DNA of 46,457 nt from Candidatus Roizmanbacteria bacterium RIFCSPHIGHO2_12_FULL_38_13 (GTDB taxonomy: Bacteria; Patescibacteriota; Microgenomatia; UBA1406; GWC2-37-13), in contig MFZZ01000009.1 of the NCBI GenBank assembly GCA_001789555.1, positions 1,093-47,549 of the forward strand, read 5' to 3'. How positions within the stretch are numbered: position 1 is the first letter of the stretch; each line of letters starts with the position of its first letter. Under the pieces are notes generated by a model. The model worked only from the letters and a program-made list of their open reading frames with translations, made no database searches and was not told the origin of the DNA. The translations under genes were made by a program, and so were the position numbers. Of this stretch, positions 1-46,457 are shown in pieces.

Positions 1-643
1 CGAGAGTATTCATTTCTTTTCTAGTCTTTTCGATAAGTTCTTTCATACTTTTGGAAGTTTCAGGATCGACGCAGCGAATTTCCGGATCATTTTCATAGGT
101 CTTTTTGACATCTCCAAACGAATATCCTTTTTCAACTTTTATTTCGCCTATCTGCAATGTGTGACTTGCAATTTCAATTTTGTGCTGAAGTAAAAATTGT
201 TTAAAAATCGCACCGGCTGCGACGCGCGCCGCTGTCTCACGTGCACTTGCGCGCTCAAGGACATTTCTGACATCATCAAAACCGTACTTTTGTACGCCGG
301 TTAAATCGGCATGGCCGGGACGTGGTTGTGTAACACGAGCAGATTCAACAACCTCTTTTGGTTGGGGATCCACACTCATCTTAACATCCCAATTTTTGTA
401 ATCCTTATTTTCAATTAACAAAGCAATCGGGCTTCCGATCGTTTTTCCAAAACGGATTCCGGACAATATTTCTACTTTGTCTTCTTCAATCAGCATCCGC
501 CCTCCGCTTCCCGATCCTTTCATACGTTTTTTCATTTCATGCGCAATGAATACTTGAGAAACTGGCACACCCGCAGGCATACCCTCGATAATGACAGTTA
601 ATGCTTTGCCGTGTGATTCACCGGCTGTTAGAAAACGCAACAT
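1..643 (-). CDS. aroC: Chorismate synthase, 3' end truncated by window edge
   Basis: Manual minus-strand translation from ATG at 643: MLRFLTAGESHGKALTVIIEGMPAGVPVS...GSGSGGRMLIEEDKVEILSGIRFGKTIGSPIALLIENKD; absent from ORF track because it runs off the edge. Confidence 0.95.
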   Translation of the reverse strand, partial: MLRFLTAGESHGKALTVIIEGMPAGVPVSQVFIAHEMKKRMKGSGSGGRMLIEEDKVEILSGIRFGKTIGSPIALLIENKDYKNWDVKMSVDPQPKEVVESARVTQPRPGHADLTGVQKYGFDDVRNVLERASARETAARVAAGAIFKQFLLQHKIEIASHTLQIGEIKVEKGYSFGDVKKTYENDPEIRCVDPETSKSMKELIEKTRKEMNTL

Positions 644-806
644 AAATCGTATAGCGTGTAACGTATAACGCGAAACGTTAGAACTTATAACTCTTTATAT
701 ATTAACCAACGGAACAGGTGGCGTGAGCCAGAGACCTTGACCAAATGCGGGCTATCGTTACGCATTTGTCGAGGTGGCGAGCGACAGAATCTGGAACGCG
801 ACTATA

Positions 807-834
807 CTGGATTCCGGATCAAGTCCGGAATGAC
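807..834. repeat. Dispersed palindromic repeat (CTGGATTCCGGATCAAGTCCGGAATGAC)
   Basis: Inverted arms ATTCCGGA/TCCGGAAT; same family as 17982, 18250, 19369 and 28174 copies; overlaps the aroD 3' end. Confidence 0.8.
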
Positions 835-1496
835 AATATTGTATTGTAAATATTTTTTAATTCTTCGATGCCAATCTGCCCCGGCGCCGACTCTCCAAAC
901 TCCGTTGACGCATATGTCAAATAACTTCCAAGCAAAGGTACCAATATTCTCGTCACTCTCCCTTTTTCTCCCATCCCAATTACAATCCTTTCTTCGTTAT
1001 GCGGTTTATTTGTAAGCAATCTATAAATTTTTGTGGTTTCATATTCTTCAGTTAAAACAGTTGCAATTTTTAAAATATCAGGTTTAAATTCATTCATCTC
1101 ATAAATGATGCTTTGCATGTCCCAATAACTTGGAGTTTCAACAAAATTGTGATAGGAAATAATCAGCTTAGTATTATCTCGTTTAAATTGATATTCTTTA
1201 ATCGTTGAAAGTTCAATATCAACATGATCAAATCCTAGCTCAATTGCTTTTTGTAAAATTCCTACACGGTTATTTTCGTCACCGTTAAATTTTCCACCTT
1301 CTTCTTTTTTTCTGCAAGTAAAAATAGATTGCACGTTTGTTTCTTTGCGAATGACTTCAACATTTGTTTCAGTAAAATCCTGAATATAATCGACTCGTAA
1401 TTCTACAAAATCCGATATTTCTTCTGTCTTTTTTAAGTTTGACAAAAAATCATCAAGTGTTGTTCCGATAACGGGTGTACAAATGCGTATATTCAT
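819..1496 (-). CDS. aroD: Type I 3-dehydroquinate dehydratase
   Basis: ORF; ELRVDYIQD, FTCRKKEEGG, IISYHNF, GESAPGQI motifs; operon context. Confidence 0.9.
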   Translation of the reverse strand: MNIRICTPVIGTTLDDFLSNLKKTEEISDFVELRVDYIQDFTETNVEVIRKETNVQSIFTCRKKEEGGKFNGDENNRVGILQKAIELGFDHVDIELSTIKEYQFKRDNTKLIISYHNFVETPSYWDMQSIIYEMNEFKPDILKIATVLTEEYETTKIYRLLTNKPHNEERIVIGMGEKGRVTRILVPLLGSYLTYASTEFGESAPGQIGIEELKNIYNTILSFRT

Positions 1497-1499
1497 AAG

Positions 1500-2390
1500 T
1501 CAACTCGTAACTCGCCTGCCTGCCGTCGAGGCAGGTAACTTATAACTCTCAACTAGTATTTCTCTCATAACTTTAACCGGTGCCTTTTTACCTGTATAAA
1601 GTTCAAACTGTACTATGCCCTGATATAAAAGCATTTCTGTCCCATGAATAATTCTTGCACCTTTTTCTTTTGCTTCCTTCAATAACCTTGTTTCATAAGG
1701 TACATACACGGCATCAAAAACTATATGATCTTTTTTAAGATATTTTTTGGGAACAGGAGTTTTATTCACATTCTTTCCCATGCCCAAACTGGTGGCATTA
1801 AGGATGATGTCGCAGTCTTCAACACCCTGTATATGAGAGAGATCGTAACAACTTACCAACGAAACCGATCGGCCGTTTTTAATCTTTAGAGTCTTTATCA
1901 GGTGCCATGCCTTCTCAAGCGTACGGTTAAAAATAACTACGCTGGCACCTTTTTTCAGAAGTCCGAAAACCATCGCATGGGCCGCGCCACCGGCTCCGAT
2001 AATCGCAGCCTTTTTTCCTTTCAAGCTTCCATATTTTTCAAGAGGTTTGACGACTCCAAGCCAGTCGGTGTTATATCCTTTTAACTTTCCATTATTATTA
2101 ACAACAGTATTTACGGCAACGATCTTTTTGGCTGTTTCATCTATTTCATCAAGATATTTCATAACCCTAATCTTGTGAGGTATCGTGCACGTCAAGCCAC
2201 GAATATTCATTGCGCGAACAGCTTTTATTACATCCTTAAGATCCTTCGGTTTTACCTTAGCAGCCGTAAATACAAATTGGTCGTCAATGTCAAGAGCCTC
2301 ATAACCGGCATTATGCATGAGCGGAGACAGTGAATGTTCGACCGGATCACCGACGATCATACAGATTTTTGTTTTAGCTGAAATTTTCAT
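1500..2390 (-). CDS. aroE: Shikimate dehydrogenase
   Basis: ORF; GDPVEHSLSPLMHNAGYEAL, AAIIGAGGAAHAMVFGL, TSLGM motifs. Confidence 0.95.
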   Translation of the reverse strand: MKISAKTKICMIVGDPVEHSLSPLMHNAGYEALDIDDQFVFTAAKVKPKDLKDVIKAVRAMNIRGLTCTIPHKIRVMKYLDEIDETAKKIVAVNTVVNNNGKLKGYNTDWLGVVKPLEKYGSLKGKKAAIIGAGGAAHAMVFGLLKKGASVVIFNRTLEKAWHLIKTLKIKNGRSVSLVSCYDLSHIQGVEDCDIILNATSLGMGKNVNKTPVPKKYLKKDHIVFDAVYVPYETRLLKEAKEKGARIIHGTEMLLYQGIVQFELYTGKKAPVKVMREILVESYKLPASTAGRRVTS

Positions 2391-2895
2391 TGATTTGGGA
2401 TAATTTTGTTAAAATTTCCGTGGCTATAACATCAGGATCCTTACCATGTGACTTGATAGTTATGTCTGCATATCTTTTATACAATGGCAATCTATGAGAA
2501 AAAAGTTCAAACGCTTGCTTGACATTTTTGAAAAGCGGACGGGCGATCTGATCTGAAAAGACTCTTTTTTTAATCACCTCAAAAGGCACATCAAGAAATA
2601 TGACCGAACCAAAGGGTTGGCACAGATAATCAAGAATAATTTTGTTCATCACCACTCCACCTCCAGTAGATATTATGGCATTTTCCAGATCTCTCCATTC
2701 TTTGGCAAGTTTTATCTCCCATTCACGTAGTAACAATTCACCGCCGATTTTAAACAGTTCATCCATGTCCTTCAATTTGTTTCTTTCAAGCACGATTGCA
2801 TCCATCTCGATAACATCAAGATTTAGCCTTTTCCCAAGTTGTTGTCCAACCGCTGTTTTTCCCGATCCCATAAATCCGATGAGAATTATTTTCAT
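2374..2895 (-). CDS. aroK: Shikimate kinase
   Basis: Start set at MKIILIGFMGSGKTAVGQQLGKRL; P-loop and STGGGVV motifs. Confidence 0.93.
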   Translation of the reverse strand: MKIILIGFMGSGKTAVGQQLGKRLNLDVIEMDAIVLERNKLKDMDELFKIGGELLLREWEIKLAKEWRDLENAIISTGGGVVMNKIILDYLCQPFGSVIFLDVPFEVIKKRVFSDQIARPLFKNVKQAFELFSHRLPLYKRYADITIKSHGKDPDVIATEILTKLSQINENFS

Positions 2896-2918
2896 GTCTA
2901 ATCTTGTAACTTGTAACT

Positions 2919-4163
2919 TTATGTAAATTTTACTGCAATTTGAGCCAACTTCATCCAAAACTCCGGAAAAGTTTTATTAACAACTTCCGGATTTCTTATT
3001 TTAATCTCTGGAATGCTTGTTTGCGCAACCGCAAAACTCATCGCCATTCTATGATCGTTATACGTATCAATTTCTGCAGGTTTTGGACTCCCTCCAAAAA
3101 TTGCAAGTGTATCATGGTCAGGCGATTCTGTTATTATACTCATTTTACCAAGCTCTGCCTGAAGAGCCTTAACCCTTTCGGTTTCTTTGACACGAAGTGA
3201 ACGAACACCTGTGAGTACCGACTTCCCATCAGCAAAAGCGGCAAGAACAGCCAAAGTCTGCGCCTGATCAGGACATTCTTCCATATCAACTTCGACAGGT
3301 TTTACTCCATTGCCTTTAATTGTCACTTCGTTTGAGCCATAAATAATTTTGTTGCCCATTTCTTCTAAAATTTTTAAAAACCGGCGATCGCCCTGGACGG
3401 AGTTTGGATTTAAATTTTCGACTGTTAAAGTGAATTTGTTCAAGGCGGCTACCGCAAAAAAATACCCTGCGGCAGAATAATCGCCTTCGATAATGTATTT
3501 TTTCATTTTATAGTTCTGATTTTTGGCAATAACATACTTTTTATAATCAAAGTTTTCAACTTCGACTCCCCAATCCTTCATCATGGAAATGGTAATATCG
3601 ATATATGATTTTGAGATTTGATTTCCTGAAACTTCAATAGTAACGCCGTCAATAATCGGTGAAATCATAAGTAAAGCAGAGACGAACTGACTACTCACGC
3701 TTCCATTAATAACAATGTTTCCATTTGGTAAAAAAGAAGATTTTACGATAACTGGAGGGAAGCCTTGTTTGTCTTCATATTCGATTTGCGCGCCGGCAGT
3801 TTTTAATGCAAGAACCAAATCCTCTATAGGTCTTTTGTTCAGACCTTCTTTTCCAAATATCCTTTTTTGTCCTGGGACGATACAAGATAATGCAAGAATA
3901 AATCGGATTGTTGTCCCGGACAAATCGGCATCAAGTTCATGCCGTCGATCTTGAATTACACTAATATCATTTTCAACAATAAGTTTGTTTTTTTCTTTTT
4001 TAATCATAATGCCCAATTTTGTTAAACAGGTTATCATCGCCTCGGTATCGTCACTAAAAAGAGGATTTTCCAAAGTTACCTGACCTTTAGTTAACGCGGC
4101 CATAATAAGAGCACGGTTTGTGTAACTTTTGGAACCGGGCATAACAACAATTAAATTGTTCAT
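2919..4163 (-). CDS. aroA: 3-phosphoshikimate 1-carboxyvinyltransferase (EPSP synthase)
   Basis: ORF; PGSKSYTNRALIMAAL, SGTTIRF, DHRMAMSFAV motifs. Confidence 0.96.
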   Translation of the reverse strand: MNNLIVVMPGSKSYTNRALIMAALTKGQVTLENPLFSDDTEAMITCLTKLGIMIKKEKNKLIVENDISVIQDRRHELDADLSGTTIRFILALSCIVPGQKRIFGKEGLNKRPIEDLVLALKTAGAQIEYEDKQGFPPVIVKSSFLPNGNIVINGSVSSQFVSALLMISPIIDGVTIEVSGNQISKSYIDITISMMKDWGVEVENFDYKKYVIAKNQNYKMKKYIIEGDYSAAGYFFAVAALNKFTLTVENLNPNSVQGDRRFLKILEEMGNKIIYGSNEVTIKGNGVKPVEVDMEECPDQAQTLAVLAAFADGKSVLTGVRSLRVKETERVKALQAELGKMSIITESPDHDTLAIFGGSPKPAEIDTYNDHRMAMSFAVAQTSIPEIKIRNPEVVNKTFPEFWMKLAQIAVKFT

Positions 4164-4179
4164 AATTTACTTGAACGAA

Positions 4180-4250
4180 GATATCCTTTTTATGCCGACT
4201 TGAGGACTTGCGCTGTATTTACCTCAAGGGAGGCAAAGAAAAAGGATATC
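4180..4250. repeat. Long inverted repeat in the aroB-aroA spacer
   Basis: GATATCCTTTTT (4180-4191) with AAAAAGGATATC (4239-4250); nested CTTGAGG (4199-4205) with CCTCAAG (4222-4228). Confidence 0.8.
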
Positions 4251-4259
4251 GAGCGAAAA

Positions 4260-5330
4260 TCATAATACATATTGAATTCCTTCACGTACAAACTTATCAT
4301 CAAACTGAATATTGTAATCACCGACTCCGATAGCAGAAAGAAGCGTCCATTTTATCTTTCCATGCTGACTCTTTTTATCTTTTTCAAGCAATGTGACCAC
4401 TTCGTCGACAGAGACACCACTCTCGTATCTGGTCGGTAGACCAAAATCGGCTATTGCCCGCTCGATGATTTTAAAATCTTTTTCGTTTATCATTCCAAGA
4501 TCAGCAGAAATCTTGGCCTCCGCCACCATGCCGATTGCTACCGCTTCACCGTGGAATAAAGGATTTTTCGACTTGAAACTTTGAGACTCAATGGCATGAC
4601 CAACTGTATGTCCGAAATTTAAAAGCTTTCGTAGACCGGTTTCCCTCTCATCTTGTTGTACGATTTCCCCCTTTATCCTGACCGACTCGGCAATGATTTC
4701 AACAAGTTCTTTTTGGGAAAACTGATTAGGTCTTTTTTTAGTCACCCGAAAAAAATAGAATTTATCTTGGATAAGACCATGTTTTATAACCTCGGCAAAA
4801 CCCTGAATAAACGATCTTTTTGGCATGGTCTTTAAAGTATCGATATCGGCAACCACTGCTTTTGGTTGATTGAAAGTGCCAACGTAATTTTTATAATGTC
4901 CCAGATTGACTCCGTTCTTACCTCCAAAACTGGCGTCGACCATAGCTTCAACAGTTGTTGGAATATTGATAAAATCAATTCCCCGTAGATATGTCGAGGC
5001 AACAAAACCTCCCAAATCAGCAACTACACCTCCGCCCATGTTGATAATAAGTCCATGCCGATCGACATTTTTTTCAGCTAAAAATTCGTATGCTCCTTTT
5101 ACTGTTTGTAGATTTTTTGAGCTTTCACCTGATGAGAAGGTAAATACATTTGCTTTTTTTATTGATAAATTTTTCCCGTGCAAACCGTAAACAGTATTAT
5201 CTGAAATCAGATTAACTGATGAATAACGGTCAATGTCGACAAATTCGCCAATTTGTTTTAAGATCTTTGATCCGATAAAAACCGGATAATTAAATGTTTT
5301 TTTAAAGATGCAAATTTGGACTTTTTCCAT
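4260..5330 (-). CDS. aroB: 3-dehydroquinate synthase
   Basis: Start set at MEKVQICIF; MGGGVVADLGGFVASTYLRGIDFINIPTT, NFGHTVGHAIE, HGEAVAIGM motifs. Confidence 0.95.
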   Translation of the reverse strand: MEKVQICIFKKTFNYPVFIGSKILKQIGEFVDIDRYSSVNLISDNTVYGLHGKNLSIKKANVFTFSSGESSKNLQTVKGAYEFLAEKNVDRHGLIINMGGGVVADLGGFVASTYLRGIDFINIPTTVEAMVDASFGGKNGVNLGHYKNYVGTFNQPKAVVADIDTLKTMPKRSFIQGFAEVIKHGLIQDKFYFFRVTKKRPNQFSQKELVEIIAESVRIKGEIVQQDERETGLRKLLNFGHTVGHAIESQSFKSKNPLFHGEAVAIGMVAEAKISADLGMINEKDFKIIERAIADFGLPTRYESGVSVDEVVTLLEKDKKSQHGKIKWTLLSAIGVGDYNIQFDDKFVREGIQYVL

Positions 5331-5338
5331 AAGTAAAA

Positions 5339-6157
5339 TCAACTGTTATATAGTTTACCTCTCGAGTATGCGCCAAGCAGACGATACTCAAGAGTTTCCT
5401 TTTTCATTAAACTTAAAAAATCTTTTGCTTTAGTTTGACCAACTTCAACATCAACCCAGAACTCGTACTCCCAATTGGTGCCAGGCAGTGGCCGCGACTC
5501 GATTTTAGTCAAATTACCATTCATTTTAGCGATCTTATCGAGTACTTTAACCAGACTGCCAGCCAAATGTTTTACTTTGAAAATAACTGTCAGTTTATCG
5601 GCGTTATTAATGTCCAAATGTGAATTATTGGCGATCATAATCCACCTCGACATGTTGTGTTTCACATTGGCAACATCAGACTCGATTACCTGAAGTCCCA
5701 TAATCTTTGCAAGATACTTACTGCCGATGGCGGCACAAATTTTTTTATTTGATTTTTTGACCAAGTCTGCAGCCGAGGCCGTACTCTGCTCGACTAAAAC
5801 ATTTAGGTTATTTTTTTTTATAAACCTGCTACATTGGGCAAAAGCCTGCGGATGTGAATAGACTTTTTTGAGATTGTTGATCTTTGTACCGGGTATTCCA
5901 ATAAGATCAAGACTGATTTCCATAAAGGCTTCACCGATGATTTTGGCGCGGCTTTCAAACATGAGGTCAACAGACTGGTGAACCGAACTACTGATCGAAT
6001 TTTCGATCACAAGTAGTCCGACCGAGTTTGAGTCGTCTTCGACTTTTTCCACAATTTCGGAAAAGGTCTGTAGTGAAATCAGTTCGTGACCGATGTAAAT
6101 CTTTTTCGCGATTTGCTCGCTGAAAGATCCGGTTGGTCCCAAGTAGTAAATTTTCAT
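5339..6157 (-). CDS. pheA: Prephenate dehydratase with C-terminal ACT-like region
   Basis: ORF; MKIYYLGPTGSFSEQ, SHPQAFAQC, ESRPLPGTNWEYEFWVD. Confidence 0.92.
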   Translation of the reverse strand: MKIYYLGPTGSFSEQIAKKIYIGHELISLQTFSEIVEKVEDDSNSVGLLVIENSISSSVHQSVDLMFESRAKIIGEAFMEISLDLIGIPGTKINNLKKVYSHPQAFAQCSRFIKKNNLNVLVEQSTASAADLVKKSNKKICAAIGSKYLAKIMGLQVIESDVANVKHNMSRWIMIANNSHLDINNADKLTVIFKVKHLAGSLVKVLDKIAKMNGNLTKIESRPLPGTNWEYEFWVDVEVGQTKAKDFLSLMKKETLEYRLLGAYSRGKLYNS

Positions 6158-6160
6158 AAT

Positions 6161-6898
6161 TTATGTCTCGAGATATTTTGTAATTTTTTGAAAAGCATTT
6201 TTTGTATTTTGCAACCAAACCTTACTATACGGATTATAAACGTACATATCTTTAAGTAGCTGTTTATCAGTCTGAATGATATCAAGAAAACTATTAAAAA
6301 TCTGACTAGATTTCGTATCTAAATGATTGGGAGCAACATCAAGCTCATGTGCAAGATGAGCAATGATGTGGGCAGTAAACTGTGATCTGACAATATTTTC
6401 ATCGTGTGTTTTTGCGTTGGTTTCGATAATCTTAAATCCAAATTTGGAAAACAAATTTTTTACGGCTATATATTTAAGTCTTTCTCCTCTCACAAAATCC
6501 AAAGCTATGGAAAGTTCGCCAAATTTCGGATTTAAATTGAGGAAAGTTCCAGGGCCAAACAAAGGATGTGAGCCGATAATGGTGTTTGCGCGGGACACGT
6601 ATTTTTTCATGATCTCGATCGGAAACTTTTTTACCGAACAGACATCCATAATGATCGCATCCTTCGGCAATTTTTTTGAGCAATTTTTAATTACTTTTTC
6701 AAAAACTCTGATCGGTACTGCAACGATGATGAGATCATTTTCAAGAGCCTTCTTCAATGATGTAAATCCCGAACGGCTTTTTTGATGTCGAGAAAAAACC
6801 TTGACGTCAAGTTTTGGATTTTTTTTTAGGATATCAACAAGCAGTCTACCAAATCTGCCATAACCGACTACGCCGATAGTGCAAATATTATTTTTCAT
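6161..6898 (-). CDS. tyrA: Prephenate dehydrogenase
   Basis: ICTIGVVGYGRFGRLL Rossmann motif, GSHPLFGPG, SQFTAHIIAHLAHEL. Confidence 0.88.
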   Translation of the reverse strand: MKNNICTIGVVGYGRFGRLLVDILKKNPKLDVKVFSRHQKSRSGFTSLKKALENDLIIVAVPIRVFEKVIKNCSKKLPKDAIIMDVCSVKKFPIEIMKKYVSRANTIIGSHPLFGPGTFLNLNPKFGELSIALDFVRGERLKYIAVKNLFSKFGFKIIETNAKTHDENIVRSQFTAHIIAHLAHELDVAPNHLDTKSSQIFNSFLDIIQTDKQLLKDMYVYNPYSKVWLQNTKNAFQKITKYLET

Positions 6899-7163
6899 GA
6901 TCTGATTCAATGATTAATGACTGCCTGTGAATTCTTTTCCAGACGTCCTGGACAAAATTTTTGTCTAAATTGAATCCTTTTGCGAGCTTCAGACGATTGG
7001 ATATAAGTTTCTCCCATCTTTTCTTATCAAGCGGTTTTTTAGAACTTGACTTCTTTATTGCGCCAATTTCTTGAACAATTGAGAAACGCTTGGCCAAAAG
7101 TTCGATGATCTGACCATCAACAAAATCTATCTGTTTTCTTAGCGATTTTAATTTTTTTTTCAT
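6888..7163 (-). CDS. AroQ-type chorismate mutase
   Basis: 91 aa all-alpha CM pattern: LRKQIDFVDGQIIELLAKRFSIVQEIGAIKK. Confidence 0.88.
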   Translation of the reverse strand: MKKKLKSLRKQIDFVDGQIIELLAKRFSIVQEIGAIKKSSSKKPLDKKRWEKLISNRLKLAKGFNLDKNFVQDVWKRIHRQSLIIESDHEK

Positions 7164-7166
7164 ATT

Positions 7167-8099
7167 TTATGGTGCTACCAAATCACGAAACTTGGCTAAC
7201 TTGGCGACTAATAATTGTAGTTCGGCAATAGTGATGTGCTGATCGGTATCGGTCGATGATGTCCCGGTTTCGATCAGTACACCGTCATAGAGAAATTCAT
7301 TTTTCTCAATTTTCATTTTCATCGCCTCGATAACGGCGTCGACAATATGATCACGCAGTTTTGGACCATATGTATGACTGGGATCGAAAAAAAGCTTAAC
7401 TTTTGTATCCTTCTTAACTCTTTTGGCTATGGCGTGTACAGGCGCGTTGCGGAAATTTTCTTTACCGGGTACATCTACTCCACGATGTATCAAAATAACA
7501 TCACCGTCAATTCCTGTCGCATATTTGACCAACCCTGCCCAAGTTTTTTCCATAGTGGTTTTTCCAAGATATTCATCCGTGTTTGAGGTGTGGATATGAT
7601 CCCCGATCCATTTGCCGTTTTTGATCCCGATATGCCAGCCATTTCTTTTGGCAAAAGCAACCGTTTGTTCTATCTGCCAGCCAAGCTGGTTAACAGCCGG
7701 GTTCCAGGGCAGTAGTTTTCTGTGTGGAATACGTTTTTCATATGAAGGCAACTGGATAATCGGATTCATGACTTCGGTTGCGATCATAAGACCGGTTTTT
7801 TCTACCAATTTTTCGGCGATATATGCGCTTGGCAAAACTTTGAAATCCGAAAGAGTACCGCCTTTTAAAAGGATCTCCATATTTTTCTTGTACACCTCAA
7901 AATCCATGCCCATTCCTTTGCCGGACATATCAAGCTCTGTGCGCGACTTGAGACCGACCACCCGTGTGCCGGCAACTGCTTTTTGTTTTTTTCCACTTCT
8001 ATTACGAATGGTGATCTTCGCAATCTCCATAATCTCGTTGATGTTGTTATCATCAATCGAACAAGGCCCGGCAATGATGGTGATTTTTTGATTTTTCAT
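7167..8099 (-). CDS. DAHP synthase (type I DAHPS/KDO8PS superfamily)
   Basis: ITIIAGPCSIDD, AGTRVVGLKSRT, ATEVMNP, LIHRGVD, FFDPSHTYG; first gene of the aro operon. Confidence 0.85.
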   Translation of the reverse strand: MKNQKITIIAGPCSIDDNNINEIMEIAKITIRNRSGKKQKAVAGTRVVGLKSRTELDMSGKGMGMDFEVYKKNMEILLKGGTLSDFKVLPSAYIAEKLVEKTGLMIATEVMNPIIQLPSYEKRIPHRKLLPWNPAVNQLGWQIEQTVAFAKRNGWHIGIKNGKWIGDHIHTSNTDEYLGKTTMEKTWAGLVKYATGIDGDVILIHRGVDVPGKENFRNAPVHAIAKRVKKDTKVKLFFDPSHTYGPKLRDHIVDAVIEAMKMKIEKNEFLYDGVLIETGTSSTDTDQHITIAELQLLVAKLAKFRDLVAP

Positions 8100-8126
8100 A
8101 AAAAAAACCCGCCTTATGGCGGGATG
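8100..8126 (-). terminator. Intrinsic terminator/attenuator immediately 5' of DAHP synthase
   Basis: Minus strand CCCGCC-ATAA-GGCGGG followed by U8 (8100-8107), directly abutting ATG at 8099. Confidence 0.93.
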
Positions 8127-8151
8127 TGGACTTAACTTTAAAAATTATGTG

Positions 8152-8229
8152 TCAGACATAACTTTCCACCCCGCCTGAAGCGGTAAAGTAAAAATAAAAA
8201 TAAAACCGGTGGAAAGGTTTCTTTGACAT
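8152..8229 (-). CDS. Phe/Tyr-rich leader peptide MSKKPFHRFYFYFYFTASGGVESYV (attenuator leader ORF)
   Basis: Manual codon-by-codon translation: ATG TCA AAG AAA CCT TTC CAC CGG TTT TAT TTT TAT TTT TAC TTT ACC GCT TCA GGC GGG GTG GAA AGT TAT GTC TGA; lies between promoter and terminator of the aro operon. Confidence 0.88.
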   Translation of the reverse strand: MSKKPFHRFYFYFYFTASGGVESYV

Positions 8230-8238
8230 GTAAAATTT

Positions 8239-8266
8239 ATTTTAACAGAAAAAAAGTGTCTGTCAA
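8239..8266 (-). promoter_or_regulatory. Sigma70-like promoter of aro operon (TTGACA-N16-TAAAAT)
   Basis: -35 TTGACA = 8266..8261, -10 TAAAAT = 8244..8239 on the minus strand. Confidence 0.75.
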
Positions 8267-8294
8267 CTCTTACAGCGAAAAAGATTTAAGTCTT

Positions 8295-9635
8295 CTATAA
8301 AGCCAAAAACAATCCCGCGCCAATAATTACCAATCCGATGCTGGTCACAAATATCGGCACCATATCGATACCACTGACTGGCGGAGGAGGTGTCGGGGTT
8401 GTTGTCAAAGTAGTATCAACAATTTCTGTAGGCTCCGGTGTTGGCGATTCTTGCCGGGTCGGAGTCAGGGATCCTGTAGGAGTTAGCGATCCCGTCGGAC
8501 TCATTATTGGAGTAACCGAGCCTGACGGAGTTGCGGTTGTAGCTAACACTTGCTCACCGCTTTTAATGATCGTAAAACGTCTTGACATATTTATAGTCTG
8601 GCCTCGCTCGTTCTTGGTGTTTAAGATCAAGGTATATGCTCCGGGACGAAAAGTGGTTTTAGCTTCTATCAGCCAGTTGCCCTCTTGATCGACTTTTACT
8701 TTGCGTGAAAAAACAGGATTAGCGTCAATACTCACGGTCACATACTCATTGGGGATACCCTTGCCATTGATGATCGGAGAGGAGCCGGGAATGACAGCGT
8801 TTTGTTTTGGATAGCGTATTTCTACACGATAACCGGAGTTGTTTGATTTTGTTGGTTTATCGGTCGTGGAAAGTACATTATCGCCCTCTAAAAAAGAATA
8901 ATTTTTACCTATGATAACTGTTTGTGGTAACGGACTGGCTTTCGAAATTGTGGACTTAACGACAGATTGCTGATTTTCAGAATAAACGTTGATTGTTAAA
9001 ATTGTATTTAATTCTACCGTCGATGGGCGCAGTGTCTCCTTTTGGACAATATGCTGCATGGGCACGAGCCATTCGCCCGTTTGACCTGTAGTTGATGCCA
9101 GTGGTACCGCACCTCCTATGTTCACCAAAACTACTGCTTCTTCAAGCGGTTGTCCATCTGGTAAAACGATTGTGCCATATGCAGGTGATAAAGTATTTCC
9201 CGGCAAAGATTCTGGCAGTGTTCGCAGCGTAAACGGTGCACCTGCAGGATCGGATATTAATTCACTATTGCTTATTAATCTATAGTAGTAAAGCGTGTCT
9301 GGTTTTAAATTTTTTAGGACAACATAATGATACAGCCGTTCTTTTCTTTTATCGATATCGCGTTCGTCAACTGCAACTTGATCTAGTTTTGAAGGATTTT
9401 CCCCATAGGTCACCCAGCCCTGATCGACAGTCGGCACCTCCCAGAATACACCCGATTGTTGTGGTAATACGTTGACTACCTGATGTTTTGAGACTGTTTG
9501 TTTGGAGGCTCTCGTAAACTTCACACTCGAGCTATAGTAAACAATTACTGCCGAAACAGCAACGATCACCGCAGCAATAACCATGTACCTTGACGGTCTT
9601 GATTGAGATTGAAAATAAAGATCACTATATGACAT
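8295..9635 (-). CDS. Surface-anchored protein: N-terminal TM, FN3/Ig-like regions, Ser/Thr/Pro-rich stalk, C-terminal TM
   Basis: SRYMVIAAVIVAVSAVIVYY; KPDTLYYYRLIS; PTGSLTPTGSLTPT...PTPPPP; C-terminal MVPIFVTSIGLVIIGAGLFLAL. Confidence 0.7.
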   Translation of the reverse strand: MSYSDLYFQSQSRPSRYMVIAAVIVAVSAVIVYYSSSVKFTRASKQTVSKHQVVNVLPQQSGVFWEVPTVDQGWVTYGENPSKLDQVAVDERDIDKRKERLYHYVVLKNLKPDTLYYYRLISNSELISDPAGAPFTLRTLPESLPGNTLSPAYGTIVLPDGQPLEEAVVLVNIGGAVPLASTTGQTGEWLVPMQHIVQKETLRPSTVELNTILTINVYSENQQSVVKSTISKASPLPQTVIIGKNYSFLEGDNVLSTTDKPTKSNNSGYRVEIRYPKQNAVIPGSSPIINGKGIPNEYVTVSIDANPVFSRKVKVDQEGNWLIEAKTTFRPGAYTLILNTKNERGQTINMSRRFTIIKSGEQVLATTATPSGSVTPIMSPTGSLTPTGSLTPTRQESPTPEPTEIVDTTLTTTPTPPPPVSGIDMVPIFVTSIGLVIIGAGLFLAL

Positions 9636-9638
9636 ATT

Positions 9639-9821
9639 TTAGGGTGTTTTTCTTTGCAAAGTTTCTATGACCTTCGTATCAATAGAATAGTCTACCGAAA
9701 ACGACTGAATGTCCCCTTCAGTTGGTGTGCTCTTGTGAATTAGATAAAGTTCAGAAATCACCCATACTATAATGGTAACAAATATTGCGACAGCAATTAG
9801 TAGTAGTTCTTTTTGATTCAT
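9639..9821 (-). CDS. Small single-pass membrane protein
   Basis: 60 aa ORF, LLLIAVAIFVTIIVWVI; tightly spaced with neighbours. Confidence 0.55.
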   Translation of the reverse strand: MNQKELLLIAVAIFVTIIVWVISELYLIHKSTPTEGDIQSFSVDYSIDTKVIETLQRKTP

Positions 9822-10396
9822 AGATATAATCCCTTAATCAACATTGTAATTGTAAACTGTTCGACTGTAGCTCCATCTTGAGAATCTTTCGAAATTTCTA
9901 AATTCTCAATAGTCTTGATTCTGCGTTGATCTGTCAGTGCATTCAAAAAATTCTGGAGCCCAAATATATCGCTTTGTGCATTTAAAGTCATATTATATCC
10001 TTTCAAACCCTCCAACTTTTCCTCCGACTTGATTTTGACTTCTTCGACGTTTATAGAATTTAGGATCACTGCCGAGTCTGTAGCACTTTTCCGTAAATCT
10101 TCAAACACCTTGGCTACTGCCGGACTTGCGGGAAGGGCTTCGTCCAACAAGTAAAACTGGTCACGATACTGCTCCACTTTGGTCTGATAGTCGACAATTT
10201 TCTGAATTTCGACCTCGAACTCCTGGCTTTTGAGCTTCAGGTCTTGAAGTTCTTTTTGTAGGTTAAATGCCGTCATAAGATTTGGTCTAATCGCAAATAC
10301 CAAAAAGAACGCGAAGATAATGAAAAAAAAGATGTTGTAAGAATAGTTTTGAATTTTTTGATCCTTTAGCTGATCAAGTATTTTCTTGCTGTCCAT
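9818..10396 (-). CDS. PilO-like type IV pilus inner-membrane protein
   Basis: N-terminal TM, coiled coil (LQKELQDLKLKSQEFEVEIQKI), LDEALPASPAV-like PilO pattern. Confidence 0.6.
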   Translation of the reverse strand: MDSKKILDQLKDQKIQNYSYNIFFFIIFAFFLVFAIRPNLMTAFNLQKELQDLKLKSQEFEVEIQKIVDYQTKVEQYRDQFYLLDEALPASPAVAKVFEDLRKSATDSAVILNSINVEEVKIKSEEKLEGLKGYNMTLNAQSDIFGLQNFLNALTDQRRIKTIENLEISKDSQDGATVEQFTITMLIKGLYL

Positions 10397-10922
10397 TTGT
10401 TGGTATAAACTCTGTTAACTCAAGACTAAAATCATAACCAGTTTCGGTTTTGGTTATATTTGTAAGGGTTGTGCTTTTAAATCTTTTATCCTGTTGGAGT
10501 TTTTCATAAAATACCTTGACCGAATCAATGTTGGCTGCCGAACCTTCAAATTGGGTCAATTCGACGCCAAAGGAAATCGAATTAATGGTGAGATCCGAAG
10601 GCAGTGATTGAAAAAAATATGAATAAAGCTGCTGCATTGTAGTTTGTTTTTCATAAAGAGATTTAATATTTTTTATTTTTGTATCAAGCTCTTTTACCTT
10701 TTCAAGAAGGGTGCTGGTGGCATCAACTATCGCTTTTTTTTGCAAAAGAAGATCGCGGGTATCTACAATATCTTGATCCACCTTAAATCTATAAAAAAAA
10801 ACGCAGATCGTAACAAACTGGGTGATGACAAGGATATAGCGTAGATAATGAAGCGAAAAGTAAGTAATTTTGTCTAACGTGCTTTTGTGCTTCTCGGAAA
10901 GCAAATTTAACTGGTATTTCAT
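10374..10922 (-). CDS. PilN-like type IV pilus assembly protein
   Basis: MKYQLNLLSEK N-terminus, single TM, coiled coil, LPSDLTINSISF pattern; adjacent to pilO-like gene. Confidence 0.65.
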   Translation of the reverse strand: MKYQLNLLSEKHKSTLDKITYFSLHYLRYILVITQFVTICVFFYRFKVDQDIVDTRDLLLQKKAIVDATSTLLEKVKELDTKIKNIKSLYEKQTTMQQLYSYFFQSLPSDLTINSISFGVELTQFEGSAANIDSVKVFYEKLQQDKRFKSTTLTNITKTETGYDFSLELTEFIPTNGQQENT

Positions 10923-11173
10923 TATTTTGACTGACTCAATCTACTAACTCTTCCTTTTAATCTCGCTCCTTTGTTTTTATGGATAACGCGCATTTTAACC
11001 GCCTTGTCGATAACAGAATAGGCTTTCGAGACAGTGGTCTCTACTTTTTTAGTTTTTTTTCCTGCCTTCATATTCTTCATTATATCTTTTATCGCAGTTT
11101 CATATCTTGCATTTCTTGATGCACGCATCACATCTTGGCGCATCTTCTTTTTAGCTGATTTTATTCGTGGCAT
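10922..11173 (-). CDS. rpsT: 30S ribosomal protein S20
   Basis: MPRIKSAKKKMRQDVMRASRNARYETAIKD...SVIDKAVKMRVIHKNKGARLKGRVSRL. Confidence 0.92.
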   Translation of the reverse strand: MPRIKSAKKKMRQDVMRASRNARYETAIKDIMKNMKAGKKTKKVETTVSKAYSVIDKAVKMRVIHKNKGARLKGRVSRLSQSK

Positions 11174-11240
11174 AATTATCTTCACACCCCCCTTATTTAA
11201 AAACTATTAACTAGTAATCTCTGCAAATAAATATTAAAGC

Positions 11241-11699
11241 TTATACCTTAAACTCTTTCTCTAACAATCTTTTTCCGTATGACCCGCTAAACTTAAACGT
11301 GCCTTTGACGGGTCCTTCAATCGAATGATAACGACAGACTCCAGACGAACAGGTTCCAAAAGTTATATCTTCGGTCACGGTTGATTTTCCATTCACGTCG
11401 ATACTGCCAAAAACTCCTTCAATACTTCCTGAAGTCGTATTGTAAGAAAGCTCGTACTCGATTTTTTTGGTGCCGCTTGGTACTGCGGAAATAGTAATCA
11501 CTGCGTCTTTGTCGCCTTTGACTTGGGCTTTAACCGAAGAATCAACAGTTGGGATCACCTCGACTGGTTCACCAAAAACTGTTTCCTTATCCTCTGCTGT
11601 TTCTGAAGCCTTTCGACCAAAAGTGAAAAAACCAATTATAACAAGAAGCACAACGATTACCCCTGCAACAATGAGATATTGGCGTGGTATTGATTTCAT
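11241..11699 (-). CDS. Hypothetical secreted/anchored protein
   Basis: ORF with N-terminal TM YLIVAGVIVVLLVIIGFF. Confidence 0.55.
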   Translation of the reverse strand: MKSIPRQYLIVAGVIVVLLVIIGFFTFGRKASETAEDKETVFGEPVEVIPTVDSSVKAQVKGDKDAVITISAVPSGTKKIEYELSYNTTSGSIEGVFGSIDVNGKSTVTEDITFGTCSSGVCRYHSIEGPVKGTFKFSGSYGKRLLEKEFKV

Positions 11700-11730
11700 G
11701 GATTAAAAAAAATTTTAACGAATAAAAATA

Positions 11731-13086
11731 CTATAACACTTTTGCAAAATATGAGGAAATTGCATCCAAAGCCAATCGTTCTTGTTTCATCGAGTCTCGA
11801 TGACGTATAGTTACCGTTGCGTCATCAATCGTTTGATAATCGATTGTTATACAATACGGTGTACCGATCTCGTCCTGTCTGCGATACATCTTTCCAATAT
11901 TTCCTGCGTTGTCGTATTCGACAACAAACTCGTGTCTCAAATCATTGTACAAGTTCGCGGCGATTTTTTGAAGCTTTTCATCTTTCTGTAACGGAAAAAT
12001 CGCCGCCTTTATCGGCGCTATTTTAGGATCAAAAGCAAGATAGGTACGCATTTTTCCTTTAATTTCCGAAACACGGTAGGCATTATGTAGGATAACCAAT
12101 ATGAGTCGTGAAAGTCCGAATGTCGGCTCGATAACGTGAGGAATATATGATTCTCCCGATTGTTGATCACGATAGGCAAGATTTACTCCGGAATGTTTCA
12201 TATGATTTGCCAGGTCAAAATCGGTGCGATACGCAACTGCCCAGATCTCTTTCCAGCCAAAAGGAAACTGGTATTCCAGATCTACTGTGCGTGTTGAATA
12301 ATGAGATCGTTCATGCTCCTCATGCTCACGCCAACGCAAACGTTGCTCATCAATACCAAGTATTTTTGCAAATTTTTTGAGCTCCTCCTGCCAATAAGAA
12401 AAAGTTTTTTTCCACTCGTTTTTCCGAATAAAGTACTCAAACTCCATTAAGTCAAACTCGAGTGTTCGAAACACCGCCTGTCCCATGGTAATCTCATTTC
12501 TGAATGCTTTTCCGACTTGAGCGATTCCAAACGGGATCTGCACGCGCATCGTATCTAATACATTTTTGTAGTTTAAAAATATTCCCTGCGCAATTTCACC
12601 CCGCAGGTAAGCTTTTGATTTTGCCTCCTCAACAATACCAATTGAGGTTTCAAAAAGAAGGTTGAATTTCCGAACATCGGTAAAATCGCTTGATCCGCAA
12701 CGCGGACATTTGAGTTTATGTGTTTTTATAATTTCGGTAAGTTTTTCGATAGGAAGTCCCTCGACTTTGGTGTCTGGGAGCTGATCCTCGATGAGATGAT
12801 CGGCGCGAGTGCGAAATTTACATTTTTTACAATCTATAAGAGCGTCGGTAAAACCGGACACATGACCGGACGCTTCCCAGACTTTCGGGTTTAAAAAAAT
12901 GCTGGCCTCTATGCCGACCATGTTTGTGCGAGTTGTGACAAAGAACTTCCACCAAAGATCACGCAGATTGTTTTTTAGTAATGTTCCATAGTGGCCGAAA
13001 TCCCACGTATTGGCGAGACCTCCGTAGATCTCGGATGAAGGATAAAAAAAACCGCGGCGTTTTGCCAAAGATATTATATCGTCCAT
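11731..13086 (-). CDS. glyS: Glycyl-tRNA synthetase (dimeric class II)
   Basis: RRGFFYPSSEIYGGLANTWDFGHYG; GIAQVGKAFRNEIT; EPTFGLSRL motifs. Confidence 0.95.
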   Translation of the reverse strand: MDDIISLAKRRGFFYPSSEIYGGLANTWDFGHYGTLLKNNLRDLWWKFFVTTRTNMVGIEASIFLNPKVWEASGHVSGFTDALIDCKKCKFRTRADHLIEDQLPDTKVEGLPIEKLTEIIKTHKLKCPRCGSSDFTDVRKFNLLFETSIGIVEEAKSKAYLRGEIAQGIFLNYKNVLDTMRVQIPFGIAQVGKAFRNEITMGQAVFRTLEFDLMEFEYFIRKNEWKKTFSYWQEELKKFAKILGIDEQRLRWREHEEHERSHYSTRTVDLEYQFPFGWKEIWAVAYRTDFDLANHMKHSGVNLAYRDQQSGESYIPHVIEPTFGLSRLILVILHNAYRVSEIKGKMRTYLAFDPKIAPIKAAIFPLQKDEKLQKIAANLYNDLRHEFVVEYDNAGNIGKMYRRQDEIGTPYCITIDYQTIDDATVTIRHRDSMKQERLALDAISSYFAKVL

Positions 13087-13099
13087 ATGTTTATATTCC

Positions 13100-13127
13100 C
13101 TATCCCCTATGCGCTATTTTCTAATAA
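13100..13127. repeat. Degenerate heptamer array CTATCCC CTATGCG CTATTTT CTAATAA
   Basis: Direct reading; fills recO-glyS spacer. Confidence 0.7.
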
Positions 13128-13128
13128 G

Positions 13129-13656
13129 CTAAAGTATATCATGATACGGCAGCTTTTCTTCAATATTGTTTTCCACTATTTGCAGCAGCTGCGGCAGTTT
13201 GTGTTTTTGATCACCGTAGCCCAAGATATTTAATGTCTTTTGTAATATCTTTGTGAGTGTCGCCTTAACATGAGCATCCGGCTTTGAAACCTCGATAAAA
13301 AACTTTTTAGTCAGCTTGTAAATTTCGTACTCGTTTTGTTCTTCTGGCAAAAGACGGTCAAGAGTGAATAAATATAAATAGACTGCATCGGACTTGACTT
13401 TATTCCTTACTTTAATAAAGCCGGAGATAAGTTCGGTAGAGCGCAAATACCAGATCTCATGAGATTTTTGCATTTGGATGTTGATAAGATTTCCGGTCTG
13501 TATATGGGCCGCCCTTCGCGAAGTCAGTTTTTTTACGCCTTTTGCAATCGCAGTAATTTTGCCAAAATCCGCAGAAAAAAACGTCACCAAAACGTCTTTA
13601 TGAAGAAGAGATTTTTTCTTGAGTACAAAACCGTCTGTTTTTATCCTGTCGTCCAT
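13129..13656 (-). CDS. recO: DNA repair protein RecO
   Basis: DGFVLKKKSLLHKDVLVTFFSADFGKITAIAKGVKK. Confidence 0.85.
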   Translation of the reverse strand: MDDRIKTDGFVLKKKSLLHKDVLVTFFSADFGKITAIAKGVKKLTSRRAAHIQTGNLINIQMQKSHEIWYLRSTELISGFIKVRNKVKSDAVYLYLFTLDRLLPEEQNEYEIYKLTKKFFIEVSKPDAHVKATLTKILQKTLNILGYGDQKHKLPQLLQIVENNIEEKLPYHDIL

Positions 13657-13660
13657 GATT

Positions 13661-15568
13661 TTATTTTAGCTCTTTGTCGGTTTTTAGTAGTCCTTCAAAA
13701 GCTGTTTTACCATCGACTTTTACCTCCCAAGTCTGCTTTTCGACACCAGGCTGTTTCTGGATAAGCAGTTTGTAATCTTTGCTACTTATCGAGCTTGGCA
13801 AGGTATACTCAACCGTCACTGTGGCCGAACCTTTTGGATCAACAGTCATAAAACCTTCAAACACGGTTTTTCCAAGTTCGTCATAGGTCAGAGTTTTTGT
13901 TTTTGATCCTTTGAAACTCACAAGTTTCGAACCTTCGGGAACATAGAATCTGATCCAGTTGCGAAGTGTGGCGTTCAGACAGAGTCCGCCTCGTTCCAAA
14001 TTACAATCGGATGGTGGATGTGGATTTTTAAACTGAATTGTCACGGTACGTTTTATCTCACCACCAAGTGTAGTTTCGGAGGTTACTTTTTCATCGATGA
14101 ACATATTGGACTTGGCGCCGGCGAAGTTCACGTTATTTATGTGAATAAAGTCGCCCTCGTAATCACGGATGCGTCCTGCATAGTTTAGTTTGGTTACAGC
14201 CTCTTGAGATGCTTTATCTGTAAAATAAAGCAAGATATGTTTTTCATCAAGATTGGTAAACATTGTCTGCGCAAGCTGTCCCCAGTATTTTGAGGGTGAA
14301 AAACCAACGGCTTTATAAAAAAGTTCAAGCATCAGATTTCCCAGAATCCTTTTGCGATCAACCTTCACATAATTGACCGGTCGATCGACAATGTCAAAAA
14401 GGGTGTAAATAACCTGCGGACAGTCACAGCGTTTATCTTTCTCTGCCGAAAAATTTATGCCGTTGACCTGTGTATCACCGAAAATTTTGAGCATGTCTAC
14501 GAGTACTTTGGAATCCATGGTAATAATCCCGTCGTAATCGATACTATTTCCCGCTTTCGAATAAAGTGACTCAAAAAGCCTGACCGACTCAACAAAGTCG
14601 GGGGAAAGGTTACTGTCACGAATATAAAATCGTGTTACATCTTTGTGATAATCCAGTATCTTTTCAGGTGCTGCCGGATGGGACGCAATGTTATTATCGA
14701 TGTCGTACATATCACTTGATTCTTTGATCGATATCTTACCCTTGTTTATGTTAAAAACGGCATAAAAAGTAAAAAATCCGCCCGTTGCACGGCGCTCGGC
14801 GGTGTTTTGGAACAGGATAAGATAATTCTTTTCTTCCTCTGACCCGAGGATGTTAGGAAGCTGTTTTAAGAAAGGTTTGGAGTCGACAAAAAGTGTCGCC
14901 ATGCCTTCAAATTGGTTTTTAGCTTGCTCCAGATTTTCTCTTATTACATATTTACCTAACTGCTTTGGATAACGTTTTGGATTTATAGTTTCAATGCGTT
15001 TTTCGGCTTCGTCGATGTTTTTGGCCACGCTGTCAATGCGCGTCAACATTTTGTCAAGCGTGAGAACCGCCGTCTGTAGCCTTTCCTCGGCTGATTTTTC
15101 GTAAAAATTTTGCTCACCTTTTTTAAGACCGATAAGATCGGCATAAGGATAGATCGCCGTTATCGACTCGTCCCCTGCTTTGATAATATAACGACCCGCT
15201 TCAACACCATTTTTAAAATCGGAAACGTAAGGAATAAACGTCGCCCAGTAAACACTGCTTGACTCTTTTTCAAATGCCTCATATTTTTTTGATACAACGG
15301 CAATATGTTTTTTGATGAGATCAATGTCGTTTGACTTTATATCCTTTTTAAGAAGCTGCGCCTCTTTGGCAAGCTCCATGCCAGCTGCTCGTATCCGCAT
15401 AACGGGCGAAACTATGAGAAAATATCCGATGACTCCTAAAATTAAGACAACGGCAAGACTTATGCCTCCGATCCGCTTTAATTTCTTTTTATCTCCCTTA
15501 AAAAAATTTGAAAAATTAAAACTGCTTTTTTTTGTTCCCGATTTAAATGTTGACGAAAATTTATACAT
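13661..15568 (-). CDS. DUF4012 domain membrane protein
   Basis: N-terminal TM; NYLILFQNTAERRATGGFFTFYAVFNINKGKI typical of DUF4012. Confidence 0.85.
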   Translation of the reverse strand: MYKFSSTFKSGTKKSSFNFSNFFKGDKKKLKRIGGISLAVVLILGVIGYFLIVSPVMRIRAAGMELAKEAQLLKKDIKSNDIDLIKKHIAVVSKKYEAFEKESSSVYWATFIPYVSDFKNGVEAGRYIIKAGDESITAIYPYADLIGLKKGEQNFYEKSAEERLQTAVLTLDKMLTRIDSVAKNIDEAEKRIETINPKRYPKQLGKYVIRENLEQAKNQFEGMATLFVDSKPFLKQLPNILGSEEEKNYLILFQNTAERRATGGFFTFYAVFNINKGKISIKESSDMYDIDNNIASHPAAPEKILDYHKDVTRFYIRDSNLSPDFVESVRLFESLYSKAGNSIDYDGIITMDSKVLVDMLKIFGDTQVNGINFSAEKDKRCDCPQVIYTLFDIVDRPVNYVKVDRKRILGNLMLELFYKAVGFSPSKYWGQLAQTMFTNLDEKHILLYFTDKASQEAVTKLNYAGRIRDYEGDFIHINNVNFAGAKSNMFIDEKVTSETTLGGEIKRTVTIQFKNPHPPSDCNLERGGLCLNATLRNWIRFYVPEGSKLVSFKGSKTKTLTYDELGKTVFEGFMTVDPKGSATVTVEYTLPSSISSKDYKLLIQKQPGVEKQTWEVKVDGKTAFEGLLKTDKELK

Positions 15569-15659
15569 ATGAATATCTACTAATAAAAGTTAATGATACC
15601 TGATTTTACCAAACTTTGTAAATATATACTGATAACCCAAATTCCGACAAATGACCACT

Positions 15660-16331
15660 CTAAACTGCTCCCTTTCCGGTCAGCATGACTAGCGGTGTTT
15701 TTAAAATTATCATCAGGTCATTTTTGAGTGAAATTTCATCGACATACATCGAATCCATGACAATTCGCTCGTCAAAATTGATTTCCGACCGACCCGAGAC
15801 CTGCCAAAGTCCGGTTATGCCCGGCTTCACAGACAGTACTTTTTTCATGAGCTTTTGGGTGTGGGGATATGCTCTTTGCTGGTTTTTCAGCTCGTCGGGA
15901 TAATATGCCCTTGGCCCAACCAAACTCATATCGCCCATGAAAACATTGACAAACTGGGGCAACTCGTCAAGTGAGTGTTTGCGTATAAATTTGCCCACCG
16001 TGGTGACTCTGGGGTCGTTATAAAGTTTGTAACTGCCTCTTTTATATTCATAATAAAGTTTTTTAAAACGCGGGTCGGTACGAAGAAGGTTGTGAGCATT
16101 TTCGATCATCGAACGAAACTTGTACATTTTGAATTTTTGGGCTTTTTCACCGATACGTTCCGGCACATCGGCAAATACTGGACCTTTTGAAGTGAGTTTA
16201 ATAAGTATCATGATGATGACGGCCGGAATTGCAAAAATAGCAATAGCAATTAATGACAAGACAATATCCATAACCCGCTTTGTGTACGTTTTATAGATTT
16301 TTCCGTAAACCATTGAGGATTTTTTTGCCAT
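15660..16331 (-). CDS. Polyprenyl glycosylphosphotransferase (bacterial sugar transferase)
   Basis: KRVMDIVLSLIAI, KMYKFRSM, HSLDELPQFVNVFMGDMSLVGPRAY, KPGITGLWQVSGRS. Confidence 0.93.
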   Translation of the reverse strand: MAKKSSMVYGKIYKTYTKRVMDIVLSLIAIAIFAIPAVIIMILIKLTSKGPVFADVPERIGEKAQKFKMYKFRSMIENAHNLLRTDPRFKKLYYEYKRGSYKLYNDPRVTTVGKFIRKHSLDELPQFVNVFMGDMSLVGPRAYYPDELKNQQRAYPHTQKLMKKVLSVKPGITGLWQVSGRSEINFDERIVMDSMYVDEISLKNDLMIILKTPLVMLTGKGAV

Positions 16332-16353
16332 GCAGATATAGTTTCAACGATTA

Positions 16354-17442
16354 TTACGTAAGGTGTTCGTTTTTTGTACCTTGGAAACTTTCAACCAACT
16401 TTTTAATTTCTTTCACCGCTGATTTTTTTGCAACCAGGACAACATCATGTGTGTTTACTACTAGTATATCATCTAGACAAACGCCGACAACTAACTTTTT
16501 ATCTTCATAATTGTAAACCAGATTATCTTCGGATTTCTGCAACAAGACATGACCTTTCGTAATATTGTCATTACGCTCCTGTTCCAGAGCTTCTTTCAAA
16601 GCCTCCCAGGCCCCTACATCGCTCCACCCTATATCTTCAACGACCACATAAGCTTTTTCCTTATCAAGTTGTTCAAGAATAGCGTTATCAAAACTGATCT
16701 CGGGCATTTCCGAGTAATGATTGGCAAGTCTGTCTCTAAAAGCTTTATTTTCGTGATCGTTGCCAATAATTTTTTGCATAACTTCATAAATATTTGGAGA
16801 GTACCGCTTAAATAAGCTGTAGATAAAGGATGGAGTCGAGACAAAATAACCTAAGTTCCAGCAATGATGTTTGTCCTTAAAATATTCATCTGCTGTCGTC
16901 TGGTCGGGTCGATATTTAAAACCTTCAAAACTATGAAATGCCACATCGCCCTCATTCATTATCTTCGCACCTGTCTGTATCCAGCCAAGATTCTCCGAGG
17001 CGAACCTAGGTTTTTGTCCGATAAATATTATGCGTTCCGCGTCTTTTTTGATCAGTTTACTGGATTCGAAAATGATATGCTTAAAAACTTCAATTTGTTT
17101 GACCAGATGATCGCTCCAGAGGATAATGACAGGCTCATGAGGGAAACGTAAAGAGAGATATCCCATCATCAGGGCAACTGCCGGACCAACGTCCTTTTTA
17201 GCAGGTTCGGCAATGATATTTTCATGAGGTACAAAAGGCAGCTGTTCTTTGATAAAATTGACATATTCTCCTCCAGTTGAGATAAAGATGTCTTCGGGTG
17301 CAAACTCGGGCAACAACCTTTCGGTCGCAAGCTGTAAAGTAGATTTATCACCAATTACTTTTTCAAACTGCTTGGGAGATTTTTTCCTTGAAAGAGGCCA
17401 AAGCCTCGTGCCAACACCGCCTGCAAATATTACTGCCTTCAT
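16354..17442 (-). CDS. Mannose-1-phosphate guanylyltransferase
   Basis: MKAVIFAGGVGTRLWPLSRKKSPKQF; EDIGWSDVGAWEALKE. Confidence 0.93.
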   Translation of the reverse strand: MKAVIFAGGVGTRLWPLSRKKSPKQFEKVIGDKSTLQLATERLLPEFAPEDIFISTGGEYVNFIKEQLPFVPHENIIAEPAKKDVGPAVALMMGYLSLRFPHEPVIILWSDHLVKQIEVFKHIIFESSKLIKKDAERIIFIGQKPRFASENLGWIQTGAKIMNEGDVAFHSFEGFKYRPDQTTADEYFKDKHHCWNLGYFVSTPSFIYSLFKRYSPNIYEVMQKIIGNDHENKAFRDRLANHYSEMPEISFDNAILEQLDKEKAYVVVEDIGWSDVGAWEALKEALEQERNDNITKGHVLLQKSEDNLVYNYEDKKLVVGVCLDDILVVNTHDVVLVAKKSAVKEIKKLVESFQGTKNEHLT

Positions 17443-17465
17443 ATGTTTAATAATATTAATTTAAT

Positions 17466-17500
17466 CTACAAGCTACCGACTATCAGCTACAATCTACTGA
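17466..17500. repeat. Degenerate heptamer array CTACAAG CTACCGA CTATCAG CTACAAT CTACTGA
   Basis: Direct reading; five consecutive 7-mers sharing CTA. Confidence 0.8.
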
Positions 17501-18683
17501 CATTGTTTTTAAAGCTATCAATAAACTTTATTTTGGAAAATTTCTCAAAAAACTTAACATTAACCTTTCTATTGTATGACACTTTCATAAATCTTTCAAA
17601 CCCATCTCGAAGTGCGGACGTTGTCTGCTTGTCAAAAAAAATTCCCGACATTTTTTCGCTGACTGTTTCCAAAGCTCCGCCCCCCAGATAGGCTATCACC
17701 GGACAGCCAAAAAACTGCGCTTCAAGTGCCACATATCCGAAATCTTCCTCCTGCAGCATGATGAGCGCTTTGGCATTTGAGTAAAGTTGTGCCAACTCAA
17801 GATCGGTGATATTTTCGAAAAAACGGATATTTTTTCCGGCTAGATTTTGGAGTTTTGGTTTTTGCGAACCTGTACCGACAATAATCAGCTGTTCTTTACG
17901 TTCATTAAAAAATTCAATCACAAGATCGACCATTTTGTAAGGCTCAAGTCGAGAGACTGCAAGATAATAATTTTCATGAATGTCATTGCGGACTTGATCC
18001 GGAATCTCCTTAGATCCTGAAATCAGCTTCGGCGAGGTTTCAGCGAGACGAGCGAGTTCAGGATGACAATTTAATGAATTTTTGAGACCGCTCCAATAAT
18101 CAATATCAAACGGCGGATACAAAATTTCGGACTCGCGTCGATAATATTTTTCACAGCGTTGAGCGACATTTTTTGAAATTGAAATAATCCGATCCGGCCT
18201 TTGTGCCGCCACATAGTCCCACTCTCTCAATTTTGACATATACGGCGATGTCATTCCCGCGAAGGCGGGAATCCAGTTTTTTGTATAAATATCATGCTGC
18301 GACCAAAGCCACCTCGTCGGAGTGAGTAAATAACAAATATGTTGCGTCCCTGGTTTGGTAATAATGCCTTTGGCAAAAGATGATGTAATAGAGATTAGCA
18401 GATCATAATGCGAAAAATCAAAACTTTCAAACGCATAAGAATAAAAAGGAAGAGAAAGGATTCTATTATTTTTTATGAAAGAAGGAAGTTTTTGAATAAA
18501 TGAAGTATGAATTTTACTATTCTTAAATCTTAAATCATAAATCCAAGTGGCTTTTTTCTCATCAACATACGAGGTAAACCAATCAGCTTCAGGAAACATT
18601 TCATGAAAAGTAAGAAGTACCCGCTCGACTCCACCCCACTTGTCAAGCCAATCATAGACTATAGCTATCTTTTTGCCCGTCAT
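17487..18683 (-). CDS. Family 4 glycosyltransferase, interrupted in-frame by two palindromic repeats
   Basis: AIVYDWLDKWGGVERVLLTF; YLAVSRLEPYKMVDLVIEFFN; GYVALEAQFFGCPVIAY. Confidence 0.9.
   Translation of the reverse strand: MTGKKIAIVYDWLDKWGGVERVLLTFHEMFPEADWFTSYVDEKKATWIYDLRFKNSKIHTSFIQKLPSFIKNNRILSLPFYSYAFESFDFSHYDLLISITSSFAKGIITKPGTQHICYLLTPTRWLWSQHDIYTKNWIPAFAGMTSPYMSKLREWDYVAAQRPDRIISISKNVAQRCEKYYRRESEILYPPFDIDYWSGLKNSLNCHPELARLAETSPKLISGSKEIPDQVRNDIHENYYLAVSRLEPYKMVDLVIEFFNERKEQLIIVGTGSQKPKLQNLAGKNIRFFENITDLELAQLYSNAKALIMLQEEDFGYVALEAQFFGCPVIAYLGGGALETVSEKMSGIFFDKQTTSALRDGFERFMKVSYNRKVNVKFFEKFSKIKFIDSFKNNVSRL
17982..18068. repeat. Composite palindromic element inside glycosyltransferase CDS
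   Basis: GTCATTGCGGACTTGATCCGGAATC...GATCCTGAAATCAG...GAGTTCAGGATGACA; head-to-head layout as at 19369 and 28174; encodes ISGSKEIPDQVRNDI. Confidence 0.75.
18250..18276. repeat. Palindromic repeat GTCATTCCCGCGAAGGCGGGAATCCAG inside CDS
   Basis: Encodes NWIPAFAGMT in the glycosyltransferase frame. Confidence 0.85.
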
Positions 18684-18714
18684 AACAAATTATACCTTAG
18701 TTATGAGGATAAAA

Positions 18715-19260
18715 TCAGAATGGATAGCCTTTTAATCCTTGCACTCCTTTGATCGCCGATATCTCTCCGGCTAGATTGTTGATGTGGCCGATGACGACCA
18801 TTGACAAAGCCCATGAAAGAGGTTTTTTTCCCATCCCCCACGAACTAAAATCGATTTCATCAGTCAAATTATCGTCTGTTAAGGTGTCCAGATATTTATC
18901 AGTGGCTGCGTAAACTGCTTTTGCATATGTACGTGCTTTGGCAAGATCGACTTTGACTTTTTTTGACCAGTCGGCATGTTGTTTTGACCAGTCATCACTC
19001 GGCCCCGGCATCGGCTCGCTAAATCCGGTTTTATCTTTATATTCAGACATAAAAAGAGGTTGCGTCTTGCCCAACATCGAGGCAAATCCGTCCTCACTAA
19101 AAACCGCGTGTCCATAGGCGGCGCCAACCGGCAAAGCCGTGCCAATTTTTTGAAAATGGGCATGATCCTCGCCTGTCCCTTCAATAGTACCTTCAAGCAC
19201 CTCGTGCGCCATAGCTAACTGTTCTTTGAGAAGTTTGATACATTTTTTGTTGTCTTCCAT
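18715..19260 (-). CDS. DinB-like / four-helix-bundle protein
   Basis: ORF; C-terminal MVVIGHINNLAGEISAIKGVQGLKGYPF pattern. Confidence 0.45.
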   Translation of the reverse strand: MEDNKKCIKLLKEQLAMAHEVLEGTIEGTGEDHAHFQKIGTALPVGAAYGHAVFSEDGFASMLGKTQPLFMSEYKDKTGFSEPMPGPSDDWSKQHADWSKKVKVDLAKARTYAKAVYAATDKYLDTLTDDNLTDEIDFSSWGMGKKPLSWALSMVVIGHINNLAGEISAIKGVQGLKGYPF

Positions 19261-19331
19261 AAAGTTTTAATAATTAGTAATTTTTAACAATAGTAGTATA
19301 AAGCAAGAGAGGATTGTTTTTCAAGATATCA

Positions 19332-19519
19332 ACCAATTTGTGAGAGTTCACGGTCTCTGACACAGGTTGTCATTCCCTCGAAGGAGGGAATCCAGACTAA
19401 ATATACCTTTATAGGGTATTAATGGACTAGATCCCCGTCTTCACGGGGATGACACAAAATATTAATTGACATGTTATGATACAGTTTTGTCAAGATTTGT
19501 GAACTCTTACACCAATTTG
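19332..19519. mobile_element. MITE-like element with inverted ends and flanking direct repeat ACCAATTT(G)
   Basis: ACCAATTT | GTGAGAGTTCAC ... GTGAACTCTTAC | ACCAATTT; element about 19340-19510, carrying two head-to-head palindromes (19369-19453). Confidence 0.65.
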
Positions 19520-19528
19520 CTTTGAGGT

Positions 19529-19942
19529 TTACCTTCCACACAACAAAATCTTATCCTCGGTCATCCTGTAATCGTACTCTTTTCCATCAAGTTCCAAAAC
19601 AACACGATATCCAGGCTTTATAGGTGCAAGACTGATATATACCGTCGGACAGCCCAGCTCTATATCAGTATACGTTCTTTTTTCAAAAGACTTGACTGTT
19701 ATCATCTGTGGCTTGATGCGGTCATCTGTGGTGAGTAGCTCATTTATAGCTATATCTGCAATCCGCTGTTTATCGGTATTGAGATCGCCATAGTTTGCTC
19801 CCGTACTTTTTTGGTTTGTTTGATTTTGAATGCTTTGTCCTTGGTTGTTATAAAATTTCGACTTCAAAAATTTGTACCCAAAATTGAGTAAAACAATGAT
19901 TATTACGATCAGTAAAACTCTATACAAATTAACTTTTTTCAT
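19529..19942 (-). CDS. Hypothetical single-TM protein, paralogue of next gene
   Basis: TM then YGDLNTDKQRIADIAINELL...KEYDYRMTEDKILLCGR. Confidence 0.6.
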   Translation of the reverse strand: MKKVNLYRVLLIVIIIVLLNFGYKFLKSKFYNNQGQSIQNQTNQKSTGANYGDLNTDKQRIADIAINELLTTDDRIKPQMITVKSFEKRTYTDIELGCPTVYISLAPIKPGYRVVLELDGKEYDYRMTEDKILLCGR

Positions 19943-19952
19943 ACATTCTCAA

Positions 19953-20390
19953 CTACTTCTCACACAAAATAATATTCTTCTCATCTGTCAGTCTGTAGTC
20001 GTACTCATTGCCTTGAGCCTCGAGAATGACCTGATATCCCGGCGTTATAACCTGGGCATATGACATGCCTTCTTGAGGACAGCCAAGCGATGCATCGCTG
20101 AATTCTTTTTCCTCAAAATTGATGACTGAAATCATGGGAGGCGTGATACCTTCTGAATTATTAAGAAGATTTCCAACTGCGATGTCGACGATTTTTATTT
20201 GTTCCTCTGTAAGATCACCATAGTTAGGGTTAAAACCGGCAGGGTCGCCATTGGTTTTATCCTGAATGGGAGTAGGTGTTAATGTTTCCTCGTCTGCGAT
20301 CGTACCGGAACTTAGTGAAAAAAATATAAATACCATAAAACCGACGATGACTATTACGGCAAGAGTGAGATTTATATTTTCGCGGGTCAT
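19953..20390 (-). CDS. Hypothetical single-TM protein, paralogue of previous gene
   Basis: TM then YGDLTEEQIKIVDIAVGNLL...NEYDYRLTDEKNIILCEK. Confidence 0.6.
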   Translation of the reverse strand: MTRENINLTLAVIVIVGFMVFIFFSLSSGTIADEETLTPTPIQDKTNGDPAGFNPNYGDLTEEQIKIVDIAVGNLLNNSEGITPPMISVINFEEKEFSDASLGCPQEGMSYAQVITPGYQVILEAQGNEYDYRLTDEKNIILCEK

Positions 20391-20426
20391 AAACTTTATT
20401 TTAACAAATAAATTGAGGTTAAGACA

Positions 20427-20945
20427 TCAGTATCTTACTAATCTTGACAAGTCTGTCAATAGTCTTGCGTCAACTTCAGGCTGAACTCTATAGCAACTGT
20501 TATGACCACGAAAATATAAATTATTTATTAGCAGTTTTTGACCTGTCGGTACGATTATTTGTGGTGATAAAGGTAACCCAAAAGCTAGGACTTTTCCCGG
20601 CACATCTTCTGCTACCGCCGATAAATTACTTACTTTTGTGCTATACCAAAAAGATATTCTCTCATCGTCAGGTAAACTATAACGCAAATAATATGCTGCA
20701 TCACGATCTGCTAGCCAAACTTCGTTTAAAGGATATTGACCGCCTGTACTTTCGATTGCTTCCTGGAGTTCTTTTAAAGATTTATTGTAGTAATTTAAAT
20801 GCATCCTCATGCTCTCAAGCATTTCTGTAAAATTTGATCCTGTCTGATTGGATGACAATAAATGTTGAATCAACCAAAATGCATACTTATGGTCGATCAT
20901 ATCACTATAAGCTTGATCAAAATCAACTCTTCTCCCTTCTTTCAT
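20427..20945 (-). CDS. Hypothetical protein
   Basis: 172 aa ORF, no family recognised. Confidence 0.5.
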   Translation of the reverse strand: MKEGRRVDFDQAYSDMIDHKYAFWLIQHLLSSNQTGSNFTEMLESMRMHLNYYNKSLKELQEAIESTGGQYPLNEVWLADRDAAYYLRYSLPDDERISFWYSTKVSNLSAVAEDVPGKVLAFGLPLSPQIIVPTGQKLLINNLYFRGHNSCYRVQPEVDARLLTDLSRLVRY

Positions 20946-20987
20946 GCAGTTATTATACTATGGGTTCATTAATTGAATTTTTCACTA

Positions 20988-21791
20988 TCATTTACTTGCA
21001 TAAAATCCATGCATATGTGAAGGCATCATACCTTTCAGCAACTGCATACAGTCTGCAGTAATTTCACGCGGATTGAAGTTATAACTTAACTGATCCATAG
21101 GTACTCCCTGTCCGATCCTGATCTCCAAAGGATCCAACGGTCTTTTTGAATATTTCCAGTTGAAACTTCGACTGAATTTTCCTGTAGGTATAATAGCCGC
21201 TGGAACTATGATTGCTGGCGGACTTTCAGAAGTGCTATTAAGTAAATAGTCTATTATTACATGTCCTACTCCGAGTCTTGCTCTTTGAAGTTTCCCATCT
21301 TTGCTCCTTGTGCCCTCTGGGGGATACATGAGTAATCCTCCAGGTGTATGTAGAGTACGATTAGTAATGTAAAATGCCAGATCTCTCAATCTCTTTGTCA
21401 GTTCTGGATCATATTTGCCGGTATCATATCCTTGTACCAATAAAGGCCTCTCAACTCCTATATATGGGAGTGCGTGTAATACTGCTGCATTAAAAAAACC
21501 TTCCCTTCCGTCAAACTGCTTTTTACCCACCGGCGCCGTTAACCGCTGTATAGATGTCCCCAGAGCATCGATCAGATATGCTTGCTCTAGAGGGATATCG
21601 TCTCCGGATAAATGATTTGGTATTACAAGCGCCGAGCCACCCCTGTCAAGATGTGCTCCAAGAGCCATTGTATTTTCGCGTGTTTCATCGGAAACTATAA
21701 TATCTGGGTAAGCATATTTTTCGGCTGCCCACCATAAAGTTTTCCCGACAACTGTTCGCCAATGACTTCGAGCATGTTCAAGTGGATTCAT
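20988..21791 (-). CDS. PlsC-like lysophospholipid acyltransferase
   Basis: VIPNHLSGDD (NHx4D) and YPPEGTRS motifs. Confidence 0.75.
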   Translation of the reverse strand: MNPLEHARSHWRTVVGKTLWWAAEKYAYPDIIVSDETRENTMALGAHLDRGGSALVIPNHLSGDDIPLEQAYLIDALGTSIQRLTAPVGKKQFDGREGFFNAAVLHALPYIGVERPLLVQGYDTGKYDPELTKRLRDLAFYITNRTLHTPGGLLMYPPEGTRSKDGKLQRARLGVGHVIIDYLLNSTSESPPAIIVPAAIIPTGKFSRSFNWKYSKRPLDPLEIRIGQGVPMDQLSYNFNPREITADCMQLLKGMMPSHMHGFYASK

Positions 21792-21886
21792 CAGGACTAT
21801 TGTACTTTAAGATCTAAAAAAAGCGTAAGTATTATATTATTTTTCAAAGCCCTACGCCATCTATCTTGTATTCTGAAGTAAACTGT

Positions 21887-23125
21887 ATGTATTTAAATAT
21901 AAATATGGGTGAATCATCAGAACATCCTCGTCCAAAGGAAAAGAAAAAATCTTCGCAGAAGCTAAGACTTGTTCAAAAAGAAACAAAAAAGCAACCAGTT
22001 TATAAAAATAGTTCTCCGCTACCATCACATTTCACAAGAAGACAATTTCTTCGTTTAGGTGGAGCTACTGCTGCGACAGCTGTAATAGCTGCTGCTGGCT
22101 ATGCAGTTTCACAAGATCAAGGAGCTGGTACTCCGACAGAACTGGCTAAAGCAACTGCGGAACTTGCTGAAGAATACCCTGTAGAAAAATACGACATAAT
22201 TGTAGCCGAATTAAAAGCTCTCGAGAGTAAATATCCACCGGGTGTCATGCCCAATGTTGAGGATCCGGAATTTATAAAAGATGCAAAAAATACCTTAAAA
22301 CTTACTTACAGCATGTGTAACTTAGCAATTCCAGAATGGACATCCGAAAGTATATATGACGATTCTGAACTTTATTTTACTCAAGAAAAATTTATTGAAA
22401 AAGCTAACACCTATGACCCAACAGGTCAACTTGCTGGGACAATAGCAGGACAAGTTGGAGCTGTAGTATTTGAAAATGCTAATACGCATAAAATTTTATT
22501 TAATACATTTGAGCCTGTGGGACTTGCTACTGTAGGTAGATCTGGTCTGGGTCCTCTTTCTTATCTTCGAAATACTGCTGCACATGAATGGGGTCATTAT
22601 GTAGAACGTCAACAGTTAATTCCTGAAGATAAAATTTTTGTATTTGATAACTTGGAATATACGACAACAGATGGTGCTGCATTTGCACCAAAACCAGCTA
22701 CTGATGGCACTGCTCAAGGAAGACTTTTATCTGGTTTGGAGGAAGCTCTAGTAGATGAAGAAATGAGGGAAGTACAAATGAAAGAAGGTTTTGATCTTAT
22801 TCAACAGCCCACTTATACTGAATACGGTCGTCGTTTAGATGAATTATATAGAATGGTAGGTCAAAATCGACATCAACATAAGGAATTATTATATAAATTA
22901 AGAAAGGAGGGTGATCCTATAGGAATTCTATCTCAATTTTCTGGCTTTGCAGACAAATCCAAAGTATTACCAGAAAGAGATAAGCTACGTTGGGGAGTTG
23001 CTACTTTTGAATTTACACTAAGAGGAATGGATGTATATCGAGATATGCTATTAAATGATCCTACTACAATAAGTCAGGTCGCCTTGGCTCCGCCACAGCC
23101 GACTTATACTGCGATGCGAATTTAA
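21887..23125 (+). CDS. Putative Tat-exported zinc-metallopeptidase-like protein
   Basis: TRRQFLRLGGATAATAVIAAAGYA twin-arginine signal; AAHEWGHYVE (HExxH). Start uncertain (21866 TTG, 21887 or 21905 ATG). Confidence 0.65.
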   Translation: MYLNINMGESSEHPRPKEKKKSSQKLRLVQKETKKQPVYKNSSPLPSHFTRRQFLRLGGATAATAVIAAAGYAVSQDQGAGTPTELAKATAELAEEYPVEKYDIIVAELKALESKYPPGVMPNVEDPEFIKDAKNTLKLTYSMCNLAIPEWTSESIYDDSELYFTQEKFIEKANTYDPTGQLAGTIAGQVGAVVFENANTHKILFNTFEPVGLATVGRSGLGPLSYLRNTAAHEWGHYVERQQLIPEDKIFVFDNLEYTTTDGAAFAPKPATDGTAQGRLLSGLEEALVDEEMREVQMKEGFDLIQQPTYTEYGRRLDELYRMVGQNRHQHKELLYKLRKEGDPIGILSQFSGFADKSKVLPERDKLRWGVATFEFTLRGMDVYRDMLLNDPTTISQVALAPPQPTYTAMRI

Positions 23126-23191
23126 GATTTCCGGCATAGTAAAAGTATTATATTGATTATTTGGGAGGGTGGAAAATCGAAGATAAATTAT

Positions 23192-24007
23192 TTAATTTTT
23201 GTGAATTTTCTCTATTGTTTTTGTGATTATTTCAAAAATTTGTTCCATTGTATGTGATTGCCCTGAGAGATGATCCCATAATTCTGATGATATCAATACT
23301 TCTTTCGGGCTAAAAAACTTTTTAAACTCTACAAGGTAATTGAAAAATCTTTCTTTATCATAACTTATAGCATCTTTTGCAGTTGGATCGAACGGGAAAC
23401 CTATAAAATATTTTATATCTTTACTTGGATTAAGTTTCTTAAACGCAGCTTTTGCGTACAAGATTTTTTGTTTTTCACCTCTACCTTCCCCTGAATTTGG
23501 TCTAACTGATTTAAGTTCAATTCCTTCTATGTAATTTTTAGTTTCTAAATAATTATCTACAGTAAATTCTAGCGCATTTACTTCATTTTCATCATGTTTA
23601 AATTTAAAGATTTGCTCGTTCTCTTTTACCAAATTTGGAGATCTTACTTTATGTCCAGCTTTTAATTCTCGTACGATATTTTCAATATTTGCAGCCTGAG
23701 ATACTTTTACTTTTAAGGTAAATTCCTGTGTAAACTTTCTTTTGTAGCCTCCCGAAAGAATATGCGCTAAAGATTCATACCCACTTCCAAGTGAAGTACT
23801 TAGTCCATGAAGCCAACTCGCTATTGCAATTAAATGCGGAGTCGTTATCTTAATATTTCGCAACTCTTTATCAAAGGTTTTCAATATTATGTCATGAAAA
23901 GGAGCGTTCCTATTCTGCTGATCAATTTTTGGGAATTTACTTACTCTAGAAATTGATATAGCTTTTATTACCTCTGAAATTCTATTTTTTTGATCTTCAG
24001 ATAACAT
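23192..24007 (-). CDS. Putative type II restriction endonuclease, TdeIII-like
   Basis: RNAPFHDIIL, ELKSVRPNSGEGRGEKQKIL; adjacent to a DNA methyltransferase. Confidence 0.55.
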   Translation of the reverse strand: MLSEDQKNRISEVIKAISISRVSKFPKIDQQNRNAPFHDIILKTFDKELRNIKITTPHLIAIASWLHGLSTSLGSGYESLAHILSGGYKRKFTQEFTLKVKVSQAANIENIVRELKAGHKVRSPNLVKENEQIFKFKHDENEVNALEFTVDNYLETKNYIEGIELKSVRPNSGEGRGEKQKILYAKAAFKKLNPSKDIKYFIGFPFDPTAKDAISYDKERFFNYLVEFKKFFSPKEVLISSELWDHLSGQSHTMEQIFEIITKTIEKIHKN

Positions 24008-24008
24008 A

Positions 24009-25589
24009 TTATTTTTTTTTAAAATGAAATATGATTTCAGAATAAGGAGACTTATCTCTCTCTGTTCTATTCAAAACTGGTCTTTTAAATGTATTGATAA
24101 TTTTTAATCCTGATTTTTCAGCTATTCTAGGATATAAATTATATTTGTCGTTTGCAACAAGTAAAATATTAAAATCGTCTGCTAAGTATTTTTTACAATT
24201 TAAAAGAACTTCAGAAATACCTTCAATATAAGATTTTTTTGCTTCCTCACCTTGACCTTTATAAAGAGGTCCTATTTCTAATTCATCTTTTCTCTTGAAT
24301 CCAAATAAATCATATGCATAGGCATGCTGTTCATGATAGTCTATTTGCCCTACATACGGTGGCGAGGTAAAAATTCCACTTATTTTTTGTTTCTTGAATA
24401 TTTCATAAAGATGTTTATCTCGTTTCTTTAATTCCTCTTCAATGTTAACAGTTCTAGAATCTGAAGAAATAACTGAAAATCTTGCATTTGTCTTAATTTT
24501 CTTAAACTCTTGCAAGCGGCTAAGAGTGTCATTTGCATATCTTGCAAACCAATATTTAATCGAAAATAAAGGTTTACAAATTTTTTTATGCTTATAACAA
24601 TAATATGTTGCCAATTGTGGTTCTATTAGAGTAGCTAGATCAGAATGAGTAGTGGCCCGGCAAGATCTTATTGTCCTACTAAGAACAACGGCTATAATAC
24701 GCCTGTTATTTCTATTCTTGATTTTTTTTACTAAACTGAAAGCAAAATCTATTTCGTCTCGTACGTTTTTAATATACCATTTATCTAAAAAAGATTTATC
24801 AAACTGTTGTTTTAACTTAATATTATATTTCTTTACAAGGTTGTTGTAAATATTTAAAAATTCATGCTCATTTATCCTTGCGTACTTATTTTCATTAATG
24901 ACTCCCTTGTTTAAATCATATTTAAATTTAGGAGACGGAAAAAATCTTGAATTGAATTCATAAAGCTTATTATAAAGCTCCCGCTCAAAATTATTTATAT
25001 TTTCATTCGTTTCAAAAGTGGTAATTCTATATATAATGTGCTCAATTTCTTTTTCTAAAGAATTAAAGTCATAATCGTTTAGCTTAACTTCAGTTATCAA
25101 ACTATTAAATCTGGAAATATCTACACCCACAGAGTGCATCCCCAACTCATTACCTTGGACTAATGTTGTTCCAGATCCTGCAAATGGATCAAGAATTATG
25201 TCTCCTTTGCTAAAATAAATCTTTTTTTTAAAATTATCAGTATGATCGTCAATAAAATATCCAACAAGTTGAGGAATAAACTTACCTTTATAAGGATGGA
25301 GTCTATGAACATGTTTTGTAGTGTCTTTCTCTCTCAAGTGATCAAATGAAAGCTCCCAATTTAAATCTTGCCCTAATTTTTTTTTCCAATTTATTTCACG
25401 AAAACCATTAAACGATTTATAGTAACCCTTTAGATCTTCAATATTTACTAATGTACCTCCATTATCTCCATGCTTTTTTATTTTTCCATACTGGATAAGG
25501 TAAGAAATATTAGATGAAGTAATATCTCGTGATAAATATTCACTTGCCCATTTGCTTGCTTCATTGATGGATACTAAATTCTGACTCAT
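24009..25589 (-). CDS. DNA methyltransferase (N4-C/N6-A type), HTH-like N-terminus
   Basis: LHPYKGKFIPQLVGYFI, ILDPFAGSGTTLVQG (motif I), TSPPYVGQIDY (motif IV). Confidence 0.88.
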   Translation of the reverse strand: MSQNLVSINEASKWASEYLSRDITSSNISYLIQYGKIKKHGDNGGTLVNIEDLKGYYKSFNGFREINWKKKLGQDLNWELSFDHLREKDTTKHVHRLHPYKGKFIPQLVGYFIDDHTDNFKKKIYFSKGDIILDPFAGSGTTLVQGNELGMHSVGVDISRFNSLITEVKLNDYDFNSLEKEIEHIIYRITTFETNENINNFERELYNKLYEFNSRFFPSPKFKYDLNKGVINENKYARINEHEFLNIYNNLVKKYNIKLKQQFDKSFLDKWYIKNVRDEIDFAFSLVKKIKNRNNRRIIAVVLSRTIRSCRATTHSDLATLIEPQLATYYCYKHKKICKPLFSIKYWFARYANDTLSRLQEFKKIKTNARFSVISSDSRTVNIEEELKKRDKHLYEIFKKQKISGIFTSPPYVGQIDYHEQHAYAYDLFGFKRKDELEIGPLYKGQGEEAKKSYIEGISEVLLNCKKYLADDFNILLVANDKYNLYPRIAEKSGLKIINTFKRPVLNRTERDKSPYSEIIFHFKKK

Positions 25590-25992
25590 ATTGATTTATT
25601 GTAACAAAATCTACAATAGAATTTATGTTATTACATCATAGAACAATTCTCACCCTCTCCTAAAATAATAAATCGCCGAGCAATGGCAAGGGTTACCGCA
25701 TAATTGTGAGAATGCTATCAAATCCGAGATTAGTAAAAAGCGGTTGAGATGAATCAGATTCGATAAATATTTGTTCCGCCATTTCAAGTATATTTTACAA
25801 CAACGTTGCATCATAGGAGTTCGACCGAGCGCCGATGCCAGTCTTTTTTCAATACTAGCTTAATGGCTCCTCTATCGTTTTTTTCGATCAAGTCGGAAAA
25901 AGGATGGGACCTGCAGATTACAAATAGAACCGCAACTCCAGGAGCAATAATCACTATCACTATGCCACGAAACGATAGAAACACTTCATAAC

Positions 25993-26025
25993 AAAAAAAC
26001 AACCCACCCTTTCAGGTGAGTTGTT
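25993..26025 (-). terminator. Intrinsic terminator downstream of 26062-26514 gene
   Basis: Minus strand ACAACTCACC-TGAAAG-GGTGGGTTGT + T7. Confidence 0.85.
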
Positions 26026-26061
26026 AAACTAATTAAATTAGTTTATGTGAATCTGACACAC

Positions 26062-26514
26062 TTATGGGTGAATCTGTGAACCTTGTCCACCAATTGAGTA
26101 AACGTATGGAGTTGCTCCATAAGCATCGTCTGCATCAAATCGATCTCCCCATATCTCAACGTATCCGTTGGAACATTTTGTGTTATTAAAGACTGTTCCA
26201 AAATCAAGATAAGGTGTTTGTCCATAGTCACCAGACCATTTTACGAGTATTTTGCATGTACCGTAATCCGCAGGATAACCGAAAAGTGTGGCGGGGCCAT
26301 TTAATGTATAAATTCCCTGCTCCTCACCAGAATTACCGATAGGCTTACAACCATACAATTCAGCTCGTGTTCCTGTTCCAAGAATACCGTAAGGATCAGT
26401 TACAGTCGTACTACAATCTATGTCTGCACTTGGATTAGCCGCAAATGACGGAATAGCCATGCCAAGCATCACTGCAGTTGCAGTTGCTCCTATTAATATT
26501 TTTTTGAAATTCAT
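26062..26514 (-). CDS. Small secreted protein with signal peptide
   Basis: MNFKKILIGATATAVMLGMAIPSFAANPSADIDC; AAGGAGGTG Shine-Dalgarno upstream. Confidence 0.7.
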   Translation of the reverse strand: MNFKKILIGATATAVMLGMAIPSFAANPSADIDCSTTVTDPYGILGTGTRAELYGCKPIGNSGEEQGIYTLNGPATLFGYPADYGTCKILVKWSGDYGQTPYLDFGTVFNNTKCSNGYVEIWGDRFDADDAYGATPYVYSIGGQGSQIHP

Positions 26515-26727
26515 TTTTTTTCACCTCCTTTCTTTTTCATAGTAAAAAAAGTATACTATATTCGATGTTACTATGTTTCGATTTCTTACCTATTTCCTAA
26601 ATATCATGTATAATGTAGGGTATATACGTGAACCAACTTCTAAAATGCTTTCTAATAAATACGTTTTAAAGGAACTTCAATGTATTTTTAATCATTCAAA
26701 CTAATGTGAAAGGAGGTGTTAGCAATA

Positions 26728-27033
26728 ATGGATAAAAACAAACTATTTGTAGGCAGTCTGCCTTGGTCTGTTACTGGTGACCAGCTACGTGAACTTTTCG
26801 CAACATATGGCGAAATCACAGACGCAGTCGTCATCTCTGACCGAGATACAGGACGCTCAAAAGGATTTGGGTTCGTAACATTTGCTTCCGAAGAAAGTGC
26901 CCAAAAAGCACTTGAAATGGACGGCAAAGAAGTAGAAGGACGAACAATCGTCGTCAACGTCGCCAAACCTCGTGTTGATCGTGGAGGATTTAGAGGAGGC
27001 AATCGTAGTGGTGGTTTTAGACGAGATCGATAA
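26728..27033 (+). CDS. RRM RNA-binding protein with Gly/Arg-rich tail
   Basis: KLFVGSLPWSVTGDQLRELF, SKGFGFVTF; tail GGFRGGNRSGGFRRDR; AAAGGAGGTG upstream. Confidence 0.93.
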   Translation: MDKNKLFVGSLPWSVTGDQLRELFATYGEITDAVVISDRDTGRSKGFGFVTFASEESAQKALEMDGKEVEGRTIVVNVAKPRVDRGGFRGGNRSGGFRRDR

Positions 27034-27052
27034 AATCAAAACAACAATAAAA

Positions 27053-27104
27053 GGGGTGTGTGTGGAATCAAAAGATTTTACTATACACCCCGATTATTTT
27101 TTTT
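27053..27104 (+). terminator. Intrinsic terminator of RRM gene
   Basis: GGGGTGT (27053-27059) ... ACACCCC (27085-27091) then TTATTTTTTTT. Confidence 0.75.
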
Positions 27105-28171
27105 GTCATATCTTCAAACGAAAACATTTTCGTTATATCGGGGTAATGAAATGCTTGCGGGTTTTTCAGAAATGTCATCAGTTTTTCGGTAATATCATCT
27201 ACATTTTTTGGGTCAAAGGTCAAATAACTATCTCCTAAAAGCTCATGAAACACAGGTAAGTCCGAGGCGATGATCGGAGTATCGAAATATGCAGCTTCAA
27301 CAAGCGGAAGTCCGAAGCCTTCGGAAAGACTCGGATTAACGAGCGCCATCGCCTTTTTATAAAAAAATACCAGGTCTTTCATATTTCCGGTGTGGTAAAA
27401 ATGGATGCTTTCAATTCCGCTTTGCTCGACGTCGGATTGCATTTTGTCGGCAAAATAATTATCGGGTCCGACTAAAATGAGATCGATGTTGTTTTGATCA
27501 AGTTTTATGAATGCTTCAATCAGTTTATCAACATTTTTGTGCGGGTAAAAATTGCCGACATATAGAAAAAAAGGTTTCTTAAACTTGTGCCGAAGTTCCA
27601 GATTTTCAGAAGACTGCATGAGCCGATAACTCACTCCCTCGTAAATCGGCAGTAATTTTTTTTCATACTTTTTCCCAAAGATTGTTATTATCTGATCTTT
27701 TACCCACTGGGTTGGAGTGATGATCGTCATGGCATTTTTTACTTGTGAACCAAGGACATAGCGAAACGCCGCGTGTTTGAGTTCGTATGCCAGCCATGGC
27801 ATGGTCGAGGCACGTCCGGTTTTGTGAACGAGCGGAGTAATGTCGTGAATGGTCGCGACAAATGGCCGACGATAAAGAACCGGGTAACTGAAGTAAGTAA
27901 AATGCATGAGGTCCAAATGATCATTCATTAGGCTGTTATAAAACACCGTCTGCTCGGAAAAAGTATGCCATTTGGAGGTGACGATACGTTTGGTAAACAG
28001 CTTGTTACTGATCTCTACTTGGCTGGCATCCTGCTCCATCACATAAACATAGAACAACATTTCATCGGGTGCGAGTTTTTGCAGATAATAAAGAAAGTTA
28101 TTGAGATAAACTCCGACACCTGTTTGGAAATATAGCCGCGCATCAATACCGATTTTTTTCATAGTTGTCAA
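27068..28171 (-). CDS. Family 1 glycosyltransferase
   Basis: FFLYVGNFYPHKNVDKLIEAF; NPSLSEGFGLPLVEAAYFDTPIIASDLPVFHELLGD. Confidence 0.92.
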   Translation of the reverse strand: MTTMKKIGIDARLYFQTGVGVYLNNFLYYLQKLAPDEMLFYVYVMEQDASQVEISNKLFTKRIVTSKWHTFSEQTVFYNSLMNDHLDLMHFTYFSYPVLYRRPFVATIHDITPLVHKTGRASTMPWLAYELKHAAFRYVLGSQVKNAMTIITPTQWVKDQIITIFGKKYEKKLLPIYEGVSYRLMQSSENLELRHKFKKPFFLYVGNFYPHKNVDKLIEAFIKLDQNNIDLILVGPDNYFADKMQSDVEQSGIESIHFYHTGNMKDLVFFYKKAMALVNPSLSEGFGLPLVEAAYFDTPIIASDLPVFHELLGDSYLTFDPKNVDDITEKLMTFLKNPQAFHYPDITKMFSFEDMTKKIIGVYSKIF

Positions 28172-28173
28172 TC

Positions 28174-28233
28174 GTCATTCCCGCGCAGGCGGGAATCTAA
28201 TAACTGGATCCCGGATCGAAAGTCCGGGATGAC
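28174..28233. repeat. Head-to-head pair of palindromic repeats
   Basis: GTCATTCCCGCGCAGGCGGGAATCTAATAACTGGATCCCGGATCGAAAGTCCGGGATGAC. Confidence 0.85.
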
Positions 28234-28236
28234 GGG

Positions 28237-29133
28237 TTAGGAAATTTGTGATTTGAGTTTAATCAAATTATAAATTAACTGATTCGTAATCCATGCGTGT
28301 TTTGGCGCATAATGTTTTTTGTAAAATATTTTCATGGCATCGTAGAAGTACCTTTTCGTCATTTCATGAGTTTTCTTATCCTGTGTTCCCAGTCCACTTT
28401 GGTACTTGAGATGCAAAACCGAGTATTTTGGATAATAAACAATTTTATAACCCTTTTCCTTTAATCTGAATGAAAGATCGAGATCCTCACCGTACATAAA
28501 AAAATCTTCGTCAAAACCCGAGACTTCTTCAAAAAGTTTCTTCTTGACCAAATAAAATGCTCCGCTTGGCGAATCGATCTCATGAGTTTTTGTCAGGTCA
28601 TGATATGTCAGGTGATAACCTCCGAAAATCTCGTTTATGGCAGGGATCGATTTTGTCAGCGCCTCGAGTTTGCTGTAGTAACAAAAAGAATTCCAGATAG
28701 TTGGAAAACCGCGGTGTGAAGCAGGATCGATGCTTTTATTTTCGAGGATGACCTTCACGGTCAGCGCCGCTATGCTACCGTCAGAGTCAAGATGATCCAA
28801 AAGCTCCTGCCAGTTTATAGAGTCTATGATCACGTCGGAGTTTAGAAACAGCAAATTCTCCCCTTTTGCGAGACGTGCCGCCTGATTATTGCCTCGGGTA
28901 AAACCCGAATTTTTGGAATTAAAAATTATTTGAACATTTATATGACTTGTGTTTACAGTTTTTTTAAAATCAGCAAGTATGTCTTGTGAACCGTCTGAAG
29001 AGGCATTGTCGACAACGATGATTTCGCTTTCAAGTGATGGAGTTTTTTTAAGAGTTTTGAAAGCCGATTGTAAACAGCTTTTGGTGATGTCACGCGTATT
29101 ATACGAAAGAACGATGATCGAGAGTTTGGGCAT
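28237..29133 (-). CDS. Family 2 glycosyltransferase (rhamnosyltransferase-like)
   Basis: SIIVLSYNTRDITKSCLQS; NSKNSGFTRGNNQAARLAKGENLLFLNSDV; FFMYGEDLDLSFRLKEKGYKI. Confidence 0.93.
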   Translation of the reverse strand: MPKLSIIVLSYNTRDITKSCLQSAFKTLKKTPSLESEIIVVDNASSDGSQDILADFKKTVNTSHINVQIIFNSKNSGFTRGNNQAARLAKGENLLFLNSDVIIDSINWQELLDHLDSDGSIAALTVKVILENKSIDPASHRGFPTIWNSFCYYSKLEALTKSIPAINEIFGGYHLTYHDLTKTHEIDSPSGAFYLVKKKLFEEVSGFDEDFFMYGEDLDLSFRLKEKGYKIVYYPKYSVLHLKYQSGLGTQDKKTHEMTKRYFYDAMKIFYKKHYAPKHAWITNQLIYNLIKLKSQIS

Positions 29134-29153
29134 ACGATACTATGATAACATCT

Positions 29154-29603
29154 TTAGCGTTTCGGTGATTGCTTTTGTCTTCGTGCCTTACCGCCAGTGC
29201 CGACTTTGCGTCGCTCGCGGACACGCGGATCACGAGTAAGCAGACCTTGGGTCTTGAGAACGGGTCGATACTCTTCACCGGCTTTACAAAGGGCTCTCGA
29301 GATACCAAGGATGATGGCCTCAAGTTGGCCATTTGGTCCGCCACCAGATACTTTGATACTAATGGCAAATCTGTCGGCATTTTTTGTCAGGGTAAGCGGT
29401 TCCATATATCTTTTCTCTTCATATTGGTGAAGAAAAATTTGTTTTGCCTGTTTTCCGTTTATGACCATATCACCGGCCTTGATCTTGGTACCTTTTAAGG
29501 TAATACTGCCCTTGGTAGCAAGATACAGTCTGACTCGAGCAACAGATTCTTTGCGCCTTCCGACTGCTTCATAATATTTGACGTCTTTAGATTTCTTTGG
29601 CAT
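29154..29603 (-). CDS. rpsI: 30S ribosomal protein S9
   Basis: YYEAVGRRKESVARVRL...DPRVRERRKVGTGGKARRQKQSPKR. Confidence 0.97.
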   Translation of the reverse strand: MPKKSKDVKYYEAVGRRKESVARVRLYLATKGSITLKGTKIKAGDMVINGKQAKQIFLHQYEEKRYMEPLTLTKNADRFAISIKVSGGGPNGQLEAIILGISRALCKAGEEYRPVLKTQGLLTRDPRVRERRKVGTGGKARRQKQSPKR

Positions 29604-29605
29604 AT

Positions 29606-30037
29606 TTATTTTTGGAACTTATTGACATAAGTGTGCTCCGACGCTTCAAAAATATATAATCTTGCAAGTCGCGGATCGCGAAACTTGTTTTTCGGCAACA
29701 TACCGGTAACCGCATGTCTTATGATTTCGCGGGGATTTGTACTCTGCATGCGAGAAAAGGTGGTTTTACGCTGACCACCTGGATAACCGGAATAATATGT
29801 ATATGTTTTTTCCAGTTCCTTTTTTCCCGATACTTCAATATTTTTTGCATTTATGACAACCACATAATCTCCTTGATCAAGATATGGTGCATAAGTAACC
29901 TTACTTTTGCCAATGAGATGTTTGGCTATCTGGGTCACTGCTCTTCCCAAGGTCTGATCTTTGACATCAACAAGATGCCAAGATCTTGCGATTTCTTTTT
30001 CCTTGATCGATCTGGTTGATGTTGTCTTTTGTATCAT
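29606..30037 (-). CDS. rplM: 50S ribosomal protein L13
   Basis: SWHLVDVKDQTLGRAVTQIAKHLIGK...VTGMLPKNKFR. Confidence 0.97.
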   Translation of the reverse strand: MIQKTTSTRSIKEKEIARSWHLVDVKDQTLGRAVTQIAKHLIGKSKVTYAPYLDQGDYVVVINAKNIEVSGKKELEKTYTYYSGYPGGQRKTTFSRMQSTNPREIIRHAVTGMLPKNKFRDPRLARLYIFEASEHTYVNKFQK

Positions 30038-30055
30038 ATTTTATTCAATATTCAA

Positions 30056-30565
30056 TTAAATCTTCTCTTCTTTAGTCTTTTTAGTTTTAGCTTTAGATTT
30101 TTTATTTTCAACAGCTTGTGGTTTTTCTTCCTTGTCCTTCGTAGCTTTTCCTCCAGAGGCGGATCCGCCTGTGGCGGAAGCGGATGAGGATTTTTCCCAC
30201 TCGACGACAATCGGATGTGCCCACTCTACTCTCGAGATCTGTGCCCCATCGGTCACCCTTGAGTTCAGTCTGATAACTCGTACATATCCGCCGGCGATCT
30301 TGGCAAAAGCCGGGCCAACCTGTTTAAACATGATCTCGCTTACAATCTGTTTTGGAAAAAACTGCAAAAGATAATTTTTATTGCTTTCCGTCTTTTCCCG
30401 ACTTTTTGAGATCACGCGTTCAAGATGACTTTTCAAAGCTTTAGCTCTTGCATGCGTGGTTGTAAGTTTCGCATTTTGCAAAAAATTCAACATCATTTTG
30501 CGAAACATCATCCTGTTAGCATCAACGCCCTGTCTGAATTTTGTGTTTTTTACTCTATGTCTCAT
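30056..30565 (-). CDS. rplQ: 50S ribosomal protein L17 with C-terminal extension
   Basis: MRHRVKNTKFRQGVDANRMMFRKMMLNFL; lysine-rich tail. Confidence 0.95.
   Translation of the reverse strand: MRHRVKNTKFRQGVDANRMMFRKMMLNFLQNAKLTTTHARAKALKSHLERVISKSREKTESNKNYLLQFFPKQIVSEIMFKQVGPAFAKIAGGYVRVIRLNSRVTDGAQISRVEWAHPIVVEWEKSSSASATGGSASGGKATKDKEEKPQAVENKKSKAKTKKTKEEKI
30153..30181. repeat. Palindromic coding element in L17 tail
   Basis: CCAGAGGCGGATCCGCCTGTGGCGGAAGC; encodes ASATGGSASG on minus. Confidence 0.7.
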
Positions 30566-30571
30566 AAAAAT

Positions 30572-31492
30572 TTACTGTAACTCTACTTCCATTTTCTTGA
30601 GTTCTTCTTCGATAAGATCTATAGATTTTTTACCTACGCCCTTCAAGTTACTTAGATCTTCGCGTCCACGAGTGACTAAGTCAGCGACGGTTTCGATATT
30701 TTCGCGAAGCAAAGCATTTATGACTCGTGATGGTAAGTTTAACTCATCAATGATGGTCTCATAAGCTTTTGGGTTCTTTTTCTCAAGCCGGGCCGCCTCT
30801 TCTTCCTCGGTCATCTGTTCGGTGGCGCTTTTTCCTTCAAAAATATTCTTAAAATGCTCCATCAATACTTGTGAAGTTTCTTTCATGGCCTCTTGCGGAT
30901 TCATACTGCCGTTGGTCCAAACTTCGACTATAAGTCTGTCATAGTTTGATTTTCGACCGACACGTGCCTCTTCGACTTGGAAATTTACCTTGGTGACAGG
31001 TGAAAATGAGGAATCGATTGCAATATAGCCAGTTTTTACTTCCTTTTCCTCTGAAGGTTCGTAACCATAACCGACCTCGACAATCGCTTCAAGATCAATT
31101 GCACCTTTTGCATCGGTTACCTCGGCGATATACTGATCGCCGTTTACAGTCTCGACTTCTCCGGTTATATCTTTGGCATAAACTTTTTTTACACCCTTTA
31201 CATTTAATTTAACTATGAATGGGCCTTCGGAAGTTGCTTTAAATCTGATCTGCTTTAAATTTAAGACAATATCAAGAACAGACTCTTTAACACCCGGAAT
31301 AGTTGTAAAAAAATGGGATGCCTTGGCAAACTTTACATACCCGATTGAGACGCCTGACAGCGAGGAAAGCAACGTCCTTCGAATGGCATTGCCGATGCTG
31401 TTGCCGAAACTTGTATGTAACGGCTCATAAATAAACTTGCCGTAAGTAGCCTCTTGTTTCTCGATCGTAATATTGAAAATTGGTTCTAACAT
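30572..31492 (-). CDS. rpoA: DNA-directed RNA polymerase subunit alpha
   Basis: YGKFIYEPLHTSFGNSIGNAIRRTLLSSL; CTD GREDLSNLKGVGKKSIDLIEE. Confidence 0.97.
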   Translation of the reverse strand: MLEPIFNITIEKQEATYGKFIYEPLHTSFGNSIGNAIRRTLLSSLSGVSIGYVKFAKASHFFTTIPGVKESVLDIVLNLKQIRFKATSEGPFIVKLNVKGVKKVYAKDITGEVETVNGDQYIAEVTDAKGAIDLEAIVEVGYGYEPSEEKEVKTGYIAIDSSFSPVTKVNFQVEEARVGRKSNYDRLIVEVWTNGSMNPQEAMKETSQVLMEHFKNIFEGKSATEQMTEEEEAARLEKKNPKAYETIIDELNLPSRVINALLRENIETVADLVTRGREDLSNLKGVGKKSIDLIEEELKKMEVELQ

Positions 31493-31518
31493 ATGAAAAT
31501 AAATATGTAACTTTTAAA

Positions 31519-32139
31519 TTATCGCGAATAGAATTCAACAACTAATCGCAGATTTACTTGTTTGTCAATGAGTGAACTGTCTGGTTTGCCGACCATGGTG
31601 CCGGTATCTTTTTTTAGCTCCAGCCATTCCGGCAAAATCACTTCGTTTTGCTCTCTGAATACATCAATGTAAGGAATTTTTTTTGAGTCTTCTTTAAAAA
31701 ATCCGATCTCATCTTTTGCTGAAACTCTATAAGATGCAATTGTGACCTTTTTTTTGTTGACACTGATATGTCCATGGGAAACCAGCTGTCTTGCTGCGGC
31801 ACGTGTTGGCGCAAAACCCAGACGATAGATCACATTATCGAGCCTTTTTTCCAGTAACTCCGACAAAAATACCGCCGTATTTCCGCGTTTTCTTGAGGCG
31901 ATTTTAAAATATCTTTTCAGTTGTTTTTCCGAAACATCAAAAGAGAAACGCAGTTTTTGTTTTTCACGCAGCTGTCGGCTATGCTCCGATTGTTTTCTTC
32001 GACCTTTGACTCCATGCTGTCCTGGTAAAATATTTATCTTCTTCAATAATGTAGCATGAGACTTTGAGCCCGGAGTCTTAAGTCCAAGATCGATGTTCTC
32101 ACGTCGTGACAATCTGTTTTTTGGTCCTGTATAACGCAT
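31519..32139 (-). CDS. rpsD: 30S ribosomal protein S4
   Basis: MRYTGPKNRLSRRENIDL; RLDNVIYRLGFAPTRAAARQLVSHGHI. Confidence 0.97.
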   Translation of the reverse strand: MRYTGPKNRLSRRENIDLGLKTPGSKSHATLLKKINILPGQHGVKGRRKQSEHSRQLREKQKLRFSFDVSEKQLKRYFKIASRKRGNTAVFLSELLEKRLDNVIYRLGFAPTRAAARQLVSHGHISVNKKKVTIASYRVSAKDEIGFFKEDSKKIPYIDVFREQNEVILPEWLELKKDTGTMVGKPDSSLIDKQVNLRLVVEFYSR

Positions 32140-32142
32140 TAT

Positions 32143-32170
32143 TAATTCGTAATTGATAATTTGTAATTAG
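32143..32170. repeat. Degenerate heptamer array TAATTCG TAATTGA TAATTTG TAATTAG
   Basis: Direct reading; fills rpsD-rpsK spacer. Confidence 0.75.
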
Positions 32171-32171
32171 A

Positions 32172-32555
32172 CTATACTCTCCTCACCTTTGGTGGCCTGA
32201 CACCATTATGTGGAATTGGTGTAATATCAACTATCTTTCCAACATCAACTGTCGAGCCTCTGATCGCTCTAAGCGAAGCCTCACGTCCCGGCCCGATGCC
32301 TTTGACAAATATGTCGGCTTTGCGAAATCCGTACTCTTCAGTCGCCTTTTTTAGCGCAAACTCCATAGTGACGGTACCGGCATAAGGAGTAGACTTGCGT
32401 GTCCCCGAAAATCCGTGCATTCCGCACGAGCTGACCACGATAGTCATACCCTTTTCATCGGTTATAGTAACCAAGGTATTGTTGAAGGTGGCGGTAATAA
32501 AAATTCTACCGTTTTCAACCGTTCTTATTATTTTTGCTCTTTTGATAGGTGCCAT
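32172..32555 (-). CDS. rpsK: 30S ribosomal protein S11
   Basis: FITATFNNTLVTITD; GPGREASLRAIRGSTVDVGKIVDITPIPHNGVRPPKVRRV. Confidence 0.97.
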   Translation of the reverse strand: MAPIKRAKIIRTVENGRIFITATFNNTLVTITDEKGMTIVVSSCGMHGFSGTRKSTPYAGTVTMEFALKKATEEYGFRKADIFVKGIGPGREASLRAIRGSTVDVGKIVDITPIPHNGVRPPKVRRV

Positions 32556-32576
32556 GTGTTTGTCTATAATAATGCA

Positions 32577-33065
32577 TTATTTTGCTTTAGGCGCTGGTGT
32601 TGTTGTCGCTCCTGTAGCTCCCGAAGCAGTCGGTGCAGCTTTCGGTGATGCCGCAGTTGGGGCTGCACCCGTTTGCTGCTCCATCTTAGCCCAGATTTCC
32701 TTACTCAATGCACCTACGGTCTTGCGTTTGCCACGTTTGGTGCGGGCATTTGATCTGGTGCGCTGTCCACGTACCGGTAACCCCAAACGATGCCGAAAAC
32801 CGCGATAGGTACCAATATCTTTTAATTTTTTAATATTGTCGTTTTGTTGTTCTCTCAACTCTCCCTCGATATTGTAACTCTTGTCTATAACGGCGACTAT
32901 CGACTTAATCTGATCGTCGGTCATGTTTTTGACTCTAGTGCTTTTATCTATTTTGGTTGTTTGCAGGATCTTGTTTGCCGATGGCCAACCTATACCATAG
33001 ATTGTGGTCAAGGCAAAATCAATGCGCTTATCATCCGGTAATACTATTCCAACTATTCTATGCAT
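32577..33065 (-). CDS. rpsM: 30S ribosomal protein S13 with Ala/Thr/Pro-rich tail
   Basis: IVGIVLPDDKRIDFALTTIYGIG; HRLGLPVRGQRTRSNARTKRG. Confidence 0.96.
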   Translation of the reverse strand: MHRIVGIVLPDDKRIDFALTTIYGIGWPSANKILQTTKIDKSTRVKNMTDDQIKSIVAVIDKSYNIEGELREQQNDNIKKLKDIGTYRGFRHRLGLPVRGQRTRSNARTKRGKRKTVGALSKEIWAKMEQQTGAAPTAASPKAAPTASGATGATTTPAPKAK

Positions 33066-33098
33066 AATAGAAAATTTCTAAATTCCAATTTTCAAACT

Positions 33099-33215
33099 TC
33101 ATCCCTGCTTCTGTTTGTGTTTCGGGTTTCTTTTGCATATGACATAAAGCGTGCCTTTGCGCACAACCAGTTTGCAACCTCCACACAATTTTGTAACTGA
33201 CGATCTGACATTCAT
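33099..33215 (-). CDS. rpmJ: 50S ribosomal protein L36
   Basis: Manual translation [38 protein letters not shown]; not in ORF track (short). Confidence 0.95.
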
Positions 33216-33222
33216 AATAAAA

Positions 33223-33438
33223 TTAAGTTCGATAAATTATTCTCCCTCGATTGAGGTCATAAGCCGTTAGCTCAATTTTTACACGATCACCCGGTAAAAT
33301 CTTGATGTAATGTTTTCGCATCTTACCAGATAGATATGCAATAATTACTTTTTGATTCTCATCTAACTGTACTTTAAACAGGGTGTTTGGTAAATTTTCG
33401 ATTACCTCGCCCTCAACCACTACAACATCTTCTTTCAT
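33223..33438 (-). CDS. infA: Translation initiation factor IF-1
   Basis: [64 protein letters not shown]. Confidence 0.97.
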
Positions 33439-33461
33439 AAGAGATATATTTTAGCACGAAA

Positions 33462-34217
33462 CTAGGTTAAAATAAAGGTTTTTTTGTCAGAGACGGCAAT
33501 AGTCCTCTCAAAACATGCCGCCAAACTCCGATCTGCTGCGACAATCGACCAGTGATTATCTTGTTCGTAGGCTATTTGTTCTGTGCCTATGCTATAAATA
33601 ATCTCAAGTGCAATCACCAAACCGGATCTGATTTTATATGTTTTTTCAACTTCACGATCCAAATAATTTAAGACATATGGATCTTCATGAAGTGATCTTC
33701 CTATTCCGTGACCGGTCAGATCTTTTAAAATAAAATAACCGTTTGACTCTACTTCTGTCTGGACAAACTTTGAAACAGTACCCAAATATTCATCGTTTTT
33801 GACCATGGTTATTGCTTTTTCAAGAGTTTCTTTACCTGTTTCTAAAAATTTGGTAACCCGATCGTCCACCTTTCCAACAGCGACTGTCACGGCATAATCG
33901 GTGTGAAATCCACGATAATATACTCCTATATCAAGTGTCACAATGTCTCCAATTTTTAAAGTGCGGGAAGATGGTGGCGTATGCACTGCCTGTTCATTAA
34001 CAGGCAGACAAGTTGCCCAATTGTACCCTCTTACCTTTTTGAACGATGCTTCGGCGCCATTTTTACTAATCAGTTTATCTGCTATTGCGTCGATCTCATT
34101 GGTCGTGACACCGGGTTTTATATACGTCACAACTTCGTCGGCGACTGTTTTTAATATACGTCCGCCCTCCGCCATTGTCTCTATCTCTTTATTTGTTTTC
34201 AAGAGTACCTTCATCAA
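33462..34217 (-). CDS. map: Methionine aminopeptidase type I
   Basis: VNEQAVHTPPSSRTLKIGDIVTLDIGVYYRGFHTDYA; LTGHGIGRSLHEDPYVLNY. Confidence 0.94.
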   Translation of the reverse strand: MMKVLLKTNKEIETMAEGGRILKTVADEVVTYIKPGVTTNEIDAIADKLISKNGAEASFKKVRGYNWATCLPVNEQAVHTPPSSRTLKIGDIVTLDIGVYYRGFHTDYAVTVAVGKVDDRVTKFLETGKETLEKAITMVKNDEYLGTVSKFVQTEVESNGYFILKDLTGHGIGRSLHEDPYVLNYLDREVEKTYKIRSGLVIALEIIYSIGTEQIAYEQDNHWSIVAADRSLAACFERTIAVSDKKTFILT

Positions 34218-34229
34218 AATTTATGAAAT

Positions 34230-35354
34230 TTATGAAAAATATATCTCACCATATACTTCATCGAGTTTATGATATAGATCCTCGCGTGAGAAATTATTTT
34301 TGATAAGATAATCTGCAAAGGCGATGGTCGGTCCCATGTTGGTCTGAATCAGCTCATCAACGTCGCGTTTTTCACCGCCAAGATTTGACCTCTGTTTTCT
34401 TTTTTTAATTCTTTGATAGCGTCTATCTTTGTCCGCATATAACGCTAGAATGTATATTTTTACATCTGGAAAATTTTTTTTGAGATAAAGGTATTCCTCC
34501 CAGGATCTTATACCCTCAAGGACTATGATCTTGTGTTGCTTAAATGTCTCTACGATTTTTTTATGATTTAATAATGCCATTGCCTCATAACCATATTTAT
34601 CACGAAACTCTTGCCTGACACGATGATGGACTTCCAAACTATGAGGCAGTTTATGTGAGTCAATATGGTTGTTGATGATCTCGTTGACGGAAATAACCGG
34701 CAACTTCAGTCTTTTTAAATAATTAGCAGCTTCGGTCTTGCCGCTTCCCGGCATACCGACAAGGGCGATAATAGCCTTTTCTTTATGTTCCCAGGCCTTT
34801 ATCTGATTTTCGATAACTTGTTTGCCTAAAGATTTAAGAATTTCATCGTTTACCTCTTTGATACTTTGAGTTCCATCTATGGTGACCAGTTTCCCCTCTT
34901 TTTTATAGTAGGCCAAAACCGGATTGGTAAACTTTTTAAAAAGTTCAATGCGTTTTTTAATAGCTTCGATAGTATCGTCATCACGTTTTTCATTACGATA
35001 GGCCAGTCGCCAGAGCGCCTCTTTGTCAGGTATCTTGATAAGAACAACACGATCAACATTGTTTTTAAACTTCTTTGCCTGTTCTACAGTGCGCGGGAAA
35101 CCATCCAAAATATAGCCGTTTTTATATGTAGATTTTGACAGATAGGCGTTAACAATCTCGATAACCCTGTCATCCGGGACCAGTTTTCCCGAAGTCATAA
35201 GCAGCTTGACGTTTTTACCAAGAGGAGTTGTTTCCTTGGCGATTTCTCGGAAAATGTGACCCGTTGACAGATACGGTATTTTCAGCTGTTTTGACAATAA
35301 ATTGCCTTGCGTCGATTTGCCTGCTCCTTGTATGCCGATCAGTACTAATTTCAT
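34230..35354 (-). CDS. adk: Adenylate kinase fused to a second, UPF0200-like P-loop kinase domain
   Basis: Domain 1 MKLVLIGIQGAGKSTQG...YILDGFPRT; domain 2 IALVGMPGSGKTEAANYLKRLKLPVISVNEII...VLEGIRSWEEY. Confidence 0.85.
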   Translation of the reverse strand: MKLVLIGIQGAGKSTQGNLLSKQLKIPYLSTGHIFREIAKETTPLGKNVKLLMTSGKLVPDDRVIEIVNAYLSKSTYKNGYILDGFPRTVEQAKKFKNNVDRVVLIKIPDKEALWRLAYRNEKRDDDTIEAIKKRIELFKKFTNPVLAYYKKEGKLVTIDGTQSIKEVNDEILKSLGKQVIENQIKAWEHKEKAIIALVGMPGSGKTEAANYLKRLKLPVISVNEIINNHIDSHKLPHSLEVHHRVRQEFRDKYGYEAMALLNHKKIVETFKQHKIIVLEGIRSWEEYLYLKKNFPDVKIYILALYADKDRRYQRIKKRKQRSNLGGEKRDVDELIQTNMGPTIAFADYLIKNNFSREDLYHKLDEVYGEIYFS

Positions 35355-35371
35355 ATATATTTAAGCCATTC

Positions 35372-35545
35372 TCAATCCAATTTTTTTGATTCTTTGTGTT
35401 TACGCATGATTTTGCATTTTTTGCAATACTTCTTGAGCGTCAACCCTTCGGTCGTATTCAGTTTGTTTTTTTCGGTGACATAGTTTTGCGTCTTGCAAAC
35501 TTCGCAAACGAGCCCTACCAATATTCGTGAACTTCGCTTAGCCAT
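35372..35545 (-). CDS. rpmG: 50S ribosomal protein L33
   Basis: Manual translation MAKRSSRILVGLVCEVCKTQNYVTEKNKLNTTEGLTLKKYCKKCKIMRKHKESKKLD; not in ORF track (short). Confidence 0.92.
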   Translation of the reverse strand: MAKRSSRILVGLVCEVCKTQNYVTEKNKLNTTEGLTLKKYCKKCKIMRKHKESKKLD

Positions 35546-35558
35546 ATTTTCTTAACTT

Positions 35559-36845
35559 CTAAATTGTAAATTTATCATAATTTTTCATCACCAGCTGTGC
35601 GTCAATTGCTTTGAAAGTTTCCAACACTACGGAAACAACAATAAGTATTCCTGTGCCGCCGATAACCAGTCCCGAAATACCGGTCATAAGCGAAACCAGT
35701 GCCGGCAAAATAGCTATCGCACCTAGGAAAATGGCGCCAAAGATGGTGATACGGTAGACAAGTTTTTGTAAATAATCTTTTGTCGCGCTGCCTGGACGAA
35801 TACCAGGAATAAATCCGCCGTTCTTTTGGATCTCATCGGCAATTTTCTGTGGATTAAAAACAACAATGGTATAAAAAAATGTAAATGCCACCACCAGGAG
35901 AAAATATAATGTGTTATAAACAAATCCTGTTGGGTTAAATGCCTCTGCCAGAAATGCACCGATGTTGGCAAAAGTGCTGTTTGGTAAATATCTCAAAAAA
36001 TTTCCGATGATCTGTGGGAACAATACAAACGAGATGGCAAAAATGATCGGTATCACTCCGGCCTGATTGAGTTTAAGTGGTAAATAGTTGTTGGCCGCCT
36101 GATACATACGATTGCCTTTTATTCGTCTTGCATAGTATACCGGGATTCTTCTTACGGCCTCATTTATAAACACAACCGCAGCAATAACAAAAACCGCGAT
36201 CACGATAAAAGCTAGAATATTGAAGACCATTTCCTGATTTAGTGTCGATAATGTACGTCCAAGAATTACCGGTATCCGACCAACAATCCCGGCAAAAATG
36301 AGCAATGATATGCCGTTGCCGAGTCCAAACTCTGATATGAGCTCACCCATCCACACGATGATAAATGTTCCCGCAAGTAGTGTAACCACGAATGAAAAAA
36401 ACTCAAGTGGTGAGAGTGTACCGATAATGTTTTGATTGCGAAGTAGCACATAAATACCTACTGCCTGTATCAGAGTAAGCGGTATCGTCAAAAATCGAGT
36501 GTATTGATTTATCTTGAACCTACCATACTCTCCCTCTTTGGTTAAAGCTTCAAGTTGAGGAATGACGATAGTTAAAAGTTGAATGATGATGGAGGCATTG
36601 ATGTATGGACCAAGACCGAGGGCCATGACAGAAAAATTGACCAGGGTTCCACCGGAAAAAATGTCAAGTAAAGATAAAAACTGGCTCGAAGCAAATATAT
36701 CGCGTAGTCTTTCAAGGTCAATTGCCGGAACCGGAAGATAGGCAAAAATCCTAAAAGCCAAGATTATAAGTAACGTTACGATGACTTTTTTTCGTAGTTG
36801 TGGATCTTTAAAAAGTAATGATAATTTTTGTAAATACTGTTTCAT
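35559..36845 (-). CDS. secY: Preprotein translocase subunit SecY
   Basis: Multi-TM; VPAIDLERL, ALGLGPYINASIIIQLL, NQAGVIPIIFAIS, GIRPGSATKDYLQKLVYRIT. Confidence 0.97.
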   Translation of the reverse strand: MKQYLQKLSLLFKDPQLRKKVIVTLLIILAFRIFAYLPVPAIDLERLRDIFASSQFLSLLDIFSGGTLVNFSVMALGLGPYINASIIIQLLTIVIPQLEALTKEGEYGRFKINQYTRFLTIPLTLIQAVGIYVLLRNQNIIGTLSPLEFFSFVVTLLAGTFIIVWMGELISEFGLGNGISLLIFAGIVGRIPVILGRTLSTLNQEMVFNILAFIVIAVFVIAAVVFINEAVRRIPVYYARRIKGNRMYQAANNYLPLKLNQAGVIPIIFAISFVLFPQIIGNFLRYLPNSTFANIGAFLAEAFNPTGFVYNTLYFLLVVAFTFFYTIVVFNPQKIADEIQKNGGFIPGIRPGSATKDYLQKLVYRITIFGAIFLGAIAILPALVSLMTGISGLVIGGTGILIVVSVVLETFKAIDAQLVMKNYDKFTI

Positions 36846-37282
36846 TGCACCTTGCCACCGGCCTTTTCAATGATATTTTTAGCTTTATCAGAAACTGGTA
36901 ACGCTACAGTCAACGCTTTATCAATTTTACCATTTGCTAGTACCTTGACGCCAAATCTTTTTTGTCTTTCAGTAATGATTTTTTCCTTAATCAGTGCTTC
37001 AATATCGATAATTGATTTTTCCTTAAATTTGTTTAGCATATCAAGGGAGATTAAAACCGGTCTTATCGAAGACGGCTTGTTTCTGCCACGACCGCGAATT
37101 AGAGGGAACTTTTTCACCAATCGATTTTGACCACCCTCAAAATGTATTGGAATATCGCCACGTGCCGCTTGATGACGAGTCGTACCGCGTCCGGACTTTG
37201 CACCGGCACCCGAACCCACACCGCGACCAAGTCGTTTGCTTCGTTTGTGAACTGTTTTTTTTAAATTAGATAAAATATTCAT
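36842..37282 (-). CDS. rplO: 50S ribosomal protein L15
   Basis: KRSKRLGRGVGSGAGAKSGRGTTRHQAARGDIPIHFEGGQ. Confidence 0.96.
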   Translation of the reverse strand: MNILSNLKKTVHKRSKRLGRGVGSGAGAKSGRGTTRHQAARGDIPIHFEGGQNRLVKKFPLIRGRGRNKPSSIRPVLISLDMLNKFKEKSIIDIEALIKEKIITERQKRFGVKVLANGKIDKALTVALPVSDKAKNIIEKAGGKVQ

Positions 37283-37294
37283 GAATTAAAAAAT

Positions 37295-37777
37295 TTAAGA
37301 TTTTTTTTCATTTGTAATTCTCGGTTTCATACGTTTTATAGCTTCCATGACTGCATATGCATTGGTGATTTGATTTCTCGTTCCGATGATCTTACCAGAC
37401 GCATTGTTGACTCCTGCAACATCAAGTATTACCCTGACTACCCCACCAACCTTAAGACCTGTACCAGGCGGCGCCGGCTTCAAAAGAAGCAAAGAGGCTT
37501 TGTACTTTAAAAGTATCTCATGAGGTAATGTATCATTGTAGATGGGCAAGGTAATCATATTTTTCTTGGCCTGGGCGATCCCTTTTTTGATCGCCGGTGG
37601 CACCTCAAGTCCCCGACCGAGTCCAAGACCTACCTGACCTTTACCGTCACCCACAACTACAAGAGCCGAAAAAGATATATAGTTACCTCCCGTCGTTTTT
37701 TTGGAAACGCGACGCAGGTGTAAAATCCTTTCGTTAAATTTTTTGTCAGATTGTTGATTTTGTCTGCGGTTGTACAT
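37295..37777 (-). CDS. rpsE: 30S ribosomal protein S5
   Basis: ALVVVGDGKGQVGLGLGRGLEVPPAIKKGIAQAKKN. Confidence 0.97.
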   Translation of the reverse strand: MYNRRQNQQSDKKFNERILHLRRVSKKTTGGNYISFSALVVVGDGKGQVGLGLGRGLEVPPAIKKGIAQAKKNMITLPIYNDTLPHEILLKYKASLLLLKPAPPGTGLKVGGVVRVILDVAGVNNASGKIIGTRNQITNAYAVMEAIKRMKPRITNEKKS

Positions 37778-37793
37778 TTGTTTGTAAATAATT

Positions 37794-38141
37794 TTATACT
37801 TTTATAGTATTTTCACGTAATCCCTCGACCAAAGCCTTGACTCTTCCTTTATATATATAACTTCCTCTATCAAATAGAACGTTACTTATTTTATGTTTTT
37901 TTAAAATCTCTGCAAGTTGTTTTCCCACCTCTTTAGCTTGATCCATCTTGGTGCCCTTTACTTTGACAGTAAGGCTACTGTAGGAGGCAATGGTTTTTGC
38001 GGAAGTATCATCGATAACCTGCGCATAAATGTATTTATTCGATCTTGCGACACTAATTCGTGGCCGAGTTTTAGTCCCCAGCATCTTGGCACGTGCTCTT
38101 GCCTGTCTTCGAATTTTCCGTTTTAGATTTGAATTTTTCAT
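37794..38141 (-). CDS. rplR: 50S ribosomal protein L18
   Basis: PRISVARSNKYIYAQVIDD; VLFDRGSYIYKGRVKALVEGLRE. Confidence 0.96.
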   Translation of the reverse strand: MKNSNLKRKIRRQARARAKMLGTKTRPRISVARSNKYIYAQVIDDTSAKTIASYSSLTVKVKGTKMDQAKEVGKQLAEILKKHKISNVLFDRGSYIYKGRVKALVEGLRENTIKV

Positions 38142-38686
38142 TATGCTTCTGTTTTTACCTTTTTACCCGGCTTGAGGCGAATATGCTCACCCTGGTAACG
38201 AATACCCTTACCTTTGTAAGGATCGGGTTTTTTTATAGATTTTATCTGATAAGCAACCTGGCCGACCAGCTGTCTATCGGCTCCGGAGACAATAATAATG
38301 TTATTTTCTTCGGTCGCCAACTGGATACCGGCCGGCGGTTTGAACTGGACCGGATGGGAAAAACCAAGTCGGAGGACAACTCCCGTGCCCTGCATCTTGA
38401 CGTTAAAACCGGTTCCTACTATCTCAAGTCGTCTGGTCCAAGGTTTTTCAATACCGCGGGCGGCATTGGCGATGAGACTGCGATACAGACCGTGACTGGC
38501 TTTTTGATAAGATGAATCCTTATCTCTTTTTACCACGAGTGTATCATCCTTTTTTTCGATACTCAAAAATTTGGGCAAAGTAAAAGACATGCTGTCTTTC
38601 AAACCTTTTACAGTAACCATTTTACCTTGAATGTCTACTTGAATAGATGTCGGTAGCGGTATCGCTTTTTGACCAATTTTTGACAT
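38141..38686 (-). CDS. rplF: 50S ribosomal protein L6
   Basis: MSKIGQKAIPLPTSIQVDIQGKMVTVKGLK; DPYKGKGIRYQGE. Confidence 0.97.
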   Translation of the reverse strand: MSKIGQKAIPLPTSIQVDIQGKMVTVKGLKDSMSFTLPKFLSIEKKDDTLVVKRDKDSSYQKASHGLYRSLIANAARGIEKPWTRRLEIVGTGFNVKMQGTGVVLRLGFSHPVQFKPPAGIQLATEENNIIIVSGADRQLVGQVAYQIKSIKKPDPYKGKGIRYQGEHIRLKPGKKVKTEA

Positions 38687-38688
38687 AA

Positions 38689-39069
38689 TTACCAAACTGA
38701 AAATAATAACTCCCCACCAATTCTATTTTTTTTAGTTTCGGCTGCCGTCATGACCCCTTTCGAGGTCGAAACAAGTGATGTACCCATGCCTCCAAGTACC
38801 GGTCTTATGTCTTTGTAATTGACATACCAGCGTCTGCCCGGTCTTGAAAAAATTTTCACATCGGTGATCGCGGCAACGTCTTCATCATATTTAAGCTTTA
38901 CTTTTAGAGTTCTTTTTTTATCTCCTTCAATATCGTAGTCGTTGATGTACTTTAAAGCCTTGAGCTTTGTCAACATTGATTCATTGAGCTTTGAGTACGG
39001 CACATCGACACTGTCCCTTTTGGCCATATATCCATTTTTTAAGCGAATTATAAAATCTGCAACTGTCAT
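38689..39069 (-). CDS. rpsH: 30S ribosomal protein S8
   Basis: VADFIIRLKNGYMAKRDSVDVPYSKLN; GMGTSLVSTSKGVMTAAETKKNRIGGELLFSVW. Confidence 0.97.
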   Translation of the reverse strand: MTVADFIIRLKNGYMAKRDSVDVPYSKLNESMLTKLKALKYINDYDIEGDKKRTLKVKLKYDEDVAAITDVKIFSRPGRRWYVNYKDIRPVLGGMGTSLVSTSKGVMTAAETKKNRIGGELLFSVW

Positions 39070-39087
39070 ATTTATAAAACTTTCAAA

Positions 39088-39372
39088 TTAGGTCTTTTCC
39101 GCCGTTCTCTTCGTGACCTTGCCATGACCGCGGAATATTCTGGTTGGCGCAAACTCACCGAGCCTGTAGCCCACCATGGCTTCGACGATAAAAACTTCTA
39201 TAAATCTTTTGCCGTTGTGAACTGCAAGACGGTGACCAACAAAGTCCGGATGGATTTGTGATCGTCTTGCCCAGGTTTTAATCGGACTGCGATCAGATCC
39301 TGACTTTTGGTTTAAAATTTTTTTATGCAATTTTTCGTCGATGTATGGACCTTTTTTGATTGATCGTGACAT
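39088..39372 (-). CDS. rpsS: 30S ribosomal protein S19 (non-canonical position)
   Basis: [19 protein letters not shown]...[24 protein letters not shown]...[11 protein letters not shown]. Confidence 0.97.
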
Positions 39373-39373
39373 A

Positions 39374-39559
39374 TTACCAAGAAATTTTATGAACTCCGGG
39401 TATTTCTCCCTTTAATGCCTTTTCGCGAAAACACAGACGACACAAACCAAATCTTCTGATATATCCCCGTGATCGGCCACAGAGAGGACAACGGTTTACC
39501 TGACGCACCGGAAATTTCTGTTTTTTCAGAAATTTTACTTCATCTGATGTCTTTGCCAT
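39374..39559 (-). CDS. rpsZ: 30S ribosomal protein S14 type Z
   Basis: [41 protein letters not shown]. Confidence 0.96.
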
Positions 39560-39566
39560 ATTTTTT

Positions 39567-39615
39567 CAATTATCAATTAGCAATGCCGAATTTTAGTCAT
39601 TCGTAATTTCTAATT
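39567..39615. repeat. Degenerate heptamer array CAATTAT CAATTAG CAATGCC GAATTTT AGTCATT CGTAATT TCTAATT
   Basis: Direct reading; fills rplE-rpsZ spacer, one phase shift. Confidence 0.7.
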
Positions 39616-40155
39616 AACCTTATTAAAGGGAATTCCTAACATCTCAAAAAGTTTTTTTCCCGATTGTATGTTTTTTGCTGTTGTAACAATAGTTATCTCT
39701 AGTCCGCGAATTTTGTCAATTTTATCATATTCTATCTCCGGGAAAATGGTTTGTTCGGTAAAACCGATATTAAGATTGCCGTGCTGATCTATAGATTTGC
39801 TCAAAATTCCGCGAAAGTCACGCAGTCGTGGAATAACTATATTTATCAGCTTATCAAGAAACAAATACATGCGTTCTCCTCGTAACGTGACTTTTACACC
39901 GATTGGCACTCCTTTTCTGATCTTAAATGCTGCAATCGATTTTCGAGCCAGCGTCACTACCGATTTCTGACCAGCAATAAGCTCGATCTGTTCTTGTACA
40001 TTGTGAATTGCCTTTTTATTAACTAGCGCCTCGCCTACACCAACGTTGATAGCAACTTTTATTACTCTTGGCACAGCATAGATATTGTCGAGCTTAAGCT
40101 CTTTCATAAGTTTCTCTTTAACTTCTGAATTGTATTTATCTTTTAAACGTGCCAT
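39610..40155 (-). CDS. rplE: 50S ribosomal protein L5
   Basis: Start set at MARLKDKYNSEVKEKLMKEL; VPRVIKVAINVGVGEA. Confidence 0.95.
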   Translation of the reverse strand: MARLKDKYNSEVKEKLMKELKLDNIYAVPRVIKVAINVGVGEALVNKKAIHNVQEQIELIAGQKSVVTLARKSIAAFKIRKGVPIGVKVTLRGERMYLFLDKLINIVIPRLRDFRGILSKSIDQHGNLNIGFTEQTIFPEIEYDKIDKIRGLEITIVTTAKNIQSGKKLFEMLGIPFNKVN

Positions 40156-40168
40156 GAGATTATTCAAT

Positions 40169-40474
40169 TTATATTCTCTTATTACATTTTTTACACACTC
40201 GATATTTTTTATCATCGACTATTTCATAACCGATGCGTGCCGGTTTTTTACATTTTGGACAAACCAACATCACATTTGAAATTTTAAGAGGTCGCGGGAC
40301 TTCGACAACTCCACCTTGAGGGTTGCTTTCAGATTTCTTCATGTGTTTTTTATACTTGTTCACGGTTGGCGCCAAAACCTTGCCCGATTTTGGATACACA
40401 CGTTCGACCTTGGCTTTGATGCCTTTATCTTTTCCTTTAATCACTACAATGGTGTCGTTTGATTTTATTTTCAT
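40169..40474 (-). CDS. rplX: 50S ribosomal protein L24
   Basis: IKSNDTIVVIKGKDKGIKAKVERVYPKSGKVLAPTVNKYKKHMK. Confidence 0.96.
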   Translation of the reverse strand: MKIKSNDTIVVIKGKDKGIKAKVERVYPKSGKVLAPTVNKYKKHMKKSESNPQGGVVEVPRPLKISNVMLVCPKCKKPARIGYEIVDDKKYRVCKKCNKRI

Positions 40475-40480
40475 TAAAAT

Positions 40481-40855
40481 TCAATAAATTTCTTCGGCCA
40501 AACTGGCAATCTTGTTAAAACCCTTATTTTTAAGTTCATATCCGATAGGTCCAAAAATACGGGTACCTTTAGGGTCCTTGACGTCATTTGCCAGTAAAAC
40601 AACACAGGCATTTTCATCAAAACGGATATAACTACCGTCCTTTCTTCGTGTTTCTTTTTTTGTTCTGACTACGACGGCTCTTACAACCTCACCGTTTTGG
40701 ACTTGGCCGTATGGTAAAGCCTGCTTGACAACACCTGTAAATACTTCACCAAGATATACATACTTGCGGTTACCTTTTGTAGGTACACCGATAAGCTGTA
40801 CCTTTTTGGCTCCGGAGTTGTCGGCTACATTGAGCATTGATCTTAATTGCAACAT
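40481..40855 (-). CDS. rplN: 50S ribosomal protein L14
   Basis: MLQLRSMLNVADNSGAKKVQLIGV; FDENACVVL, GTRIFGPIGYEL. Confidence 0.97.
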   Translation of the reverse strand: MLQLRSMLNVADNSGAKKVQLIGVPTKGNRKYVYLGEVFTGVVKQALPYGQVQNGEVVRAVVVRTKKETRRKDGSYIRFDENACVVLLANDVKDPKGTRIFGPIGYELKNKGFNKIASLAEEIY

Positions 40856-40863
40856 GTTTAATT

Positions 40864-40933
40864 TTATTCTTGTAACTTATAACTTATAACACGAAACTTG
40901 AAATGCTACGAGCTACAAGTTGCGAGTTACAAG
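40864..40933. repeat. Degenerate heptamer array, about 10 units
   Basis: TTATTCT TGTAACT TATAACT TATAACA CGAAACT TGAAATG CTACGAG CTACAAG TTGCGAG TTACAAG; occupies nearly the whole rplN-rpsQ spacer. Confidence 0.8.
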
Positions 40934-40936
40934 GTT

Positions 40937-41182
40937 TTACTTTATTGACTGATTTAACTTTTTAACAACAATAAAATGTTTTTGTTTTGACAGTGGTCGA
41001 GTTTGTGTAATAGTGACAACATCTCCTTCTTTAATATCAGGAAGATCGTTGTGGGCCATAAATTTTTTATGTTTTGTGATGACCTTGTGATACACAGGAT
41101 GGCGGAATTTGGTCTCTACCCGAACCACGACCGTTTTTTGCATTCGTGTTGAAACAACAGTACCGGTGAATATTATATTCAT
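40937..41182 (-). CDS. rpsQ: 30S ribosomal protein S17
   Basis: GTVVSTRMQKTVVVRVETKFRHPVYHKVITKHKKFMAHND. Confidence 0.96.
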   Translation of the reverse strand: MNIIFTGTVVSTRMQKTVVVRVETKFRHPVYHKVITKHKKFMAHNDLPDIKEGDVVTITQTRPLSKQKHFIVVKKLNQSIK

Positions 41183-41186
41183 AAAA

Positions 41187-41423
41187 TTATTGTTTTTGTC
41201 CAGAGGACAACCCGCCTTTTGCGGAAACTTCTGACTCCTTATTTGTAATCATTGTCAAAATTGCGGCCAGTCTTTTTTGCTTTTTAAAAAGCCAATTTGT
41301 ATCTTTTTCCTGTTTTACTTTGCGTTCTACTTTCAATTTAGCAATCTCACTGCCAAGCGCAACTACTTCTTTGTTTAGATCATCAATGGATTTTGCGTAC
41401 AGCTCCTTGGTTAATTTTTTCAT
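41187..41423 (-). CDS. rpmC: 50S ribosomal protein L29
   Basis: DLNKEVVALGSEIAKLKVERKVKQEKDTNWLFKKQKRLAAILTM; genomic position. Confidence 0.88.
   Translation of the reverse strand: MKKLTKELYAKSIDDLNKEVVALGSEIAKLKVERKVKQEKDTNWLFKKQKRLAAILTMITNKESEVSAKGGLSSGQKQ
41200..41228. repeat. Palindromic coding element in L29 tail
   Basis: CCAGAGGACAACCCGCCTTTTGCGGAAAC; encodes VSAKGGLSSG on minus. Confidence 0.7.
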
Positions 41424-41830
41424 ACGTTACGTGAAACAACTTTTGTACGTACCGACAGTTTTGAGCCAACACTTTTTAATACTGCGTGACTTGATGCATT
41501 GTCAAGACCGTCTATCTCAAAAAGCACCTTTCCCGGCACTACAGAGGCCACAAAATAGGCGACATCGCCCTTGCCTGCCCCCATCGTTACTTCCGGAGGT
41601 TTTTTTGAATAAGGTTTGTCGGGAAAAATCCTGATCCAAAACTTACCTTCTTTACGCGTTGCACGGGCAAGCACCACACGAGCGGCCTCAATCTGTCGAT
41701 CTTTGATCCATCCAGGCTCGGTTGCCTTCAGTCCATGGCTTGCAAAATTAAGGGTATTGCCTTTAACGGCAATAGTCCGCCATGAACCTCTGAACTGTTT
41801 TCTATATTTCTGTCTTTTTGGTGCTAACAT
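41420..41830 (-). CDS. rplP: 50S ribosomal protein L16
   Basis: MLAPKRQKYRKQFRGSWRTIAVKGNTLNFASHGLKA; MGAGKGDVAYFVA. Confidence 0.96.
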   Translation of the reverse strand: MLAPKRQKYRKQFRGSWRTIAVKGNTLNFASHGLKATEPGWIKDRQIEAARVVLARATRKEGKFWIRIFPDKPYSKKPPEVTMGAGKGDVAYFVASVVPGKVLFEIDGLDNASSHAVLKSVGSKLSVRTKVVSRNV

Positions 41831-41834
41831 ATTT

Positions 41835-42482
41835 TTATGCCTGACATATCCAAACTTTAACACCCACGTATCCAGATTTGGTCAAAGCAGGATACTTGGC
41901 AAACTCTACTCGTTCCCTAATAGTTGAGTTTGGGATAGTCCCTTTAAAATATTTTTCTCTTCGTGAAATCTCCGCTCCCGAGATACGTCCTCCAAGTTGA
42001 ATACGTACTCCACGGGCTCCGGCTTCCATGACGCGGCTCATCGTGCTGTGTACCACTGCGCGGTGAGGGAAATTACGTGCCAATTTCTCGGCTATCGATT
42101 GAGCAACATAATAAGGGTGTGTGTATGGTTTCTTTACAGGTTCAATTTTCAGTTCAATCCGCGATTGTTTTTGCTTCTCGTCTTTTAGGTTTTTGATATG
42201 GGAAACAATAATTTTCTTTACATCCTCAAGACCTTTTCCGCCACGACCGATGATCATACCCGGCTTAACCGAATAAATAATCACGGTTATTTTTTTTATA
42301 GCACGTTCTATCATGATATCGGTTACACCGGCATAACTATACTTATCCATGAGCTGCTTTCTGATCTTTGCATCCTCATAAACAGACTCACGATATGTTT
42401 TTTTATTTGAAAAAAACCACCGCGAGCTCCAGTTATAGATTATTCCCAATCGTAGTCCGTGTGGATGTACTTTTTGACCCAT
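41835..42482 (-). CDS. rpsC: 30S ribosomal protein S3
   Basis: MGQKVHPHGLRLGIIYNWSSRWF; GMIIGRGGKGLE; GVRIQLGGRISGAEISR. Confidence 0.97.
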   Translation of the reverse strand: MGQKVHPHGLRLGIIYNWSSRWFFSNKKTYRESVYEDAKIRKQLMDKYSYAGVTDIMIERAIKKITVIIYSVKPGMIIGRGGKGLEDVKKIIVSHIKNLKDEKQKQSRIELKIEPVKKPYTHPYYVAQSIAEKLARNFPHRAVVHSTMSRVMEAGARGVRIQLGGRISGAEISRREKYFKGTIPNSTIRERVEFAKYPALTKSGYVGVKVWICQA

Positions 42483-42484
42483 AT

Positions 42485-42922
42485 TTATTTACTAATTTTT
42501 TTACTTTCAACCTTAGTCTTTTTAATTTCCTTGTCCGCCGACTTCGTCTGCCCAGAGGCTAGCTTCTTCGGGCCGACGGCCGAAGCGGATTTTTTTTCAA
42601 CAATTATTATCTTTATATGGGACATGCGTCTTTTTATAGGTTTTGCCATTCCGCGAGATCCCGGCTTATGCCTTTTTAACACATTACCTTCCTCTACAGC
42701 GAAAAGCTTAAATTCTAACATATCATCCTTGAGTTTTAAAGTATTTGTCGCGTTGGAAATCGCCGATTTAATAACTTTATAAAAAACCCTTGCCTGTTCA
42801 TTTGAGGTATACATCAAAAAATCTAGAGCCAAGTGAGGCGGCATGCTTTTGATCCTGTTTAGCATCATGCGCAACTTTTTTGGTGAGGCTTTTAGATTTT
42901 TGAAATATGTTAAAGATTCCAT
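42485..42922 (-). CDS. rplV: 50S ribosomal protein L22 with C-terminal extension
   Basis: YFKNLKASPKKLRMMLNRIKSMPPHLALDFL; KRHKPGSRGMAKPIKRRMSHIKIIIVEK. Confidence 0.93.
   Translation of the reverse strand: MESLTYFKNLKASPKKLRMMLNRIKSMPPHLALDFLMYTSNEQARVFYKVIKSAISNATNTLKLKDDMLEFKLFAVEEGNVLKRHKPGSRGMAKPIKRRMSHIKIIIVEKKSASAVGPKKLASGQTKSADKEIKKTKVESKKISK
42552..42590. repeat. Palindromic coding element in L22 tail
   Basis: CCAGAGGCTAGCTTCTTCGGGCCGACGGCCGAAGCGGAT; encodes ASAVGPKKLASG on minus. Confidence 0.55.
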
Positions 42923-42928
42923 GTTGTT

Positions 42929-43693
42929 TTAGCTACGAGACGAAACAATTAACTTTGAACTCCATTTATTTGGTTTTCGCGTCTTTTTGCCACGAGCTGG
43001 TTTGCCCCACGGTGTTTTTGGATGCATTCCCTCGCCGCTTCGGCCTTCACCACCACCATGAGGATGCGTCCTCGGGTTTTGCGCCGTTCCTCGAACAGTT
43101 GGACGTATTCCCATTAGACGACTGCGTCCGGCTCTGCCGATAACTTCGTCTTTGTGGGTAATGTTTGACACGCGACCAACAGTCGCAAAACATTCACTCT
43201 GAAATCGGCGAACCTCACCCGAAGAAAGTTTTATGTGAACATAAGGTCCTTCCTTGGCGATAACAGTGGCGAATGTACCGGCTCCTCGTGTCATCATGCC
43301 CCCCTGTCCCGGATACATCTCTATATTGTGAACTTCAACACCGACTGGAATATTCTTAAGCTGAAGCGCATTGCCGATTTTTATTTCAGCTTTTTCTTTT
43401 GAAACCACTTTATCTCCTATCTGTAAATTCGTCGGTGCGAGAATATACCTTTTTTCTTTATCTTCATAAGTTACCAAAGCAATAAATGCATTTCTGTTCG
43501 GATCAAATTCGAGATGATTTACAGTGGCGACTATATCGCGTTTGTCACGCTTGAAATCTATCAATCGATAATAACGTTTTTGTCTTTTGCCTTGATGTCT
43601 AACTGTAATTTTTCCACTTGAGTCACGACCGCTGTGTTTTTTCAGGATCTTGATCAAACCTTTTTGTGGATTTTGTGTTTTTGGTATTTGCAT
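42929..43693 (-). CDS. rplB: 50S ribosomal protein L2
   Basis: GRDSSGKITVRHQGKRQKRYYRLIDFKRDK; GGGEGRSGEGMHPKTPWGKPARGKKTRKPNK. Confidence 0.97.
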   Translation of the reverse strand: MQIPKTQNPQKGLIKILKKHSGRDSSGKITVRHQGKRQKRYYRLIDFKRDKRDIVATVNHLEFDPNRNAFIALVTYEDKEKRYILAPTNLQIGDKVVSKEKAEIKIGNALQLKNIPVGVEVHNIEMYPGQGGMMTRGAGTFATVIAKEGPYVHIKLSSGEVRRFQSECFATVGRVSNITHKDEVIGRAGRSRLMGIRPTVRGTAQNPRTHPHGGGEGRSGEGMHPKTPWGKPARGKKTRKPNKWSSKLIVSSRS

Positions 43694-43727
43694 TTTATTT
43701 TTATTAATCTATGCGCTATCCGCTTAT

Positions 43728-44015
43728 TTATGATTGCGGGAAAAGATCTATCGTGCCTTTTGTAACTTTGATATAGGCAATTTTTTTGTCGGGAAGGATA
43801 CGAGGCACCATGCGTCGACCGATCCGTTTTTCCTTGCCTTTTCGAGTTATTACCGAAACAGATGAAATCGAAACCTTATATAAATCTTCCAAGGCTTTGG
43901 AAATTTGATGTTTATTTGCACGCTTGTTAACCTCAAATGCATAAACACTAGCCTGTGCCAGGGTGCTTGATTTTTCGGTAATTATCGGGCGGATTATAAC
44001 TTCGTTTGATTTCAT
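43728..44015 (-). CDS. rplW: 50S ribosomal protein L23
   Basis: VIIRPIITEKSSTLAQASVYAFEVNKRANKHQISKALEDLY. Confidence 0.95.
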   Translation of the reverse strand: MKSNEVIIRPIITEKSSTLAQASVYAFEVNKRANKHQISKALEDLYKVSISSVSVITRKGKEKRIGRRMVPRILPDKKIAYIKVTKGTIDLFPQS

Positions 44016-44707
44016 TTTTTTACGGTCAAATGCTTAACTAATACATCTAGTGCATCACCTACGAAAACCAATACATCACTTTGAAACACTTCATAAGGAT
44101 TTAAGGTTGTCGCTCCTATGAGCGAGATTCGGGCAATATTGCGACTTGACAATACAAATCCATTTTTTGATAACTGTGGCAGAACAAACAAGATTTTTTT
44201 GCCACTAAGTTTTAATGTGTTTAGGAGATCAGCAATTTTTTTGGTTTTTGGTTTCATGGAAAGTGCATCCTTGTCAACGCCAATTACGGCTTTTTGCTTT
44301 GCTTTATAACTCAAAGATATACAAAGCGCCTGTCTCCTTTGTTTTTTGTTTAGGCTTTTAGAAAAAACTCTGGGTTTTGGACCAAAAGCAACACCGCCAC
44401 CAACAAAGATCGGCTCTTTACCCGATCCATGACGTGCTCGACCCGTACCTTTTTGGCGATACATTTTTGCCGTTGTACCGACAACCTCCGCACGAGTTTT
44501 TGTTGAAACTGTTCCTTGGCGTTGGTTCTGACTATAAACACGCATGTATTGTGCAATAAGCGCATCATTTTCCTTGTGTCCGAAAATATCAGGTGTAAGA
44601 TCCGCGGTTGATCCTGATTTACCAGTTAAATCATATATCGGTATCTCTAACCTTTTGGTTTCACTGGCTTTAGTCTTTGCTGGTATTTTTTGTTTAACTT
44701 TATCCAT
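44012..44707 (-). CDS. rplD: 50S ribosomal protein L4
   Basis: RQGTVSTKTRAEVVGTTAKMYRQKGTGRARHGSGKEPIFVGGGVAFGPKPR. Confidence 0.96.
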   Translation of the reverse strand: MDKVKQKIPAKTKASETKRLEIPIYDLTGKSGSTADLTPDIFGHKENDALIAQYMRVYSQNQRQGTVSTKTRAEVVGTTAKMYRQKGTGRARHGSGKEPIFVGGGVAFGPKPRVFSKSLNKKQRRQALCISLSYKAKQKAVIGVDKDALSMKPKTKKIADLLNTLKLSGKKILFVLPQLSKNGFVLSSRNIARISLIGATTLNPYEVFQSDVLVFVGDALDVLVKHLTVKK

Positions 44708-44715
44708 AGTGTCTA

Positions 44716-45390
44716 TTATGATAACGAACGAACTTCAACCAAAGCTCCCGTTGCGCCGGGTATCAAACCCGAAACAGTCATTGACTCATCTGCGACTTGG
44801 ACAACGTGTAAGTTTTTTACCGTCTTTCGGCCGCCGCCCATGCGACCGGCCATACGTCGACCTTTAAATACTCGGCCCGGCGTAGTACCCGAACCTATCG
44901 ATCCTGGTGCTCGTTCACGGTCGGATTGACCATGTGTACGAGGACCTCCCGAAAACTTATGTCGACGGACAACTCCTTGAAAACCTTTTCCTTTTGCGGT
45001 TGCAGAAACATCGACCAAGTCACCGATCTTAAATAATACAGCCGGTTTTACCTCGTCACCGATAAATAATTTTGTCTCGCCAAGCTGAATTCCAGTCTTT
45101 TTTTCTTCATCTATTTTTTGGATCGTCTTGTCATTTGCTTCAAAACGGAACTCCTTTAAATGAAGAAGCGGGGTTTTTTTCCCCGCTTTTATGTATTGTC
45201 CTGCTACTGATTTGACAATTTTTTTAGTTATGCCGAAACCAAGTTGTATAGCAGCATAGCCATCAACTTGTGGCCATTTAACATTGACGAGTATACATGA
45301 AGCAGTCGTCAACTTTGTTACAGGTACTCTCATACCTTTTTCGTTAATAACCTGTGTTTGACTGGTTTTTTTTCCTAAAATTGCTTTCAT
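44716..45390 (-). CDS. rplC: 50S ribosomal protein L3
   Basis: MKAILGKKTSQTQVINEKGMRVPVT; KGKGFQGVVRRHKFSGGPRTHGQSDRERAPGSIGSGTTPGRVFKGRRMAGRMG. Confidence 0.96.
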   Translation of the reverse strand: MKAILGKKTSQTQVINEKGMRVPVTKLTTASCILVNVKWPQVDGYAAIQLGFGITKKIVKSVAGQYIKAGKKTPLLHLKEFRFEANDKTIQKIDEEKKTGIQLGETKLFIGDEVKPAVLFKIGDLVDVSATAKGKGFQGVVRRHKFSGGPRTHGQSDRERAPGSIGSGTTPGRVFKGRRMAGRMGGGRKTVKNLHVVQVADESMTVSGLIPGATGALVEVRSLS

Positions 45391-45484
45391 AATTTTCATT
45401 GATAAAGTTAAAGTTCCCCGAATACTATATTCGGAGAGCTAAAAATCGCCCAAATCCCGATTTTAGTTCGGGAGATGAGGATTT

Positions 45485-45510
45485 AAAAAAAATAGCCCCA
45501 GACTGGGGCT
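45485..45510 (-). terminator. Intrinsic terminator/attenuator in rplC leader
   Basis: Minus strand AGCCCCAGTCTGGGGCT then ATTTTTTTT. Confidence 0.9.
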
Positions 45511-45583
45511 TTGGTCGCGGACCATCTGGTTCTTGTAATTAGTACAATTTCTTACAAAAAATTGACATGTACATTAAGTTTAG

Positions 45584-45612
45584 ATTATATAATACGTAAC
45601 CTTTATGTTCAA
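45584..45612 (-). promoter_or_regulatory. Promoter TTGAAC-N17-TATAAT for rplC operon; palindromic -10 (ATTATATAAT)
   Basis: -35 = 45612..45607, -10 = 45589..45584 on minus; 3' of rpsJ stop. Confidence 0.65.
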
Positions 45613-45638
45613 GTAGATTTCAAAATTGAGATAAGCGT

Positions 45639-45947
45639 TCACATTTTTACCTCTACCTCAACACCCGCCGGTAGTTCGAGATGCATGAGTGAATCAATTG
45701 TTTGGTTAGTGGGATTAACTATTTCAAGAAGTCGTTTATGAATTATGAGCCCAAAGTGTTCCCGAGAATCTTTGTCAGTAAAAGGAGATTTGTTGACTAC
45801 ATAAACCTCTTTTCTTGTAGGGAGTGGCACAGGACCGACCACCGAGGCACCGGTCTTTATCGCCGTGTCAACAAGTTTTTGACAGGTCTCGTCTATGAGA
45901 CGATGATCATACGACTTTAATCTAATACGAATTTTACCCTTGGGCAT
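45639..45947 (-). CDS. rpsJ: 30S ribosomal protein S10
   Basis: KIRIRLKSYDHRLIDETCQKLVDTAIKTGASVVGPVPLPTRKEVYVVNKSPF. Confidence 0.97.
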   Translation of the reverse strand: MPKGKIRIRLKSYDHRLIDETCQKLVDTAIKTGASVVGPVPLPTRKEVYVVNKSPFTDKDSREHFGLIIHKRLLEIVNPTNQTIDSLMHLELPAGVEVEVKM

Positions 45948-45974
45948 TGTAAAAGTGCAAAAAAATGAAAATGT

Positions 45975-46457
45975 TTACTTTGTTACTTTGGTTACGACTC
46001 CAGCTCCGACAGTGTGACCACCCTCGCGGATAGCAAACTTCAAGCCTTCTTCAAGCGCAATCGGATAGATCAGCTTGGCGCTAATTTTGATATTATCGCC
46101 CGGCATGACCATTTCTACACCTGATGGCAACTGAATTTCACCGGTTACATCAGTTGTTCTGATATAAAACTGTGGTCTATATCCTTTGAAAAATGGAGTA
46201 TGACGTCCGCCTTCTTCTTTTTTCAAAACATAGATTTCAGCTTCAAATTCGGTGTGAGGGGTAACACTGCCTGGTTTGGCAATGACCTGACCTCTTTCAA
46301 CATCATCTTTTTCTACTCCTCTAAGCAAAAGACCTGTGTTGTCTCCCGCTCTTGCCTCATCAAGTGTTTTGCGGAACATCTCAATTCCGGTGACGACTGT
46401 TTTACTGGAAGCTTTAATACCAACGATCTCAACTTCGTCATTAACTTTAAGTTCACT
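45975..46457 (-). CDS. tuf: Elongation factor Tu, C-terminal part (5' truncated by window edge)
   Basis: [81 protein letters not shown]. Confidence 0.97.

Follow-up and report, generated by a model that had tools for sequence, protein, structure and literature searches.

The window analysed here is a stretch of 46,457 nucleotides from a Roizmanbacteria-like member of the Patescibacteria (Microgenomates group). On its minus strand lies an operon in the order DAHP synthase (DAHPS), chorismate mutase (CM), prephenate dehydrogenase (PDH), prephenate dehydratase (PDT), aroB, aroA, aroK, aroE, aroD and aroC, which form a complete shikimate/Phe/Tyr set (Table 1). The DAHP synthase is divergent: its scores against the NCBIfam models are far below the cut-offs, and no solved structure related to it by sequence was found in the PDB. 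The last open reading frame, which we take to be chorismate synthase-like (aroC), is assigned by a sequence motif. An earlier note on this DNA had proposed that an attenuator gates the entire Phe/Tyr pathway, and the identification of the operon genes by Pfam and NCBIfam families, with the motif for aroC, agrees with that description of the genes under control.

The region preceding the operon (minus strand, 8270-8099) consists of a promoter, a spacer of 9 nt between the end of the -10 box and the leader ATG, the leader ORF, the sequence CCCGCC-ATAA-GGCGGG-T8 and the ATG of the DAHP synthase gene. The promoter, TTGACA-N16-TAAAAT, scores highest among 28 promoter-like matches in 12 kb of surrounding sequence, and codons 9-15 of the leader read TTT TAT TTT TAT TTT TAC TTT. 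No Shine-Dalgarno sequence is seen before the leader ATG of the window. The promoter is found again in most relatives at a similar distance: among leaders with a promoter that fits the consensus at 10 or 11 of its 12 positions, most have their ATG 6-9 nt past the -10 box (L019, with 12 nt, is an exception), which is where transcription normally starts. Because of this spacing and the missing Shine-Dalgarno sequence in the window, the leader mRNA is probably leaderless or nearly leaderless. There is a precedent for such a start in the trpL RNA of Sinorhizobium meliloti, which begins at the ATG of its leader ORF (PMC7298713).

Segment 1 of the leader, CTTTCCACC (8216-8208), is perfectly complementary to GGTGGAAAG (8170-8162) over nine pairs. 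The 2:3 helix comprises 11 Watson-Crick pairs and a 2-nt bulge (8175-8165 with 8130-8126 and 8123-8118), and its calculated energy is -19 kcal/mol, versus -11.6 kcal/mol for 3:4. The terminator stem, CCCGCC (8123-8118) with GGCGGG (8113-8108), is the sole stem composed entirely of G-C pairs (6/6) among 16 terminator-like sites, and the fold of the leader is 3.9 sd below that of dinucleotide shuffles. The earlier note had placed the promoter, the leader ORF and codons 9-15 correctly to the base, and the 1:2 pairing, the CCCGCC/GGCGGG pairing of 3:4 and the eight U residues touching the ATG are likewise present in the sequence. Its 2:3 helix also exists, with the composition given above rather than the nine pairs, one of them G-U, that had been described.

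Table 1. Positions in the window of the leader elements and of the operon genes, with the basis of each assignment.
Feature	Position	Strand	Basis or remark
Sigma-70-type promoter, TTGACA (8266-8261)-N16-TAAAAT (8244-8239)	8239..8266	(-)	11/12 positions
Leader-peptide ORF, MSKKPFHRFYFYFYFTASGGVESYV and stop, 25 codons	8152..8229	(-)	Sequence; kept in relatives
Sensor codons 9-15 (Phe-Tyr-Phe-Tyr-Phe-Tyr-Phe)	8185..8205	(-)	Codons 9-12 are the predicted effective stall sites
Segment 1, CTTTCCACC	8208..8216	(-)	Protector strand; pairs with 8170-8162
Segment 2, GGCGGGGTGGAAAG	8162..8175	(-)	Within the last codons of the leader ORF
Segment 3, TCCACATCCCGCC	8118..8130	(-)	11 pairs with segment 2 (antiterminator); CCCGCC alternatively pairs with segment 4
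Segment 4, GGCGGG	8108..8113	(-)	3' arm of the terminator hairpin 8123-8108
U-tract, 8 T, of the intrinsic terminator	8100..8107	(-)	Adjoins the DAHP synthase ATG (8099)
Divergent DAHP synthase, first structural gene	7167..8099	(-)	Pfam PF00793, 36.7 bits (cut-off 25.5)
Chorismate mutase type II (CM)	6888..7163	(-)	PF01817
Prephenate dehydrogenase (PDH), Tyr branch	6161..6910	(-)	PF02153
Prephenate dehydratase (PDT), Phe branch	5339..6157	(-)	PF00800
aroB, 3-dehydroquinate synthase	4260..5342	(-)	TIGR01357
aroA, EPSP synthase	2919..4163	(-)	TIGR01356
aroK, shikimate kinase	2374..2958	(-)	PF01202; true start probably ~2895
aroE, shikimate dehydrogenase	1500..2390	(-)	TIGR00507
aroD, type I 3-dehydroquinate dehydratase	819..1496	(-)	TIGR01093
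aroC-like, presumed chorismate synthase	1..643	(-)	Start MLRFLTAGESHGKAL; continues beyond the window edge

Among 85 genomes of the order, 21 contain a full-length DAHP synthase orthologue, all of them from the window's own family, and a leader rich in F and Y codons with a terminator stands at the head of the operon in 18 of these 21. The leader with its F/Y run and a terminator 15-28 nt past the stop codon immediately precedes the DAHPS gene in 12 genomes, the window counted (examples of the peptides of relatives are MVQKASHNSFYFYFFFTASGGVGSCA, MTATNSHRWFYFYFIFTALGGVGGNV and MKNVAAQKFYFYFDPPCGGGCSC). In six others DAHPS is internal, and the leader is found at the operon head before a PfkB-like kinase gene, a transaldolase-like gene or another gene; no leader was detected in the other three, even by a lax scan. 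At L048, L051, L053 and L054, a PfkB-like kinase or transaldolase-like gene (named by eye) comes first after the leader and is followed by DAHPS, a placement that possibly puts the supply of erythrose-4-phosphate under the same control. The leader L005 (2615-2508, genome G063) carries a large in-frame insert of palindromic repeats (about 27-30 nt), which splits the aromatic run and preserves the reading frame.

Leaders were also found in nine genomes from other families of the Patescibacteria, located before DAHPS, PDT, PDH-PDT, CM-PDT or aroA, or near a CM gene, which gives a total of 28 leaders in 27 genomes. Two of the nine belong to another family of the same class, one of them carrying two leaders, and seven, in other families, come from 55 genomes with prephenate dehydratase that were sampled across the phylum; the scan for a short ORF plus terminator identifies a leader in only 8 of these 55. 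The two aromatic leaders of locus L056 (genome G358), both with terminators, are at 3980-3909 and 1224-1153; in one case the genes that follow are a group including PDT and PDH, in the other DAHPS. The count of short ORFs with terminators is by itself non-specific, as other residue triples yield 0-26 intergenic matches, and the specificity of the leaders is a matter of gene position and not of number. A same-strand aro gene is present within 1.3 kb downstream of 14 of the 15 FYW matches, and the fifteenth (L049) has CM and DAHP synthase genes at 1.4-1.8 kb downstream. Many of the control-triple matches near aro genes are the same leaders or their other reading frames.

A MAFFT alignment of 12 leaders analysed with RNAalifold gave no consensus structure, because gaps misalign segment 3 and mutually exclusive helices defy a single-structure model. 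Therefore, constrained folding leader by leader and synonymous recoding were used, together with a direct comparison of the segments in the seven closest leaders. For each of 26 leaders, the nucleotides surrounding the ribosomal A site were constrained to be unpaired, and the null consisted of 60 sets in which the leader ORF was recoded synonymously while the peptide, spacer and terminator were left unchanged. With a footprint of -18/+13 at 37 °C, the terminator probability of the window is 0.01-0.05 when the A site is at codons 9-12 and increases to 0.31 at codon 13, 0.64 at codon 14, 0.98 at codon 15 and 0.99 at the stop codon. The switch is similar at 15 and 25 °C and with wider footprints, and a narrow footprint of -14 gives a terminator probability at the stop codon of just 0.52. 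The ribosome-free RNA of the window favours 2:3 at equilibrium (terminator probability 0.32), which makes the off state of RNA free of ribosomes a matter of folding order. Folding with the ribosome footprint reproduces the switch that had been predicted. The stall on the FYFYFYF codons, as the earlier note put it, is too broad a description, since a ribosome with its A site at codon 15 already extends over segment 2, and terminator formation is predicted there. The first three or four aromatic codons (9-12) are accordingly the sensor that is predicted to matter.

Across the 26 leaders, the mean difference in terminator probability between stop and stall is 0.57, versus 0.19 in the null (0.28 in the highest null set), and 15 leaders have a switch of at least 0.5, versus at most 8 in the null sets. 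Seven leaders show little or no thermodynamic switch (≤ 0.11; L004, L005, L007, L008, L048, L051 and L137), and all of these except L005 have a 2:3 value of at least 0.64 as long as segment 4 is absent. RNA truncated ahead of segment 4 imitates the point in transcription at which segment 3 is newly exposed; in such RNA, the occupancy of the arm by the 2:3 helix is 0.84, versus 0.56 in the null (maximum 0.67). The codons that follow the aromatic run are thus chosen with regard to pairing. The expected 1:2 pairing is high in the window, where it is reached by 3 of 100 recodings, and in some relatives, and over the 26 leaders the 1:2 helix is not above the null. These results support a general 2:3 antiterminator, with the 1:2 protector as a probably optional part. 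The comparison proposed in the earlier note, whether the aromatic run and the paired stems are kept while the rest drifts, comes out in favour of the model: relatives retain the run, the terminator and the antiterminator helix 2:3, and for the 1:2 stem the support extends to the window and some relatives and not to the whole set.

The comparison of the seven closest leaders reveals a matched change in three segments. The window has UUUCCAC in segment 1, GUGGA in segment 2 and UCCAC in segment 3, whereas in each of the other six the corresponding residue of segment 1 is C, segment 2 reads GUGGG and segment 3 reads CCCAC. The positions concerned, 8213, 8165 and 8130 (one per segment), are changed together (U/A/U versus C/G/C), which preserves both 1:2 (U-A or C-G) and 2:3 (A-U or G-C). 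The change may represent a single evolutionary event, and such a pattern in the sequences would be hard to explain unless both of the exclusive helices matter.

The locus contains the elements by which an attenuator is recognized: a cluster of end-product codons before the operon, a terminator between the two, and an antiterminator, exclusive with the terminator, whose 5' part a ribosome on the UGA would mask. The complete shikimate/Phe/Tyr operon is very probably controlled by a ribosome-mediated leader-peptide transcription attenuator, to judge from the sequence and the folding model; this interpretation, which is that of the earlier note, is supported by the conservation, the folding, the recoding null and the matched change. 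From these features we infer that the leader is translated, that transcription starts at or beside its AUG, and that termination and readthrough occur in the cell in response to Phe-tRNA and Tyr-tRNA. A ribosome would begin the leader on a leaderless or near-leaderless transcript, as the spacing suggests. When Phe-tRNA or Tyr-tRNA is scarce, the ribosome would stall with its A site at codons 9-12 and cover segment 1, and the free segment 2 would pair with the emerging segment 3, so that no terminator forms and the operon is transcribed. When both tRNAs are charged, a ribosome at the UGA would cover segment 2 and allow 3:4 to form, and transcription would stop in the U-tract immediately ahead of the DAHP synthase start codon. 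In the absence of a ribosome, the 1:2 helix, which is supported in the window and some relatives, may form first and also favour termination. The alternation of Phe and Tyr codons would enable the switch to sense a shortage of either end product.

Three other explanations of the hairpin were considered. That the hairpin hides the start of the DAHP synthase gene and is opened by a stalled ribosome, which would be translational control, is suggested by the U-tract that touches the AUG in the window; however, the stem ends 8-164 nt before the gene in relatives, and every relative has a U-tract after the stem, which a transcription terminator requires, so this is very improbable as the main mechanism, and an additional translational effect in the window, besides attenuation, is possible. 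It is still less probable that a protein- or tRNA-binding leader (T-box, TRAP-like or another riboswitch) controls the terminator and the ORF is incidental. T-boxes do govern tyrosine genes in other bacteria (PMC1262725), but no Rfam family reaches its threshold in the window and only tRNAs do so in the loci of nine relatives, which leaves no regulatory family at cut-off in either; the T-box is also absent from the 19 sub-threshold matches at 8050-8300. Moreover, the leader is just ~130 nt long, and what is conserved in it is a run of aromatic codons within an open reading frame. The chance that the hairpin is merely the terminator of the upstream gene, an ORF (8295-9635) on the same strand that ends ~170 nt before it, and that the F/Y ORF is low-complexity sequence, given that U-rich stretches readily encode F, is equally slight, since that gene is separated from the hairpin by a near-consensus promoter, the leader is kept in relatives with different upstream sequence while its peptide run, spacing and helices are retained, the Phe and Tyr codons of the leaders are mixed (TTT/TTC and TAT/TAC), and the switch is lost on synonymous recoding.

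The attenuator thus favoured has its closest known counterpart in the E. coli pheL-pheA leader. The best Rfam score over all families, in a 251-base search, is that of RF01859 (Phe_leader), with which the window aligns over the whole model (1-125) at 26.8 bits and an E value of 0.012, below the cut-off of 55 bits for membership in this family; RF00513 (Trp_leader) gives 14.5 bits against a cut-off of 41. Both the window and pheL-pheA have a Phe-rich leader peptide, alternative helices and an intrinsic terminator before an aromatic gene, whereas the window differs in its alternating Phe/Tyr codons, its near-leaderless start, its host in the Patescibacteria and its control of DAHP synthase with the whole shikimate, Phe and Tyr pathway. 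The trpL attenuators (RF00513; S. meliloti trpL) follow the same logic with Trp as the sensed residue. The pheST (pheM) attenuator of gamma-proteobacteria also has a leader peptide with a run of Phe codons, and it differs in controlling the Phe-tRNA synthetase. The pheST attenuator is named in PMC1262725. Leader peptides outside the Proteobacteria likewise occur in Actinobacteria, whose Phe and Tyr operons were found to lack a conserved RNA element upstream (PMC1262725), and at hisS/hisZ of Firmicutes (PMC2965389); in 2010, before the Firmicutes case of that paper itself, leader-peptide systems were stated to be known only in Proteobacteria and Actinobacteria (PMC2965389). No report of leader-peptide attenuation in Patescibacteria was found in the literature searched, which comprised few subscription papers. 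The mechanism is classical, and what is new, as far as could be found, is the host phylum, the mixed Phe/Tyr(/Trp) sensor with its alternating Phe and Tyr codons, the control point and the start, which is probably leaderless.

The genome of the window has a locus of its own for Trp synthesis, and the leader consequently does not cover the Trp branch. Of 8 genomes with a Trp pathway, 5 have Trp codons within the aromatic cluster, versus 3 of the 18 that lack the pathway, a correlation that is not significant (Fisher p 0.06, kinship uncorrected). Within one genus, the leader L129 (G476) reads IWFSFYFY and the Trp pathway is present, whereas L132 (G516, 79% complete) reads IYFSFYF and the pathway is absent; in this pair, the Trp codon may track the Trp pathway. 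A broader view, for which the chances are slightly less than even, is that these leaders are widespread and possibly old leaderless mini-ORF attenuators that count all the aromatics served by the pathway (Phe, Tyr, and Trp if the chorismate feeds Trp) and that have been carried through operon reshuffling. If true, this would amount to pathway-wide cis control in bacteria with reduced genomes.

At L144 (G329, 825-881), the trpE operon is preceded by a leader, MYKSNKNIAAWWNLSKRG, that contains tandem Trp codons and is followed by a terminator; folding gives a terminator probability of 0.08-0.12 at the Trp codons and 1.00 at the stop codon. Because a clear switch is predicted for this leader, the mechanism probably extends beyond the aro operon within the phylum. 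Candidate short ORFs with Trp codons and terminators also precede trpE at L043, L044 and, in the window's own genome, L046 (G000:C20, MINQIQLIHQLSLNSWRAICWRVDLWPN), and the gene just upstream looks TrpR/YerC-like by eye. The own-genome candidate comprises three Trp codons and a terminator; folding did not reveal a convincing switch at these codons, and the candidate is not claimed here.

The Patescibacteria are a very large and almost wholly uncultured group, the gene regulation of which is nearly unknown. A conserved attenuator of this kind implies a coupling of transcription and translation so close that the stalling of a ribosome can direct RNA polymerase. It also implies that a regulatory ORF is probably translated by leaderless initiation, and that the charging of Phe-tRNA and Tyr-tRNA is sensed by members with aromatic pathways. 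Leader-peptide attenuation would thereby reach beyond Proteobacteria, Actinobacteria and Firmicutes, and the leader would offer a simple sequence signature for annotating aromatic operons in the genomes of Patescibacteria.
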